Of a stretch of 53,622 bases of DNA, positions 1 through 53,622 are shown one piece after another. The position numbers and the translations under genes are program-made. This DNA comes from a virus. Within the stretch, counting starts at the first letter, position 1, and each line of letters starts with the position of its first letter. The DNA lies in IMG/VR virus record IMGVR_UViG_3300025012_000113, positions 1-53,622 of that record; one strand, written 5' to 3'. The notes under the pieces were generated by a model. It made no database searches. It saw only the letters and a program-made list of their open reading frames with translations, and was not told where the DNA came from.

Positions 1-48
1 CGATTCGTTCACAACTAAAATAGGCTTTAGCCCAGCAATATCAAGGTT

Positions 49-78
49 TTGCGGTTTTAAGGTGTGATTTGCTATTAT
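49..78 (+). promoter_or_regulatory. possible promoter for first gene
   Basis: TTGCGG at 49-54 and TATTAT at 73-78 are separated by 18 bases and lie about 30 bases upstream of the first gene. The match to the sigma-A consensus is moderate. Nothing else is recognisable in the first 107 bases. Confidence 0.35.
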
Positions 79-107
79 ATATATCGAAAAAGTGAGTTGA
101 TTTTTGT

Positions 108-698
108 TTGATTAAAAGATGCTTGATACTGGATGATGACTTTGGTTATGGCAGAAAGCGCAGACAAGTTATAGATCCGGAAACAGGGGAAATGATAGCT
201 GAAGTCTGGCATAATAAACCGGAAAACGGTATATTTCCGTTAGGTGTAAACGCTACAACCGCACAAGCTATATTTACGAGGGAAGAAGCGCCGGACAAGC
301 AATCTGAATACATTCACATTAGAGATGCGGAGATAGAACACGAATATTACGGTTTTTGGCATAAAAAAGGAGAGAATAAAAACCCTCCAAAAAAAAGAAG
401 CACAAATAAACCTACATACGTTAAACTGTATAACGAAAAACTAATGGAATTAGCTGACAGACTCAGTTATAACGATATAGGTTTTTTAATATCGGTTGCG
501 CCTTTAATTGATTGGCATAGCGGTGCACTAATAGACCGGAAAACTAAGGAGAAATTAACAATTAATGATATAGCTGAAAAAATCGGAGAGACTAAGCGAA
601 ATGCTTACAACAGAGTTAATCCGTTGATTAATACCGGTGTGATGTTTAAAAAGGGTAGTCATTATTACGTTAACCGGTCGTATATGGCTAAGGGATAA
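108..698 (+). CDS. winged-helix DNA-binding protein, RepL-like
   Basis: 196 residues from a TTG start; no ATG lies near the start. The N-terminal half is charged and has no recognised domain. From about residue 115 there is a winged-helix-like segment: an YNDIGFLI helix, then LTINDIAEKIGETKRNAYNR as the recognition helix-turn-helix, then a strand pair around MFKKGSHYYVN. This layout resembles RepL-type plasmid/phage replication initiators and MarR-like regulators. A hairpin and a terminator separate it from the small terminase, so it is probably its own unit. Its role (replication or regulation) is inferred from fold resemblance only. Confidence 0.55.
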   Translation: MIKRCLILDDDFGYGRKRRQVIDPETGEMIAEVWHNKPENGIFPLGVNATTAQAIFTREEAPDKQSEYIHIRDAEIEHEYYGFWHKKGENKNPPKKRSTNKPTYVKLYNEKLMELADRLSYNDIGFLISVAPLIDWHSGALIDRKTKEKLTINDIAEKIGETKRNAYNRVNPLINTGVMFKKGSHYYVNRSYMAKG

Positions 699-699
699 C

Positions 700-722
700 T
701 TGCAGGTACAAAACACCTGCAA
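700..722 (+). other. 8-bp perfect hairpin after first gene
   Basis: TTGCAGGT at 700-707 pairs perfectly with ACCTGCAA at 715-722 around a 7-base loop. No T-run follows. It could be an operator palindrome or an mRNA 3' stabiliser. Confidence 0.5.
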
Positions 723-731
723 CATGATTAT

Positions 732-788
732 CTCGGCTTGATTGAGAATTGAGTTTTGCCTGCTTTGTGGGTAGAGCTGAGTTTTTTT
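732..788 (+). terminator. terminator-like stem before small terminase
   Basis: CTCGGCT at 732-738 pairs with AGCTGAG at 775-781 (one G-U) and seven T follow at 782-788. The enclosed 36 bases are long for a simple terminator, so efficiency is uncertain. Confidence 0.5.
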
Positions 789-819
789 GTTTGTAGAAGT
801 ATTGAGATGAGGTGAAGTT

Positions 820-1212
820 ATGCCAGGAGGTAGACCGAGAAAATATAAGAGCGGCGAAGAAATGCAACCTTTAATAGATGCTTATTTTGCTGAGTGTGAA
901 GAAAAGGGCGAACCTTTAACAATTACAGGATTAGCTTTGGCGATTGGGACGGATAGACGAGGACTGATTGATTGGTCCGAAGTAGAAGAGTTTTCACACG
1001 TTCTTAAAAAGGCAAAGGCAAAAGTAGAGCGTTTTGTGGAGTCTAGCTTGTTTTCCGGCAAGAATCCTGCCGGAGCTATTTTTTGGATGAAAAACCACGG
1101 CTGGAGCGATACACAACAACTTCAGCTGACCGGCAAAGACGGCGGCCCTGTGGAGTTGGAACTCACTTCTGCAGAATTAGCCCGAAAAGCCAAGGAAGTA
1201 TTAGGAGAATAA
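820..1212 (+). CDS. terS: terminase small subunit
   Basis: 130 residues; ATG 11 bases after a GAGGTGA ribosome site. It begins PGGRPRKYKSGEEM, has the helix-turn-helix LTITGLALAIGTDRRGL at about 33-49, and the segment FSGKNPAGAIFWMKNHGWSD typical of the DNA-packaging small subunit in phages of Gram-positive hosts. The role is recognition of the packaging site on concatemeric DNA and delivery to the large subunit. The large subunit starts 2.6 kb downstream, an unusually wide separation filled by small genes and a non-coding stretch. Confidence 0.85.
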   Translation: MPGGRPRKYKSGEEMQPLIDAYFAECEEKGEPLTITGLALAIGTDRRGLIDWSEVEEFSHVLKKAKAKVERFVESSLFSGKNPAGAIFWMKNHGWSDTQQLQLTGKDGGPVELELTSAELARKAKEVLGE

Positions 1213-1560
1213 CTAAGTACCGATAATAAATATTATGTTAACTACCTAAAACGCTGTAGGCCTTGTGTTTACTGGGTTTCTTGAAGCTGTCAATAATAAA
1301 ACCGGCAGTAGTCCACCCCAAAAAGACAATCTACCATTATTTGTAGTAGTCGCAACCCTAGGGTTGTTAACCTACATTGTACCATTGTGCTGGCCTGTGC
1401 GCCGGCCCTGTAGCTGTGCCTGTGCGATCACCCCCCCTATGAGACAATCGGTACCGGGGGTGGGGTTGCATTAGTATATATAGTACCAACACAGATCACA
1501 CCAATTTATAAATTTTATCAACAATCTATATCATTCATATTAAAACATCCATTATCCATC
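1213..1560. other. non-coding, hairpin-rich stretch next to terS
   Basis: About 350 bases with no credible gene. It contains a perfect 14-bp palindrome CAACCCTAGGGTTG (1353-1366), a GC-rich run with repeated GGCC/GTGCG elements around 1390-1425, and a C-run/G-run stem (CACCCCC pairing with GGGGGTG at about 1430-1465). An open frame at 1265-1474 has no ribosome site and unlikely composition. Because it directly follows the small terminase, a packaging site (cos/pac) is one reading; a structured RNA is another. Confidence 0.5.
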
Positions 1561-1582
1561 AACCGAGAACGGAGGTGTCAAT

Positions 1583-1876
1583 GTGCTAACATCATCTAAC
1601 TGGCAAAAAGAACTATCTCCCGAAATAAAGAAGTCGTTTGATAAGTATGTCAACGAACTATATTCCCAGAAACCTACAAATGAACTATACCTATCTGACT
1701 TTATTAAGGTTACTGCATCTAAGAACCAGTCATCCGACAGGTACGATATTAACATATCTATCGGCAGAGAGGTTATTGTTAACGGCAGATTCGATGATGC
1801 AATGAACATTATTAAGAATGACATAGAGTTAAGGATAGCGGAATTACAGTACCACCCCATCCCCATTTCAGATTAG
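1583..1876 (+). CDS. hypothetical protein, 97 aa
   Basis: GTG start chosen because GGAGGTG sits 6 bases upstream and the ATG at 1581 runs into a stop. The protein is hydrophilic, alternating helix and strand, with no recognised motif. It opens the run of small genes between the terminase subunits. The opposite-strand frame at 1552-1866 is a shadow. Confidence 0.6.
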   Translation: MLTSSNWQKELSPEIKKSFDKYVNELYSQKPTNELYLSDFIKVTASKNQSSDRYDINISIGREVIVNGRFDDAMNIIKNDIELRIAELQYHPIPISD

Positions 1877-1957
1877 AAAAACCATTTTTCCGGCAACCTA
1901 AAATTTTTAAAAATTTCTCTATAAATTCCGAGACCACTGAGAACAGGGGTGTAGTGT

Positions 1958-2401
1958 ATGGGTAGGAGTGGAAATTTCACCTGTGTTGACTGCAAAAAGA
2001 CTTATTATCTTGGATATGGTTCATATTTAAGTTGGCTTGATCATGTAGGAACAATTAAAGAATACGATGCCTTAGATGGTGAAAACAAGAGTTTGTCTAA
2101 GAATCAAAATTTCCATAAATGTCTTATTGAACATGAAGGACATGATTGGTTTGCATGGTCAGATGATCATTGTTCGGAGAGTAACGGCAATCTATATGTA
2201 GATGGAGTATATGGTAGGCAAGATGAATTATTGTGCGAAGGATTCTCCGAATACGAGTATATCAATATGGAGTCTGATACAAGTTGTGATAGTAGTCCAA
2301 AGATAACTAAGTCTGTTACCGTTGATGATGTTGTAAATGATATAGATATATATGTAGAGGAAACGGAAAGTGGTTTATTGATACCTAAATTTATAGACTA
2401 A
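1958..2401 (+). CDS. zinc-ribbon small protein, paralogue of 8239-8676
   Basis: 147 residues. An N-terminal knuckle FTCVDCKKTYYLG is followed by a segment ending IEHEGH at about 65-70. The same two landmarks (FVCEDCKK.Y..G and KEHEGH) occur in the gene at 8239, so the two are paralogues bracketing the small-gene cluster. The C-terminal half is acidic and unrelated between copies. Function unknown; a metal-binding accessory role is inferred from the Cys pair only. Confidence 0.65.
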   Translation: MGRSGNFTCVDCKKTYYLGYGSYLSWLDHVGTIKEYDALDGENKSLSKNQNFHKCLIEHEGHDWFAWSDDHCSESNGNLYVDGVYGRQDELLCEGFSEYEYINMESDTSCDSSPKITKSVTVDDVVNDIDIYVEETESGLLIPKFID

Positions 2402-2417
2402 AACAGGTGGTGACAAT

Positions 2418-2684
2418 ATGCCTAAAACTCCTGCTTGGACTAGGGCAGAAGGGAAAAGTAAAACTGGAGGATTAACAGAGAAAGGTCGTAAGTCCTACGA
2501 AAAAGAAAACCCCGGCAGTAATCTTAAACCTCCCGTATCTAAGGAACAAGCTAAAAAATCACCTAAATCAGCGGCAAGAAGAAAGTCCTTCTGTGCTCGT
2601 ATGGGTGGTATGCCGGGACCTATGAAGGATGAAAAGGGCAGACCAACGAGGAAGAAATTAGCCCTGGATAAATGGGACTGTTAA
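2418..2684 (+). CDS. conserved basic phage protein, KTPAWTRAEGK family
   Basis: 88 residues, strongly basic. The opening PKTPAWTRAEGKSKTGGL, the central SAARRKSFCARMGGMPGPM and the closing GRPTRKKLALDKWDC match a short conserved family recurrent in phage genomes near packaging genes. I recognise the sequence pattern but not a proven function. Its charge would suit nucleic-acid or capsid interior binding. Good ribosome site AGGTGGTGA upstream. Confidence 0.7.
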   Translation: MPKTPAWTRAEGKSKTGGLTEKGRKSYEKENPGSNLKPPVSKEQAKKSPKSAARRKSFCARMGGMPGPMKDEKGRPTRKKLALDKWDC

Positions 2685-2692
2685 ATAAAAAT

Positions 2693-2705
2693 ACCGAGGA
2701 CGGTG
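2693..2705 (+). promoter_or_regulatory. ACCGAGGACGGTG translation leader, copy 1
   Basis: A 13-base sequence found identically at 7919-7931 and 8221-8233, each time ending 5 or 6 bases before a start codon (ATG 2712, GTG 7937, GTG 8239). It contains GAGG and GGTG, both able to pair with the 16S tail, split by ACG. A diverged relative precedes GTG 1583. Confidence 0.6.
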
Positions 2706-2711
2706 TAAAGA

Positions 2712-3047
2712 ATGTGCATGAATTGCTCTGAGCATAAATTTCCGGAAGGATTGGCATGTGAATGGATTGGCCCTAAAATACCAAATAGCCTTAAAATCCT
2801 TGGGCATGATTTCAAAGTCATTATGCTTGACGATAACGAAACAAGCAATTATGGTAGCATGAATCCAAACACCAATACTATCCGAGTAAATAAAAATAAA
2901 ACTCAAAGTCAGATTGAATCAACTTTTCTGCATGAGATAATTGAGGCAATTAATCAAAGTCTTGAAATTAATTTAGAACATCGGCAAATAACGGCACTCG
3001 AAGCAGGATTATATCAGGTACTTAAGGATAATAAATTAACATTCTAA
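2712..3047 (+). CDS. metallopeptidase-like protein, HEIIE motif
   Basis: 111 residues. The core STFLHEIIEAINQSLEI has HEIIE at residues 74-78, a HExxE/H-type zinc site as in the small SprT/ImmA-like phage metalloprotein family, preceded by the strands NYGSMNPNTNTIRVN. The second Glu replaces the usual second His, and LEHRQITALEAGLYQVL supplies a downstream helix with a possible third ligand. Known relatives occur in Bacillota phages, usually without tested activity. Catalysis is therefore inferred. Confidence 0.65.
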   Translation: MCMNCSEHKFPEGLACEWIGPKIPNSLKILGHDFKVIMLDDNETSNYGSMNPNTNTIRVNKNKTQSQIESTFLHEIIEAINQSLEINLEHRQITALEAGLYQVLKDNKLTF

Positions 3048-3060
3048 GGAGGAACAATCA

Positions 3061-3789
3061 ATGGCAAAAGAATATACACACATCGGCAAACCATCCGGCG
3101 AAGAAGGATTATTCGCCGGTCCAGAAGGTGCAGAGGTACAGGTAGCAGGTCCAACAGGTGTGCTATATCAATCCGGTACAGCAGTAACCGCATCGGCAGC
3201 AGAACTTAATTTAATCGACACATCAGTTGCCGGTACAGCGGTAGCAGGTAAGGCACTCGTTTTAGGAACCAATAAAAACGTAGATGTATTGGCAGTAGCA
3301 GACTTAAAACTAGGTGCAGCTGCAGGAACTTCGGTTACAGCAACCGCTGCAGAGTTAAATAAACTAGCAAGTTCCACTATAACCGCAGCGCAACTAAACG
3401 CTGCTAATGCTAAAATATTCTCCTATCAAATTGAGGATTTATCAGCAGATGCAGACATAGCAGATAGACCACTACTGGTAATACCTACTGGTTACGCACT
3501 AACATTAACCGACATTAAAGTACTATCTCAGGGCGCACCGGCAGGTATTGACGATTCTAATACCTGCGTTGTCGTGGTTAAGAATGGTTCAAGTGCTATC
3601 GTTACCAAAACATACAATACTGGAACAGCGTTTCCGGCATCCGGTACGGCGGCAAGTTTAGGCGCATTATCCGCAACCTACAAGATATTGGCGGCAGGTG
3701 AGATAGTTAAGTTTTCTATTACTAACGGCACAAATGCTAACCCACCGGCGTTTATGGTTCAGTTGGAAGGTACGTTGGCTACTGCATAG
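3061..3789 (+). CDS. head fibre or decoration protein with TAxELN repeats
   Basis: 242 residues, rich in Ala, Thr, Gly. The N-terminal half carries repeated TASAAELNLID, TATAAELNKLA and TAAQLNAANA units (about residues 40-120) that are typical of phage head-fibre and tail-fibre shafts. The C-terminal half is a beta-rich domain (about 125-242). Position ahead of the large terminase and composition suggest a virion surface protein. Strong AAGGAGG ribosome site. Confidence 0.7.
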   Translation: MAKEYTHIGKPSGEEGLFAGPEGAEVQVAGPTGVLYQSGTAVTASAAELNLIDTSVAGTAVAGKALVLGTNKNVDVLAVADLKLGAAAGTSVTATAAELNKLASSTITAAQLNAANAKIFSYQIEDLSADADIADRPLLVIPTGYALTLTDIKVLSQGAPAGIDDSNTCVVVVKNGSSAIVTKTYNTGTAFPASGTAASLGALSATYKILAAGEIVKFSITNGTNANPPAFMVQLEGTLATA

Positions 3790-3804
3790 CGTTTAGGTGA
3801 CAAC

Positions 3805-5451
3805 ATGGCAAAACTAACAGCAAAGGAAAAAGAAGCGTTACGGTTTATTAATGAACTAGAACGGCGGCAAAAAGAAGAACATATTCGTTTTATCCGGCCC
3901 TACGATAAGCAAGAAAAGTTTCTATTATCCAATAAAAGGAATAGCTGGATACTGGGTGGGAATCGTACAGGAAAAACGGAATCTGGCGCAATTAGGGCAG
4001 TATTCCTTGCATTAGGTGAGAGAATACGCCCTTATCTTATAGATTGGCCGGATGATTTAAGAGAGAAGTACGAACCTCTGATAACTCGTTTTGGCGGAAA
4101 ACCTACCCGTGGTTGGGTATGTTCAGTATCCTTCGAGGTACAAAGGGACGTTACTCAAAAGAAAATATTGGGTGATGTTGAAACCGGAATACCTGGATTA
4201 TTGCCATTAAGGGAGATTAAAAAGATAACCTACCGCAGTACAGGCATTATCGACACTATACGCCTTGTCGGGGGTGGGATTATCGGATTTAAGTCCTACG
4301 ACCAAGGCAGAGAGAAGTTTCAAGGTTCATCTCAGCATTGGGCGTGGCTTGACGAAGAAAGTCCCAAGGATATATACACGGAAATAATGATGCGCCTTAT
4401 GGATACCGAGGGTGATTTATTTGGAACAATGACTCCGCTACAAGGTATGACATGGGTATATAACGACATCTATCTTAATGACTCGAAACCTATTGAAAAA
4501 CGTGACGATGAAATATTCTTGATAATGGTTGAATGGAACGATAACCCTTATTTATCAGCAAATGAAAAGAAACGCCTTGAAGCGTCTATGGATGAGGCGG
4601 AGTTAGAAGCGCGGAAATATGGGCGTTTTATTATGCCCGGTAAATGTTCTTTTAATATCGGCAGAATAGCTGAAATGCAGAAGAACTGCTATCCCGGCGA
4701 GCGTGGAAACCTCATATGGACAAGTCCGGCAAAGGTACAAGTCTATTGGCAACCCGAAGAAAAGGGCGAATACGAGATATGGTTCCATCCTGAGAAGGGC
4801 GCGGAATATCTAATACCTGCTGACGTTGCCGAAGGTTTAGAGCATGGCGACTTCGATGCTGTGGGCGTTGTTAACCGGCATAGATTAAGGTTAGATGCTG
4901 TCTATCATGGACACGTTGAACCGGACGTTTTAGCCGACTATATGCACAGACTAGCCGTATACTACGGTCTGCCTATGCTAGTACCGGAGGGCAATAATCA
5001 TGGTCTAACTACAATCAGTCACCTTAAACGTGTTTACTATGATATATACAGAACGCAAGTTTACGATAAGCGCAGCGACCAAACAAGGCAGAAGCTAGGA
5101 TGGTATACAACTCCTAAGACTCGTCCGTTAATCGTTGATGCCATTAAAAAGGTTGTGCGTGAAGGAGTATTCGAGTGTTATTGGAAACGCTTTGTTGATG
5201 AAGCGATGAATTTTGTCCGACACCCAAACGGAAAAGAAGCGGCAAGGGGTGGGCAGCATGATGATGTAATTATAATGTGTGCTATCGGAGTACATATTCA
5301 TATGACTACTGCCTTTAAGAATAACGACAGCATTCCCTTTCTCCCTGGTCAAGATAAGGGCAGAAGGTTGAATGCTCAGTCAATGGAACAATGGGCAGAA
5401 GATGAGGACGATGAGGAACAAGAAGGATTACCGGGATTCTACGGAATGTAA
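3805..5451 (+). CDS. terL: terminase large subunit
   Basis: 548 residues, normal family length. The ATPase domain has Walker A GGNRTGKT at 51-58 and Walker B WAWLDEE at 179-185, followed by the coupling segment GTMTPLQGMTWVY. The nuclease domain starts about residue 335 with ADVAEG and DFDAVGVV, and ends with HDDVII near 505 where the C-terminal metal-binding Asp residues lie. It is the motor that packages DNA through the portal encoded at 8787. Confidence 0.93.
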   Translation: MAKLTAKEKEALRFINELERRQKEEHIRFIRPYDKQEKFLLSNKRNSWILGGNRTGKTESGAIRAVFLALGERIRPYLIDWPDDLREKYEPLITRFGGKPTRGWVCSVSFEVQRDVTQKKILGDVETGIPGLLPLREIKKITYRSTGIIDTIRLVGGGIIGFKSYDQGREKFQGSSQHWAWLDEESPKDIYTEIMMRLMDTEGDLFGTMTPLQGMTWVYNDIYLNDSKPIEKRDDEIFLIMVEWNDNPYLSANEKKRLEASMDEAELEARKYGRFIMPGKCSFNIGRIAEMQKNCYPGERGNLIWTSPAKVQVYWQPEEKGEYEIWFHPEKGAEYLIPADVAEGLEHGDFDAVGVVNRHRLRLDAVYHGHVEPDVLADYMHRLAVYYGLPMLVPEGNNHGLTTISHLKRVYYDIYRTQVYDKRSDQTRQKLGWYTTPKTRPLIVDAIKKVVREGVFECYWKRFVDEAMNFVRHPNGKEAARGGQHDDVIIMCAIGVHIHMTTAFKNNDSIPFLPGQDKGRRLNAQSMEQWAEDEDDEEQEGLPGFYGM

Positions 5452-5475
5452 CATTAAAAAGGGAGGACTTAAAAT

Positions 5476-5754
5476 ATGCAAGATGACAGTATTGTTTGTA
5501 TAGGTGCAAAGGTATCTACTTATACCTTTGACGATAAGACAGGAGAAGAAGTACCATTAAAAACATATGTAAAAGGAATGAGATTAAGTAATTACAAAAA
5601 TTTACAGGAGAAAGTAAAAGCAATTCAAGAAATCACAAGGGCTGTTTATTGGAAAATGCAGGAGTTAATCGGGATTGAGTACAGTTCAATAACATTTCAA
5701 AAAATTGAAGGTTTAGAAGAAAAATCTAATACTTCTATAAGGGATAACCTATAA
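5476..5754 (+). CDS. small phage protein, tandem paralogue A
   Basis: 92 residues after AAGGGAGGACTT. It shares a pattern with the next gene: PLKTYVKGMRL....LQEKVKAIQEI.RAVYW...ELIGI. The pair looks like a tandem duplication. The stop overlaps the next ATG (TAATG), so translation is coupled. No known domain. Confidence 0.6.
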   Translation: MQDDSIVCIGAKVSTYTFDDKTGEEVPLKTYVKGMRLSNYKNLQEKVKAIQEITRAVYWKMQELIGIEYSSITFQKIEGLEEKSNTSIRDNL

Positions 5755-6056
5755 TGGATCATGTATTTGAAAATGCGGAAAAGGTTTCTCAAATAACAAT
5801 GGTCGTAAAATTTTATGGTGCTGACGGAGAACTTAATGGAGAAGCACCATTAGGTAAGCAAGTACGAGGAATTGACCTCGGTGATTGTAATAGCGCATTA
5901 GAGAAAGTGAAAAAGATGCAGACTCTAATTGATGCTATTTATCGCATATCACAATATTTTGTTGGTATAGATATGTCTAATCCACAAGATATAAGTACGA
6001 TTATATTCAATAATCCAGAAGGAGAAAACTCAAATGAAAACATTGCAAGAATTTAG
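5754..6056 (+). CDS. small phage protein, tandem paralogue B
   Basis: 100 residues. Matches paralogue A in PLGKQVRGIDL....LEKVKKMQTLIDAIYRI..YFVGI. Its C-terminus overlaps the next gene by 23 bases. Function unknown. Confidence 0.6.
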   Translation: MDHVFENAEKVSQITMVVKFYGADGELNGEAPLGKQVRGIDLGDCNSALEKVKKMQTLIDAIYRISQYFVGIDMSNPQDISTIIFNNPEGENSNENIARI

Positions 6057-6543
6057 GAATTATTTATTATCAATGCCGCAATCTCACGTACTGGATGTTG
6101 CTCTTGGATGTGAAAATGCTATAAAAATGATAACAGCATTATGGAAACCAGGAAGAAAGTACAGAACTCTTGATAAGTTAAAAATGGTTTACCATGTAGA
6201 TGAACTAGTTCCTGCTCACATAAAAATGGTTATAGATGAAATTGAATATCAAAAATCTTTAGGAAAGAGAGTATTTGTTAGGCGTGTTACTTCGGGTAAT
6301 ATTGGCCCAGTTATTGATTGCGATGATTGGTCTTATTTAATTACTCGTATACAGTGTGGATATAACGATTCTAGTATAACTCCAGAAGAATATGAAGAAT
6401 TTGTTGGTTTTTACAAAAAACCTACTAGACCGGAAGAAGTTATCTGGTTAAAAGATAAGAATATGTTTGAAAAATACTATGTACCTAGGTATGGAGTTGA
6501 TTTTCTGATTGAAGGGAGAACCTATAATGGTAGATATTCTTAA
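6034..6543 (+). CDS. hypothetical protein, 169 aa
   Basis: ATG supported by GGAGAA 9 bases upstream. Helical N-terminus followed by a mixed region with several charged clusters (VFVRRVTS, CDDWSYLITR). No family recognised. It overlaps both neighbours, consistent with one transcript. Confidence 0.55.
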   Translation: MKTLQEFRNYLLSMPQSHVLDVALGCENAIKMITALWKPGRKYRTLDKLKMVYHVDELVPAHIKMVIDEIEYQKSLGKRVFVRRVTSGNIGPVIDCDDWSYLITRIQCGYNDSSITPEEYEEFVGFYKKPTRPEEVIWLKDKNMFEKYYVPRYGVDFLIEGRTYNGRYS

Positions 6544-6865
6544 ATATAAAAAGGTACTTGACGATCAGATTGATGCTTTACATCAAGTTGTTGTTTCTTT
6601 AGCTACTTTCCCTTTCTTGAACATTACCGACATGAGCAATGAAGTTGGTAAAATATCGTTTATTAATGACCCTACCGAAGTGGATGCCGACACAATCAAA
6701 ACTCTTGTCGATACACAACTTAAACTTATGCGAGCAGTCCTATCCCTAGAGGGCGTTGACATTCCCCTTGAATACCCCGAAGGTACGCATGAGGACGATG
6801 TAAAACAGGTAGAAACTGCCGAGGAACGCAACGCAAGAGAGGAAGAAAAGGGGTTTTATTCGTGA
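6527..6865 (+). CDS. hypothetical protein, 112 aa
   Basis: The ATG at 6527 is preferred over an upstream TTG at 6509 because GGGAGA lies 7 bases before it. The protein is mostly helical and acidic with a C-terminal charged tail (VETAEERNAREEEKG). The segment TIKTLVDTQLKLMRAVLSLEGVD is faintly like the GI-ending helix of the tandem pair at 5476-6056. Confidence 0.55.
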   Translation: MVDILKYKKVLDDQIDALHQVVVSLATFPFLNITDMSNEVGKISFINDPTEVDADTIKTLVDTQLKLMRAVLSLEGVDIPLEYPEGTHEDDVKQVETAEERNAREEEKGFYS

Positions 6866-7185
6866 GAAAGTGTAAGGTATGCGGAAAACCGGAAACTGAT
6901 TTCGATAGCGTAAGTAAGTTTCTCCTTCATTGCCGACTATGTAAGAAAGAGGCAGGCAAGGACAGTCACATAAGCGAAACTATCAACGATGAAGAATTTA
7001 TTGAAGTGCCGGACGTTGCCGAAGAACCGGAAACAGAAGAAGAGTCTGACAACTCTATATCAATACCGTTATCTATCTGCCCAAAGGAATTGGGATATTT
7101 AGCGGATGATAAGTTGATTAAGATAATGGTTATCGGCAGGAAGCGGGGGAATAGGTTTGTTGTTGAGGAAACAAAGTATAGATAA
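6862..7185 (+). CDS. zinc-ribbon hypothetical protein
   Basis: 107 residues from GTG overlapping the preceding stop (GTGA). An N-terminal CKVCGKPE and CRLCKKEAG form a four-Cys ribbon at about 4-30, followed by an acidic linker and a small basic C-terminal domain. Metal binding is visible, function is not. Confidence 0.6.
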   Translation: MRKCKVCGKPETDFDSVSKFLLHCRLCKKEAGKDSHISETINDEEFIEVPDVAEEPETEEESDNSISIPLSICPKELGYLADDKLIKIMVIGRKRGNRFVVEETKYR

Positions 7186-7197
7186 GGAGAACCTTAA

Positions 7198-7488
7198 ATG
7201 AGCGAATTAACAATTAGACAGGCATTAAGAGAACGTGACTTAATGCTTAGTCTTAATAATATACAATGGATTTCTGTTAGTCATAATCCAAAATTAAAAA
7301 TAAAAATTATGTTTTTATTGGGTGAATATAAAATATACTACACCGGAGAATATAAGGAAAAGGACGGTTGCTATATTATTAGTGATGCTGTTGTTTTAAC
7401 AACTAACGAACTTATGTTTAGCGATACCGTAAGAGTACCTATTAATCATGTGATGTTTATTTGTGATATGCCTGAATGCAATAACTAA
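7198..7488 (+). CDS. hypothetical protein, 96 aa
   Basis: ATG after AAGGAGAACC. Predicted mostly beta strands (IKIMFLLGEYKIYYTGEY, GCYIISDAVVL). No motif recognised; lies within the co-directional small-gene cluster. Confidence 0.5.
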   Translation: MSELTIRQALRERDLMLSLNNIQWISVSHNPKLKIKIMFLLGEYKIYYTGEYKEKDGCYIISDAVVLTTNELMFSDTVRVPINHVMFICDMPECNN

Positions 7489-7512
7489 AACGGATAACCG
7501 GAGGTAATAAAA

Positions 7513-7665
7513 GTGGCTAAAATAAAAAGCATACAATTAGCAACGGCAGAGGAAATTCAAGAGTGGAATGGTAGTTTTGAATATAGGAGTATGGTTAAAG
7601 GAGAAAGTTATATCCTTTCCGGCAAAGAAGCAGAAAGGGTTTATGGAGGTAAACGATGCAACTAA
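7513..7665 (+). CDS. small protein, 50 aa
   Basis: GTG start 4 bases after GGAGGTAATAAAA. Encodes AKIKSIQLATAEEIQEWNG and a basic C-terminus ending GGKRCN. Its last 10 bases overlap the next small gene, whose ribosome site GGAGGT lies inside this one. Too short for family assignment. Confidence 0.5.
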   Translation: MAKIKSIQLATAEEIQEWNGSFEYRSMVKGESYILSGKEAERVYGGKRCN

Positions 7666-7790
7666 CTGATGCAGAAAAGAAAGTCATTTTAGAACTACGC
7701 AACCTTGGAGGATGGGGAACACTTACCGTCAAAGCAAAGGGCGGCAGGGTAGTTATGATAAGTCCTACTAAGGATATTAAATTAGATTAG
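7656..7790 (+). CDS. small protein, 44 aa
   Basis: ATG preceded by GGAGGTAAACG. Opens LTDAEKKVILELRNLGGWG, followed by the strand GRVVMISPTKDIKLD. This resembles a short family common in Bacillota phages, of unknown function. Confidence 0.55.
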   Translation: MQLTDAEKKVILELRNLGGWGTLTVKAKGGRVVMISPTKDIKLD

Positions 7791-7802
7791 GAGGTGGTAA
7801 CA

Positions 7803-7916
7803 ATGGCAGGTTGTAAGGGCGGTAAAGGTATGAAGGGCATGGGTAAAGGTATGTCGATGCCTAAGTCCGAAAAGAAAGAAATGGGAAAGGGTATGGGTTA
7901 CGGGAAGAAGAAATAA
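7803..7916 (+). CDS. Gly/Lys/Met-rich miniprotein, 37 aa
   Basis: ATG after GGAGGTGGTAACA, a very strong ribosome site. Composition is dominated by repeats of GKGM and GMGKG with one Cys. Such low-complexity basic peptides occur beside phage structural genes; a DNA- or capsid-binding role is possible but unproven. Confidence 0.5.
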   Translation: MAGCKGGKGMKGMGKGMSMPKSEKKEMGKGMGYGKKK

Positions 7917-7918
7917 TA

Positions 7919-7931
7919 ACCGAGGACGGTG
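7919..7931 (+). promoter_or_regulatory. translation leader, copy 2
   Basis: Identical to 2693-2705; spacing of 5 bases to GTG 7937. Confidence 0.6.
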
Positions 7932-7936
7932 ACATA

Positions 7937-8221
7937 GTGCAAAACCATTCGAACACACAGACAGTAGAATTAACTGTTGATGCTTTTGATAAGTTTAGGG
8001 AAAGTTTTTCAAAAAGTCTTGATAGACGCGATGAATATATGCGTAGGCAAGCAGTAATACATGAAAAACGTGTAAAATTCTATGATTGGCTACATAAAAA
8101 CTGTACAGAAGATAAGATTTTATTTATTGGCGAACTGGTACTGAATGATTTTTTATTGCCATCAGAATTCCATAAAGAATTAAAACCTTGGATTGACAGG
8201 TATGAGAAGGAAACTAAATAA
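7937..8221 (+). CDS. hypothetical protein, 94 aa
   Basis: GTG start set by the leader just upstream. A charged helical protein (TVDAFDKFRESFSKSLDRR) with no known domain. Ends one base into the third leader copy. Confidence 0.55.
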   Translation: MQNHSNTQTVELTVDAFDKFRESFSKSLDRRDEYMRRQAVIHEKRVKFYDWLHKNCTEDKILFIGELVLNDFLLPSEFHKELKPWIDRYEKETK

Positions 8222-8233
8222 CCGAGGACGGTG
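8221..8233 (+). promoter_or_regulatory. translation leader, copy 3
   Basis: Identical to 2693-2705; spacing of 5 bases to GTG 8239. Confidence 0.6.
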
Positions 8234-8238
8234 TTATT

Positions 8239-8676
8239 GTGGGAACTGAATATACTTTTGTGTGTGAGGACTGCAAGAAATATTATGATATTGGCAAGGA
8301 TACAACCACTATCCGCATGATGCCTACTCTCCTAAAAGAGCATGAGGGGCATAGTGTTTTAGTCTATTCTGAGCATGAGGCAGACTTAGAGGCTAAATAC
8401 GAGGGTAGTAACTATCCCTTCAAGAACATTGAAACAGGTTATGCGGAAGAAAATGTTTGGGAAGAAAACGGATTATTTAGTGAGTGCGAAAAAGCTATTA
8501 CTGTATGGGGTTATAATGATTTCTATGCTTGGTATTATGCTCAAAAATGGCATATAGACGCTTATCCTCCAAGGAAGCAATATACTCCAGAAGAACGGGC
8601 AGAGCGCAATGATCGTACAATAAAAGCAGTCCAAAACTTCTACGCAACACTATGTGATGATTTAGACGATAACTAA
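8239..8676 (+). CDS. zinc-ribbon small protein, paralogue of 1958-2401
   Basis: 145 residues. TFVCEDCKKYYDIG and LLKEHEGHSVLVYSEH align with the first copy. The C-terminal part differs and is rich in Trp, Tyr and charged residues (YNDFYAWYYAQKWHIDAY). Last gene before the strong terminator at 8703. Confidence 0.6.
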   Translation: MGTEYTFVCEDCKKYYDIGKDTTTIRMMPTLLKEHEGHSVLVYSEHEADLEAKYEGSNYPFKNIETGYAEENVWEENGLFSECEKAITVWGYNDFYAWYYAQKWHIDAYPPRKQYTPEERAERNDRTIKAVQNFYATLCDDLDDN

Positions 8677-8702
8677 ATAACCAATATCTCGAATCGAGAA
8701 CG

Positions 8703-8765
8703 ATAGAGGTAGGGTGTAGGAAAGTGTCATTATTGGCATTGTCTTATACTCTACCTCTATTTTTT
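8703..8765 (+). terminator. strong intrinsic terminator before portal
   Basis: An 18-bp stem (8703-8720 with 8743-8760, four G-U pairs) and a run of T at 8761-8765. It separates the terminase/accessory genes from the capsid genes. The portal gene then needs its own promoter or antitermination. Confidence 0.85.
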
Positions 8766-8786
8766 ATGCCTAAAAGGTGGTGAACT

Positions 8787-10787
8787 ATGGAAAACGTAAG
8801 AGGAAATTCACAGGCAGAAAGTGATGCCGTTAGAATTTGTATGGATTGGTATGACGATGATAAAGCGGCAAGGCAATTTTATGTCGATGAAATGCGGGAA
8901 ATGTATAAACTCTATACTTCTAGGCATTGGGACTTACTTGGTCCGAATGGTAATCCGCTAAGAACCGAGGCACAGCAACAGAATAGACCGAACAGCGTTG
9001 AGAATATTACCTTTTCTCTAATAGAAGGTACGGTAGCCGAGTTTGCTAACGAGATAGAGTTAATAGACCAGGGCGTTGAACCGGGTGACGAAGAAAAATC
9101 TAATATTATGACCGACCTTAAAAAATTCTTATTCTATAAGAACAAACTAACCTCCGAGAGAATTAAGTTTCTTCGGTGGTTTTTTCTGTACGGCACAGGT
9201 ATTTGGCATATCTATTGGGACTCTAATTGGCGAGGTGGCAAAGGTCCGAACAGATGGGAAGGCGATATTCGCTGGAAAGCATTGCACCCGTTATGCCTAG
9301 TGCCTGATGCACGTTGTCGGGAGGATATAAATGAGGGAAATCGTTGCCATAAACCCGTATGGCGCACAATGGAGTATATACAAGAGAACTTCCCCGATAG
9401 GGCAAAGTTGGTTCAAGAACAAGGGTTGCACGACGATGATTTGCTGGATACTGACCAACTTGATACCGAAGGTTTTAGTCGCTCATATAACCAAGAACAG
9501 GTTCCCGTTATTGAAACATGGTATATTGGCAAACCGATGATTTTAGCACCAGGAGAACAAGACCAGGGAATAGGTTTACACGTTATTTTATGGGCAGGAG
9601 AACATCAAGGAGTTTATCTTAGACACAGTAACTATATGTACTTCGACCCCGGAGAAACTCCGGTATTTCCGTTTTTTGTGCGGCAGAGATACCCAAGAGA
9701 AAATAGCGTTTGGGGATTTGGCGATGCGTTCTATCTTAAGAATCCGCAAATTGTTAGGAATAAGACTGCTGAGATTATACTTGAAGGTCATATTCACGGG
9801 GCCATTGGGCAAACCTGGTATGATGAAAGGTCGCTTACTCCTAGACAAAAGAGGTTAATTGAGGAACGTGGTACTGCCCCCGGCATGTGGTTCCCGGTTG
9901 CCGATATTCAAGGGGTTAAGCGAGAGCATGGACAACCTATTCCCGGCAGTCTAATACAGGAAATGGGGCGTTTACAGTCCTCTATGGAGGGCATGATAGG
10001 TCGTTTTGATGTAAGTCAAGGCAGAACTCCCGGCAGCGTAACCGCATTTAAGGCAATTGCCGAGCTAGTTTCCCAAGCTAAGATAAGGTTAAGGACAGCA
10101 GAGCAGGAAATTAATTCTTCCTATGAGGATGCCGGTCAATTTACTAACCGCCTAATCGGCAAGTTTTACACAGAGCAAAGAACTTACCGGATTAATGGCA
10201 AGAACGACAAAGAAGGTTATAAGTATAACACCTTCAATGCTGATGAAATGAAAAAGGTTTACGACAAAGAAAACGGCATAACCATGCCTTTTAATGAGGT
10301 AGGAAAGTTAAATACCGGAGAAACAATAATGCCGGACGGCAGGATGTTAGATGCCAATACCTACCAAAAGGATTTTGAGGAATACTTCCCTGACTTTGAT
10401 TGTTACTGTAAAGTTTCATCGGTAATACCGAGTGACCGCATGTATCATATGGAAATAGCTAAGGATTTATTGGTAGCAAGTGTCATTGATCCGGAAACTT
10501 TCTTCTATGTTATGGAATACGGCAAGTTCCCTCCCATACCCGAAATTATGGAGAGAATGAATAAGCAGAAGGAAGAACAGCAACGGATGGAAATGGAGCA
10601 GGAAGCAATGAAAAGAAGTTCTGTTCCTGGAGAACAACCTCCTGAGCAGGAAGAAGTTTCACAACAAGGTAACGAGATAGAACAAATTTTATCTCAATTG
10701 CCTCCGGAGATTAGGGAATACCTAATGTCCCTACCGCCAGAACAAATGATGTCAGAACTGCAATTATTAATACAACAAGATGTATAG
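8787..10787 (+). CDS. portal protein
   Basis: 666 residues, the large portal type of short-tailed phages. N-terminal SVENITFSLIEGTVAEF and the wing-like region IKFLRWFFLYGTGIWHIYWD, followed by QRYPRENSVWGFGDAFYLK and a long helical crown ending in Gln/Glu-rich sequence (KQKEEQQRMEMEQEA). Located directly before scaffold and capsid genes, as expected. Forms the dodecameric DNA gate to which the terminase docks. Confidence 0.85.
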   Translation: MENVRGNSQAESDAVRICMDWYDDDKAARQFYVDEMREMYKLYTSRHWDLLGPNGNPLRTEAQQQNRPNSVENITFSLIEGTVAEFANEIELIDQGVEPGDEEKSNIMTDLKKFLFYKNKLTSERIKFLRWFFLYGTGIWHIYWDSNWRGGKGPNRWEGDIRWKALHPLCLVPDARCREDINEGNRCHKPVWRTMEYIQENFPDRAKLVQEQGLHDDDLLDTDQLDTEGFSRSYNQEQVPVIETWYIGKPMILAPGEQDQGIGLHVILWAGEHQGVYLRHSNYMYFDPGETPVFPFFVRQRYPRENSVWGFGDAFYLKNPQIVRNKTAEIILEGHIHGAIGQTWYDERSLTPRQKRLIEERGTAPGMWFPVADIQGVKREHGQPIPGSLIQEMGRLQSSMEGMIGRFDVSQGRTPGSVTAFKAIAELVSQAKIRLRTAEQEINSSYEDAGQFTNRLIGKFYTEQRTYRINGKNDKEGYKYNTFNADEMKKVYDKENGITMPFNEVGKLNTGETIMPDGRMLDANTYQKDFEEYFPDFDCYCKVSSVIPSDRMYHMEIAKDLLVASVIDPETFFYVMEYGKFPPIPEIMERMNKQKEEQQRMEMEQEAMKRSSVPGEQPPEQEEVSQQGNEIEQILSQLPPEIREYLMSLPPEQMMSELQLLIQQDV

Positions 10788-10907
10788 CATAAATGTCTGA
10801 AACGTGCTGTAGACGTTAAAAACCGCAAGGAACAGTCCAAAACATGCACAAGACTTTAAACTGTGCAAGGATATTATAACCGACGGGTTTAAAACGGGAG
10901 GCAAATT

Positions 10908-11888
10908 ATGTTTAAAGACTTATTAGGAATTAATGCGGCAGAAGATAAATTCTTAGGCAGATTCAATCGCGCTTTAATGGTAACGGATGGTGGTTTTTCT
11001 GGCGGTGGTTTTGTTGATGATACCGAAATTGACGATCCAAATATTCCAGACAAAGACGGCGATAAGGACGTTGAACTCGTTGAGTTGCCAACTGACGATG
11101 AGGTAAGCGACGATTTTTCCGGTGGGGACGAGGACTTAAGGGAAGAAGAAGTTGAACAAGAACCGGAATTAAAAAAAGAACCTACCGTTAAAGAAAAAAC
11201 ATACACGAAAGCAGAAATGCAGACAGAAATTGACCGGGTATTAGCGGATAGACTTTCCCGTGAGAGAGCAAAAATTGAAGCTGATAAGCAGGCAGAGAAA
11301 CGTCAGGCGCAGGTAGAGGCAGAGGCAAAAACCTATTGGATAGAACAGCAGACGGAGAAAGAGGAATATTTCGCTGCACTTGGTTTTGATGAAACAAAGG
11401 CAAAGAAACTTGCTTCGGAAGAAATTAAGAAGGAGCAGAGAATTGCCCGACTTGAACAAGAACTGATTAGCGCAAAACAACAGATTGAATTTACCGGAAA
11501 GTCAACTGACTACGAAAGGCAAAGGCAGGCGGTATTAAATAGTAATCCTCAAATTAGACCATATGCTATTATGTACGCTGCCGAGATTGATGCGGTAAGT
11601 CAAAATGGTGCCGCCATTGATTTTGAAACTGCTATGAAGTTTGTTATCGGTGAAAAGTTTACATCTGGAGAATTAAGGAAATCAGTAAAAACTGCCGCCG
11701 AACAAAAGACGCTTGCCAATATTAAAGGTCGCCAAAAACTTAGGGTTGAAGATGCTAACCTGCCGGTAGGAAGTAAATCCGAGCAGGTTGATTTAACTCC
11801 GCTGCAAAAACATTTCGCCGCAAGGCTAGATATGTCCGAAAAAGATTTTGCCTCCGGTATAACGAAAAAATCTAAGAAAAGAAGGTAG
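10908..11888 (+). CDS. capsid scaffold protein
   Basis: 326 residues; N-terminal acidic disordered region (residues 30-95), then a long coiled coil of Lys/Glu/Gln repeats (about 105-195), then a helical C-terminus ending in basic KKSKKRR that would contact the capsid. Position between portal and capsid genes supports a scaffold. The 120-base gap upstream contains only a small GCACA/TGTGC hairpin and the GGGAGG ribosome site. Confidence 0.75.
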   Translation: MFKDLLGINAAEDKFLGRFNRALMVTDGGFSGGGFVDDTEIDDPNIPDKDGDKDVELVELPTDDEVSDDFSGGDEDLREEEVEQEPELKKEPTVKEKTYTKAEMQTEIDRVLADRLSRERAKIEADKQAEKRQAQVEAEAKTYWIEQQTEKEEYFAALGFDETKAKKLASEEIKKEQRIARLEQELISAKQQIEFTGKSTDYERQRQAVLNSNPQIRPYAIMYAAEIDAVSQNGAAIDFETAMKFVIGEKFTSGELRKSVKTAAEQKTLANIKGRQKLRVEDANLPVGSKSEQVDLTPLQKHFAARLDMSEKDFASGITKKSKKRR

Positions 11889-11897
11889 GTTGAGAAA

Positions 11898-12596
11898 ATG
11901 GCTTTAACTGCATCTAGAACTACAAATGGGTTTGAACCTAAATATAACAAACTTGGCGGGACTGTAGATAACGCAGTCGATTATGAATTAACTCCCGGCG
12001 TTGCTTTTAGCGCAGGCGACATGGTTGTATTGACTGCCAATAGGGTTGCTAAAGCGGCAGCAAACGCGACTAATGTACTTGGCGTAATGGCTGAGACTAT
12101 TGCAGCAGCAGACAATCCGGCAGCGACAACAACTTACGGTAGGGTATATGATAATCCATTTATTGTCTATCGCTGCTCTTTTGCTGACCATAGGGACGCT
12201 ACAGCAACTGGCGGGACAACTACTACTTTGGTTGACACTGCATTAAGTACATCATCTGATGATGATTGGAATGGTGCATTGCTGTATATTTACGAAGGTC
12301 CGGCAGCAGGAAGTATTCGCACAGTAAAGGATTACACGGGTTCAAGCGACACACTGACCGTTGAAGAACCATTTCCGACTGCTCCGACAACCGCGAGTAA
12401 GTATATTCTGCTTGGTGCTGGAGGTTCCGGTGACGTTATTAATATTGGCAGTTTTGGTGTTGACCTGAAAGATGAAAATACCATTGATGCAAACGCTACT
12501 ATCGCCAACGAAGCAGGTCCATTGTTGGTAGTAAATATTTACCCTGCCGATTTAATGATGGATGTTGTTATCCGCAAGCACATCTATAATGCATAG
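11898..12596 (+). CDS. probable head decoration protein
   Basis: 232 residues. The opening YELTPGVAFSAGDMVVLTANRVAKAA is the strand-rich domain seen in DUF2190-like capsid-associated proteins, followed by a beta insert (DTLTVEEPFP) and the C-terminal NEAGPLLVVNIYPADLMMDVVIR. Sits immediately before the major capsid gene. Trimer decoration is inferred. Confidence 0.6.
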   Translation: MALTASRTTNGFEPKYNKLGGTVDNAVDYELTPGVAFSAGDMVVLTANRVAKAAANATNVLGVMAETIAAADNPAATTTYGRVYDNPFIVYRCSFADHRDATATGGTTTTLVDTALSTSSDDDWNGALLYIYEGPAAGSIRTVKDYTGSSDTLTVEEPFPTAPTTASKYILLGAGGSGDVINIGSFGVDLKDENTIDANATIANEAGPLLVVNIYPADLMMDVVIRKHIYNA

Positions 12597-12630
12597 CAAT
12601 AACCGCAAATTAAAATAAAAATTAAATGAC

Positions 12631-12669
12631 AAAAGACTTAGGCAATTTTAGCCTGGGTCTTTTTGTTTT
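12631..12669 (+). terminator. terminator upstream of capsid gene
   Basis: AAAAGAC-TTAGGC (12631-12643) pairs with GCCTGG-GTCTTTT (12651-12663), loop of 7, T-rich tail. It may attenuate read-through so that capsid protein expression is set separately. Confidence 0.75.
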
Positions 12670-12683
12670 GAGGAGGAAAACAA

Positions 12684-14045
12684 ATGCCGTTAATTTCTGA
12701 CAATTGGGCAGAGCAACTTGAACCTGGTCTAAGGAAGATATTTGACTTGGCCGGTAAGAAAGAAAAGGACTTCCTTGGTCTGATGTATAACGTGGAAAAC
12801 TCCACAAAAGCGCAGGAAACTAATCAGGGCATCGGTGACTTAGGGTTAATGGAAGAATGGGGAGCAACAGGGAATAAAGTTTCTTATGAGGACTTTAGGA
12901 AAGGTTTCACTTCTAACTATATTCACCGTAAATATTCTAAAGGTACACAGATTGAGCGCGAGTTAGTTGAGGACGAACAATACGGCGAGATTAAAAAGCG
13001 TGTCCGTAATCTCCGTATGGTTGAATATAGAACTATTCAGTATCATGCTGCTATACCGTTTAATAACGCTTTTAACGCATCTTATGCCGGTCCAGATGGG
13101 GTTGCTCTTTGTTCTGCATCGCACCCGAAAGCACCTGGAAGTTCTGCCGTAACTTCAAACTTCGGCACATATGCGCTGACTGCCGCTAACGTGACTACCG
13201 TTAGAAACAATATGCGTCGTTGGGAGGACGATAAGGGTAATCCATTCTTGGTTATGCCGGATACTCTGATCGTGCCGACTGAATTATTTGAACCTGCAAG
13301 GGTTATTGCCGATACTGAGGAAAAGCCTGGGACAACCGACCACGGCGTAAACGTCTGGAAAGGCGTGTTCAATGTAGTTGAATGGCCTTGGTTGACAGAC
13401 GCTAACGCTTGGTTCAAACACTAGGACCCATTATATATGTGATACCAATTAGTAATCTAATTAGTCCGTTGACAATCTTTTTCATATAATAACAGTAAAA
13501 GAAGATCCATCTAAAATATTTGACAAAAATAACTTAATTTCGCTTTGCGATGACTGTCATAGAAGTAAGGTCAATGGACATGAAAAAGATTATGAAAAAA
13601 TGTTCACAGATATAATTGCAAAGACGGTGAATTGCTGGAACCCCCTAAAACCACTATGCCACAACACGACTGGTAACGGTGAATGTGATGGCTTGAAAAG
13701 TTAGTGGATGAAACAATGGGAAATCAGCAGCCAAGCACCCGATGTAGTCAATAGAGACGAGGGCGGGTGAAGGTTCAACGACTAGGACTGAGGAAACAAT
13801 AATGTCCATAAGCGCCGTCCCCGAAAGGGATGATATAGTCTGCTCTGCATGGAAACATACAGTTAACATATGGCATGTGTGATAGCGAGAGAATGAAGCA
13901 ATTCTTAAATTGGTATTGGAGAAGGCAACCTGGATTTAAGGCAACTGAGGACTTCGACACTGAAATTGCTAAGTATGCGACAATTGCACGTTTCTCTTAT
14001 GGTTGGGATGATTTCAGCTTTATCTATGGCTGTAATCCTAGCTAG
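12684..14045 (+). CDS. major capsid protein, split by a group I intron
   Basis: Exon 1 is 12684-13414 and exon 2 is 13874-14045; joined they encode 300 residues. Exon 1 alone would stop three codons after the splice site (13424), but translation of 13875-14042 gives the missing C-terminus (MCDSERMKQFLNWYWRR ... DFSFIYGCNPS), which reads naturally after NAWF. The 5' exon ends in T and the intron in G, as group I splicing requires, and the frame is kept. The fold is probably HK97-like, with the family segment ERELVEDEQYGEIKKR and FNNAFN. A GAGGAGG ribosome site precedes it. Confidence 0.85.
13415..13873 (+). ncRNA. group I self-splicing intron in capsid gene
   Basis: 459 bases. All four conserved core elements are readable in order: P (AATTGCTGGAACCCC, 13630-13644), Q (AATCAGCAGCCAA, 13722-13734), R (GTTCAACGACTAGG, 13773-13786) and S (GATATAGTC, 13832-13840). 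P7 pairs GACTA of R with TAGTC of S; P4 pairs GCTG with CAGC; a P8-like CCC-cgaaa-GGG hairpin lies between R and S. P1 can form between exon TTGG-TT and intron GACC with the required U-G at the splice site. Exact splice ends are inferred from frame and these rules. Confidence 0.9.
13465..13704 (+). pseudogene. decayed HNH homing endonuclease in the intron
   Basis: A frame open from 13465 encodes NNLISLCDDCHRSKVNGHEK, the C-terminal half of an HNH domain (NLISLC..CH). A TAG stop lies immediately upstream and no start codon or N-terminal domain remains. The frame runs on through the intron P element to a stop at 13702, as intron-encoded HNH genes of Bacillota phages commonly do. It is read as a remnant, so the intron probably no longer homes by its own enzyme. 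Confidence 0.8.
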
Positions 14046-14058
14046 ATTAATGAATATT

Positions 14059-14092
14059 AGGGCAGGGTTTATCGCCCTGCCCTTTCTGTTTA
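14059..14092 (+). terminator. terminator after capsid gene
   Basis: AGGGCAGGG (14059-14067) pairs perfectly with CCCTGCCCT (14075-14083), loop of 7, followed by TTCTGTTT. Confidence 0.85.
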
Positions 14093-14100
14093 TGTAGGGG

Positions 14101-15090
14101 GTGGAAAAAATTTCTATCGTAGAAGGAAAAAATCCAGTAGGTGAGAGTGCGGCAAAACAAAACCCTATTACCATTGCCGGAGTTGATGGAGATAATAAAG
14201 TTATCGGAATGGTACTTAACTCCGATGGTTCAATAACTGCTAAATTAGCTGCAGGCACGGCTATTATTGGAAAATTTATTCCCGTAGATACTGACGGTGA
14301 CGAAAAGTTTACCAATACTAACCCGGCTAGTGTGAAAGTAACCGGTAGTAGAACTGCACCAGTAGCACACAGGGCAGCGATAACCGCAGCAGACAAAGCT
14401 GCAACTGTAACAATAACCGCAGCAGACCAACCAGCAACAGCAGGTTCCTTGACTGCTGTCTCTCACGGTATTGGAGTAGCACCTGGGAATATTTATGGTT
14501 CTGCTGGTGTTAGTGCTTTAGTAACTGTTACGCCAACCGTCAATAAATCTATCGACATAACCATTCCCCAGGCAACTGGTGCAACATACTATGAGGTTTT
14601 TGTCGGAACTACACCAACCGCACCTTTGTTGGTTGCCCGAATAACTGAGGGGCAACGTGCTACAGGATGTGCTATTACAGCGGTGGGGACTGTCGGCGAA
14701 GGGGGCAGTGCAGGTGTTGTAAATGTTCAAGTTGTTGGAACAGGTCAGGCATCAACTTCAGTCAATTTTGCATATAACAACGCCTACATCCCCGCCGCAA
14801 TAACTGCTTTGGATTGTACAGGTAAAACTAAAGCCTATATCCATACAAAAATGTCGTTAACTGATAACAGGACTTTACCTACCCTTGTTATTGTACCGTT
14901 CTTGCAAAATGGTAATAACGATTGGTACGCTGGACAGGCTCAAACTGTGTTGATTATGTCTGGTACCGCTGGTCAAGCGTTAAATCAGGTCTTAGAAATT
15001 GATGTTAACAGTGCGGAGGGCATGATTGTCTTGATTGATACCCTAACAGGACAAGACGCCTCGATTAATATTGATGTGGAGTTGTTTTAA
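14101..15090 (+). CDS. virion protein with Ig-like middle domain
   Basis: 329 residues from GTG directly after GTAGGGG. N-terminal domain to about 120; a middle domain (about 120-215) with IDITIPQATGATYYEVFVGT resembling a fibronectin/Ig-like fold; C-terminal beta domain. Follows the capsid gene, so a head surface or neck protein is likely. No closer family recognised. Confidence 0.6.
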   Translation: MEKISIVEGKNPVGESAAKQNPITIAGVDGDNKVIGMVLNSDGSITAKLAAGTAIIGKFIPVDTDGDEKFTNTNPASVKVTGSRTAPVAHRAAITAADKAATVTITAADQPATAGSLTAVSHGIGVAPGNIYGSAGVSALVTVTPTVNKSIDITIPQATGATYYEVFVGTTPTAPLLVARITEGQRATGCAITAVGTVGEGGSAGVVNVQVVGTGQASTSVNFAYNNAYIPAAITALDCTGKTKAYIHTKMSLTDNRTLPTLVIVPFLQNGNNDWYAGQAQTVLIMSGTAGQALNQVLEIDVNSAEGMIVLIDTLTGQDASINIDVELF

Positions 15091-15825
15091 ATGAAGCAAC
15101 CTCAATTAAACAGACCTATCCCAATACAGCAATGTAGCCAAATACTTGTATCAAAAACAGGGTTAAATGCTGATTATTTTCCTGCTAAACAGTTCTCCTT
15201 AAACCTGGATAGTCAAAAATTAATTGACTTTTCAGGTTTAAGTAACCACGGAGATCACGGTAATATGGTTACAGCTGATAGTGGAGACCCTACACAAGAA
15301 GCCAATAATTTGTTTTATAACTCTGATGATTTTACCACTATACCTATAGGGGTTTTGAACTCTATTGAGGGTACATTCGAGGTAGTTTTTAATGCTGTAG
15401 ATAGCTATGGTGGTTTACGAATTTTAGGCTCTGATCATACCGCAGGGACTAATAGTGAAGTCAGGTCTTTTGTAGCAGCAAACAACCAATTTGGTCTGAC
15501 TTTATTTAACGGTACAGCATCAAAAACAGGTAGAGTGCTATTATCTTACGGTATAAATTTAATTTACGCTTGCACCTGGAAATACAACGGGAATGTTACA
15601 ACTGTCTCTGCTTATTTAAACGGTAAAATACAATCGGTAGATACTTTAGTTGGGCAAGTAGTAGTACCTAATACGTCCTTATGGGTGGGTAAGTGGAACG
15701 CTAACTACTCAAAGTTTAGGTTGTTTAGATCGTTATTTTACAATAGACAACTAAGTAAGTATGAGGTACAACAAAATTATGAGGGGAATAAGGAAGATTT
15801 AAAAAAATATAAGGTGGTGTTATAA
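15091..15825 (+). CDS. LamG/concanavalin-like virion protein
   Basis: 244 residues. From about residue 50 the sequence has the LamG pattern: IEGTFEVVFNA, then GRVLLSYGINLIYACTWKYNGN, AYLNGKIQSVDTLVG, and LFRSLFYNRQLSKYEVQQNYEG, the usual C-terminal strand of laminin-G-like lectin domains in phage proteins. Carbohydrate binding on the virion surface is the likely role. Confidence 0.7.
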   Translation: MKQPQLNRPIPIQQCSQILVSKTGLNADYFPAKQFSLNLDSQKLIDFSGLSNHGDHGNMVTADSGDPTQEANNLFYNSDDFTTIPIGVLNSIEGTFEVVFNAVDSYGGLRILGSDHTAGTNSEVRSFVAANNQFGLTLFNGTASKTGRVLLSYGINLIYACTWKYNGNVTTVSAYLNGKIQSVDTLVGQVVVPNTSLWVGKWNANYSKFRLFRSLFYNRQLSKYEVQQNYEGNKEDLKKYKVVL

Positions 15826-16044
15826 GTGGATAAGTATGCGATTTTCCCGAATACGGAAGCTGTAGAATCAGCGGTTATGCCATCCGGTCTAGGTATTTAT
15901 CCCGTCCCCATAGCAATTGATGGTAGAGTTGCTGTTATATACAATTTCGTTCAGATGGACATTGACTATTTGATTAGTCTAGGAAATGTATGGCTAGGGG
16001 ATAATTTCCCTCCTGATTGGGAGGAGCCACCTATTGAACCCTAA
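15826..16044 (+). CDS. small virion-associated protein, 72 aa
   Basis: GTG start immediately after the lectin gene stop, with AAGGTGGTG upstream. Contains MPSGLGIYPVPIAIDGRVAVI and an acidic, Pro-rich tail. No family recognised; position suggests a head or fibre accessory protein. Confidence 0.5.
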   Translation: MDKYAIFPNTEAVESAVMPSGLGIYPVPIAIDGRVAVIYNFVQMDIDYLISLGNVWLGDNFPPDWEEPPIEP

Positions 16045-16054
16045 GTAAACTATG

Positions 16055-16078
16055 GGGAGGTTAACAGCCTCCCATTTT
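16055..16078 (+). terminator. terminator after 72-aa gene
   Basis: GGGAGG (16055-16060) pairs with CCTCCC (16068-16073), loop of 7, then ATTTT. Short T-run, so possibly partial. Confidence 0.65.
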
Positions 16079-16097
16079 ACATAAAAGAGGTGATAAA

Positions 16098-16940
16098 ATG
16101 TCCTTCACACTAACAAACTGCAAATCAATTGCCGACTCATTAATAAATGAAACCATAGATAGCACTAACTTGCTTATATGGGGAAAAGAGTGTCTGCAAG
16201 ACAATATTCCCTCTCAGTTATGGCAAGAAAATTCAAAAGAATACAAATCAGCGGTTGCAAAGAGGTCTTACAACCTACCGAGCGACTTTTTTAGTTTAGT
16301 GAGTCTATCGAAAACTATCGGATCACCGGCAGGACTAACGGTAACACCAACCGGAACTACCGGAACAACTACATATAAATACCGAATTACGGCAGTTACT
16401 TCGGACTCCGGGGAAACTATCCCATGCGCCGAAGTCACATCTACTACCGGCAATGCCACGTTATCAGAAACAAACTATAACGCATTGTCATGGACAGCGG
16501 TTGACGATGCTGCAAGTTATAATATTTATCGTACTTACGGAGGCACCACAACAGGTTTAATCGGTACAACTACAGAAACTACCTTCGATGATACGGGACT
16601 TGCCGGTGACTCTGAAAATATCCCTACAGAGGATACTACTGGAGATACTTACGATGATTTTTTTATCCGCAACAGGAAGATTTCCTTTACCTATGCCGAC
16701 AACTATGCTCTTACATATGTTGCCTATCCTACTATTTCTAGCATATCGGAGAACATATCATTGCCCGATGCTTGCCAATATGCCATAGCTAAGTTTATTG
16801 CTTCAAGATTTAGGAGTAATGACGATTCTGACGATGCCGATGCTTCGAGATGGATGCTTGAATTTCAGAATTCTATCAATAAACTGGTCAATGAAATGGA
16901 AATTGATAGTAAATCGTTTCAGGTGCAAATGGCATGGTAG
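16098..16940 (+). CDS. head-tail adaptor with inserted Fn3-like domain
   Basis: 280 residues. The first 80 (AKRSYNLPSDFFSLVSLS) and last 100 residues (FIRNRKISFTYADNYALTYV, LPDACQYAIAKFIASRF) together form the gp4/gp6-like adaptor found after portal genes in podoviruses. Residues about 84-185 are an insertion with fibronectin type III hallmarks (TTYKYRITAV, YNALSWTAVDDAASYNIYR). The adaptor seals the portal to the tail; the insert would face outward. Overlaps the next gene by 7 bases. Confidence 0.7.
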   Translation: MSFTLTNCKSIADSLINETIDSTNLLIWGKECLQDNIPSQLWQENSKEYKSAVAKRSYNLPSDFFSLVSLSKTIGSPAGLTVTPTGTTGTTTYKYRITAVTSDSGETIPCAEVTSTTGNATLSETNYNALSWTAVDDAASYNIYRTYGGTTTGLIGTTTETTFDDTGLAGDSENIPTEDTTGDTYDDFFIRNRKISFTYADNYALTYVAYPTISSISENISLPDACQYAIAKFIASRFRSNDDSDDADASRWMLEFQNSINKLVNEMEIDSKSFQVQMAW

Positions 16941-18418
16941 TAGCACAGATACCCAAGAGGGGTAATAGCGGCAATAACAAAAAACCTATCGACATCAAAG
17001 GTTTCGGCGGTATAAATAAAAGTCACACAAGAAACGTCAAGCAACCATCTATCGGCAAAAACTTCTACACAAAAAACGGAGCGTTGTTTACTCGTCCTGG
17101 TTTGGTTGAGATAAGCGATCCTCCCAGCGTAACCGCACCAATTTATAGCATACACTCATGTAAGCAGGCACAACTTACAGAACGATTAATCATACAATCA
17201 GGAAGTGAGTTGCACCACAGAACGGATGAATTAAACCCTTGGGCATTGTTGGCGAGCAGCATATCTGGCTATGGGTACGGCAACGTCTGGAGAGATCACT
17301 TAATTTTATCGTTCGGAGCAAAAGTTCTGGACTATAGTATTGAAACTGCTAGTGCCAGCGATTTACGCGGTGGTGCTACGGCAATGCCTGGTTGTTTATT
17401 TACCGCAACATGGAAGGACTATCTCTGGACAATACCTGGACCGAACTGGGCTCCGGCGTACAAAACACAATTCAACGGCTATCAGTATGAACCTGTTGAC
17501 CCAGAAGTACCTGACGGAGAGCAGCAGATAGTTGACCGAGATATTACCGAATGGCCAGAAGAATATAACGTACCTATGAGTGATGGAACGTCTCTGATGG
17601 CAGGATTACCGTTAGGTTCGTCGCTATTCTGCATAACCGGGGCGTCAACATGGCACATTTACGGTAACAATGAGGACGATTTCGAGGTTCATCAAGGTTC
17701 TCGTGTAGGTGCATATGAAAACGGTGATTTCTGTCCTGCCGCATTAGTGTCTGATATGCCTATGTGGTTAGGAAATGACCGTAAGGTTTATCGCTATACT
17801 GGTTCGGTTGTGGAACCTATTAGCCAACCGATTGATGATTTGCTGGAAGATGAATTTGCGGAAGCGGGTTTAATACCAAGAGTTTATTCTCTGGACAATA
17901 AGTTTTGGCTGTTTGCGCTGAGGAACATTCTAGTAGGCGACACAGACAAGGAAACCACGAATTGCTACGTCTATGACCCGGCAGAAAGAGAGTGGTATAT
18001 TTATGAGTTTTCCGGTCATATCCTTAGCGCAGGCATTTATGACGGTAAGATTCATCTAGGGACTAAAGAAGGTAAGATACTCGTCATGGATGATACTGTA
18101 GTAGTCGATGATGAAGTAGATATTACTACATCACTAACGGTAGGACCTTTAAACTCACAGGGTAGGGTTATGAATACTAAAACCCTGCACCTTACCGCTG
18201 ATCCGGCAAATGACATTGACATAGCAGTTTATACCTCAGTTGATGGTGAAGCAGAAGTTTCGCAAGGTACGGTTAGTTTTGAAGAAGGTGTTTTGTCTAC
18301 ACAGAAAATAAGGATAAATGCCAGAGGTAAAAATATCTCAGTTAGGTTGGAGTCTACTAATAAAGTTGACGAGTTGCAGAGTGCTACGCTTACGGTTATA
18401 CCGAAGGCTTTGAAGTAG
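16934..18418 (+). CDS. tail stabilisation beta-propeller, P22 gp10-like
   Basis: 494 residues. Opens DIKGFGGINKSHTRNVKQPS and GALFTRPGLVEI, a start pattern of the packaged-DNA stabilisation / tail-hub propeller family, and continues through repeated blades (TWKDYLWTIPGPN, ITGASTWHIYG, CYVYDPAEREWYIYEF, GKIHLGTKEGKILV). Follows the adaptor, as gp10 follows gp4 in P22. Role: seals DNA and connects the tail. Confidence 0.75.
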   Translation: MVVAQIPKRGNSGNNKKPIDIKGFGGINKSHTRNVKQPSIGKNFYTKNGALFTRPGLVEISDPPSVTAPIYSIHSCKQAQLTERLIIQSGSELHHRTDELNPWALLASSISGYGYGNVWRDHLILSFGAKVLDYSIETASASDLRGGATAMPGCLFTATWKDYLWTIPGPNWAPAYKTQFNGYQYEPVDPEVPDGEQQIVDRDITEWPEEYNVPMSDGTSLMAGLPLGSSLFCITGASTWHIYGNNEDDFEVHQGSRVGAYENGDFCPAALVSDMPMWLGNDRKVYRYTGSVVEPISQPIDDLLEDEFAEAGLIPRVYSLDNKFWLFALRNILVGDTDKETTNCYVYDPAEREWYIYEFSGHILSAGIYDGKIHLGTKEGKILVMDDTVVVDDEVDITTSLTVGPLNSQGRVMNTKTLHLTADPANDIDIAVYTSVDGEAEVSQGTVSFEEGVLSTQKIRINARGKNISVRLESTNKVDELQSATLTVIPKALK

Positions 18419-18426
18419 GTGAGAGT

Positions 18427-19938
18427 ATGGCAATAGAAATTTTGACAGCAGAAGACCTTGATAATGTTCGGAATAATCTGTCTGGTGAATATATCCAGAT
18501 GGCCGATATTGATTTGAGTGGCTATGCTAATTGGGTTCCCATTGATTCTTTTGATGGTCAGTATGACGGTAACAAGTTTATCATAGACAACTTAAGTCAA
18601 AATGAAACTTCCTTTTTGGGTTTATTTGGTTCCGTAAGTAATGCAACGATAAAAAACGTAAGACTAACTAATGTTAGTATTACAGGAACTAATGCAATTG
18701 GTGCGCTTTGCGCTCAGGTTTCGGGTAGTAGCAGCGAGATAATTAATTGTAAAGCATTAAGTGGCCAAATCACCGGAACAAATACCCTTGGTGGTCTAAT
18801 AGGGCAGGTATTTGGTAATCCAACCATAGATAAATGTTCTTCCGGGATAAATATAAATGGAATCGCAGATATTTATTCAGGTAACTATGTTGGTGGTCTA
18901 ATAGGTCAAGTTTTGTCAGGTATTAATGCCACAGAGTGCTATGCCTATGGTAATGTTCAGGTAATGTATGGAAATGCAGGAGGTTTGATAGGTGACATAG
19001 ATTTTGGCTATCTACTAGATTGTTTTGCAAGAGGTAGTGTTGTTAGTGTAACTACAAACGAATTCACAACATGTAATTTTGGCGGTCTTATAGGTTATTA
19101 TGGCGCATCAGCCAGTGGAGAATTTAGTGCAATAAATTGCTACTCAATTGGTTTAATTTCGCAAGGTATTACGGTTTACGGTTCTATGGGTGGTTTAATA
19201 GGTGTCATCGAGAGTTACGAGTGGTCAAGCACGGAATACCAGATAACTAATTCATACTACGATTCCGAAACTTCCGGCCAATCTGATATAGACAAGGGTA
19301 TTCCCAAAACCACAATAGAAATGAAAGCACAGGCAACATTTTTAAGCTGGGATTTTGCTGAAAAATGGAAAATAGATGAAGGAAATACTTACCCTGCGTT
19401 TTACCTAGATACACCAACCACAACTCCTAGCGGTGAAACATTTAGTGGTAGCGTAACTGTAACTATAGGCAATGTGGATACTGACTGTGTTGCGTATTAT
19501 ACGACTGATGGAACCACTCCTACAACTGATAGTACGGCATATATCATACCTTTTACGTTGTCTGTTTCCGCAAGCATGAAAGTAGCGGCATATAACTTGA
19601 TAACAGGGTTATGGAGCGATGTTGTAAGTGCTAAGTTTATTAAAAATGCCGAACCAGACCCCGGCGGAGATAACCCTAATGTTCCTGCACTAATAACGAA
19701 AGAACTAAAAACCCTAACATTTAAACGTGCATCCCATACCGACACTAAGCAGGCGGCAGATGCTACAAACGATAATTTCCGGCAGGTTAGCAGTTATACC
19801 GGGGCAGTAACTAAGACGATGAAACAGTATAATCAGAACTTCGCCGCAATAACGCAGTACCAAACAGACATGAATGCTTATATTGCTAACCTTGAAACAT
19901 TATTGATTGCCGCTGGAATAATGCCAGCACCAGAATAA
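18427..19938 (+). CDS. tail fibre/spike with GLUG beta-helix and chitobiase-type domain
   Basis: 503 residues. Residues about 60-290 contain repeated G-x-L-I-G units (TLGGLIGQV, YVGGLIGQV, NAGGLIGDI, NFGGLIGYY, SMGGLIGVI), the GLUG motif of right-handed beta-helices. A segment at about 340-415 (CVAYYTTDGTTPTTDSTAY) matches the chitobiase C-terminal fold found on surface glycan-binding proteins. The C-terminal 90 residues are helical and likely trimerise. Receptor binding is the probable function. Confidence 0.75.
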   Translation: MAIEILTAEDLDNVRNNLSGEYIQMADIDLSGYANWVPIDSFDGQYDGNKFIIDNLSQNETSFLGLFGSVSNATIKNVRLTNVSITGTNAIGALCAQVSGSSSEIINCKALSGQITGTNTLGGLIGQVFGNPTIDKCSSGININGIADIYSGNYVGGLIGQVLSGINATECYAYGNVQVMYGNAGGLIGDIDFGYLLDCFARGSVVSVTTNEFTTCNFGGLIGYYGASASGEFSAINCYSIGLISQGITVYGSMGGLIGVIESYEWSSTEYQITNSYYDSETSGQSDIDKGIPKTTIEMKAQATFLSWDFAEKWKIDEGNTYPAFYLDTPTTTPSGETFSGSVTVTIGNVDTDCVAYYTTDGTTPTTDSTAYIIPFTLSVSASMKVAAYNLITGLWSDVVSAKFIKNAEPDPGGDNPNVPALITKELKTLTFKRASHTDTKQAADATNDNFRQVSSYTGAVTKTMKQYNQNFAAITQYQTDMNAYIANLETLLIAAGIMPAPE

Positions 19939-19959
19939 ACTTAAGGAGGTAGAACTAAT

Positions 19960-20394
19960 ATGGCAGTTTCAGCTAAATGGTTTGGTCAGGCCTTACTTAA
20001 GGCGCTTAACAAGGAAATTGATTTCGATACAGACACCGTAAAGGTAATGCTATGCACATCAACTTATACGCCCAATCAAGATACGCATGATTATAAAGAT
20101 GATGTGACTAACGAAGTAACTGGCGTTGGTTATTCTGCTGGCGGTGCTACTTTAGCAAGTAAAACAATAGCCTATGATACCGGAACAAACATAATAAAAC
20201 TCGATGCCGCTGATACAAGTTGGACAACCGCCACCATTACCGCTCGATATGCAGTTATTTATGTGGATACTGGTGTTGCTTCGACAAGTCCGTTGCTAGG
20301 TTACGTTGATTTCGGAGCAGATGAGTCTAGTTCAGCAGGTACATTTCTAATTCAATGGAGCGCAGATGGAATATTTAAAATAACCGTTTCGTAA
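19960..20394 (+). CDS. small fibre-associated structural protein
   Basis: 144 residues; opens SAKWFGQALLKALNKEIDFDTDTVKVMLC, a pattern seen in small phage structural proteins, followed by alternating strands (TARYAVIYVDTG). AAGGAGGT ribosome site. Probable fibre or neck component; no exact family. Confidence 0.55.
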   Translation: MAVSAKWFGQALLKALNKEIDFDTDTVKVMLCTSTYTPNQDTHDYKDDVTNEVTGVGYSAGGATLASKTIAYDTGTNIIKLDAADTSWTTATITARYAVIYVDTGVASTSPLLGYVDFGADESSSAGTFLIQWSADGIFKITVS

Positions 20395-20416
20395 TCTCAG
20401 AAGGTGGGGTGTTTAG

Positions 20417-20848
20417 ATGGCTGACGTTACAATATTGTCCCCAGTTGCTGAGATTACAGCAGAAATGCCTACTCTGGATATACAGATAGATCATACAATA
20501 ACGGCATTAGTTGCTGATGTGCAAGTCAGTATGCCTATACCTGCTGTACCGGATAACATTATCTATGCGGTAACAGCACAGACTACGGCAAGTATGCCTA
20601 ACCCCGATATGCCTAATATTGTTATAGCAGTAGTCGCCAACGCAACACAAGACATGCCCATACCAGTTATACCTAACAATGTAGTTAGTGCGGTAACTGC
20701 GACTATTACTATAACCGCCTTACCGCCGATACTAATTGTTAATGTGGTCAAATTGGAATATATTCTCAAAGCGGTTAAGGTGTTATCGTTTAATTTAAAG
20801 GCAACAGATAATATAAGTTATACCTTGAAATTAGGTGGTGGATCGTAA
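20417..20848 (+). CDS. repeat-containing virion protein
   Basis: 143 residues built of about three 30-residue repeats containing MPIPAVPDNIIYAVTAQTTA, MPNPDMPNIVIAVVANAT and MPIPVIPNNVVSAVTATI, then a different C-terminal strand segment (YILKAVKVLSFNLKATDN). Almost no charged residues in the repeats. A beta-structured fibre linker is the likely role. Its stop overlaps the next start (TAATG). Confidence 0.55.
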   Translation: MADVTILSPVAEITAEMPTLDIQIDHTITALVADVQVSMPIPAVPDNIIYAVTAQTTASMPNPDMPNIVIAVVANATQDMPIPVIPNNVVSAVTATITITALPPILIVNVVKLEYILKAVKVLSFNLKATDNISYTLKLGGGS

Positions 20849-21162
20849 TGGCTGTCTCAAAACATATTAAGAAAAATGATGTTGGTAATCAGTTGTCATT
20901 TACCTTGACCGACCAAGATGATGTTGCGCTAAATCTAACCGGGGCGACAGTTAAGGTAATACTTGCAGGTGGTTACACTTACACCAAATTAGAACGTACT
21001 TGCGTTATAGATAGTGCTGTCGCCGGGACGTGTCACTACATACTTACCGCAGAAGATACGAGCGTCCCAGGAGATTACAGTATAGAGGTTAACATTGATT
21101 ATGGAGGTAGTGAGTTTACTACCGTTACGCAGGGAGATTTAAGAATTGTTGACACATTATAA
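20848..21162 (+). CDS. BppU-like Ig domain protein
   Basis: 104 residues. KKNDVGNQLSFTLTDQDDVALNLTGATVKVIL and AGTCHYILTAEDTSVPGDYSIEVNI match the N-terminal domain of baseplate upper proteins (BppU) of Bacillota phages. Here it stands alone and could be a fibre adaptor. Confidence 0.65.
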   Translation: MAVSKHIKKNDVGNQLSFTLTDQDDVALNLTGATVKVILAGGYTYTKLERTCVIDSAVAGTCHYILTAEDTSVPGDYSIEVNIDYGGSEFTTVTQGDLRIVDTL

Positions 21163-21174
21163 GGTGGTGACTTT

Positions 21175-22146
21175 ATGGCTTATTACGACCCAAATAAAGA
21201 AAATCAGAACTTTCTTCAAAATGCTCTGTCTAGCTATAAGCCGAAACAATATAACGATTGGCAGTATATCGCTAATCAGCAGGTAGCAAATCCTGATTTA
21301 AGTGGTCTACGCAGACAAGCATACCAGGGCAGGGATACGGCACTTGGCAGACTCAAGAGTAACTACGGAGACAGCAGGACTAAGCTTAAAAACTCATATT
21401 CCGATGCAATGTCTAATCTACAGTCAAGTCAGACCAACCAGACTAATTCTGCAATCAAGCGGTCGCTGGCTAGTGGATTAGGTGGCATGGGACAAGGCCC
21501 AGGGGTAGGACTGGCTAATTACCGAACTGATGCGATTAAGGATAATTTTAAGCCATCTTTTGAGAGGTTAGACAGAGATAATGCGGTCAACATGAAGATT
21601 TTACTCAGGAACTACAATGAGGGAACGGATGATGTTTACAGCAAGTACCGGGGTGCTTTAGGTAAGATTGACGAACAGAAGGAAGATCGCAATCTGAAGG
21701 TTGCTGCCGAAGCGACTAGGTTGATGCAGCAGGATACACAGGGGTTCCGGAATTGGCAGGAGGCGTTAGCTGATACTTTGCGGAAGTATAGTGCAGATCA
21801 GGAAGATATGGCGTACAAGCAGGAGCAGGACGCGTATAAACGGGAGCAGGATGCTTTCAACAACAGACTTGCGCTAGAGAGGTTTGGTTGGAGTAAGGAA
21901 CAGGCTATGTTCCCGTACCAATATCCAACGGCTAATTCGTTGTTGTCGGCACAAAATAATCCTGGTGGGTTTAGTCCTTACCAACAATATCAGATGCAGA
22001 ATAGGCAAGTTACGCAAGATTTTATTTCTCAACTGTTAATGTCGCCAAACAAAGAGCAGTTCCTACAGGAAAATATTGCAGATGCCTCTGAGTCAGGCGT
22101 AGACTTGGGTACTGTGTGGAGTGTATACAACAATTATGGTTTTTAG
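21175..22146 (+). CDS. probable ejection protein, Gln-rich helical
   Basis: 323 residues, nearly all helical and rich in Gln, Asn and Lys. Two coiled-coil stretches (about 55-90 and 175-225, with KQEQDAYKREQDAFNN) flank a Gly-rich loop LASGLGGMGQGPGVGLA. Composition and place just before the giant polyvalent protein fit internal virion proteins delivered into the cell. No signal peptide. Function is inferred from context. Confidence 0.6.
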   Translation: MAYYDPNKENQNFLQNALSSYKPKQYNDWQYIANQQVANPDLSGLRRQAYQGRDTALGRLKSNYGDSRTKLKNSYSDAMSNLQSSQTNQTNSAIKRSLASGLGGMGQGPGVGLANYRTDAIKDNFKPSFERLDRDNAVNMKILLRNYNEGTDDVYSKYRGALGKIDEQKEDRNLKVAAEATRLMQQDTQGFRNWQEALADTLRKYSADQEDMAYKQEQDAYKREQDAFNNRLALERFGWSKEQAMFPYQYPTANSLLSAQNNPGGFSPYQQYQMQNRQVTQDFISQLLMSPNKEQFLQENIADASESGVDLGTVWSVYNNYGF

Positions 22147-22158
22147 GGCGGTGATAAG

Positions 22159-25100
22159 ATGCCAGTAGTTAACGGTAGATGGGTTCCTTCTGGTGGTGGG
22201 GTTGATGGTTCAGGTTATAGGGGTTTCAATGCCCTAGTTAATGAGGCACTGCAAAACAAGTATAACGAAATATACCAAAATATTCCTACTAACACGACGC
22301 TGAAAATTCCGCAGATTACCAGCGATCCGAGTCAAGCAGATAATATTTTGAATTACGATGATGTACCTCTTATGCCAAAATTTAAAGCACCAGAACAACC
22401 AAAAGGTTTATACAAATCTCTTGACAGCAAACTAGGAGGGGTGTTGCCGGGAGGTATTCCCGGTCCATCCCTCGATGCTACGAAAAAATGGATTGACAGA
22501 TCATCCATGGCTGCCGGGGAAATCATAACTGGCATAGACAACCCCAACAAGCCTAATGTCGGCGATTTTGTAGTTAATAGCAAGCCACTTTTCGATAAAA
22601 AAGATATGCCTGATATGGTTAAAAACTTACCGGAAAGTTTTACTAATAGTAGGCCTGTAAAATTAAACTCTGCCGACCTTGCCGGGGGATTAGCTGGTTT
22701 CCTGGCTGGCGGTGAATTTAATGTAGGCTCAAAAATATTCCAGGGGGCAGAAAACGCTATAGGTCAAGCGTTATCCCGTTTGGGAACTAAATCCTCTAAA
22801 GTAGCAAATATCCCTAGTCTTACTCAGAGTACTATTAAGGTCGGAGGGGCAACTATTCCATACGAGTATTCCAGGGCAATAGCGAATGACCGTGAGTTTA
22901 ATACCGGAGAAGCGGCGCAGGCTGGGGCGACTAATGCCGCCATAGGTGTGATATTGGGGCGTTTGGGCGGGGTGTTGGGCAGAGAGAAAACCCCTACTCC
23001 TGCACCTACCGAGTTTAGGATGCCAGAGTATAAACCGCCCGATATGTCAAGTTTTACGGCAGGGGAATTGGCTAACATCAGAAGTCAGTCGAAAACGATG
23101 GATTCTCCCGCATCAGTCCCTTTACCGGAAGTTGCCGCTAAGACGGCTAAAGAAGTTGCGGCAGCAAGGCAGACTCTTAGTAGTACATTGAGCATAGATA
23201 AGGCCAATCAAGTGCTGGATGAATTTCCTGAACTTGAATCGCAGTTCTCGTATTTTAGATTAAAACCTGGAGATCCCGTTATCTTGCCGGATGGTAGACA
23301 GGCGACAGTTACTAGGGCAGATAAGATGATTATACAAGTTGATGCTGGCGGTAAAACTGTTAGCGTTGGGCGAAAAGCGGTTAAGATGCCAGAGGTTGTT
23401 GGCAATAAAGTGATGGCTGAGGACATAGGATTAAAACCGGAGAAAGCGGAAAAACTTAATAAAATAGTTAATGATGCTGGATTTAAAAATGTTGAAGAAG
23501 CGCAAAAAACACTAAGGGCAGTACAGCGCATCGGAGATAAAGGACAGGTATTTTATCGCGGCGAAATGGTTCCTGAAGGCGCGCAGGGCAAGAGTAGAAA
23601 TATCCAGCAAATGCAAACCATAGAAGATGTTCTTGGTTGGACTCCGGAAGAAAAAATTAAAAGATTTGAAAATAATATTTCCATGCAGAAAAAACGGAAG
23701 AAAAATGCAGAGGCAATTCTTCAAAATAAACCTGACTACTCCAATTACGAGGATATGGTTAATAGAGATTCCGCGAAGTGGGAAATTGAGCAAGCAGATT
23801 ATTTTATTTTGAGTTACCAGAAAGATATAGATAAACTTAAAAAGCAAATTAAGGACACAGCAGAAGTAGATAAAATTTCTAAGGAAAATGACTTACTTTA
23901 TGTTACTACTCAAAAAGAAACCGCAAATTCATATGCCAAACAAATAGAAAATTTGCCAGACACTATATCCGGAGGAAAGCCGGAAGGATACAATCCTACT
24001 GTTTACGAAATGAAGGGTTTGTTTGATAATACTTTAGATTTGACACATATCAAAAAAGGCGAAATTGATATGGATCGAGCATATGATTTGATGGATGAAC
24101 TTGGTGTTCCACGAGAAAAACAGGATTCTATTGCTGAAAATCTTGGAATAGATGAAATGGATGGTATTGACGGTAGTGTATTTAAGTTATTTAGAGGTAA
24201 AAATTTACCTATCGTACTGGATGCAATTAAAGATAAGGGCTATGATTCAATTCGTTATTCGGAAGGTGTACAGGATAATTGGATTGTCTTAGATAGAAGT
24301 AAAATTTCTTTAGTCGAAAAAATTGATGCTATAGGCAAGTTTGACGATAAAACTAAGAGCGATATTTTAAACTGGAAACCTGATAGTGAAAACACCTCTA
24401 AAACCATGTCCGAGGACATTGGATTAAAACCGGAGAAAGCGGAAATGGTTGTAGGTGAAGATGTTGGCCTTGGACCGGAGAAAGCAGATGGTCAAGCAGA
24501 AATACCATTATCTCCCGGCATTAGTCCAATGAGTGTAAGATTACCAGACACCATAGAAACAATTACTTCTAAGTCCGAAGGAAACTCTCTGTTTAATAAA
24601 ATAGCACCCGAAAACATCAAGAGTATGGCAAAAAAATTATACTACAAAACCGTGGACGGTTACAATAGAATTAATGACTTTGACAAAACAGTAGCCAAGG
24701 CAGGGGGAACAATCCCTTATAATAAACGTGCTTACATACTAGCACATAATACCAGCAACGCAGAGGCATTGGCTCAGAGAACGCTTACTGAAAATCTAGT
24801 AGACTCTCAGGGGAATGTTGTTGGCGCACCGCTTAAGGATATAGTTCAACAGGTTCCAAAAGGGCAATGGAGGCAGTTTGAGGATTATCTAAAACTCAAG
24901 CACTCTAAAGCATGGGAAAACTCCGATATGACAGTATATGACAGGGAACTAAATATGTCGCCCGAAATGGCTGATATGAAAATAGTAAAATACGATGCAG
25001 AAAATCCTTGGATGGCACAGGCGGCCAAAGATTATACTTCATGGATAAATAAGTTTGGGGAGACATGGTTAGTTGAAACAGGCCTAATTCCTGAAAATGT

Positions 25101-27123
25101 CTGGAACGCTATGAGGGTAAAATACGGCGACTATGTGCCGATGCAACGCCTAATGGAGGAAGTTGAGATTGGCAAAACAGGGGCAAAAGGTTCGTTTGCT
25201 GATCAACCAAATCCGGTTAAGCGTGCCAGAGGTTCGGAGCGCAAGACTATTGAATCTCTGGAAACAATGATAGAAAGAGTTCCTAACTATATCAAGGCAG
25301 CCAAGCGCAACGAGGTCATGCAAAGGATTATTGAGGACATACAGAAAGACCCCGAAGGTATGAGTATTTGGGGAGAAATAGTTGACTCAAATACAGCCAA
25401 TCTTACCATGCCAAATATTGTTGCAGGAAGAATTAATGGAGAAAGGGTTCATGTTAGAGTTAATGATTTGCCATTACTCGAAGCAATATCCGGTCTAACC
25501 CCACAGGCTCAAAATGTAGTTATGGATGCGGCAAGGTCGATAACCAGCAAAATGAAATTACTAACAACTGGAATAAACCCGATATTTTCACTTGGTAGGA
25601 ACGTAGTCCGTGACTTGCCTATGTCTTATGTCGCCTCTAAAAGCACCAATAGCCCTGTAGAGTGGTCGAAGGATATTGTAGGTGCCTTACTGGACATATT
25701 GGGCAATAGGGCGGCGTATAAGTCGTACAAGGACATGGGCGGCGGGTATGCTTCTGCTGTATCGACAGATGTTAATATCTTGGCAAATTCTAAGGCAAAG
25801 TTAATGCCGGGGTATTACGATTTTAGCAACATCAAAAATCCGGTTGAATATACGAAAAGACTTCTTGGTGTGCCGTTTAAGGCACTTGAAAAACTTGCAG
25901 ACTTTACCGAAGCAGTACCGAGACTCTCCGAGTATCGGCGCATTATCCGAAAGGATGGTGACAGCTATGCGTCTAGGACTAAGGCACTATATGAGAGCAA
26001 GGATGTTACCGTAAATTTCCAGAAAAAGAATACCGCAGATGTTACTAATTTTCTTGATGCCTTCATACCATATTTTGGTGCTTCTATAAATGGAATTGAT
26101 AAGTTAGCGAGGATATATAAGGATAATCCAGTTGCTGCACTCGGCAAAACATTTGCGGCAATAACGGTTCCGACATTGATGTTGTATGCTTACAATCACG
26201 ATAACCCAGAATATCAGAAATTAAGTAGTTGGACTAAAGATACAAACTACCTTATCCCTTTACCTGGTGGTACTTTTTTAAAATTACCCAAACCTCGTGA
26301 GGGTGGCGTAGTTTTTGGCGCATTAGTAGAGAGAACATTGGATAGTCTTAAGAAAGAAAATCCCGATGCTTTTGCGAAATTTTCAGACACTATTTGGGCA
26401 AGTTTTATGCCTCCTGGTAGAACTATCGCTGCGCCAATCAACGATCTGCGAGCAAATAAAGACTTTGTTGATCGTCCCGTAGTTCCAGAATACATGAAAA
26501 ACATGAGTCCGGGCCAACAATACGACGAAAAAACATCGTCTTTTGCCAAAAAGCTAGGAGAATCGTATCCTGAAAAAGTATCACCAAAACAGGTTGATTA
26601 CTTAGTGAAAAGCTATCTTGGGGTAATTGGTCAAGTAGGTATCCCTGCGCTATCAGAGGGTAGTACGGGTGATACTTTAAAGAGAATTTTTACTGCTGAC
26701 CCTGCCTATAATACTGATGTGACGCAAAAGTTTTACGATGCCAAACGGAAACTAGATACAATGAAGGCAGACACAAAGCAGACCGGAGAAGTTATAGGTG
26801 AGGATGATGAAAAGTTAAGGAAACTATACGGCAAAGTTGCTGAAATGATTTCTGATAACCGCACTGCTTTAAGGGAATTACAAAAGGATAAGTCTATCCT
26901 TCCAAAACAGAAAACCATTAAGTTGAGGGATATGCAAGTTAAAGCTGTTGCACTTGCCGATATTGTTAATCAGCCATTAGATGCTCAACTTAAAATATAT
27001 GAACAATTAAAGAGAAGAAGATTTATTACCGAAGATAAGCCAAAATCACCGGCAAGGACTAGGATGGATGAAAGGAATAAACAAAAAAGAAATAGTGCTA
27101 TCGAGAGTATACTCTCTGAGTAG
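22159..27123 (+). CDS. giant polyvalent ejection protein with ART-like and LPD38 domains
   Basis: 1654 residues. N-terminal 420 residues are low in motifs with a Gly-rich apolar stretch near 175. Residues about 455-720 resemble an ADP-ribosyltransferase of the kind in phage polyvalent proteins: VFYRGE (Arg467), YVTTQKETANSYA (581-593), and YDSIRYSEG with Glu702, then NWIVLD. Residues about 1100-1460 match the LPD38 type (GINPIFSLGRNVVRDLP, LADFTEAVPRLSEYR, NYLIPLPGGTFLKLP). Near-identical EDIGLKPEKAE segments at about 419-431 and 750-762 bracket the ART-like part. Such proteins are packed in the head and injected with the DNA. Domain calls are by eye. Confidence 0.75.
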   Translation: MPVVNGRWVPSGGGVDGSGYRGFNALVNEALQNKYNEIYQNIPTNTTLKIPQITSDPSQADNILNYDDVPLMPKFKAPEQPKGLYKSLDSKLGGVLPGGIPGPSLDATKKWIDRSSMAAGEIITGIDNPNKPNVGDFVVNSKPLFDKKDMPDMVKNLPESFTNSRPVKLNSADLAGGLAGFLAGGEFNVGSKIFQGAENAIGQALSRLGTKSSKVANIPSLTQSTIKVGGATIPYEYSRAIANDREFNTGEAAQAGATNAAIGVILGRLGGVLGREKTPTPAPTEFRMPEYKPPDMSSFTAGELANIRSQSKTMDSPASVPLPEVAAKTAKEVAAARQTLSSTLSIDKANQVLDEFPELESQFSYFRLKPGDPVILPDGRQATVTRADKMIIQVDAGGKTVSVGRKAVKMPEVVGNKVMAEDIGLKPEKAEKLNKIVNDAGFKNVEEAQKTLRAVQRIGDKGQVFYRGEMVPEGAQGKSRNIQQMQTIEDVLGWTPEEKIKRFENNISMQKKRKKNAEAILQNKPDYSNYEDMVNRDSAKWEIEQADYFILSYQKDIDKLKKQIKDTAEVDKISKENDLLYVTTQKETANSYAKQIENLPDTISGGKPEGYNPTVYEMKGLFDNTLDLTHIKKGEIDMDRAYDLMDELGVPREKQDSIAENLGIDEMDGIDGSVFKLFRGKNLPIVLDAIKDKGYDSIRYSEGVQDNWIVLDRSKISLVEKIDAIGKFDDKTKSDILNWKPDSENTSKTMSEDIGLKPEKAEMVVGEDVGLGPEKADGQAEIPLSPGISPMSVRLPDTIETITSKSEGNSLFNKIAPENIKSMAKKLYYKTVDGYNRINDFDKTVAKAGGTIPYNKRAYILAHNTSNAEALAQRTLTENLVDSQGNVVGAPLKDIVQQVPKGQWRQFEDYLKLKHSKAWENSDMTVYDRELNMSPEMADMKIVKYDAENPWMAQAAKDYTSWINKFGETWLVETGLIPENVWNAMRVKYGDYVPMQRLMEEVEIGKTGAKGSFADQPNPVKRARGSERKTIESLETMIERVPNYIKAAKRNEVMQRIIEDIQKDPEGMSIWGEIVDSNTANLTMPNIVAGRINGERVHVRVNDLPLLEAISGLTPQAQNVVMDAARSITSKMKLLTTGINPIFSLGRNVVRDLPMSYVASKSTNSPVEWSKDIVGALLDILGNRAAYKSYKDMGGGYASAVSTDVNILANSKAKLMPGYYDFSNIKNPVEYTKRLLGVPFKALEKLADFTEAVPRLSEYRRIIRKDGDSYASRTKALYESKDVTVNFQKKNTADVTNFLDAFIPYFGASINGIDKLARIYKDNPVAALGKTFAAITVPTLMLYAYNHDNPEYQKLSSWTKDTNYLIPLPGGTFLKLPKPREGGVVFGALVERTLDSLKKENPDAFAKFSDTIWASFMPPGRTIAAPINDLRANKDFVDRPVVPEYMKNMSPGQQYDEKTSSFAKKLGESYPEKVSPKQVDYLVKSYLGVIGQVGIPALSEGSTGDTLKRIFTADPAYNTDVTQKFYDAKRKLDTMKADTKQTGEVIGEDDEKLRKLYGKVAEMISDNRTALRELQKDKSILPKQKTIKLRDMQVKAVALADIVNQPLDAQLKIYEQLKRRRFITEDKPKSPARTRMDERNKQKRNSAIESILSE
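23419..24444 (+). repeat. 33-bp direct repeats bracketing the ART-like module
   Basis: The 33 bases at 23419-23451 and 24412-24444 differ at one position and both encode EDIGLKPEKAE. A third, diverged copy follows at about 24457-24489 (EDVGLGPEKAD). The distance between the first two is 993 bases, a multiple of three, so the whole interval could be gained or lost in frame. Confidence 0.85.
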
Positions 27124-27130
27124 CACTATT
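27091..27130. terminator. bidirectional terminator between convergent genes
   Basis: AATAGTGCTA (27091-27100) and TAGCACTATT (27121-27130) are a perfect inverted repeat, with a second palindrome GAGAGTATACTCTC (27103-27116) nested inside. T-rich tracts flank both sides. The left arm lies inside the last codons of the ejection protein, and the leftward gene ends at 27126. Confidence 0.8.
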
Positions 27131-27296
27131 CTTTGTGCGTTTTCTCATAACATAGAGTAAAAATTATTCCAGCAGGTACAACAACAATCCAAATTATCCA
27201 CCAAATAAAGTTGATTATTTTTTCTACTATTGGAAATGCCATTGTTAGTAAAATCATTATGATTATGATATATGTCCAGTGCATTTGCTTATCCAT
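27126..27296 (-). CDS. small two-helix membrane protein, 56 aa
   Basis: Two hydrophobic segments (about 8-22 and 30-48, with WWIIWIVVVPAGIIFTL) and a charged tail. Its ATG overlaps the last codons of the upstream membrane protein. The stop is only three bases from the convergent ejection protein stop. Function unknown; superinfection exclusion or holin-like activity are possibilities. Confidence 0.6.
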   Translation of the reverse strand: MDKQMHWTYIIIIMILLTMAFPIVEKIINFIWWIIWIVVVPAGIIFTLCYEKTHKE

Positions 27297-27654
27297 TAGA
27301 ATCACTCTTTTTCTCTATTGAATTATTTTCTTTCTTTTTGTCAATCGGAGTCACAATCAATAACCACAGAGCGTTAATGCCGAGAGATACGATCCACATT
27401 ATCGTGTAGTTTGTTTCCGTTTTCTTTGGGTCTTTACTGACTAGCGGTTGCATTGGTTCTATTTTTACATCTGCTAATTCGGCAAAAGACTGGATTTTAT
27501 AAGTCTCCATCCAGACTTGACCTGTCCAATGATCTGTTTTCCATTTTATAATCTTATAGTTAGTTGTCTTTGTTGCCGTGTACTCCCAACGGTTAACCCA
27601 TAGCACGATTAGTATTACTGTTATAAAAATAGGCAACAACCATGTTTTTCTCAT
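27289..27654 (-). CDS. membrane protein with two transmembrane segments
   Basis: 121 residues: N-terminal helix LPIFITVILIVLWV (7-20), an extracytoplasmic-sized loop of about 60 residues, a second helix TIMWIVSLGINALWLLIV (85-102), and a basic Ser/Lys tail. GAGGAGGGG ribosome site. Next to a leftward XRE regulator, so it may be expressed from the prophage as an exclusion protein (inference). Confidence 0.65.
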   Translation of the reverse strand: MRKTWLLPIFITVILIVLWVNRWEYTATKTTNYKIIKWKTDHWTGQVWMETYKIQSFAELADVKIEPMQPLVSKDPKKTETNYTIMWIVSLGINALWLLIVTPIDKKKENNSIEKKSDSNG

Positions 27655-27740
27655 AACGACCCCTCCTCATGTCATTTGTATTCAAGGGAGGGGGAAAATA
27701 TCCTTTGATATTCTCTGTCGAAAATTATTAAGTTTTTTAA

Positions 27741-27947
27741 TTATTGTTCCTGCACATATTCAAATAAATCTCCCGGTTGACATTTGAGAATGCGACATAA
27801 CTTATCTATTTGTTCAATCTCAATTCTTTTTGTCGTGCCATGCCAAAACTGGGAAATGGTTCCCGGTCTAATTCCGGTCATTTGGCATAACTGCCTTTGG
27901 TTTATGCGGTGACGACCCATTAATTCTGAAACTTTTACCACTATCAT
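27741..27947 (-). CDS. XRE-family repressor-like protein, 68 aa
   Basis: A single Cro/C1-type helix-turn-helix: INQRQLCQMTGIRPGTISQFWHG is the HTH, followed by the conserved LCRILKCQPGDLFEY, as in short YozG-like/HTH_26 regulators. No oligomerisation domain. Transcribed away from the antirepressor operon; the region between holds inverted repeats overlapping promoter boxes, so mutual control is likely. Confidence 0.8.
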   Translation of the reverse strand: MIVVKVSELMGRHRINQRQLCQMTGIRPGTISQFWHGTTKRIEIEQIDKLCRILKCQPGDLFEYVQEQ

Positions 27948-28010
27948 TATTTTACACCTCCTACCGTATATAGTATATCATCATGCGTTATTATATTGCA
28001 ACTATTTTTT

Positions 28011-28061
28011 AATTATACTACCTTTATCGTATTGACTTATTACCCTTGTGGTAGTATAATT
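28011..28061. promoter_or_regulatory. switch region with consensus promoter and mirrored operator
   Basis: Rightward promoter TTGACT (28032-28037), 17 bases, TATAAT (28055-28060). The 12-base sequence AATTATACTACC (28011-28022) is exactly repeated inverted as GGTAGTATAATT (28050-28061), so a second TATAAT faces left. A further AT-rich element CGTATATAGTATATC lies at about 27965-27979. These are candidate binding sites for the XRE protein. Confidence 0.75.
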
Positions 28062-28099
28062 TATATAGAAGTAATATATATTAGTGAGGTGGAGGGATT

Positions 28100-28384
28100 A
28101 TGCGGGAAAGTTTCAAGGATTGTTTTGCGGAGTTATGCGCTGACAGGTCAGGTAACGCCATAATGGAGGCAAGTAAGGAAGTAGGTTATGGCGAAGTTGT
28201 GGCTAATCTATATTCTATCCGCAATATGATGGAGGAATTAGTAGGACCGAAAAACACAAAGTTGATGACCCAATTATTGGATGCCTATAGCCATAAGCAG
28301 GCACTTGACACTCAGGCGGCATACGAACAGGGTATGCGCGACGGGTTGCGATTGACTAAGATAATGGGAGGTGCTTGCTTATGA
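28100..28384 (+). CDS. hypothetical helical protein, 94 aa
   Basis: First gene behind the 28032 promoter, start after GAGGTGGAGGG. All-helical, with a C-terminal AAYEQGMRDGLRLTKIM that resembles small regulatory or toxin-antitoxin-like helical proteins, without a firm match. Stop overlaps the antirepressor ATG (ATGA). Confidence 0.6.
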   Translation: MRESFKDCFAELCADRSGNAIMEASKEVGYGEVVANLYSIRNMMEELVGPKNTKLMTQLLDAYSHKQALDTQAAYEQGMRDGLRLTKIMGGACL

Positions 28385-29259
28385 GTAGTCAACTTGTTCC
28401 GGTAGAGCAAAAACTAGTCAACTTTAACGGCGCCGATATTATGGCAGTAAAGGCCAATGATGATAAAGTTTACGTTGGTGTGAGTTGGGTGTGTGATGGT
28501 TTAGGTCTTAATGAAAACCAAACTAAGGCACAGAGGGACAAAATAAATAGCGATATTGTACTTTCTAAAGGGGGGCGTAAAATCTCCACCCTTACTAACG
28601 GAGGGAATCAAGAAATATTGGTCCTAGACCTAAACTTCCTACCTCTCTGGTTGGCTAAAATAAACGCCAATATTATCGAGAGCGAAGAAGTACAGGAAAG
28701 ACTTGTCGAATACCAGTTAAGGGCAAAAGACGTTTTAGCAGATGCATTTTTACAGAAGGCCAAATCGCTTCGGCGCAGAATACCCACATGGGACCGCGAA
28801 GCAATGGCAGAAATAAGATTTGCAAAAGAGTTTGCCAGGGCGATAGGAATTAGACCGGAACGTGCGGTTATTCTTGCCATTGCCAGAACCGAGAGAGAAA
28901 CAGGCAGACAATTAACCGACTACAGAAAACTATTACCGGCAGTAAGCGAAGAAGATGCCGAGATACTTACCGCCAGTCAAATAGGAGAACAGTTAGACAT
29001 GAAATCCAGCGTAGTAAACTTATTGTTGGAAGAAATGGGTTTTCAATACGGTATTCGTGAGGCAGGCAAGAAACCTGGGACCGAAAGATTAGTCAAAAGA
29101 AACCCTTGGAAGTTGACTGAGTCAGGCAAAGAATACGGAATGATGCAAGATGCCGCCGCTAACAAATGGGAAGGATTTCAAATACTATGGAAACCTAAAG
29201 TTTTGGATGCTGTTCGTGACTTTCTTTCCAACAAATCTGATACTGAGAAGGAAGTTTAG
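28381..29259 (+). CDS. phage antirepressor, P22_AR_N type
   Basis: 292 residues. ATG 28381 is preferred over TTG 28375 because GGGAGGTG is 9 bases upstream. Residues about 8-120 form the antirepressor N-terminal domain (GADIMAVKANDDKVYVGVSWVCDGLGL, LPLWLAKINANII, ERLVEYQLRAKDVLADAF). The middle is basic and helical; a second winged-helix-like part is near 200-260 (LTASQIGEQLDMKSSVVNLL). Expected to bind and inactivate the repressor during induction. Confidence 0.8.
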   Translation: MSSQLVPVEQKLVNFNGADIMAVKANDDKVYVGVSWVCDGLGLNENQTKAQRDKINSDIVLSKGGRKISTLTNGGNQEILVLDLNFLPLWLAKINANIIESEEVQERLVEYQLRAKDVLADAFLQKAKSLRRRIPTWDREAMAEIRFAKEFARAIGIRPERAVILAIARTERETGRQLTDYRKLLPAVSEEDAEILTASQIGEQLDMKSSVVNLLLEEMGFQYGIREAGKKPGTERLVKRNPWKLTESGKEYGMMQDAAANKWEGFQILWKPKVLDAVRDFLSNKSDTEKEV

Positions 29260-29261
29260 TT

Positions 29262-29330
29262 ATGAGAGATGAAAATATTTTTGTATGTATGGTAGCAATT
29301 TGTATTGTTTTACTAAATAGTGAGGTGTAA
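29262..29330 (+). CDS. possible 22-residue membrane peptide
   Basis: ATG 7 bases after GAAGGAAG. Encodes one hydrophobic stretch (IFVCMVAICIVLL). The stop overlaps the ribosome site of the next gene. Small and uncertain. Confidence 0.35.
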   Translation: MRDENIFVCMVAICIVLLNSEV

Positions 29331-29331
29331 A

Positions 29332-29652
29332 ATGAGAACATTATACGATATTATAACGAGTGCGAAAGACGGAGATATGCCAACGCATGAGGAATGTTAC
29401 TGGGCAATGCTCTGTTACGAATTTATGTTTAACATGGATCATAGAAATTTGTGTGATGAACTTTCGACAGAGAAACCTACTGTTAGTTTTATAAAAAATC
29501 TTAGGCTCGAAAACTCACACAAAATGTATCACAATGCTCTAAATAAATCTCCGAAAGAATATTTAGGAGAAAGCAGAGATCCAAGTAGCGCAGTTTATCA
29601 GAAGTTTAGAAGTATTGGAAATAAAATATTTGACAAGATAATGACCAAATAA
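29332..29652 (+). CDS. hypothetical protein, 106 aa
   Basis: ATG 29332 chosen over GTG 29320 because GTGAGGTG lies 5 bases upstream. Helical, with several Cys and Met residues in CYWAMLCYEFMFNMDHRNLC. No domain recognised. Followed directly by a terminator. Confidence 0.55.
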   Translation: MRTLYDIITSAKDGDMPTHEECYWAMLCYEFMFNMDHRNLCDELSTEKPTVSFIKNLRLENSHKMYHNALNKSPKEYLGESRDPSSAVYQKFRSIGNKIFDKIMTK

Positions 29653-29655
29653 CTA

Positions 29656-29680
29656 GCACCCTCCGGGGTGTTTTTATTTT
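29656..29680 (+). terminator. terminator ending antirepressor operon
   Basis: CACCC (29657-29661) pairs with GGGTG (29666-29670) around TCCG, followed by TTTTTATTTT. Confidence 0.8.
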
Positions 29681-29689
29681 CACCCAATA

Positions 29690-29718
29690 ATGAAAAATTT
29701 TTCACAATATAGTATAAT
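29690..29718 (+). promoter_or_regulatory. promoter for lysis cassette
   Basis: ATGAAA (29690-29695), 17 bases, TATAAT (29713-29718). Weak upstream box, perfect -10. It would start transcription just before the cloverleaf RNA. Confidence 0.5.
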
Positions 29719-29752
29719 TAACTAACAAAACATTTAATCGGAGAACACAAAA

Positions 29753-29814
29753 GTGATGCCCCGCCAACCCAGGAGGGTTTCATAGCGGTGGGTGCGGCAA
29801 CACCCTGGCATCAC
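29753..29814 (+). ncRNA. cloverleaf-like structured leader of the holin mRNA
   Basis: 62 bases form a three-way junction: P1 GTGATGCC (29753-29760) with GGCATCAC (29807-29814), all 8 pairs; P2 CCGC (29761-29764) with GCGG (29785-29788), capped by AACCC-AGGA-GGGTT; P3 GGGTG (29790-29794) with CACCC (29801-29805). It lies between the promoter and the holin start. The P2 cap contains an AGGAGG, so folding could hide or expose a ribosome site. I do not recognise a named riboswitch class. Confidence 0.7.
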
Positions 29815-29853
29815 ACCAACATTATACCACAAAAACCCCAGGAGGTGATACCT

Positions 29854-30057
29854 TTGGGCGACAACGACGAAATTGTTCGTCTACAGGAGCAAGTAAAAAC
29901 TCTTTTCTCTAACCAGAAAGACCTAAAAGAAATGTTCGAGGGAGTGATTAATAAGTTGGACGAGATGCAGAAGTCTTTTCAAAATCGGTTGCCGCCGTGG
30001 GCTACTGCCGTTATTAGCATACTAACTGCTGCCTGCGGTTGGCTGGCCGGGAGGTAA
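29854..30057 (+). CDS. XhlA-like holin or lysis membrane protein
   Basis: 67 residues from TTG; chosen over GTG 29788 because AGGAGGTGA lies 8 bases before it and the GTG would sit inside the cloverleaf. A coiled coil (about 5-45, DEIVRLQEQVKTLF ... INKLDEMQKS) is followed by one transmembrane helix (WATAVISILTAACGWLAG), the layout of haemolysin XhlA-type proteins. Followed by amidase, so a role in lysis is likely. Confidence 0.65.
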   Translation: MGDNDEIVRLQEQVKTLFSNQKDLKEMFEGVINKLDEMQKSFQNRLPPWATAVISILTAACGWLAGR

Positions 30058-30061
30058 GGAT

Positions 30062-30349
30062 ATGCTAAATAAAGGTCAATGCAGGATATGTGCGGTATGT
30101 ATTATTTTGGGCTTAATAGTCACATCTCTCATGTATTTCAACTTCCAAAAGCAAGACATTAACCAGCTAACCGACAATCAACTCAGGTCAGAATTAGTCG
30201 AGATTAAGGGCATAGGGACTGTTACGGCAGAAAAGGTAGTCAACTACCGGGCAGCGCATAAACCCATCACTATAGGCGAACTAGACGAAATTAAAGGCAT
30301 CGGAGATAAGCGGTTAGCGTTAATCAAGAAGAAATTTAAGGATTACTAA
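30062..30349 (+). CDS. membrane-anchored helix-hairpin-helix protein, ComEA-like
   Basis: 95 residues. An N-terminal membrane segment (AVCIILGLIVTSLMYF, about 11-26) and then a double helix-hairpin-helix (ELVEIKGIGTVTAEKVVNYR and ELDEIKGIGDKRLALIKKKF), the ComEA DNA-binding domain. Unusual between a holin and an amidase. It might hold or bring DNA at the membrane (inference). Confidence 0.75.
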   Translation: MLNKGQCRICAVCIILGLIVTSLMYFNFQKQDINQLTDNQLRSELVEIKGIGTVTAEKVVNYRAAHKPITIGELDEIKGIGDKRLALIKKKFKDY

Positions 30350-30362
30350 GGAGGTGGTTTAA

Positions 30363-30948
30363 ATGCCACGATTCAAGTTAGTTCTTGATCCTGGTCATTA
30401 ACGGCGGTTTAGATTCTGGAGCCATAGGCAATGGTCTATTAGAAAAAAACCTAAACTGGGTAGTCGCTAATATTATCAAGGATAAACTATCTAAATATGA
30501 CGTTGACGTAATCATCCTGCAACCATCCTGCACGAACCCCCGGTCAACATCATCGGACGAAATGACTTTGCCGGCCAAGGAAGCAATACGAATGAAAGCA
30601 GATTTCTTCCTCAGTATCCACACAAATGCCGGTGGAGGTACTGGGTTTGAGAGTTTCGTACACAACAAGGCAGGCATAACCACGGACATAATACGCGGCG
30701 TTATACACGGCAACACTGCACCCGTATTCACCAGAAATAACATGCCCGACCGGGGCAAGAAACGAGCTAACTTCTATGTGTTAAGAAAGATGCAGGAGGC
30801 AGGCATCCCGGCCATGCTGATAGAAAACGGGTTTATCGACAATAAGAAGGATGCGGAAAAGCTGAAAGATTCCGTATTTCTCAATAAGTTGGCCAACGAG
30901 ATCGCTTATGGAATCGTCATGGCTTTTGAATTGAAAGTGAGGGCTTAA
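30363..30948 (+). pseudogene. N-acetylmuramoyl-L-alanine amidase with frameshift
   Basis: ATG 30363 with AAGGAGGTGG upstream gives MPRFKLVLDPGH and then a TAA at 30399. The rest is in another frame: GGLDSGAIG, LLEKNLNW (Glu ligand), FFLSIHTNAGG (His ligand) and MLIENGFIDN (catalytic Glu), the full Amidase_3 pattern. Removing one T at about 30398-30399 restores DPGH-N-GGLDSG. The break is next to the first zinc His. Either a mutation inactivating the endolysin or a sequencing error. A fragment could start at TTG 30385 but would lack the first ligand. Confidence 0.8.
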
Positions 30949-30949
30949 G

Positions 30950-31270
30950 ATGATAACAACATTATTCTTTCTAATCGCCCTACATTTCATAGCAGACTTT
31001 CCGCTGCAGGGTGAATTTCTGGCTAACATGAAGGGTAAATTTGACTACCTGCTTTTCTCTCATGCGTTTATGTGGTCCGGCGTAATATCTGCCGGACTTA
31101 TTTATTTTAGCTTATTCGCATGATGGAAGGTTGCTATGTTGCTAATAGGTCACTTCTTCATTGACAGATGGAAGACTAGAAAAGAAGATAAAACATTTGC
31201 ACTAACGAAGGATTTATGGATTGACCAAAGTCTACATTTGGGGCAGTTAATTATTTGCCTAATAAAATAG
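30950..31270 (+). pseudogene. DUF3307-like membrane protein with internal TGA
   Basis: Reading from ATG 30950: LHFIADFPLQGEFLANMKGK, then SHAFMWSGVISAGLIYF, a TGA at 31121-31123 (codon 58), then WKVAMLLIGHFFIDRWK and LWIDQSLHLGQLIICLIK to TAG 31268. The parts before and after the stop are both conserved features of the DUF3307 family (HFIADF at the start, HFxIDRWK, WIDQxxH at the end). TGA may replace a Trp codon. Function in the family is unknown. Confidence 0.75.
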
Positions 31271-31281
31271 GAGGTACGACA

Positions 31282-31497
31282 ATGAAAAAAGAATTCACTA
31301 AAATGGACTGGTTTTTTGCGGCATGTATGGCTGTTTGTTTGGCTACATACCTATACACCTGTCTAGCAGGTAAACCATTAGACAGCATAAGAGAGTTGAT
31401 ATTCATTTTCGGCACAAGCATAGGTCTAGCTGCTGGCGGTAGATTCTTGGTTGGCTCAGAAATGAATAAGGATACTGACAAAACGGAAAAACTATAA
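31282..31497 (+). CDS. small membrane protein in lysis cassette
   Basis: 71 residues; ATG 31282 chosen because AGGAGGT is 8 bases before it. Two hydrophobic helices (WFFAACMAVCLATYLYTCL and LIFIFGTSIGLAAGGRFLV) with a charged tail; pinholin-like size. Last gene before the terminator at 31514. Confidence 0.65.
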   Translation: MKKEFTKMDWFFAACMAVCLATYLYTCLAGKPLDSIRELIFIFGTSIGLAAGGRFLVGSEMNKDTDKTEKL

Positions 31498-31513
31498 TAC
31501 GCGAATTAACTTC

Positions 31514-31565
31514 AACCCCGGAACTTGTGAGTATTCCTTACAGGTTGCCGGGGTTTTTATTTTAT
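31514..31565 (+). terminator. terminator closing the lysis operon
   Basis: AACCCCGG (31514-31521) pairs with CCGGGGTT (31548-31555), with an inner stem ACTTGT/ACAGGT, followed by TTTATTTTATTTT. Confidence 0.85.
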
Positions 31566-31673
31566 TTTACGAACTATTGTTCTCGACATGAATGTCGGTA
31601 CCAAAATTGCGGAAATAAAAAAGCAGTCCTGGTTAACTGTCCGGAATTTCCGGATGGTTGCCGGGGTTTTTAT
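31543..31673 (+). repeat. 18-bp repeat of the terminator right arm
   Basis: GGTTGCCGGGGTTTTTAT occurs at 31543-31560 and again at 31656-31673. The second copy has lost the matching left arm and is preceded instead by the hairpin TCCGG-AATTT-CCGGA (31640-31654). The interval 31566-31655 has no gene. Confidence 0.7.
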
Positions 31674-31675
31674 GT

Positions 31676-32044
31676 TTAAATATTGGTCAATGTCTTAGGT
31701 TTTTTTACACTAAAATCAAAATGGTGATATTTTTTAGATTTTTCCTGCTGCTCATATATAGATAGCAATTCTTTTCCGTTATAGACATAATCCCTAAAAG
31801 CATACATAACGCGAAGCATATTGCTAGGATATACAATGCAGTCTATATTTTTTACGTCAAAGCAAAATTGCAATACGTTTAATGATATTTTATTATAGTT
31901 AACTAAAACATCTTCTGCAATATCTCTATATGGAACATATTTATCATCGTTAGATTTATTACAGAAATCTATAAATCTAACCAAACTATCAGTTAATGTT
32001 TTAATATATGCGTCTTTATTTTGCTTATTTATTCTTATTTTCAT
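31676..32044 (-). CDS. orphan hypothetical protein, 122 aa
   Basis: ATG after GGAGATAATGGC. AT-rich and Lys/Asn/Tyr-rich compared with its neighbours, all-helical, no motif recognised. It lies just downstream of the large structured RNA on the same strand but beyond its terminator. Composition suggests a recent acquisition. Confidence 0.6.
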   Translation of the reverse strand: MKIRINKQNKDAYIKTLTDSLVRFIDFCNKSNDDKYVPYRDIAEDVLVNYNKISLNVLQFCFDVKNIDCIVYPSNMLRVMYAFRDYVYNGKELLSIYEQQEKSKKYHHFDFSVKKPKTLTNI

Positions 32045-32067
32045 ACGCCATTATCTCCTTTATACGG

Positions 32068-32568
32068 TAAAACAAAACTCCCCCGGTTAGAGAGAGTTTT
32101 GCCCGACAGGTCACACCTCACGCGCAGAAGTAACGATTACTGCCGTTAATCCTCAACGCCCTGCATTGCGTCTCTTGGACAATTGGTAGATATGCTTTGA
32201 GTGGGTAAGGAATTAAACCCTACAAATGCCTGGCACTAGCAACCATGCTCTATGTCCGAATCGAAACGGACTCACTTCCAGGTCTTAGATATAGCGTCAC
32301 TCTTTGCGCCTCCACCCAATCTACCTTCTATCCGACACAAAACCATGAATTGATTCATGTTGCAGTAATGTCGGATTTTAAATGCCCTAATCACCTAGTC
32401 CTTGATATAAACCAAGGGATGTAGTGATAGTGGCATTAATAAGCGGACAAGGACTCGAACCTTGCAATTCCATCTGCGCCCTTCCGAACCGGGACAACAA
32501 AAGCCCACGCCCACAGATTTCTCACCGTACCCCACGGTTTTAACGATACCACTCTGTCACCGCTTACT
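32068..32568 (-). ncRNA. large structured non-coding RNA, about 500 nt
   Basis: No reading frame, but dense helices. Closing stem of domain I 32438-32446/32560-32568; hairpins 32524-32538 and 32448-32464, the latter with a tRNA-like T-loop (TTCGAGT). Domain II nested stems 32381-32386/32432-32437, 32390-32394/32424-32428 and 32400-32404/32413-32417. Domain III 32330-32337/32369-32376 with inner 32344-32350/32353-32359. Domain IV closed by 32185-32191/32319-32325 and containing 32229-32233/32278-32282, a second T-loop hairpin 32254-32271 and 32205-32210/32218-32223. The 3' end is an intrinsic terminator (32074-32080/32094-32100, T-run beyond). A promoter abuts the 5' end. Size and style recall the ROOL/GOLLD class of large ornate phage RNAs; class membership is not shown. 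Confidence 0.85.
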
Positions 32569-32571
32569 CAT

Positions 32572-32600
32572 ATTATACTACCATCAAGCAGGAAAAACAA
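32572..32600 (-). promoter_or_regulatory. promoter of the large RNA
   Basis: On the minus strand TTGTTT (32600-32595), 17 bases, TATAAT (32577-32572). Transcription would begin near 32565, at the first bases of the closing stem. Confidence 0.8.
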
Positions 32601-32756
32601 CCCACGATGGCGAATAATATAATAACTCCAACAAATCTAACATGAGAGGCAGGTGACATCCTCCTTACTTCAATCTTTTTAACACATTAGCGATTTACCC
32701 GGTCGGTAGTCATTGCCCGACAGGAAACTTCTAGTAGTGTACTCAATAATTATTCC

Positions 32757-32783
32757 AAGACCTCCCGAAGGTCTTATTTTTTT
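32757..32783 (+). terminator. rightward terminator shielding the RHH operon
   Basis: AAGACCT (32757-32763) pairs with AGGTCTT (32769-32775), loop CCCGA, then ATTTTTTT. No rightward gene lies just before it. The 150 bases 32601-32756 hold no convincing gene; a 28-codon leftward hydrophobic frame there has its ATG directly abutting AAGGAGG and is doubtful. Confidence 0.8.
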
Positions 32784-32792
32784 GTCCTTTAT

Positions 32793-32825
32793 TTTGCGGT
32801 ATAAATTTACCGTTTGCGGTATAAA
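32793..32825 (+). repeat. 13-bp direct repeats, likely RHH operator
   Basis: TTTGCGGTATAAA at 32793-32805 and 32813-32825, start-to-start distance 20 bases (about two helix turns), ending 5 bases before the -35 box of the RHH promoter. Ribbon-helix-helix repressors commonly bind tandem sites like this to control themselves. Confidence 0.7.
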
Positions 32826-32830
32826 AAGTA

Positions 32831-32859
32831 TTTACTTAGCAATATAACTATTGTATAAT
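32831..32859 (+). promoter_or_regulatory. promoter of RHH operon
   Basis: TTTACT (32831-32836), 17 bases, TATAAT (32854-32859), 17 bases before the RHH start codon. Confidence 0.8.
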
Positions 32860-32876
32860 ATTCTAGGAGGTGCGAT

Positions 32877-33017
32877 ATGAAAAAATCCGTAACATATACC
32901 ATTGACGAGGAAGTTATTGAGAGATTAAAGAAACTCTCGGATAAAACGATGATACCTCAGACTAGACTTGTTCAGAAGGCTATTGAGGAATTATTGAAGA
33001 AGGAGGAAGCCAATTGA
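32877..33017 (+). CDS. ribbon-helix-helix regulator, 46 aa
   Basis: ATG after TAGGAGGTG. KKSVTYTIDEEVIERLKKLS gives the N-terminal strand and first helix, and MIPQTRLVQKAIEELLKKE the second helix of a CopG/Arc-type RHH fold. Minimal length, so it dimerises without extra domains. Tandem repeats upstream are its probable operator. Its stop overlaps the next start. Confidence 0.8.
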   Translation: MKKSVTYTIDEEVIERLKKLSDKTMIPQTRLVQKAIEELLKKEEAN

Positions 33018-33523
33018 GGAGAGAGTATTTAACGTTAGCACTACATTATGATTTTCTTGCAGAGATATTACCTTATTTAGAAGATAGGGCAATATATGTC
33101 GGATACGGACTTGCTTTACCTGACGATCCGCACGATTTTACCCCTGATTTAGAATGTTGCACAACTAAGGAGATTTATAATTGGCATAACGATAAAATAA
33201 AATTTAATAATGGACAACAGAGTGAAATGTCTGGCAAGTGGGGCATAGGTACTTATATTTATCGTGACAACCATTATATCAGGCTAGTTGAACGGGTTAA
33301 GAAGTTTTTAGAACTTTGGGACTGCGTTTCGGTGAAGGAACTTGATTTAAGATTGCCTGAGGGAGAAGAATCAATAAGCCAATTTTGCTTTACTTGCCAA
33401 GGTTTTGAGTGGTGTAAGCGGGCAGTCAATGTGGGTAAATTAAATTACGTGGGCAGTATAAATAAAGATCAGTTAATTGGGTTGATAGTTACTAAACCCA
33501 AGAAAAAGAAGGAGGAAAAGTAA
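33014..33523 (+). CDS. hypothetical protein, 169 aa
   Basis: TTG start overlapping the RHH stop, with AAGGAGGAAG upstream. Mixed fold; contains a C-terminal cluster QFCFTCQGFEWCKR and a Lys-rich end. No known family. Translationally coupled in the RHH operon. Confidence 0.55.
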   Translation: MRREYLTLALHYDFLAEILPYLEDRAIYVGYGLALPDDPHDFTPDLECCTTKEIYNWHNDKIKFNNGQQSEMSGKWGIGTYIYRDNHYIRLVERVKKFLELWDCVSVKELDLRLPEGEESISQFCFTCQGFEWCKRAVNVGKLNYVGSINKDQLIGLIVTKPKKKKEEK

Positions 33524-33524
33524 A

Positions 33525-33935
33525 TTGAACATATTTGAATTTGCGGCAATACTAAATGGAAGAGAAATGGGAAAAGAGATTACTAAAGAAGAAGAATTGC
33601 AGGCTAAAGAACTTGGTTTTGTTGTTATTTTCGGCTATTCAGACGATCATGCAGAACTGAGAGGTTTTATTTATGATGAAGTTGGTTGCTATAATGGAGG
33701 GGAAATTTTACTTAATAAGGACGGTCTATTTGAAGATTGCGAGTGTGAATGTAAATATTCCCTAATAGCTAAAAAGAAAACTAGGTCCATTAAAGTTATT
33801 TGCAATAAAGGAAAATATTTTTGGACTTACGAAACATCTATTCCCCATGCCACATTTGATGTTTTTGAGGATGGACAACCGTGGTGCGAAGGGATTGTTT
33901 TTGACATCAAAGAAATAGAGAAGGAGGAAAAGTAA
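33525..33935 (+). CDS. conserved phage protein, NIFEFAAILNGRE family
   Basis: 136 residues from TTG after AAGGAGGAAAAG. The segment ITKEEELQAKELGFVVIFGYSDDHAELRG is a pattern I recognise from many Bacillota phage genomes, always uncharacterised. Acidic Cys triplet CECECK in the middle. Confidence 0.65.
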   Translation: MNIFEFAAILNGREMGKEITKEEELQAKELGFVVIFGYSDDHAELRGFIYDEVGCYNGGEILLNKDGLFEDCECECKYSLIAKKKTRSIKVICNKGKYFWTYETSIPHATFDVFEDGQPWCEGIVFDIKEIEKEEK

Positions 33936-34139
33936 TTGACCATAGACACAATCAACGGTATAACTTTCTTGACCGGAATGTTTTTTGGCGGTCTAACTCC
34001 CGTATTAATTTTATCCAGACTTTCTTATGAAAGAAGTTTTTTTAAAAATATGGCTATTGCTTGGGGTTGCGGAGTTCCGGCAGGTGCGTTAATTAATTAT
34101 GGAATTGCTCTGTTAATGCTTAAATATGCCGTTCAGTAA
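33936..34139 (+). CDS. small membrane protein, 67 aa
   Basis: TTG start with the same AAGGAGGAAAAGTAA leader as the preceding gene. Two hydrophobic helices (GITFLTGMFFGGLTPVLIL and AWGCGVPAGALINYGIALLML). Confidence 0.55.
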   Translation: MTIDTINGITFLTGMFFGGLTPVLILSRLSYERSFFKNMAIAWGCGVPAGALINYGIALLMLKYAVQ

Positions 34140-34186
34140 AGGAGGACACTGACTCTGAGGAAGAAAGAAATAATCATATTAAAGAA

Positions 34187-34318
34187 ATGAAGTCTAAGGG
34201 ATATACAAGCGAAGGAAGAATTAAGGACTTTGTTGGTAATCTCTATGATCATAGAAGTGTAGAAAACGAGGATAATTATGTTTGGTGTGCTGATTTTTAC
34301 AGGAGGATTAACCAATGA
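34187..34318 (+). CDS. small conserved protein, start codon unclear
   Basis: From ATG 34187: KSKGYTSEGRIKDFVGNLYDHRSVENEDNYVWCADFYRRINQ-like sequence, 43 residues, ending in an ATGA overlap. The frame continues upstream (DSEEERNNHIKEM) to the strong AAAGGAGG at 34139-34145, but no ATG, GTG or TTG in frame follows that site. The true N-terminus may have lost its start codon. Confidence 0.5.
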   Translation: MKSKGYTSEGRIKDFVGNLYDHRSVENEDNYVWCADFYRRINQ

Positions 34319-34473
34319 AATGCACCGCATGTCCATTCTACCGAAATAGTTTCCTCTCCAACCGTTGCACCATATCCGACAGAGAAAACTTCAAGCCATT
34401 ACTAGATTGTCGGCTAGTTGACGAGGATGGGGAAGTTAACCTGGAGGAATATGAGAAGGAGATGGAATATTGA
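34315..34473 (+). CDS. Cys-containing small protein, 52 aa
   Basis: ATG overlaps the previous stop, AGGAGG upstream. Opens KCTACPFYRN and has four Cys in total (RCTISDRENFKPLLDC), enough for one metal site. C-terminus acidic. Confidence 0.6.
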   Translation: MKCTACPFYRNSFLSNRCTISDRENFKPLLDCRLVDEDGEVNLEEYEKEMEY

Positions 34474-34482
34474 AACAACGAC

Positions 34483-34770
34483 TTGAAACCATCCGACCTT
34501 GCACAACTTACCGATAAACAGAAGGATAGACTGAGAGAGTTGTGTGGTTTTAAGCAATATGACTTAACATTACATGAAAACGGATATATCTTTATTTGGC
34601 CTGACGTTGATAAATTTGACAATGATTGTCCTGATATAAAAAATTGCACAAGAAAGTTATGGAAAGTATTAAGGCTATCAAACCACACCCCGTCCTACCG
34701 TAAGCAGGACAATCCCTACCGCACGTCGAATATAACATTATCGCGGATTATCTTACTGGCACTAAAATAA
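34483..34770 (+). CDS. hypothetical protein, 95 aa, start uncertain
   Basis: TTG 34483 lacks a well-placed ribosome site (GAAGGAGATGG is more than 20 bases away). The first 50 residues look like a real protein (SDLAQLTDKQKDRLRELCG), while the C-terminal 35 residues are less convincing. The opposite-strand frame at 34338-34688 is Ser-rich and judged a shadow. Confidence 0.4.
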   Translation: MKPSDLAQLTDKQKDRLRELCGFKQYDLTLHENGYIFIWPDVDKFDNDCPDIKNCTRKLWKVLRLSNHTPSYRKQDNPYRTSNITLSRIILLALK

Positions 34771-34792
34771 TCCAAAGTATACTACCCCACTA

Positions 34793-34828
34793 AACGGTAC
34801 AGCGTCCACGGTCTGTATCGTTTTTTGT
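34793..34828 (+). terminator. terminator ending RHH operon
   Basis: AACGGTACAG (34793-34802) pairs with CTGTATCGTT (34813-34822) with one G-U, then TTTTTG. Confidence 0.85.
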
Positions 34829-34830
34829 TG

Positions 34831-34860
34831 CATAAAAATAACCGGGGCAATAACCCCGGC
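34831..34860 (-). terminator. terminator ending the leftward early block
   Basis: CCGGGG (34842-34847) pairs with CCCCGG (34854-34859); on the minus strand TTATTTTTATG follows. It stands back to back with the rightward terminator. Confidence 0.85.
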
Positions 34861-34865
34861 ATGTT

Positions 34866-35054
34866 CTATCGTCTAGTAGCGTACTTCTTACCCTTCTGTT
34901 TCGGCACCAAACAGGATGCCATTCTCAACATTGATACGTCCTGCTTAAAGTAGATTGAATTTCCATCAAGGCAGGTTATCTCTCTTGCCTTGCCACCGTC
35001 AACATGGCTGTTCATGCACCGTTCACATATCCTTGGAGTTCCGACATAACTCAT
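34866..35054 (-). CDS. zinc-site small protein, 62 aa
   Basis: ATG 35054 chosen because AAGGGTGATG precedes it. RICERCMNSHVDGGKAREITC and a later Cys form a four-Cys site; strongly basic C-terminus PKQKGKKYATRR. Last gene of the leftward block. Confidence 0.6.
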   Translation of the reverse strand: MSYVGTPRICERCMNSHVDGGKAREITCLDGNSIYFKQDVSMLRMASCLVPKQKGKKYATRR

Positions 35055-35058
35055 TACA

Positions 35059-35223
35059 TCACCCTTTCTTTCCCTTTGCCTTAGTTTCAACAAACTTCGG
35101 AGGATCTTTTATTTCTCTCCACCATCCCGGTATCAGCACCCATTTACCGTTGACTGTTTTGTAGTCTAGGGGATTAGTGTCGCATATTCTTAGTGGATTT
35201 GGACCTATTGTGTCTCTAAGCAT
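35059..35223 (-). CDS. hypothetical protein, 54 aa
   Basis: ATG 35223 preferred over GTG 35247; GGGGAAAGGAAAAGG precedes it. Contains LIPGWWREIKDPPKF and a basic end. No family recognised. Confidence 0.5.
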   Translation of the reverse strand: MLRDTIGPNPLRICDTNPLDYKTVNGKWVLIPGWWREIKDPPKFVETKAKGKKG

Positions 35224-35525
35224 TGCCTTTTCCTTTCCCCAGACCACAAATTTGCCCTTGTCGTATGTCTATCACGCCTAAATTTTACGGCTGATTTAAG
35301 TTTGCGTGTATTCTCTTGATATTCAGTCCTTCGCCATAAGGGTAGGTTTTCTTCATAAAGGTATATGGACGTATCATATTCACATAAATTATCTATAATA
35401 CTAAATCTTTTACATAATTCTTCTTGTTCACGCATATTATCAACAAGTATTTTAAGAGTTTCCTGTATTTCTGGAGGCAATTGAGATATAAAAATAACAC
35501 CATGTATAATCCAATACGGATACAA
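35205..35525 (-). CDS. hypothetical protein, 106 aa
   Basis: TTG start 7 bases after GGGGG. Helical middle (QLPPEIQETLKILVDNMREQEEL) and a basic C-terminus. Overlaps the next gene by 19 bases. Confidence 0.45.
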   Translation of the reverse strand: MYPYWIIHGVIFISQLPPEIQETLKILVDNMREQEELCKRFSIIDNLCEYDTSIYLYEENLPLWRRTEYQENTRKLKSAVKFRRDRHTTRANLWSGERKRQCLETQ

Positions 35526-35527
35526 AT

Positions 35528-35719
35528 TTAATCCCCCTTAACCAAATAGGGTCTAACTTTCCTCAACATCAAATATTGCGGAATATGCCTCAGTTTCAAC
35601 ATCATAAAATTCATGCGGTCAGAGTTATCTTTCATCCCTGCCAACTTATCCCGGTGAGTCTCGCAGAACGCGATAAATTCACTGGTTAGTTGGTTTTCTT
35701 GGTCTGCCGTTAGTCTCAT
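35528..35719 (-). CDS. hypothetical protein, 63 aa
   Basis: Overlaps the resolvase stop by 4 bases (ATGA). Helical: RLTADQENQLTSEFIAFCE and LKLRHIPQYLMLRKVRP. No known family. Confidence 0.55.
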   Translation of the reverse strand: MRLTADQENQLTSEFIAFCETHRDKLAGMKDNSDRMNFMMLKLRHIPQYLMLRKVRPYLVKGD

Positions 35720-36255
35720 TTTTCTTTCTTCTTCCGCTTTACCTTGACCTCCGACTTGCCATGCAGAGCGTCAATAACTTCCTGCTGATATGCCGTTAAG
35801 CTGTCTGTATTACCCATATAAGCTAGTCCGATATGCACAAGTACCGCAGCGTCCGTTTCATCGTTTGTACGGCACTCTATACCCCATTTCTTGTATGCGG
35901 CAACGGCTATTTGCTCTTTACTTGAGCTGCCATTTCCAGTTGCGAATTTCTTTAGTTGTTTAGGCGCAACCTCCAAAACTTTCAAGTTACATTCGGCAAA
36001 CATAACCCGAAGAACACCGCCCAACTCTCCCACTTGATGCGCTTGATTAGGGGAAGCATAAGAGTATCCCTCAATTAAAACTAAGTCGGCACCGACAACC
36101 GCCTTAAAAACTCTTTCCCTTATCTCAATTAAGCGGTAAACTCCTGTCCTATTGCTCTTAACTAAGCTAGTAACAAGGCAATTATCTAGCTCTCCATAAA
36201 TCATCGATCCTATTCCGGTACTCGTCAAACTAGCGTCTATGCCAACTACCTTCAA
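35716..36255 (-). CDS. RuvC-like Holliday junction resolvase
   Basis: 179 residues. RNase-H fold with the catalytic acids in order: VVGIDASLTSTG (Asp7), VLIEGYSYAS (Glu62), and NDETDAAVLVHIG (Asp132, Asp135). QVGELGGVLRVMF is the family helix. C-terminus is a Lys-rich tail. Role: cutting branched DNA made during replication and recombination before packaging. Confidence 0.8.
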   Translation of the reverse strand: MKVVGIDASLTSTGIGSMIYGELDNCLVTSLVKSNRTGVYRLIEIRERVFKAVVGADLVLIEGYSYASPNQAHQVGELGGVLRVMFAECNLKVLEVAPKQLKKFATGNGSSSKEQIAVAAYKKWGIECRTNDETDAAVLVHIGLAYMGNTDSLTAYQQEVIDALHGKSEVKVKRKKKEK

Positions 36256-36398
36256 TTTTCACATTCCTCCAAATGACCATAGGTTTTTCTATCTAACCAC
36301 CACTGACCTTTATATAAAAAGCAGTTCCTTTCGACATAATCAATAATATCAGAAGCGGTTAGCTTAACCGGCACCTGTCCGTTTTCTTGACTACTCAT
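36252..36398 (-). CDS. small protein, 48 aa
   Basis: ATG 36398 selected because AGGAGTACC lies just before it. PVKLTASDIIDYVERNCFLYKGQWWLD; no family recognised. Overlaps both neighbours by a few bases, so tightly coupled. Confidence 0.55.
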   Translation of the reverse strand: MSSQENGQVPVKLTASDIIDYVERNCFLYKGQWWLDRKTYGHLEECEN

Positions 36399-36648
36399 CA
36401 AGGTACTCCTGCCAACAACCTTCACAGGAAACTTTAGGACAATTACCATATTCTAAATCGTGCATACAAACCTTATTTGCGAGAAGTATTTCGATTATCC
36501 TATTTCTTTCTTCCTGTACCGCTAATTTAATTCTTTTACATCCCTCGCAGGCAGGAGGTAAACATTTGGTACAAAATTTTTGCGGACCACTCGTAGGAAT
36601 ATATGCTTCTCCGCATTTTACGCATTTCTTGGGTTCATGTTTTCTCAT
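36391..36648 (-). CDS. multi-Cys zinc protein, 85 aa
   Basis: Eleven Cys arranged as CVKCGEAY, FCTKCLPPACEGCKR and NCPKVSCEGCW around a helix EERNRIIEILLANKVC. Two zinc sites are likely. Function unknown. Confidence 0.6.
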   Translation of the reverse strand: MRKHEPKKCVKCGEAYIPTSGPQKFCTKCLPPACEGCKRIKLAVQEERNRIIEILLANKVCMHDLEYGNCPKVSCEGCWQEYLDE

Positions 36649-36663
36649 TTCACAACCAACCCC

Positions 36664-36831
36664 CTAGCACCCACCAATATCCACAAACCCACACCTCGCC
36701 CACTTCGGATGATCCATATTCACTTCAAAATGGCGGCAAGGTTTAAATTTACCGTTCTTGCTCAGGCAATTCTTTTCTTTTACCTTACCCCAACTTGCCG
36801 GGATGGTACTCAGATAAGCACCACCCGACAT
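36664..36831 (-). CDS. small Cys protein, 55 aa
   Basis: WGKVKEKNCLSKNGKFKPCRHF and MDHPKWARCGFVDIGGC have four spaced Cys and match a pattern seen in small phage proteins. The ATG at 36831 has a weak ribosome site, so the start is uncertain. Confidence 0.55.
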   Translation of the reverse strand: MSGGAYLSTIPASWGKVKEKNCLSKNGKFKPCRHFEVNMDHPKWARCGFVDIGGC

Positions 36832-36858
36832 GGGGAGTTTTTCTTTTCTTTCTCTTGC

Positions 36859-37194
36859 TCACCGACAAGCACCGCATTTTTTGAGATACTTATAAATTCT
36901 ATCGACATTCATACCAAAGTCATCAGCTATTGAGCGAGGTGACTTTCCGCTATTGCATAAGGTAAGAATCATCCGTTTACGGTAGTCTGATAATTTAAAA
37001 TGCTCGGATAAACTGCCACTATTGCCGTATTCGCAGGCATAGTTGTTTAGGAATTCGTTTATGTTGACGGTTAAACCTGCCTGTTTTGCCTTGCGGTCAT
37101 TGGTGAGCAGGCAACGCATAAAGTGTTCCGCTTTGACCTGTTGCTCGGCATTGAGGACTTTCTTGTATGATTTGCCGCCGCCTATATTTGCCAT
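36859..37194 (-). CDS. helix-turn-helix protein, 111 aa
   Basis: Basic N-terminus, then a C-terminal HTH of the resolvase/sigma-4 kind: MILTLCNSGKSPRSIADDFG and MNVDRIYKYLKKCG. May be a transcription factor for the early block; partner sites not visible. Confidence 0.65.
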   Translation of the reverse strand: MANIGGGKSYKKVLNAEQQVKAEHFMRCLLTNDRKAKQAGLTVNINEFLNNYACEYGNSGSLSEHFKLSDYRKRMILTLCNSGKSPRSIADDFGMNVDRIYKYLKKCGACR

Positions 37195-37210
37195 AAAATC
37201 AACTCCAAAC

Positions 37211-37591
37211 CTACTTAATCTTTGACATAATATCCATTATTGCATAATATTCTGGGTTGATGATGTGTTTTATTCCATCAATAAGGTCAAAGGGTAAGAA
37301 TAAAACAGAATAAACAGCCCAAATACCAAGCATAAGTATTACGAACGCGCTAGATGCAGCTATACCTTCATTGCCTTTACTATCATTGTCAGCGCAAACT
37401 TTCATTAATTTTGGAATAAAATAAAGTGCAAAACCTATTCCGGCAACACACAGAGAGCATAATACTAAATCTCCTGCCCCATCAGCAACCGCCTGCTTAA
37501 CCAAAACGCTGTAGGTATGTTTGGCAGGTTCGCTCAACCTCTTACTAACTTCATCCAAAATTCCCGTTACTGTATTTACATCAACGCTCAT
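37211..37591 (-). CDS. membrane protein, 126 aa
   Basis: ATG 37591 follows GGAGGTAGAGAAA. Two or three hydrophobic segments (LVLCSLCVAGIGFALYFI; SSAFVILMLGIWAVYSVLFL) with an N-terminal soluble part. Overlaps the start region of its neighbour nrdG stop. No family recognised. Confidence 0.6.
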   Translation of the reverse strand: MSVDVNTVTGILDEVSKRLSEPAKHTYSVLVKQAVADGAGDLVLCSLCVAGIGFALYFIPKLMKVCADNDSKGNEGIAASSAFVILMLGIWAVYSVLFLPFDLIDGIKHIINPEYYAIMDIMSKIK

Positions 37592-37596
37592 TTTCT

Positions 37597-38082
37597 CTAC
37601 CTCCACAACTCCGTAATATTTTCGTACTCCCCGTTAACCTTCTGCCAAACCTGCTGATTTGCGCTGCCCCGAAATTTCAACCCAATGTCCCGCTGCGCCA
37701 AAATAAACGGTCCATCCACCACATACTCAATATGCCTAAGTTTCCGCAACTTCTCAGGTGTCATAACGTATCCCGTATACAGCATAATGCTCACATCGGG
37801 ACGCTCCCGGATAATTAACTCGTTAACTGCGTTCAACTCTTCGATTTGGTCGAATGGTTCGCCGCCAGACCATGTAATACCTGTGAGTAAAGGATCGTCC
37901 TGTAAATGCCCTAATATGATGCCTGCCAACGCTTTCGGACTAATGCAGTACCCGGCGTTTCTATCGTGAGTTTGCGGATTATGGCAACCTTCGCAACCGT
38001 GAGCGCATCCTTGAACGAAAATTACGAGTCTAAAATTTGGACCGTCCACTGTGCTACTAGGTACTATCGTGTTTATTTTCAA
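37597..38082 (-). CDS. nrdG: anaerobic NrdD activase (radical SAM)
   Basis: 161 residues from TTG 38082, chosen because GGAGGTAGGG is 6-8 bases upstream. VDGPNFRLVIFVQGC precedes the cluster motif CAHGCEGC (Cys26, 30, 33), then ITWSGGEPFDQ and the C-terminal YVVDGPFILAQRD. It makes the glycyl radical on class III ribonucleotide reductase. No nrdD lies in the window, so it acts on a host or out-of-window partner. Confidence 0.9.
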   Translation of the reverse strand: MKINTIVPSSTVDGPNFRLVIFVQGCAHGCEGCHNPQTHDRNAGYCISPKALAGIILGHLQDDPLLTGITWSGGEPFDQIEELNAVNELIIRERPDVSIMLYTGYVMTPEKLRKLRHIEYVVDGPFILAQRDIGLKFRGSANQQVWQKVNGEYENITELWR

Positions 38083-38233
38083 AATCCCTACCTCCAAACA
38101 CTTCAATAATGGTAGTCTTTACCGTTAAAATATAATCGGTGTAGCACCGGGAGCATTTTATTGTCGTTGCTCCCGGTGAGAATACGTTGGCTTGATTTTT
38201 CTGACCGCATTTGCATGTCCAAACTTGGATCAT
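38057..38233 (-). CDS. zinc-ribbon small protein, 58 aa
   Basis: VWTCKCGQKNQANVFSPGATTIKCSRC holds a C-x-C / C-x2-C ribbon at about 7-30. Starts with an ATGA overlap after the MazG-like gene and overlaps the start of nrdG by 26 bases, so it is translated in series with it. Confidence 0.65.
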   Translation of the reverse strand: MIQVWTCKCGQKNQANVFSPGATTIKCSRCYTDYILTVKTTIIEVFGGRDFENKHDST

Positions 38234-38583
38234 TTGTCCATATCTCGGTTAATGCTTTTGTCCTCACTAAATCCATCTGGGTAACGATTTTTAAGTTTTT
38301 CGATATTAATAGCGGCAACATAACTTAACGGAACGCCCAACAGTCTAGCTGCTTTGGCACAATACCATTTTGTGTCGCCAATCTCCTTGACAAGTTTATC
38401 TTTTGTCACATTATCCAAGTTATGGCCATGATAAACTATTTTCTTAACAACCTCTAAGAACTCACACGCTTCACCAACCATACCTATGGCGGCATTAAGC
38501 AATTGGCCATATTTGATTAATCTATCAGTATTTATTACGGTATCAGTCCTTGCCGCTAACTCTTGATACTTATTCATTTCCAT
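38230..38583 (-). CDS. MazG-like nucleotide pyrophosphohydrolase
   Basis: 117 residues from ATG 38583 after GGAGGGTAAAG. GMVGEACEFLEVVKKIVYHG and KEIGDTKWYCAKAARLLG supply the paired acidic metal-binding helices of the MazG/all-alpha NTP pyrophosphatase fold. Likely hydrolyses a non-canonical or regulatory nucleotide. Confidence 0.8.
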   Translation of the reverse strand: MEMNKYQELAARTDTVINTDRLIKYGQLLNAAIGMVGEACEFLEVVKKIVYHGHNLDNVTKDKLVKEIGDTKWYCAKAARLLGVPLSYVAAINIEKLKNRYPDGFSEDKSINRDMDK

Positions 38584-38875
38584 TATCTTTACCCTCCTGC
38601 ATCCTAACCAAATCTGCACGAATAACCTGAAGTCTACTGATAACAAAGTCTACCGATGCCACATTATCGAAATACATCATTACATGTGTTTCCATTTCGT
38701 CTGCACTCAGTCCAATATGATGCTTGTTTTCGGTTCCGATAGGGTTGCTTTGCGTGTCCTGCACTAAACCAAGCACCGTATTAAAATAACCTCCATTGTA
38801 TTTAAGGGTACATACTGAAATATCACCCTTGCCAAAAATACAAACCTTGGTGTCGCCATCGTTATATATCGGCAT
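38570..38875 (-). CDS. hypothetical protein, 101 aa
   Basis: ATG 38875 chosen, GGGAGG 8 bases upstream. Beta-rich N-terminus (TKVCIFGKGDISVCTLKYNGG) and helical C-terminus. No family recognised. Confidence 0.55.
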   Translation of the reverse strand: MPIYNDGDTKVCIFGKGDISVCTLKYNGGYFNTVLGLVQDTQSNPIGTENKHHIGLSADEMETHVMMYFDNVASVDFVISRLQVIRADLVRMQEGKDNGNE

Positions 38876-39017
38876 CTTCTTTTGCCTCCCACAATCCAAA
38901 GTTTCCCGCCCGGCACTGCCCGGCATAAAAAATAGAATACTCGGAACACTCCCAATAGTCTAACACATTAACCTGCTTAAATTTACCGTGCTTGCAGGTT
39001 AAGCAGGATTTTTTCAT
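38862..39017 (-). CDS. four-Cys small protein, 51 aa
   Basis: ATG overlaps the DUF3310 stop. KKSCLTCKHGKFKQVNVLDYWECSEYS with a fourth Cys in GQCRAGNFG makes one zinc site. The last 14 bases overlap the next gene's start. Confidence 0.6.
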   Translation of the reverse strand: MKKSCLTCKHGKFKQVNVLDYWECSEYSIFYAGQCRAGNFGLWEAKEDADI

Positions 39018-39415
39018 CAGTCAGTTACCTCCGGTCTATTTGGAATATTAGACTTATACAACTTCTCGCATGGTTCGTCGCAATTACCTTCCTTTTTACA
39101 ATCACCGCAAATATCAGAATTTTTCAGGTGATTGCTTTGTTTCTGCTGTATAAGTACGGGATAAACTTTATTCTTTTTCTCTAACTCCACCCCACACAGG
39201 ATATGTGAGTAATCGGAAACTTTCTTCAAATCGTCAAGGTTACGGATATGCTTAAACCTGCTGGCATACTTAATAATGTTTATCAGGCAAAAATCCTCAA
39301 TCATATTGTTAGCTATGGCGTACTCTATAGGGTCAATACTGTTCTCCCTGTAGTGTGCTGAACCAACTGTTTGGCAGAAATTTTTGCCTAACTCTCTGAT
39401 TTCATGGATATTCAT
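39017..39415 (-). CDS. DUF3310-like protein with Cys tail
   Basis: 132 residues. IDPIEYAIANNMIEDFCLINIIKYASRFKH and DLKKVSDYSHILCGVE follow the DUF3310 (nucleotide-kinase-like) pattern of phages. The C-terminal CGDCKKEGNCDEPCEK is an added metal site. Lies with nucleotide genes. Confidence 0.7.
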   Translation of the reverse strand: MNIHEIRELGKNFCQTVGSAHYRENSIDPIEYAIANNMIEDFCLINIIKYASRFKHIRNLDDLKKVSDYSHILCGVELEKKNKVYPVLIQQKQSNHLKNSDICGDCKKEGNCDEPCEKLYKSNIPNRPEVTD

Positions 39416-39885
39416 TATTCCAGCACCCCTTCATCTGGATTTTCTATAATAACGGCATCTTGGTACTGCTCAACTTCAACGCCACATTTGCGGAGGTAGT
39501 CTATGCCATTATTACTTCCGATATCGCTTAAATAAATAACCTTTTTAAATCCTGCTCCGACTATTAACCTAGAACATCGGTTGCAGGGCTTATCAGTAAC
39601 GAGTAACGTCTCACCCTCCAGAGAATAGCCTCCACGCGCCGCGTTCAAGATAACCGCTTCTTCTGCGTGTATCGCCGGGCATTCTTGGTTACCTGACCAG
39701 TTTCCGTGTTCCTGTCCTATCCTTGGACATTCATCACAGATACCATAATCGCCCTTTTGAATACTATTATATTTGTAGATATATCCTTTATTTAGTATTG
39801 CAAGAGCACCGATCTTGCGGCGTTTGCATTTCGACTGACTAGCGGTAAATTTTAGTATTTTTATATATCTTTGCAAACTATTCAA
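39415..39885 (-). CDS. dCMP deaminase
   Basis: 156 residues. Zinc site HAEE (His73, Glu75) and PCNRC (Cys101, Cys104), the signature of the ComEB/dCMP deaminase family. An N-terminal Cys cluster (CDECPR) is usual in phage forms. Makes dUMP for the neighbouring thymidylate synthase-like enzyme. Confidence 0.9.
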   Translation of the reverse strand: MNSLQRYIKILKFTASQSKCKRRKIGALAILNKGYIYKYNSIQKGDYGICDECPRIGQEHGNWSGNQECPAIHAEEAVILNAARGGYSLEGETLLVTDKPCNRCSRLIVGAGFKKVIYLSDIGSNNGIDYLRKCGVEVEQYQDAVIIENPDEGVLE

Positions 39886-40588
39886 TTAAATCTACCTCCT
39901 GTATTACTTCGGTATCCTTATATCTAACTAACTGCTTAACCTGCTCCCATACATAATCGTAAACGTGTGCTCCCTTAGAGGAAATTATCATGCCTCCATC
40001 CTCATAACCAATCTCTGTCGCCATATACTCTTTAAGTAACTGCAACCCACCTAAATTCTCAGGAAGTGCGGCAAATATGTCCCATGACCTAAAGTAGATT
40101 ATGAAGTGCAACATACCGTCTTTGATGCGGCAATCAATCATCCTTAAGCAAGGTGGATCTGTCAGGTAAATATCTAAAGGTTGACCTATTTCAATTATGG
40201 CCTGATTGGTGTCAGGAGTTCTTTTTAGAATCTCTATGACATTCTGTAAGCTAATTCGTATGCGCTCTCCATAAGTGTAATCCTCATTCTCAGCAACCTC
40301 TGAACCATAGATGTATTCGGCGAAATACTTCTCAATTTTCTCCATATCTGTCGGAGGTGCTACGCTCAAACCTTCCGGTATAATCGGAGTTAACGGTCTA
40401 TTGCCTGGGTTAGTGATAACCGCCATAAAATAATCCAATTCCCTTCGTTTATGCTGATTTTCAAAACTACCATGCTGCACAAGGTATTCCCGGTTATCGC
40501 CGCCGCTATGAGTATGATATAACTCAGATAGCGACCTATACCAAACTTCCGGTATGTCGAAACAATTTATAATTGTAGGTTTTAGCAA
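39878..40588 (-). CDS. thymidylate synthase-like protein (archaeal-type)
   Basis: 236 residues. YTYGERIR (about 105-111), DPPCLRMIDCRIKDG with the catalytic Cys147, FRSWDIFAALPENLGGLQLL and the C-terminal GAHVYDYVWEQ match thymidylate synthases, closest in pattern to the short archaeal branch. Asn178 is kept, favouring dUMP over dCMP (dCMP hydroxymethylases have Asp). Overlaps the deaminase start. Confidence 0.8.
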   Translation of the reverse strand: MLKPTIINCFDIPEVWYRSLSELYHTHSGGDNREYLVQHGSFENQHKRRELDYFMAVITNPGNRPLTPIIPEGLSVAPPTDMEKIEKYFAEYIYGSEVAENEDYTYGERIRISLQNVIEILKRTPDTNQAIIEIGQPLDIYLTDPPCLRMIDCRIKDGMLHFIIYFRSWDIFAALPENLGGLQLLKEYMATEIGYEDGGMIISSKGAHVYDYVWEQVKQLVRYKDTEVIQEVDLIE

Positions 40589-40603
40589 ATTATTTTCCTC
40601 CCA

Positions 40604-41278
40604 TTAAATTTTCCGATTAACTAACTGTCTCAATGTTTCTCCTTGCCGGACAGTATAATTAATCTCATTTTCCAAATCTGCAATCTTATTAAACAAATCA
40701 GGGTAATACTTGCTTAACTGCACCCACTCGTCAACGGTATTGAATACGCATCCATAACAACCGAGGCGGGTAAAGTGTTTATATATTGGATTCGGTACAA
40801 GTCCACCCTGTCTAATTGCCGTAAATACGTCTTTGGTAGTTAGTTTTAGCAATGGGCGACAACCGGCAATCCTGAGTTTAGGGTTATAGTAAATCTCTTT
40901 ATATTGCGATCTTTTTGCGCTTTCTTCCCTGCGCTCACCTGTTAACATAATGTCGTTATAGCGGTCAATACCTGCATGAGTTATCCATTTTGCTAATGGT
41001 GCTTGCTTTAGGTCGGAAGTGCAAAACCTATTTCTTATGTCGGGAAACTTGCTTCTGTGGCGGCAATAGGAAAAATAATCCCACTTATCGCTTTTGACGC
41101 GGTTTATTTTTATATTTAATCTTCTTTCGAGATAATATAGGTATTCGTATGTTTCCGGAAATTCGCAACCAGTATCAGCACTTACAAAAACTAAATCTTT
41201 GCGCCCATATTTTGCTATGGCGTATAGTGCTAAACAAGTAGAATCTTTGCCTGTTGATACACTAACAATGTATCTCAA
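40604..41278 (-). CDS. PAPS-reductase-like PP-loop protein
   Basis: 224 residues from TTG 41278 (GGAGG 5 bases upstream). PP-loop SVSTGKDSTC at 6-15, FVSADTGCEFPETYEYL, RFCTSDLKQAP and GCYGCVF. This combines the 3'-phosphoadenylylsulfate reductase-type ATP pyrophosphatase with Cys pairs, as in phage PAPS reductases and the DndC-like group. Sulfur transfer or nucleobase modification is possible; the substrate is unknown. Confidence 0.8.
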   Translation of the reverse strand: MRYIVSVSTGKDSTCLALYAIAKYGRKDLVFVSADTGCEFPETYEYLYYLERRLNIKINRVKSDKWDYFSYCRHRSKFPDIRNRFCTSDLKQAPLAKWITHAGIDRYNDIMLTGERREESAKRSQYKEIYYNPKLRIAGCRPLLKLTTKDVFTAIRQGGLVPNPIYKHFTRLGCYGCVFNTVDEWVQLSKYYPDLFNKIADLENEINYTVRQGETLRQLVNRKI

Positions 41279-41321
41279 TTTTACCTCCAACTATACATAT
41301 TATACCTAAAAAGGTAATCCA

Positions 41322-41639
41322 TCACACGAAAAACAACCTAACCCTAGCGCAAAACCTTCTCCACAATCCACGCCTCGCATGATCCTGCTCTGCTCTCAAT
41401 GCGGCAACGGAACATTCAATTTCGTCCAACTTCTTATTCAGAAATGCAATGTCTGATTGAAGTGTTTTCCCGTTATTTCCTGCTGTTGTCATATCGTTTA
41501 TTAGTGTTTTAAACAGCACAGCATAACCATCTAATCTGCGAGAAATATCAGAAATGGAAACAGCATGTTCAGAAACTATCTTAAGTAATATTTTGTTATC
41601 GCGCTCTAACTTCTTAATCCTCGCCCCGCCTCTCCCCAC
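41322..41639 (-). CDS. coiled-coil protein, 105 aa
   Basis: GTG after GGAGGTGGTAACAG. Nearly all helical heptads (LERDNKILLKIVSEH, FLNKKLDEIECSVAAL), ending in basic RGLWRRFCARVRLFFV, a possible amphipathic membrane anchor. Confidence 0.55.
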   Translation of the reverse strand: MGRGGARIKKLERDNKILLKIVSEHAVSISDISRRLDGYAVLFKTLINDMTTAGNNGKTLQSDIAFLNKKLDEIECSVAALRAEQDHARRGLWRRFCARVRLFFV

Positions 41640-41796
41640 CTGTTACCACCTCCAAATTTCTCGGAAAATAAGAATTATAGTTACTTTTACCGAAGTAAAT
41701 ATAACATTTTCCGCTTTTATATACCGACCTTACCTCGCCCTCCTTGTCCTTATTGCGACCACGGAGAGGTTTTACTGTGTCGTTAACCCTAATCAT
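41614..41796 (-). CDS. KOW-like small protein, 60 aa
   Basis: ATG 41796 follows AGGGTGAGTG. IRVNDTVKPLRGRNKDKEG is the KOW-type beta hairpin used by NusG-like and ribosomal proteins, followed by basic strands. May bind RNA. Overlaps the coiled-coil gene by 26 bases. Confidence 0.55.
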   Translation of the reverse strand: MIRVNDTVKPLRGRNKDKEGEVRSVYKSGKCYIYFGKSNYNSYFPRNLEVVTGGERRGED

Positions 41797-42185
41797 AGAC
41801 ACTCACCCTTGCCACTATTTCGCCAAATCATAACGCCTGCGGTTGCGCTCACACATACTATCGGATTAGCGAAACTTTCTTCCATGCTCCAGGGTTTATC
41901 TGGCGGTCTAATATTTCCTTCGATTCTCTGCCTAGAAAAAAGATTCACGAATCTATTGTCCTTTCCTCTCTGCACATAAGATGTTGGTCCTTCGTATTTA
42001 TCAGGCGCGGCAAGGTGTCTAGCACCCTTATTAGCCCTCGGTATGCCGTGTTTTTTCATATATGCGCCTAGTTGTTGCTCGGACATTAGTAAATTTACTC
42101 CAATATTGGAGAGTGATGCTTTACCTCCCCATTGCTTCATGTATTCCAGTTCTTCTTTCAATAAAACCCTTTTCAATGGTGGCAT
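41793..42185 (-). CDS. HTH-containing protein, 130 aa
   Basis: ATG 42185 preferred over GTG-like 42209; AAGGGGG precedes. LSNIGVNLLMSEQQLGAYMKKHGIPRANKG is a helix-turn-helix of the kind found in phage regulators. The C-terminal half has no known domain. The 110 bases upstream hold no gene. Confidence 0.55.
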   Translation of the reverse strand: MPPLKRVLLKEELEYMKQWGGKASLSNIGVNLLMSEQQLGAYMKKHGIPRANKGARHLAAPDKYEGPTSYVQRGKDNRFVNLFSRQRIEGNIRPPDKPWSMEESFANPIVCVSATAGVMIWRNSGKGECL

Positions 42186-42294
42186 TTTAAACCCCCTTCT
42201 ACGCCCCATTCACGACAGCAGGTACGAAACTATTCCTGCAATATTTAGTCGCCTGTACAAGGCTAATTTTGCTGTTATTTCCGATTCTAACTGA

Positions 42295-42621
42295 CTAACT
42301 ATCCTGCATTTTTAGATACTCGGCAACTGTAGCTAAAAAGCGACTTACAATAGGTGGTTTAGTTGTGTTCTTATAAAACATTTCAACATATTCTACAGTT
42401 CCGCTTTCCTGCGTTTTCTTGAGTGTATGACGGATACATCTTTCAACTCTCTTGCCGGTGGTGCTGAATTTTTCCGCTACCTTGTCGTAGGTTTCGCACC
42501 AACGGTATGAGGAGTTCGGGGTATTTAGGGTTAGTAAGATTGCTTCTCTTGCGTATAAATAACCGGATGTTTCCGGCGGTACCCCTAAAGTTAGGAGTAG
42601 TTTTGTGGTTTTGTTTTTCAT
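42295..42621 (-). CDS. Spo0A effector-domain-like protein
   Basis: 108 residues. GVPPETSGYLYAREAILLTL, then YDKVAEKFSTTGKRVERCIRH, and IVSRFLATVAEYLKMQ align by eye with the C-terminal DNA-binding domain of Spo0A ([47 protein letters not shown]). The receiver domain is absent, so it would not need phosphorylation. Could bind 0A-like boxes in host or phage DNA. Its start abuts the methyltransferase stop. Confidence 0.75.
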   Translation of the reverse strand: MKNKTTKLLLTLGVPPETSGYLYAREAILLTLNTPNSSYRWCETYDKVAEKFSTTGKRVERCIRHTLKKTQESGTVEYVEMFYKNTTKPPIVSRFLATVAEYLKMQDS

Positions 42622-44531
42622 TAGAGTTCTCCTTTCTCTGCCTTTACTATCTGACTAAATATCCAATCAGCTATATTCATCACAAGCGAATTTCCGATTG
42701 CTTTGTATCGTGCTGTATCGGATGCATCGGGGATATCTGTCCAACCGTCCGGCATCGATTGCAGTCGCTCGCATTCCAGGGGTAGGAGTCGTCTCACCGC
42801 ATATCTTACAGGCTCCCTGCTCTTTTCGCTCTCATATAGTGCATCCCACAAAGCTCTTTCGAGTGAGCAGGTTCTCCGCATACTTTGCATTTCTTCCTCG
42901 GATTTATCCTTTCTATCATCGGATCTCCGTGCTTCTTGTATCTCTGTAAGTGCTTTGTACATAATCCATAACCCTTTGCTACTTCCCCACAAATGGCGCA
43001 ACGCTTTCTCTGCCTGTGCTTTAAGTTGTGACAACTCCGACAAATCCTTTGAAGATTCTCTGGTTCGTTGTTTGTCCAATCCTCGTCTTTGTGGTGTACA
43101 TCTAAAGCATTCGGTTTTCCGCATATTTCGCAAGGACCCGGTGGAACAATTTTTCTCGATCTGGAATGATTCGTTTCCCAGTTTTCCGATCTCGGTTTCG
43201 GTTTGCTCTCGAACCCCTTCGCCATACATTTCTGGTTGCAGTATTCCCTTTTGTTGAAAGTATTCAACGACTCTAACCGCCCATTTGCAAAACGCTTCCG
43301 TTCCAATTTCTCGCCACAGTGCGAACAATATTTCTCTGGCGTTGGTTTTGTCGGCATTGCCATAATTAATTCCTCCAATCGGAACCCTGACAGGATTTTG
43401 ATAGTTAAGTGAGTAACCACCTGTTTGCTTGGATTGCAGCGTTTCACTTAATTCCTCAGTTTCGTAAAGGTTGCGGATATCTACAGCACAAACTAAATTA
43501 TCTACATCAGCACGATATGACAGATTACCTTTTGCGAGAAGAGCGTTTGCAGGTTCAGGGTATGCAATGCACTGTGTCGCTCGATCGGTATCAAGCGCCC
43601 CGGTAACTTGTCCATAAACAGGGTCTTGTCTGCCGTTAAAGGCTATTGTATCTCGCTTTAAAATTACGGGGACATTATTTCCACCCGTACCCATTTTCAT
43701 TGTCAGTGTAGGTGTTACGCCTACTGACTCGTCTGCGACTCTGCGTCTATCTCCAATGTCAAATATCCTGATTGTTGTCTCAATGCCATTTCCAGCACTC
43801 CCGGCAACTTCTTGCCTCGCTTCTCCGCTCTCCGCAAAATCCCCTGACACGCTTTCGCACTCAAAAAGTATTTCTCCGGCACGTTGTCCTCTAAAATCGC
43901 AGACAAGGAAGATTCTCTTACGACGCTGGGCGACTCCCCAGTATTGCGCATCACAGACTCGCCAAGCAACACTATACCCATCCCCTCTGACCATTCCGGC
44001 GTTTGCCCATTTTCCAGACTTAGGCATTGGAATTTCGGACGCTGTGATTTCTTCAAGCACGGTTCTAAAATCTTGTCCTTTGTTTGAGCTAAATGCTCCT
44101 GGTACGTTCTCCCAGATTGCGTATTTTGGGTACATTTCATCTGTGACAAACCTCATTTCTTTTATGATTCTTACCGCCTCAGAAAACAAACCAGAACGCT
44201 CTCCCGCCAAACCTGCCCTTTTACCGGCGACTGACAAATCTTGACAAGGGCTTGAAAATGTGATTATATCTACTGGTTTAACCAGAATGTCTTTAGCTGT
44301 GTTTATATAAAAATTACACTTAGTTCCGCTAAAATGTGTAATGTAAGTACATAATCCTATGCCACAAATATCTCCCAAGTGCTTCATGTCAGGGAAATGG
44401 TGTTTACTTACCGCTATCGGGAACTTTTCTATCTCACTGGCCCACACTGCTCTAATTCCGTTAAGTTCTGCTGCAAAAGGGAGCATTGCAACTCCGTCAA
44501 ATAGCGATCCCATTATTAATTCGTTAATCAA
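42621..44531 (-). CDS. cytosine-5 DNA methyltransferase
   Basis: 636 residues from TTG (GGAGG 7 bases upstream, overlapping the previous stop). Motif I GSLFDGVAMLPFAAE (8-22), motif IV PCQDLS with Cys96, motif VI ENVPG (141-145), motif VIII QRRKRIFL (202-209), motif X AIGNSLVMN near 615. The region 215-590 between VIII and the end is much longer than a normal target-recognition domain and overlaps two genes in another frame. May protect phage DNA from host restriction. Confidence 0.88.
   Translation of the reverse strand: MINELIMGSLFDGVAMLPFAAELNGIRAVWASEIEKFPIAVSKHHFPDMKHLGDICGIGLCTYITHFSGTKCNFYINTAKDILVKPVDIITFSSPCQDLSVAGKRAGLAGERSGLFSEAVRIIKEMRFVTDEMYPKYAIWENVPGAFSSNKGQDFRTVLEEITASEIPMPKSGKWANAGMVRGDGYSVAWRVCDAQYWGVAQRRKRIFLVCDFRGQRAGEILFECESVSGDFAESGEARQEVAGSAGNGIETTIRIFDIGDRRRVADESVGVTPTLTMKMGTGGNNVPVILKRDTIAFNGRQDPVYGQVTGALDTDRATQCIAYPEPANALLAKGNLSYRADVDNLVCAVDIRNLYETEELSETLQSKQTGGYSLNYQNPVRVPIGGINYGNADKTNAREILFALWREIGTEAFCKWAVRVVEYFQQKGILQPEMYGEGVREQTETEIGKLGNESFQIEKNCSTGSLRNMRKTECFRCTPQRRGLDKQRTRESSKDLSELSQLKAQAEKALRHLWGSSKGLWIMYKALTEIQEARRSDDRKDKSEEEMQSMRRTCSLERALWDALYESEKSREPVRYAVRRLLPLECERLQSMPDGWTDIPDASDTARYKAIGNSLVMNIADWIFSQIVKAEKGEL
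42806..43363 (-). CDS. HNH endonuclease nested inside the methyltransferase
   Basis: 185 residues, read in the +1 frame relative to the methyltransferase and fully inside it. ATG 43363 has GGAGG exactly 8 bases upstream. The HNH core is CEICGKPNALDVHHKDEDW and NLQRICRSCHNLKHR; N-terminal YCSHCGEKLERKRF and C-terminal CAICGEVAKGYGLC and CKVCGEPAHSKELC are zinc fingers. The sequence is too well formed to be a shadow. A homing-type enzyme or a methyltransferase partner. Confidence 0.8.
   Translation of the reverse strand: MAMPTKPTPEKYCSHCGEKLERKRFANGRLESLNTFNKREYCNQKCMAKGFESKPKPRSENWETNHSRSRKIVPPGPCEICGKPNALDVHHKDEDWTNNEPENLQRICRSCHNLKHRQRKRCAICGEVAKGYGLCTKHLQRYKKHGDPMIERINPRKKCKVCGEPAHSKELCGMHYMRAKRAGSL
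43721..44149 (-). CDS. second nested frame in the methyltransferase, 142 aa
   Basis: Same alternative frame as the HNH gene, covering motifs VI to VIII of the methyltransferase. Its C-terminus, ESSLSAILEDNVPEKYFLSAKACQGILRRAEKRGKKLP, matches a short prot family I recall from Bacillota phages. Ribosome site is weak (GAGG 10 bases before an ATG). It could be a genuine overlapping gene or a conserved shadow. Confidence 0.45.
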   Translation of the reverse strand: MSQMKCTQNTQSGRTYQEHLAQTKDKILEPCLKKSQRPKFQCLSLENGQTPEWSEGMGIVLLGESVMRNTGESPSVVRESSLSAILEDNVPEKYFLSAKACQGILRRAEKRGKKLPGVLEMALRQQSGYLTLEIDAESQTSQ

Positions 44532-44719
44532 TTAAATACCTCCACCGCTGCCACGCAATACCCCGGCGACATTCCGTCCCTATAGTCGTGCAGCAAAACT
44601 CCCCTGCGATCCCGGAACATATTCCGATACTTCTCGTCGTACCATTTCCGGTTGCCGTCATTGGGCAGGTCAACTATGATTTTCAGCTTAGGTTGTTTGT
44701 GGCGTTTCTGTTTTGGCAT
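44528..44719 (-). CDS. small basic protein, 63 aa
   Basis: ATG 44719 after AAGGAGGCAACC. KQKRHKQPKLKIIVDLPNDG then YCVAAVEVFN; unknown family. Overlaps the methyltransferase start by 4 bases. Confidence 0.55.
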   Translation of the reverse strand: MPKQKRHKQPKLKIIVDLPNDGNRKWYDEKYRNMFRDRRGVLLHDYRDGMSPGYCVAAVEVFN

Positions 44720-44861
44720 TTGTGGTTGCCTCCTTATTATTTCTCCCAAACTCAACAGTTACTTTACCGCCCCTAATGCCTATTATAATAACGACAATCC
44801 ACGGCAAGCAGGTTAAACATACAGTTGTATAAAGTAGTGCTTTGTCAAATAATTCTAGCAA
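44691..44861 (-). CDS. small membrane protein, 56 aa
   Basis: TTG start 8 bases after GGAGG. One strong hydrophobic helix (LTCLPWIVVIIIGI) and a polar C-terminal tail overlapping the next gene by 29 bases. Confidence 0.55.
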
Positions 44862-44872
44862 TACATAACCTC

Positions 44873-45280
44873 CTACAAGTAATAGTTTTCGATAATGTAC
44901 TGAACGGCATTGACCAAAAACTCAAAGTGTCTAGTAATCCTGCCCCGAATATGCGGATGATTGATGATGTTATAGGCAGTACCCCATGTTATTACGGGTT
45001 TTCCCTGCCTTCTCGCTTCCACAATCTCGCAAATTGTACCGATGGAAATTTGCTCATAGTCTAACTCAGCAAGGATAATGTCACTGTGTCCAATCTGATA
45101 GTCGTTACTGTCAATGATTTCCCTATCGGTTACATTGCTTCCGAAGTCGGTATTTACCGGATTAAGTATACAAAAACCTGCCTCAACTAAGTCTCCCGCC
45201 GCTTTCTCTCTCCAGTCGTTCATTTCTTCTTTACTCAAACCGGCCATTTTACCGGAAAGGTATACTGTTGGTCTACGCAT
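44873..45280 (-). CDS. nucleoside 2-deoxyribosyltransferase-like protein
   Basis: 135 residues. TVYLSGKMAGLSKEEMNDWRE, SNDYQIGHSDIILAELD and ISIGTICEIVEARRQGKPVI are the three signature segments (nucleotide-binding loop, Asp, and GT.EI..A). Base exchange on deoxynucleosides, or a related hydrolase, fits the nucleotide-rich neighbourhood. Confidence 0.75.
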   Translation of the reverse strand: MRRPTVYLSGKMAGLSKEEMNDWREKAAGDLVEAGFCILNPVNTDFGSNVTDREIIDSNDYQIGHSDIILAELDYEQISIGTICEIVEARRQGKPVITWGTAYNIINHPHIRGRITRHFEFLVNAVQYIIENYYL

Positions 45281-45680
45281 TGTTTACCTCCTTCCTCTCC
45301 CTAACAACTTCCAGAATTTCTTTCCAACCAATACTGTCACTCAAAATTCCCTTGAAATACTCGCCATTCTCGCCAAAGTCACGATTCACGGCAACCCTGC
45401 CATTATCACCCTTGGCGTATCTCGGCATATTCGGGCAAGGCAATCCTTCCTGAGTTCCCTGTAAGCGACAAATTAGCGGTCTATGCTCATGTATTGCACA
45501 TTTATTATAAAAAGTGTCGCGTAAAATACAGGTCATGCTTTCCCTTTTCTGCTTAACAAGATGTTCAATGTTGGCAAAGTTCATATTTCCTACTGCTGTT
45601 ACTATCTTGTCCCAGTCCGTATTTGAGACAGGCACAGGACCACAACATTTTCCGCAGTTCATGCAGATAAATTCGCTCAT
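45273..45680 (-). CDS. YkgJ-type Cys-cluster protein, copy 1
   Basis: 135 residues. FICMNCGKCCGPVPVSNTDW, CAIHEHRPLICRLQG and a further CPNMPR form the Cys cluster of the YkgJ family (zinc or iron-sulfur). A paralogue lies at 50742, sharing long identical stretches. Function unknown. Confidence 0.75.
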   Translation of the reverse strand: MSEFICMNCGKCCGPVPVSNTDWDKIVTAVGNMNFANIEHLVKQKRESMTCILRDTFYNKCAIHEHRPLICRLQGTQEGLPCPNMPRYAKGDNGRVAVNRDFGENGEYFKGILSDSIGWKEILEVVRERKEVNNA

Positions 45681-46069
45681 ACTTTATCCTCCTCATACAT
45701 TTCCTTCACCATTTCCAAAAACTTCTCCGCATTTTTCAACCGGCGGCGTAAGTCACTGACTAACTTTTTAGCTTCTTCAAGAGGGTATCTCTTGGCACCA
45801 CACCAAAAACCGCCGACCAAGACACACCTTTCTCTTTTCCTCCTGAGCGAATCAGTTGCTATACAGTATTCAAATACCTCTCTGACTGTTGCGGCAGCGG
45901 CATTTCTTTCCTCGGCATCTTTAACGACATAAACACTATTGTAACCGCCGCTGATTATATCGCCGTTCTTAAACTTCTCATATAAAGGCACAAAACACTT
46001 TTCCGCTTCTTCCGGTGTGTCGTATTCCTTATCACATACCGGACAATGGTATTTAACTACTGGTTCCAT
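45677..46069 (-). CDS. zinc-finger/coiled-coil protein, 130 aa
   Basis: YHCPVCDKEYDTPEEAEKC is a C2H2/C2C-like finger at the N-terminus. The C-terminus is a helical charged segment (LRRRLKNAEKFLEMVKEM). No known role. Confidence 0.6.
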   Translation of the reverse strand: MEPVVKYHCPVCDKEYDTPEEAEKCFVPLYEKFKNGDIISGGYNSVYVVKDAEERNAAAATVREVFEYCIATDSLRRKRERCVLVGGFWCGAKRYPLEEAKKLVSDLRRRLKNAEKFLEMVKEMYEEDKV

Positions 46070-46079
46070 TTGTATCCTC

Positions 46080-46172
46080 CTACTTAAAAATAATCCAGCA
46101 AATCACTACAAGTGCAGCAAATTCAGCTATAGACTTAATTAAATCCAACAAATTCGGACCTATTTCCAACAT
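46080..46172 (-). CDS. membrane micropeptide, 30 aa
   Basis: ATG after AGGAGGATTGTT, a strong ribosome site. One hydrophobic helix (IAEFAALVVICWIIFK). Convincing signals despite its size. Confidence 0.55.
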   Translation of the reverse strand: MLEIGPNLLDLIKSIAEFAALVVICWIIFK

Positions 46173-46227
46173 AACAATCCTCCTATATTCAGAATATTTC
46201 TACTGTTTTCGGTTGGCCGGGACGTGG

Positions 46228-46923
46228 TTATGCCTTAGATAATCTTTTCTGCATCCTAATATCCATATCAGCTTCAACCTTAATCGGTTGACAGAGTTGA
46301 ATAATTCTACTTGCAGCGCGTTCCCCGATAAACTTGTCCATTTCCTCTAAACTAAGGTTAGTTGTTATGACCGTCGGCAGGTTAAAGTTTATTCTGTGAT
46401 TTAAGATAGTGAATAACTTTCCTTGGGCCCACTCGGTATACTGATGCGCCCCCAAGTCATCAAGAATTAATACTTGTACTTCTCTGGCAGTATCTAATAA
46501 GTCTTTCTCGCTGTAGTCCTGGCCCTCGCCTTTGTTGTATGTACTCTTAATTTGGTCTAACAGGTCCGGTACTACGGTAAATAGTGTTGCTATGTTCTTG
46601 CGAATAAGTACGTTTGCTATACAGCAGGCTAAGTATGTTTTGCCGTGTCCTGCCCTGCCGGTCAGTATTAATCCATCTGCTGCCTGTCCATTTACAACCG
46701 CATCGGAGAAGTCTTGTGCTAATTTTACTGCTTTCTTAATTTCGGCAAGGTTATCTTTGTAGTAGTCATAATTAAAGTTATCGAATCTACTTGACAACAT
46801 TTGCTTGCTTAGTTTGCTGTCTTTGAATTTGTTGATTATTTTTCGCTTTATCATGCAGTCGCAAACTTTGAAGGTAGTACCTTCTATCTGGACTATGCCC
46901 CTATCTCCGCAAATTTCGCACAT
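46228..46923 (-). CDS. DnaC-like helicase loader
   Basis: 231 residues. N-terminal zinc knuckle CEIC...CDC, then an AAA+ core with Walker A GRAGHGKT (89-96), Walker B LILDDLGA (152-159) and a sensor segment TVITTNLSLEEM. It would load the host replicative helicase at the phage origin. Works with the initiator directly upstream. Confidence 0.88.
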   Translation of the reverse strand: MCEICGDRGIVQIEGTTFKVCDCMIKRKIINKFKDSKLSKQMLSSRFDNFNYDYYKDNLAEIKKAVKLAQDFSDAVVNGQAADGLILTGRAGHGKTYLACCIANVLIRKNIATLFTVVPDLLDQIKSTYNKGEGQDYSEKDLLDTAREVQVLILDDLGAHQYTEWAQGKLFTILNHRINFNLPTVITTNLSLEEMDKFIGERAASRIIQLCQPIKVEADMDIRMQKRLSKA

Positions 46924-46934
46924 ATATTAATCAC

Positions 46935-47717
46935 CTAGTTAGCATAGAGTTTACTGTATAAATCTCTTTTTGCTTTTTCTTCGGTGGTGAGTTGTTGATC
47001 CTTATTTCGCTCAACCCCTACCGTTTTAAGTTTATTGATCTGTGTTTTAAAAACTCCCAAAGTATAACCTGAGTTAATAACATATGGGTCATTTGAATCG
47101 AAAAACTTATCTAGTAGGTCAAGCAGTTCTTCTAATGAACAGTTGCCTAGCAAATTCTTAACTAAATTCCCATCCTTGCCACCATCAATAAACGGTTTTT
47201 TACCAAAAACAGAAATAAACTTATTGTGATAATGGTCAATAACCTGTTTGTGTGCTGATGATGATTTTTTATCAGCAATGGTTTTAATGTTATTAGGTTT
47301 TTCATTATTAGTATAATTATTATTAGTAGTGTCGGTTTCCCCACAATGTGGTTTCCCCACATCTGGATTTTCAGACAATGTGGACTCCCCACTATCTGGA
47401 CTTTCTGTTTCTATGTTGGGGGTTTCATACACAATGGTTTCCCATCCGGTTATGTGTCCCTTATCATCTCTCGTGGAAACTTTTTTAACGTAACCTGCAT
47501 CTTTTAATTCGGAAAAAGCTGATCTTGTAGATGTTATCTTATCTGTTGAATGTTTAGTTACTTCGTCAAGATAAACCTTCCAATCATTAGGCAAACTAAG
47601 CAGGTATACAAGTAACCCCTTTGCCCTCCATGATAACTTTTCGTTATTCAGAATACTCTTATCAATCTGCACATAAGGGTTTTCTCGCTTATGGATTTTG
47701 ATTATGCGATCAGACAT
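46935..47717 (-). CDS. replication initiation protein (helix-turn-helix)
   Basis: 260 residues from ATG 47717 (GGAGGCATAAA). N-terminal winged helix: LNNEKLSWRAKGLLVYLLSLP and ITSTRSAFSELKDAGYVKKV, as in DnaD/Replisome-organiser type phage proteins. A low-complexity Asn/Thr linker (NNNYTNNEKPNN) leads to a C-terminal helical domain that may contact the loader. Confidence 0.75.
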   Translation of the reverse strand: MSDRIIKIHKRENPYVQIDKSILNNEKLSWRAKGLLVYLLSLPNDWKVYLDEVTKHSTDKITSTRSAFSELKDAGYVKKVSTRDDKGHITGWETIVYETPNIETESPDSGESTLSENPDVGKPHCGETDTTNNNYTNNEKPNNIKTIADKKSSSAHKQVIDHYHNKFISVFGKKPFIDGGKDGNLVKNLLGNCSLEELLDLLDKFFDSNDPYVINSGYTLGVFKTQINKLKTVGVERNKDQQLTTEEKAKRDLYSKLYAN

Positions 47718-47718
47718 T

Positions 47719-48294
47719 TTATGCCTCCAATAATTTAATAATTTCTGGAGGGTATTCTCCATTAATAATTCTTTGCAAATCTCTATTATTGTCCAACCTA
47801 AACCATTCGCCCTTTATGTTATACTCTGCAAACATATTTAAGAAAAATTTTTCTGCCTTTTCCATATTTATTACTCTAATTGAATGTAGTATTTCAGTCT
47901 CAATAGGCAATCTCCTGTAATCGGCTAAACGGTTTTCAAGGTTCTTTGTTCGCCCTATTTTATACATACCATTTCCGGAAGCAATGAAATAAATATATCC
48001 CGGTTTTGTGCTTTTCTTTATAGACTTAGGTTTACTATTGTCTCTTGTGGGGTTACTTATTTCTAAGTTATGAGATTTAATTTCTTCATCAGAAACTTGC
48101 TCTAAGAAATTTCTCAGTCCGGCAATTATGGTTTTAATTTCGCTATGACTAAAAATATATCCACCATTTCTGTACGGTACAAACGATTCTATATCACTTT
48201 GATATTGCATTAAAAAATTATTGAAAAATAAAGACCTTGGTTTGTCGGTAATTTCTTTTATTAAATCATGGTTATTTATGCTCTTAAATACCAT
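47719..48294 (-). CDS. GIY-YIG-like (T5orf172/MUG113) protein
   Basis: 191 residues from ATG 48294 after TAGGAGGTAGG. The C-terminal domain GYIYFIASGNGMYKIGRTKN and EFFxR-type ending KGEWFRLDNN match the T5orf172 branch of the GIY-YIG fold. N-terminal 95 residues unknown. First gene of the leftward replication transcript. Confidence 0.75.
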   Translation of the reverse strand: MVFKSINNHDLIKEITDKPRSLFFNNFLMQYQSDIESFVPYRNGGYIFSHSEIKTIIAGLRNFLEQVSDEEIKSHNLEISNPTRDNSKPKSIKKSTKPGYIYFIASGNGMYKIGRTKNLENRLADYRRLPIETEILHSIRVINMEKAEKFFLNMFAEYNIKGEWFRLDNNRDLQRIINGEYPPEIIKLLEA

Positions 48295-48331
48295 CGTCCT
48301 ACCTCCTAAACATTGTGTCACTCACACATAT

Positions 48332-48377
48332 ATTATAACATTTTATAATTGATTTTTCAACTATTTCCATGTATAAT
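48332..48377. promoter_or_regulatory. overlapping divergent promoters
   Basis: Rightward: TTGATT (48349-48354), 17 bases, TATAAT (48372-48377). Leftward: TTGAAA (48360-48355), 17 bases, TATAAT (48337-48332). The -35 boxes are adjacent, so RNA polymerase can probably use only one direction at a time. Confidence 0.85.
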
Positions 48378-48409
48378 TTACACAAACGACACATTTATGA
48401 GGTGATATC

Positions 48410-48583
48410 ATGTCAGACAAAAACGATAAAAGGTTTAACTTTGCTATTAGTCAAAAACTTCTTGACGAGATTGAGGAATTTAGAAAGTCATTCGACAAAA
48501 CACCACCGACAGCAGAAGCAATTCGGCATCTTCTCAAATACGCCCTCGCCAACATTCCTGCTCCCAGAGAACCCCGGCAATAA
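48410..48583 (+). CDS. ribbon-helix-helix regulator, 57 aa
   Basis: ATG after TGAGGTGATATC. KRFNFAISQKLLDEIEEFRK and TPPTAEAIRHLLKYALAN give the strand-helix-helix pattern. Encoded against the early block from the shared divergent promoter region, so a likely controller of it. Confidence 0.75.
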   Translation: MSDKNDKRFNFAISQKLLDEIEEFRKSFDKTPPTAEAIRHLLKYALANIPAPREPRQ

Positions 48584-48598
48584 ACGGGGTTCTCTTTA
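48567..48598 (+). terminator. terminator of the RHH gene
   Basis: GAGAACCCCG (48567-48576) pairs with CGGGGTTCTC (48585-48594), then TTTATG. The stop codon is inside the loop. Confidence 0.8.
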
Positions 48599-48619
48599 TG
48601 TCCATGATCTACCTCCTAG

Positions 48620-49120
48620 TCAACTATTAAACTTATTTCTCATGTAGGTATTATCAATGAGAACCTCCTTGTAGAAGTCAGCTTTTCCATCATGCCTTGT
48701 TGGCCATGTTATGCAATGAATATTTATTGAATCTGTGCAAAGGAATTTTTTGAAATAGTCTAGTTTTTTCTTAGTACTATTACTCAACTGATTATATGCT
48801 TGATTGAAATATCCATAACAATTATGACCTCTAACTATTGGAATGGTGTCTTTATTTAGCCAATACTTATTTAATACAAATTTTATCCATTCGACTCCCT
48901 GATATACTGCCCTTGGAACTGACTTATTTGCTCCGGCATCAAAGATTAAACACTCATAATTAAGCGCAGCGCACATTAAGAAATTATTATCTAAGTCCTG
49001 TAATATGAAGTCCCATCTTTTCTGTTCGCAGGCAGTCGATTGTATGCGGATAAAGGAGTATTCATCAAGTGTAGGTATTTTTTCTATACCGTTCGTGAGA
49101 TTAATAAAGTTTTTAGCCAT
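48620..49120 (-). CDS. hypothetical protein, 166 aa
   Basis: No motif recognised. Mixed fold with several Cys (MCAALNYECLIFDAGANKS) and Asn/Tyr-rich central part (NCYGYFNQAYNQLSNS). ATG after GGAGGGGTAGGGT. Confidence 0.55.
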   Translation of the reverse strand: MAKNFINLTNGIEKIPTLDEYSFIRIQSTACEQKRWDFILQDLDNNFLMCAALNYECLIFDAGANKSVPRAVYQGVEWIKFVLNKYWLNKDTIPIVRGHNCYGYFNQAYNQLSNSTKKKLDYFKKFLCTDSINIHCITWPTRHDGKADFYKEVLIDNTYMRNKFNS

Positions 49121-49140
49121 ACCCTACCCCTCCAATTACC

Positions 49141-49290
49141 CTAGTCAACTATCAAAGCAGTAACCTTCCGGTTAAGGCCAAAAGTTTCATTGATAATCTT
49201 AAGCATTTCCTGCTCTGACCTGTAGAATAGAATTCTGCCCTTCTAGTCCCTCACGGCAAGCGCATCTTTATTTATTCTGTATTTGTACAT
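49141..49290 (-). pseudogene. small gene with internal amber stop
   Basis: ATG 49290 after AAGGAGGTACTATCA. YKYRINKDALAVRD, then TAG at 49243-49245, then KGRILFYRSEQEMLKIINE and LNRKVTALIVD to a TAG at 49141. The open frame on both sides and the good ribosome site suggest a 49-residue protein interrupted by one base change. Confidence 0.6.
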
Positions 49291-49312
49291 TGATAGTACC
49301 TCCTTAAATTTG

Positions 49313-49465
49313 TTATTTGTACCACCGATTAATCAACAAATCCAACTCCTGCGACACTTCCAATGTCCTAGTTGAACCAATACCATACTTCATAGCCGTT
49401 TCGTGCATCCTGTTTCTGGCTGACTTAATTTTCTTTAGTAGGCTTTTTCTCTCGGCATCCGACAT
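49313..49465 (-). CDS. Spo0E-like aspartyl phosphatase
   Basis: 50 residues. LLKKIKSARNRMHETAMKYG and LEVSQELDLLINRWYK match the two-helix Spo0E family including the SxxLDxLI signature. Spo0E-type enzymes remove phosphate from Spo0A~P and delay sporulation. Its ribosome site (AAGGGTAGGAA) is moderate, and a GTG 18 bases upstream is an alternative start. Confidence 0.75.
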   Translation of the reverse strand: MSDAERKSLLKKIKSARNRMHETAMKYGIGSTRTLEVSQELDLLINRWYK

Positions 49466-49502
49466 ACTATTCCTACCCTTCACAATATAATTTGTTAACC
49501 GA

Positions 49503-49883
49503 TCACCTCTTTATAATTTGACTAATTTTACAGTCCTCAAAGTGCCCATCCTGTTTAGAACCATGACAATAAGGACATTCATAACTTTCTTGATAACCGT
49601 TGTTAGCCTGACCGCCATTATAAACGCAAAATTCTAATCCAGATATTAACTCTTGCAATCCCTCAACCTCTGACTCTGCCGCAATTGCTCGGTTAATTGC
49701 TTCTGGCCAACCTTCGCGAGACTCGGCAATAAAATTAGCAGTACATAGATGGTAACAGTCACAAATAGTAACTTCTCCCATAAAATCCATGTCGGAAAAT
49801 ACGCTTACACCTTCACTATCGGTATGCCATTTTCCATCTATTACCTTCTTGCAAACCTCTAAGTCAGCATGTAAATATCTCAC
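49503..49883 (-). CDS. hypothetical Cys-rich protein, 126 aa
   Basis: Contains CDCYHLC and a C-terminal CPYCHGSKQDGHFEDC zinc site. Central helix AINRAIAAESEVEGLQELISG. No known family. Confidence 0.6.
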   Translation of the reverse strand: MRYLHADLEVCKKVIDGKWHTDSEGVSVFSDMDFMGEVTICDCYHLCTANFIAESREGWPEAINRAIAAESEVEGLQELISGLEFCVYNGGQANNGYQESYECPYCHGSKQDGHFEDCKISQIIKR

Positions 49884-49887
49884 TTAA

Positions 49888-50442
49888 CTACCTCCTAAGC
49901 ACCTTCTTAATGTGTTCCCCTATTTCTTTAGATATTTTCTCCTGCTCATCAATCAATAGAGCAAACGCCCTAAAAATACTATCTTGAAAACAGAAAACGT
50001 ATCCCTGTCTGTGCATCCATCTACAAAACTTATTTACATTGATAATAAATTCTTCTGCTCGCTGATCGGTGATTTTTTCTTTAAAAATTTCATATTCTGC
50101 CTTATTCCATCTATTAAGCAATTCCTTGATGGATTCAATTTCATTCTGCCTGTCCAATTGTTGCTGATCTAGCTTGTATTTGCAATGATCACAACTTATA
50201 GAATTCTGTTCATGGGCAAACATGTAACCTTCAAGTGTAACCGCACCCTTACCACACTTAGGACATTCGACAGGTATTTCCCATTGACCGCAGTCCCCAG
50301 CATCCCAAGCACGTTTAGGTTCACCAATAACCTTTAAGTCCATATCAAGTAAATTCAATTTCTTATCCTCAACATGATTACCGGCAACGTCACAAACAAA
50401 ACCAACTACATTGCCGCCCTCTATTATTTGCTTGCAAGTCAT
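49888..50442 (-). CDS. zinc-ribbon protein, 184 aa
   Basis: CPKCGKGAVTLEGYMFAHEQ and CDHCKYKL form a ribbon at about 60-90; the C-terminal half is helical with basic and aromatic residues. Unknown function. Confidence 0.6.
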   Translation of the reverse strand: MTCKQIIEGGNVVGFVCDVAGNHVEDKKLNLLDMDLKVIGEPKRAWDAGDCGQWEIPVECPKCGKGAVTLEGYMFAHEQNSISCDHCKYKLDQQQLDRQNEIESIKELLNRWNKAEYEIFKEKITDQRAEEFIINVNKFCRWMHRQGYVFCFQDSIFRAFALLIDEQEKISKEIGEHIKKVLRR

Positions 50443-50727
50443 CTACTCAACCCCCTCATAGTGTTTCTGGAGGCTTTTTAGGATTTCGGTACCTAAAGTA
50501 TCTAAATGATTTTTAAGTGCCTGTACGCTCTCCAAATCGGCCAATTTAAGGCCATGAGACAGGCATCCATTTATCACACCACCAAGAGAGGAATAATAAC
50601 CAATATCGTCCCACATAACTGCACCGGGAGTTTTTGATTTTTCTCCGCAAATGCGTTTCTCTTGCAAGATAAAATTGCGCGGGTCTGTTATAATTCTGTA
50701 ACCTGAATTTCCTATTTCTACCTGCAT
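50443..50727 (-). CDS. phage protein with SGYRIITDPRNF motif, 94 aa
   Basis: ATG 50727 after GGAGGCGAAAAC. GYRIITDPRNFILQEKRI is a pattern I recognise from small uncharacterised phage proteins (DUF5405-like). Overlaps no essential neighbour; function unknown. Confidence 0.6.
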   Translation of the reverse strand: MQVEIGNSGYRIITDPRNFILQEKRICGEKSKTPGAVMWDDIGYYSSLGGVINGCLSHGLKLADLESVQALKNHLDTLGTEILKSLQKHYEGVE

Positions 50728-50741
50728 GTTTTCGCCTCCAA

Positions 50742-51071
50742 TTAGGGTAAAATATCGTTCCAACTAATAACCTCGGTTAGCAGTCCTTTGAAATTTTCGC
50801 CATGCTCACCAAACTCTTTGAAGAATTCAGTATCGCCGCCAGTATCACCCCCCGGCATATTCGGGCAATGTAATCCCTTATGAGTTCCCTGTAGTCTACA
50901 AATTAGCGGTTTATGTGCATGTATCGCGCAGCTTGGTTGACTGATTAGTCTGTCTATTTCCCGTTTTGACATTTCACCTACTGTTAATATAATTTTATCC
51001 CAATCGGTATTTGATATGGGCACAGGACCACAACATTTACCACAATTTATACAAATGAAATCATTATTCAA
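50742..51071 (-). CDS. YkgJ-type Cys-cluster protein, copy 2
   Basis: 109 residues from TTG 51071 (GGAGGTAGCAAG). FICINCGKCCGPVPISNTDW, CAIHAHKPLICRLQG and CPNMPG parallel copy 1 at 45273. Both the cluster and the linker between the Cys groups are conserved; the end GENFKGLLTEVISWNDIL also matches. Confidence 0.75.
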   Translation of the reverse strand: MNNDFICINCGKCCGPVPISNTDWDKIILTVGEMSKREIDRLISQPSCAIHAHKPLICRLQGTHKGLHCPNMPGGDTGGDTEFFKEFGEHGENFKGLLTEVISWNDILP

Positions 51072-51286
51072 CTTGCTACCTCCACCCTGCCCCATAAGAT
51101 ATGTTCTCCCCGCACACTCCCATGTACGTCTAATCTCGTGCCATCGGGATAGCTGTATAAGTCCTCGAAAACCAACCGAAACGCTCTCTCAATGGGTGAG
51201 AAGTTCTCAATAACTCGCATCATGGCATCATCACCGCCTAGGAGTTTCAGTTTGCCGTTATTGACAATTAACTGTACTGCTGACAT
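51068..51286 (-). CDS. hypothetical protein, 72 aa
   Basis: Strand-rich ends (VQLIVNNGKLKLLGG; GEHILWGRVEVAS) around a helix. The stop overlaps the YkgJ copy 2 start. Unknown. Confidence 0.5.
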   Translation of the reverse strand: MSAVQLIVNNGKLKLLGGDDAMMRVIENFSPIERAFRLVFEDLYSYPDGTRLDVHGSVRGEHILWGRVEVAS

Positions 51287-51598
51287 TTAATCATCGTCCT
51301 CCTCGTCCGGCACTTCGGTATAGTCAAACCCTAAACACTCGTTAAGATTGTGTCTAAGTTCACCAAAAACATAACCACTAGGACAATAATGTTTACGGAT
51401 GTAATAACATGCCATGCAAGTTCGGTAAGTGTCCATAACTCCGTCCCATTTGCCAGTTACGTTATGGTATTTTTTTCCCGGTTTAATTCTCTCTCTGCAC
51501 TCATAACAAATATATTGCTTCCTTGCATTTGGAAATGTTTCCTTAGAAAACTCAGGATAATCGCCATCATTATTACTGCAATCACATGCAATGCTCAC
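51287..51598 (-). CDS. Cys-rich protein, 103 aa
   Basis: GTG 51598 after GGGAGGTTTAGG. YICYECRERIKPGKKY and TCMACYYIRKHYC supply two C-x2-C pairs, an acidic tail follows. Metal-binding, function unknown. Confidence 0.6.
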   Translation of the reverse strand: MSIACDCSNNDGDYPEFSKETFPNARKQYICYECRERIKPGKKYHNVTGKWDGVMDTYRTCMACYYIRKHYCPSGYVFGELRHNLNECLGFDYTEVPDEEDDD

Positions 51599-51602
51599 TA
51601 AC

Positions 51603-51707
51603 CTAAACCTCCCTATACCATTTATCCAACTCCGCGCATATCCTGGCAACATCGGAGATTGTTTTGTCTAGTATGGCGATGTCCTCCGGTGTTGCGGTAA
51701 AATTCAA
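51603..51707 (-). CDS. small protein, 34 aa
   Basis: TTG start overlaps the RDF-like stop (AGTTGA). ATPEDIAILDKTISDVARIC is one helix. Its end supplies the next gene's ribosome site. Small and uncertain. Confidence 0.4.
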   Translation of the reverse strand: MNFTATPEDIAILDKTISDVARICAELDKWYREV

Positions 51708-52720
51708 CTTGCTGACGATAACCACTCGTCGTAACCTGCCTGACGTTCCGCCACAATGCCCTGCAGTCCCTCTAGACTATTGTCATTAATAGACTTAACT
51801 ATCATATCAACCGCCTTGTCGTTTGCCTTCTCTGTGGAGTTTGTCGTACCCTTAGAGGCAACCCAAATCAAAACGGTAATTTCTTCGTTAGTCAATCCTT
51901 TATTTAGTCCGGCAGCATAGATAGGATGAATATTCTCTAACTGCTCCTCTGAGTCATTATCCTCATGCTCTATTAATTCTGTCTGTTCTTCTCTGACTTG
52001 TTGCTCTTTTGCCCTATCAAGCAGGTCCATAAATTCTTGCCCTGCCGCTTGAATCTGTAAAAACTGTTCGGATGGCGGTAACGCTTTGCGCTGATGCCTG
52101 GCAATAAAGTCTGTCATAGTCCCTTCAATATCTACCTGCAAGACAAAGACGGTTTTCTTAAACTGTTTGCCATCGGTAATAATGGTTCCCTCGTGCGGTT
52201 CAATTTTTAGTTTTAGCGGGATAAAAGCGATTTTACCGCCTGTCATGCCGCGAATCATATCAAGACTACTATTGATATTTACGATGCTATTCCAACCGCC
52301 CGTAGTAGTCTGATATACCCTCATGCTGCTTACCTTCGGCACGATATAGCTAAGCGTTCCCTTTGGTTGGCAACCTTTACACCAAGGATCGTCAGGGTCA
52401 CAAGCTCGTTCCACCATTTCGCCGTCAATCATTGCCGTTCCGGTTTCTCCGTCACCCTTACAATGTAGTCCGACCTTGCCGTACTTTTTCATGTATTGAG
52501 GGAAAATCTGCTCTAAGTCGTTAACCGGGAAAATAATGTCTATTTCCTTTGGGTCTTGTCCATAAATTTTTGCCACTTCTTCGGGTACTTTGAAATGGTC
52601 AAGTGCTACCGGATACTCGACCATTTTGCCGTTCCGGTTTTCCTTCTGTACCTTTTCGCCTATTTTAATTTTGCCCTGTCGGGGAAGGCGGCGGCGTTCT
52701 GATATGCCCTTAATTGCCAT
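51704..52720 (-). CDS. Gp3-like recombination directionality factor
   Basis: 338 residues. Opens IKGISERRRLPRQGKIKIGE, then EYPVALDHFKVPEEVAKIYG, a four-Cys zinc site (LHCKGDG, CDPDDPWCKGC) and STLDMIRG-like helices, as in the phiBT1/phiC31 Gp3 family that reverses serine-integrase reactions. No integrase is in the window, so it may serve one outside or have another DNA-related role. Confidence 0.7.
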   Translation of the reverse strand: MAIKGISERRRLPRQGKIKIGEKVQKENRNGKMVEYPVALDHFKVPEEVAKIYGQDPKEIDIIFPVNDLEQIFPQYMKKYGKVGLHCKGDGETGTAMIDGEMVERACDPDDPWCKGCQPKGTLSYIVPKVSSMRVYQTTTGGWNSIVNINSSLDMIRGMTGGKIAFIPLKLKIEPHEGTIITDGKQFKKTVFVLQVDIEGTMTDFIARHQRKALPPSEQFLQIQAAGQEFMDLLDRAKEQQVREEQTELIEHEDNDSEEQLENIHPIYAAGLNKGLTNEEITVLIWVASKGTTNSTEKANDKAVDMIVKSINDNSLEGLQGIVAERQAGYDEWLSSAS

Positions 52721-53009
52721 AAATTAAGTTCTCCCTTCTTAGTCCAATATATTCTTTTAGTTTATTGTCGTTAAATATAATAAAACCGCATGACTCCCTA
52801 TGTGTCTTAGGTTTTACTTCTCTTACTTGTCCGCGAGGAACATATTTCTGATAAGCGGTGATAGATTTTTTGAGTAACCGCTTAAATTTTAAATCTTTGG
52901 TAGTAACGCATAATTTTAGCAATTTTTCTGCTTTCATGTAAGGTTTTGCGTTACCAGATAAGATAACCAATGCCCACTGATACTCGTTTAGTTCAGCATA
53001 TTTGCCCAT
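52710..53009 (-). CDS. hypothetical protein, 99 aa
   Basis: Helical N-terminus (LNEYQWALVILSGN), a basic central part and a short strand end (GFIIFNDNKLKEYIGLR). Overlaps the RDF-like start. Confidence 0.5.
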   Translation of the reverse strand: MGKYAELNEYQWALVILSGNAKPYMKAEKLLKLCVTTKDLKFKRLLKKSITAYQKYVPRGQVREVKPKTHRESCGFIIFNDNKLKEYIGLRRENLIYGN

Positions 53010-53043
53010 ACGCTTACCCCACTATCATTAAAACATCACCTCG

Positions 53044-53217
53044 CTAATCCTTAATGAATTGAATATCTGTAACCCTCCAAACCTTTATTATGTTCCCGTT
53101 TTCATCTTCAAGTAAGGCTCCTAAATCAACGCCATCTTCAGACGAACTACCCTCTTGAAACCATCTATGAAATTCGTATTTATTACCTTGATACATGCAC
53201 TGTCTTAGTTTTTCCAT
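53044..53217 (-). CDS. small protein, 57 aa
   Basis: ATG overlaps the HD protein stop with GAGGTGATG upstream. NKYEFHRWFQEGSSSEDG and IIKVWRVTDIQFI; beta-sheet-like. No family recognised. Confidence 0.55.
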   Translation of the reverse strand: MEKLRQCMYQGNKYEFHRWFQEGSSSEDGVDLGALLEDENGNIIKVWRVTDIQFIKD

Positions 53218-53622
53218 TAAAACATCACCTCGCTACTAACCGGCACAACGCCCTTATCAGTCACCCGGCTACACCACAAATCAGCAAAATGGACAATCAT
53301 GGTTAATGGGTGTTCCTTGCCATTTACGTCCCTGCCGCTAGGGATATATAGCATATTGTGATATACTATCGCCTGTCGCTCGTCCTCGGTCATTGGTACG
53401 AACCTGCTTAGTATGTGTAGACTCATAATGCTGTGGTCACATTCAACCATATTGTTATGCTTATATGGTTTTGCTTCGCTGGTCTTGCCCGTTTTTTCGG
53501 AAACATTGTCAATGTAGTACGGTTTTCCGTGAGTACCGATTTTGCCTACGTCATGGTGTAGTGCGGCAAACGCGATACTTTGCAGGCTAAGATTGTACGC
53601 CCTAAATGCTGCATGTAAACCG
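53217..53622 (-). CDS. HD-domain phosphohydrolase, 5' part off the window
   Basis: The frame is open to the right edge. LHHDVGKIGTHGKP gives the HD metal ligands and GLHAAFRAYNLSLQSIA the first helix; DHSIMSLHILSRF and HFADLWCSRV are the later ligand helices. Typical phage HD nucleotidase. Its N-terminus lies beyond position 53622. Joining this end to base 1 gives an in-frame stop, so the window is not a closed circle at this point. Confidence 0.7.
   Translation of the reverse strand, partial: GLHAAFRAYNLSLQSIAFAALHHDVGKIGTHGKPYYIDNVSEKTGKTSEAKPYKHNNMVECDHSIMSLHILSRFVPMTEDERQAIVYHNMLYIPSGRDVNGKEHPLTMIVHFADLWCSRVTDKGVVPVSSEVMF

Follow-up and report, generated by a model that had tools for sequence, protein, structure and literature searches.

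What does a phage encode in half a kilobase that holds no gene? The locus that raises this question lies in a 53,622-nucleotide stretch of viral DNA (positions 1 to 53,622 of IMG/VR virus record IMGVR_UViG_3300025012_000113), which we analyzed as a whole and refer to as the window. An earlier sequence-only reading had described 500 bases without a gene and proposed that they form a large, modular, structured phage RNA with its own promoter and terminator, either ROOL or GOLLD or a new relative of these. Our listing of open reading frames likewise contains none of 70 amino acids or more between 32068 and 32568. The region that we delimit on the minus strand (32568..32066) agrees with the ends given by that reading to within a few bases, and the general description is supported by the results below; the proposed identity is not.

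Anatomy of a 500-nucleotide RNA

The region has a minimum free energy (MFE) of -174.1 kcal/mol, compared with -149.3 ± 6.4 kcal/mol for shuffled sequences (z = -3.85), and none of 100 shuffles folded as low, as expected of the structured RNA that had been proposed. The anticipated intrinsic terminator is present and, by scan and by sequence, reads CAAAACTCTCTCTAACCGGGGGAGTTTTG-TTTTA on the minus strand. The promoter claimed for the RNA fared less evenly: its -10 element is perfect, but its -35 element matches at only three of six positions and was not counted by a consensus scan, and promoter-like sites in the region were as numerous as the shuffle mean. At the same place, however, the homologue in IMGVR_UViG_3300001041_000049 carries TTGATA-17-TATAAT, which matches the consensus at 11 of 12 positions and has an extended -10. 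Transcription from this probable promoter would begin at about the 5' end of the first tRNA-like domain, W1.

Table 1. Features assigned to the RNA locus and its upstream flank, in window coordinates.
Feature	Position	Strand	Basis
Possible small membrane-peptide ORF, MSPASHVRFVGVIILFAIVGCFSCLMVV	32573..32659	-	Translation; AAGGAGG directly 5' of the ATG
Probable promoter, TTGTTT-17-TATAAT	32572..32600	-	Sequence; homologue with a better promoter at the same position
W1, tRNA-like domain 1	32440..32566	-	Covariance model R1, end to end; geometric detector
Stem module II, AATGCCACTATCAC...CCTTGG/CAAGG...GATTAGGGCATT	32381..32437	-	MFE fold
Conserved hairpin, TCCGACATTACTGCAACATG-loop-CATGGTTTTGTGTCGGA	32331..32375	-	88% identity over about 49 nt in the homologue, where the loop differs
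Stalk under W2, GGTAGAT (32325-32319) pairing with ATCTACC (32191-32185)	32185..32325	-	Pair probabilities 0.57-1.0
W2, tRNA-like domain 2	32198..32318	-	Covariance model R1, end to end; ensemble pair probabilities
3' stem-loops, from W2 to the terminator	32102..32184	-	MFE fold alone
Intrinsic terminator, CAAAACTCTCTC-TAACC-GGGGGAGTTTTG-TTTTA	32066..32101	-	Terminator scan; a like stem ends the RNA of the G014 homologue

The possible ORF upstream would encode a hydrophobic peptide of 28 amino acids behind a strong ribosome-binding site, and it overlaps the promoter of the RNA. A perfect 12-nt direct repeat, TTGCCCGACAGG, occurs at 32099-32110 and at 32713-32724, 614 bases apart; the two copies flank the small ORF and the RNA and may mark the insertion or exchange of a cassette.

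Phages and prophages encode ROOL and GOLLD, large structured RNAs that frequently lie near tRNAs (PMC12286853), and the window RNA resembles them in being a large structured phage RNA. A cmscan of the whole window with all Rfam 15 families at gathering thresholds, which includes the covariance models of both, returned a single match, a group I intron elsewhere, and a scan to E = 5 of positions 31900-32900 gave two spurious weak matches only. Since no Rfam model calls the RNA and its homologues have a different architecture, built from tRNA-like modules, an assignment to ROOL or GOLLD is not supported, and we find no sequence or structure support for a new relative of either. The intron (RF00028, 61.8 bits) lies at 13529-13862 on the plus strand among structural genes, and a sister phage also has a group I intron (L119:4261-4552).

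In each of two domains of the window RNA, W1 and W2, a 7-bp acceptor stem is continued directly by a T-stem of 6 bp that carries a 7-nt T-loop, and all 13 pairs can form if G-U is allowed. W1 has the acceptor TAAGCGG/CCGCTTA, extended by 2 bp, the T-arm GCAAGG-TTCGAGT-CCTTGT and a D-loop-like AGAGTGGTATC, together with a short hairpin (ACCGT-GGGGT-ACGGT) and a 7-bp arm with a large insert (ATCTGTG/CGCAGAT). W2 has the acceptor TGGGTGG/CCACTCA, the T-arm GTAGGG-TTTAATT-CCTTAC and an insert with a CCTGG/CCAGG arm. The D-arm, for which about 3 bp and a loop of 10-11 nt are expected, is represented by GCG/CGC in W2 and only by a weak GAC/GTT stem in W1. Of two T-loop hairpins reported by the sequence-only reading, one is the canonical T-arm of W1; the only second candidate that we could identify, GTCCG-TTTCGATT-CGGAC, has an 8-nt loop and lies within the W2 insert, distinct from the W2 T-arm.

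In the unconstrained ensemble, the acceptor, T and D pairs of W2 have probabilities of 0.92-1.0. The T-arm of W1 forms with a probability of 5% there, so W1 rests on the covariance model and the homologue; it is also the domain farthest from the family described below, with a poor D-stem. Constraining both domains to fold costs 0.9 kcal/mol relative to the MFE. Elsewhere in the RNA, the window MFE pairs the CCGAC of the conserved hairpin with other bases.

The covariance model, R1, was derived from 49 further elements of viruses and prophages, with the window and its sisters left out, and was run over a search space of 172 kb. Its best matches in the window, both spanning the model from first to last position, were W2 (32318-32198, E = 0.0011) and W1 (32566-32440, E = 0.013), values that are modest and, after a short calibration, rough; the third-ranked match in the window had E = 3.7. 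An unfiltered search of a 1-kb region gave 6.5e-6 for W2 and 7.8e-5 for W1. Outside the window, R1 matched the G014 sister (2e-17), BUCT082 (5.6e-14), Pd_22F (8.4e-14) and D6E (2.5e-8), and ordinary tRNAs (20 in L110 and several in L176) gave no match at the level of W1 and W2. A geometric detector, which was designed after W1 and W2 had been seen and hence provides supporting evidence only, recovered exactly W1 and W2 in the window and gave no match in any of 60 random genomes with matching composition. ARAGORN called no tRNA gene in the window, and neither its tmRNA search nor Rfam found a tmRNA there. We regard this anatomy, in which modules that fold separately, two tRNA-like domains among them, are strung together in the window RNA, as well supported and very probably correct.

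Relatives of the RNA and an exchangeable slot

Kin phages were located by terminase searches. Identical copies of the RNA occur in IMGVR_UViG_3300001242_000048 and 3300025010_000048, and a diverged RNA occurs in the sister phage 3300001041_000049 (G014), with an identical copy of the latter in 3300025011_000038 (G008). The relatives of the window RNA comprise only the identical copies and this one diverged form, so the covariation evidence presented below belongs to the family of tRNA-like elements and not to the 500-nt whole. DNA similarity to the window RNA was absent from named phages and plasmids, and a pattern made from the conserved hairpin gave, beyond the known phages, only coding or chance matches in IMG/VR.

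The sister's RNA is about 400 nt long and has in common with that of the window the first tRNA-like domain, the 49-nt hairpin and the terminator. It has no W2, and between the first domain and the hairpin, where the window has stem module II, it carries a DUF3800-VII RNA (RF02967, 68.7 bits by cmscan). In a more distant sister (G005), the corresponding position is occupied by an ordinary tRNA-Thr, followed by the same kind of terminator. The locus is therefore a slot that accommodates small structured RNAs and whose modules can be exchanged.

DUF3800-VII and DUF3800-VIII RNAs (RF02967 and RF03075) are, like the tRNA-like elements, small structured RNAs of the same phage loci, VII following the tRNA-like domain in the nearest relative and VIII lying downstream of it in SPbeta-like phages; their fold differs, and neither is present in the window, where RF02967 had no match. 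With the DUF3800-VII of the nearest relative (L103:3728-3819) and a weak match in MZ092003.1:15851-15948 (L246, E = 4.5e-4), this RNA adjoins a tRNA-like element in two unrelated phages. A gene for a DUF3800 protein was absent from 18 records, including that of the L103 phage. With strict filters, DUF3800-VII had no match in 790 genomes of two classes, a result of little weight as the control was also without a match.

In SPbeta-like phages, one slot lies directly after the HU gene (yonN), inside a mostly unannotated region of 1.5-1.7 kb (L391-L397, L244) in which several phages also have DUF3800-VIII. The slot holds a tRNA-like element in BUCT082, BUCT083, phi3T (KY030782.1, about 50192-50326, minus strand), SPbetaL7 and SPbetaL1, and a skipping-rope RNA (RF02924) in Goe14, according to the annotation of that record, with near-identical sequence in SPBc2 and Goe11. 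Skipping-rope RNA thus shares the slot but is not tRNA-like, and R1 had no match at the SPbeta-like skipping-rope loci. Of eight loci scanned, five (SPBc2, phi3T, Goe11, Goe14 and BUCT082) have DUF3800-VIII downstream of the slot.

A tRNA-like family concentrated in phages

A stretch of the first domain of the sister's RNA has a match at an unannotated site of Bacillus phage KLEB27-1, and the D-arm and T-arm common to both yielded a family pattern, GGTGGCGGAATNNGTAGACGC N40-70 GGTGCAAATCC. Because search patterns of this kind fix parts of the D- and T-arm, some of the conservation seen there stems from the search itself; pairs 1-5 of the acceptor and the outer pairs of the T-stem were left free. 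The pattern was found in at least 120 IMG/VR contigs, whereas 257 Gb of genome sequence from bacteria and archaea contained only 23 stretches with it, most of them from Bacillota (for example Bacillus, Paenibacillus, Levilactobacillus, Leuconostoc and Lachnospiraceae). Family members are found chiefly in phages, and these infect for the most part Bacillota; phi3T and SPbeta-like phages are among them.

Among the matches listed were 109 dissimilar elements, of which 89 form the complete acceptor stem of seven pairs and 101 the complete T-stem of six, and at acceptor positions 1 to 5 all six standard pair types occur. In an alignment of 49 sequences, 98.6% of cells are paired and 162 are double-change cells, giving a covariation score of 0.573, as against 0.155 ± 0.013 when shuffled and at most 0.114 when slid. 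The T-stem continues straight into the acceptor (7 + 6 = 13 bp), and a stem reaching more than 2 bp beyond the acceptor is rare among the 109. The variable stretch separating D-arm from T-arm measures from about 36 to over 90 bases, and a helix of at least 7 bp ending just 5' of the T-arm is found in 38% of elements and 8% of shuffles. A universal short hairpin replacing the anticodon arm is only slightly enriched (32% versus 22% in shuffles), and we make no claim of it as a family feature. Nearly all elements (108 of 109) have U at position 48; base 73 is not conserved (A in 56 of 109), CCA is not encoded, and the sequence of the acceptor is free.

The family is reminiscent of class II tRNAs (tRNA-Leu and tRNA-Ser), with which it has in common the 7-bp acceptor, U8, a 3-bp D-stem, an 11-nt D-loop, the 7-nt T-loop, a variable arm and U48, but it differs in having no recognizable anticodon arm and no CCA and, in most members, a T-stem of 6 bp. 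When about 30 loci carrying elements were scanned with Rfam models (cmscan), the elements themselves were never matched. Our data show a sequence family with covariation, phage enrichment and no recognizable anticodon arm. The genes beside the elements include no constant partner: where neighbors could be recognized, the upstream gene was in some cases a late transcription regulator (phrog_36, the commonest there, 8 of 71) and the downstream gene in some cases encoded a terminase small subunit or a DNA polymerase (a few each).

We also found a second group of tRNA-like elements, most of them marine-looking, in at least 120 contigs (L272-L350 and later loci, for example L281:3909-4012). Its members have a normal T-loop (TTC), 7 + 5 bp, the acceptor AGTCAGG in 80 of 110 and very varied inserts, with A73 in 69 of 87 dissimilar elements, and ARAGORN called 8 of the 110. 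Separately, a 155-kb virus contig with a tRNA-like element (the L197 record, G063:142604-142825) holds the sole TROVE (Ro60) match among 40 records and may represent a genuine Y RNA pair.

Possible roles of the tRNA-like RNAs

We propose that the locus specifies a single non-coding phage RNA, about 500 nt long, that contains two tRNA mimics and acts as a decoy or in docking, a statement that, taken as a whole, we lean towards with limited confidence. It would be made as one transcript, delimited by a promoter and a terminator of its own. W1 and W2 keep the 13-bp acceptor/T-arm stack of a tRNA, and W2 and the wider family the D-arm as well; with a long variable insert in the place of the anticodon arm, W1 and W2 cannot decode. 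Such an RNA might accumulate as a stable tRNA look-alike and be bound by proteins that read the elbow and acceptor of tRNAs and not the anticodon, candidates being tRNA-modifying or tRNA-attacking host or defense proteins, RNase P, and LeuRS or SerRS. During infection it could then function as a decoy or as a platform for docking, and its variable insert would select the partner or set the tuning. This decoy role is conjectured from the anatomy. An acceptor of free sequence, an unconserved base 73 and the lack of an encoded CCA argue against general aminoacylation, and the conserved parts are those seen by proteins that read elbow and acceptor, which together favor a decoy or docking function.

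RNase P recognizes the acceptor/T-arm stack, and the elements might instead be punctuation: RNase P and RNase Z would cut at the ends of the tRNA-like modules and free the other modules (stem II, the hairpin, DUF3800-type RNA) or neighboring mRNAs, the tRNA-like body being waste. Besides this substrate feature, the variation from phage to phage of the modules beside the tRNA-like domains fits such a role, as does the position of 47 of the 109 members between same-strand genes. The insert, however, is long and structured, with an enriched arm, which exceeds what a cutting signal needs, and W1 begins at about the predicted start of the transcript, so that there would be no 5' leader to cut off; we consider punctuation unlikely. 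Recognition by LeuRS and SerRS is independent of the anticodon, and A14, A15 and U48 are determinants for LeuRS. Their presence in the family core (A14 and A15 both fixed by the search pattern), the class-II-like inserts and the prevalence of A73 in the second, mostly marine group would suit a chargeable, non-decoding tRNA of Leu or Ser type that occupies the enzyme or donates its amino acid outside translation. Only about half of the first group has A73, though, its acceptor is free and its CCA not encoded, and W1 and W2 have no clear identity elements, and we judge charging to be improbable.

The nearest known RNA in form is YrlA, which likewise unites tRNA-type D, T and acceptor arms, with a basal stem in addition (PMC8394870), and W2 sits on an extra stalk. 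As a Y RNA, the element would be a tether joining Ro60 (Rsr) to an exonuclease such as PNPase. Yet the YrlA model (RF02553) matched neither the family elements nor the window, and Ro60 (TROVE) is absent from the window phage and from 39 of the 40 records, two results that weaken this reading. Most family members also lack a long basal stem, and the window RNA differs in chaining two such domains with other modules. We give a tethering role very little credence. Even less plausible to us are degenerate tRNA genes, the decaying remnants of a phage tRNA cluster: the real tRNA-Thr at the corresponding place in a sister phage and the tRNA-Leu-like D-arm of most of the family would agree with such an origin, but decay would lose pairing, whereas the 109 dissimilar elements show strong covariation and core conservation, and no loss of pairing was seen in close relatives.

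Mimics of tRNA are a known kind of RNA, exemplified by tmRNA and YrlA, but the present family is so far uncatalogued and has no Rfam model. It is easily overlooked because the standard tRNA finder makes no call and Rfam has no model for it. We found no description of such an RNA in the literature, mainly open-access, so an earlier description may exist.

Returning to the decoy or docking reading, its general form is that non-decoding tRNA mimics with a fast-diversifying insert are common to phages of Bacillota, and perhaps to many marine viruses, that they act as decoys or in docking against host factors whose targets are tRNAs, and that the window RNA is a composite of two in one transcript; this we put forward tentatively, with rather more doubt than belief. 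Because phi3T, a laboratory phage, and other SPbeta-like phages of Bacillus subtilis belong to the family, the question is testable at once in an established model system. Many bacterial defense systems cut or modify tRNAs, and phages respond with tRNAs of their own. If our proposal is true, widespread mimics without an anticodon arm would be a second phage answer, one that uses decoys rather than replacements.
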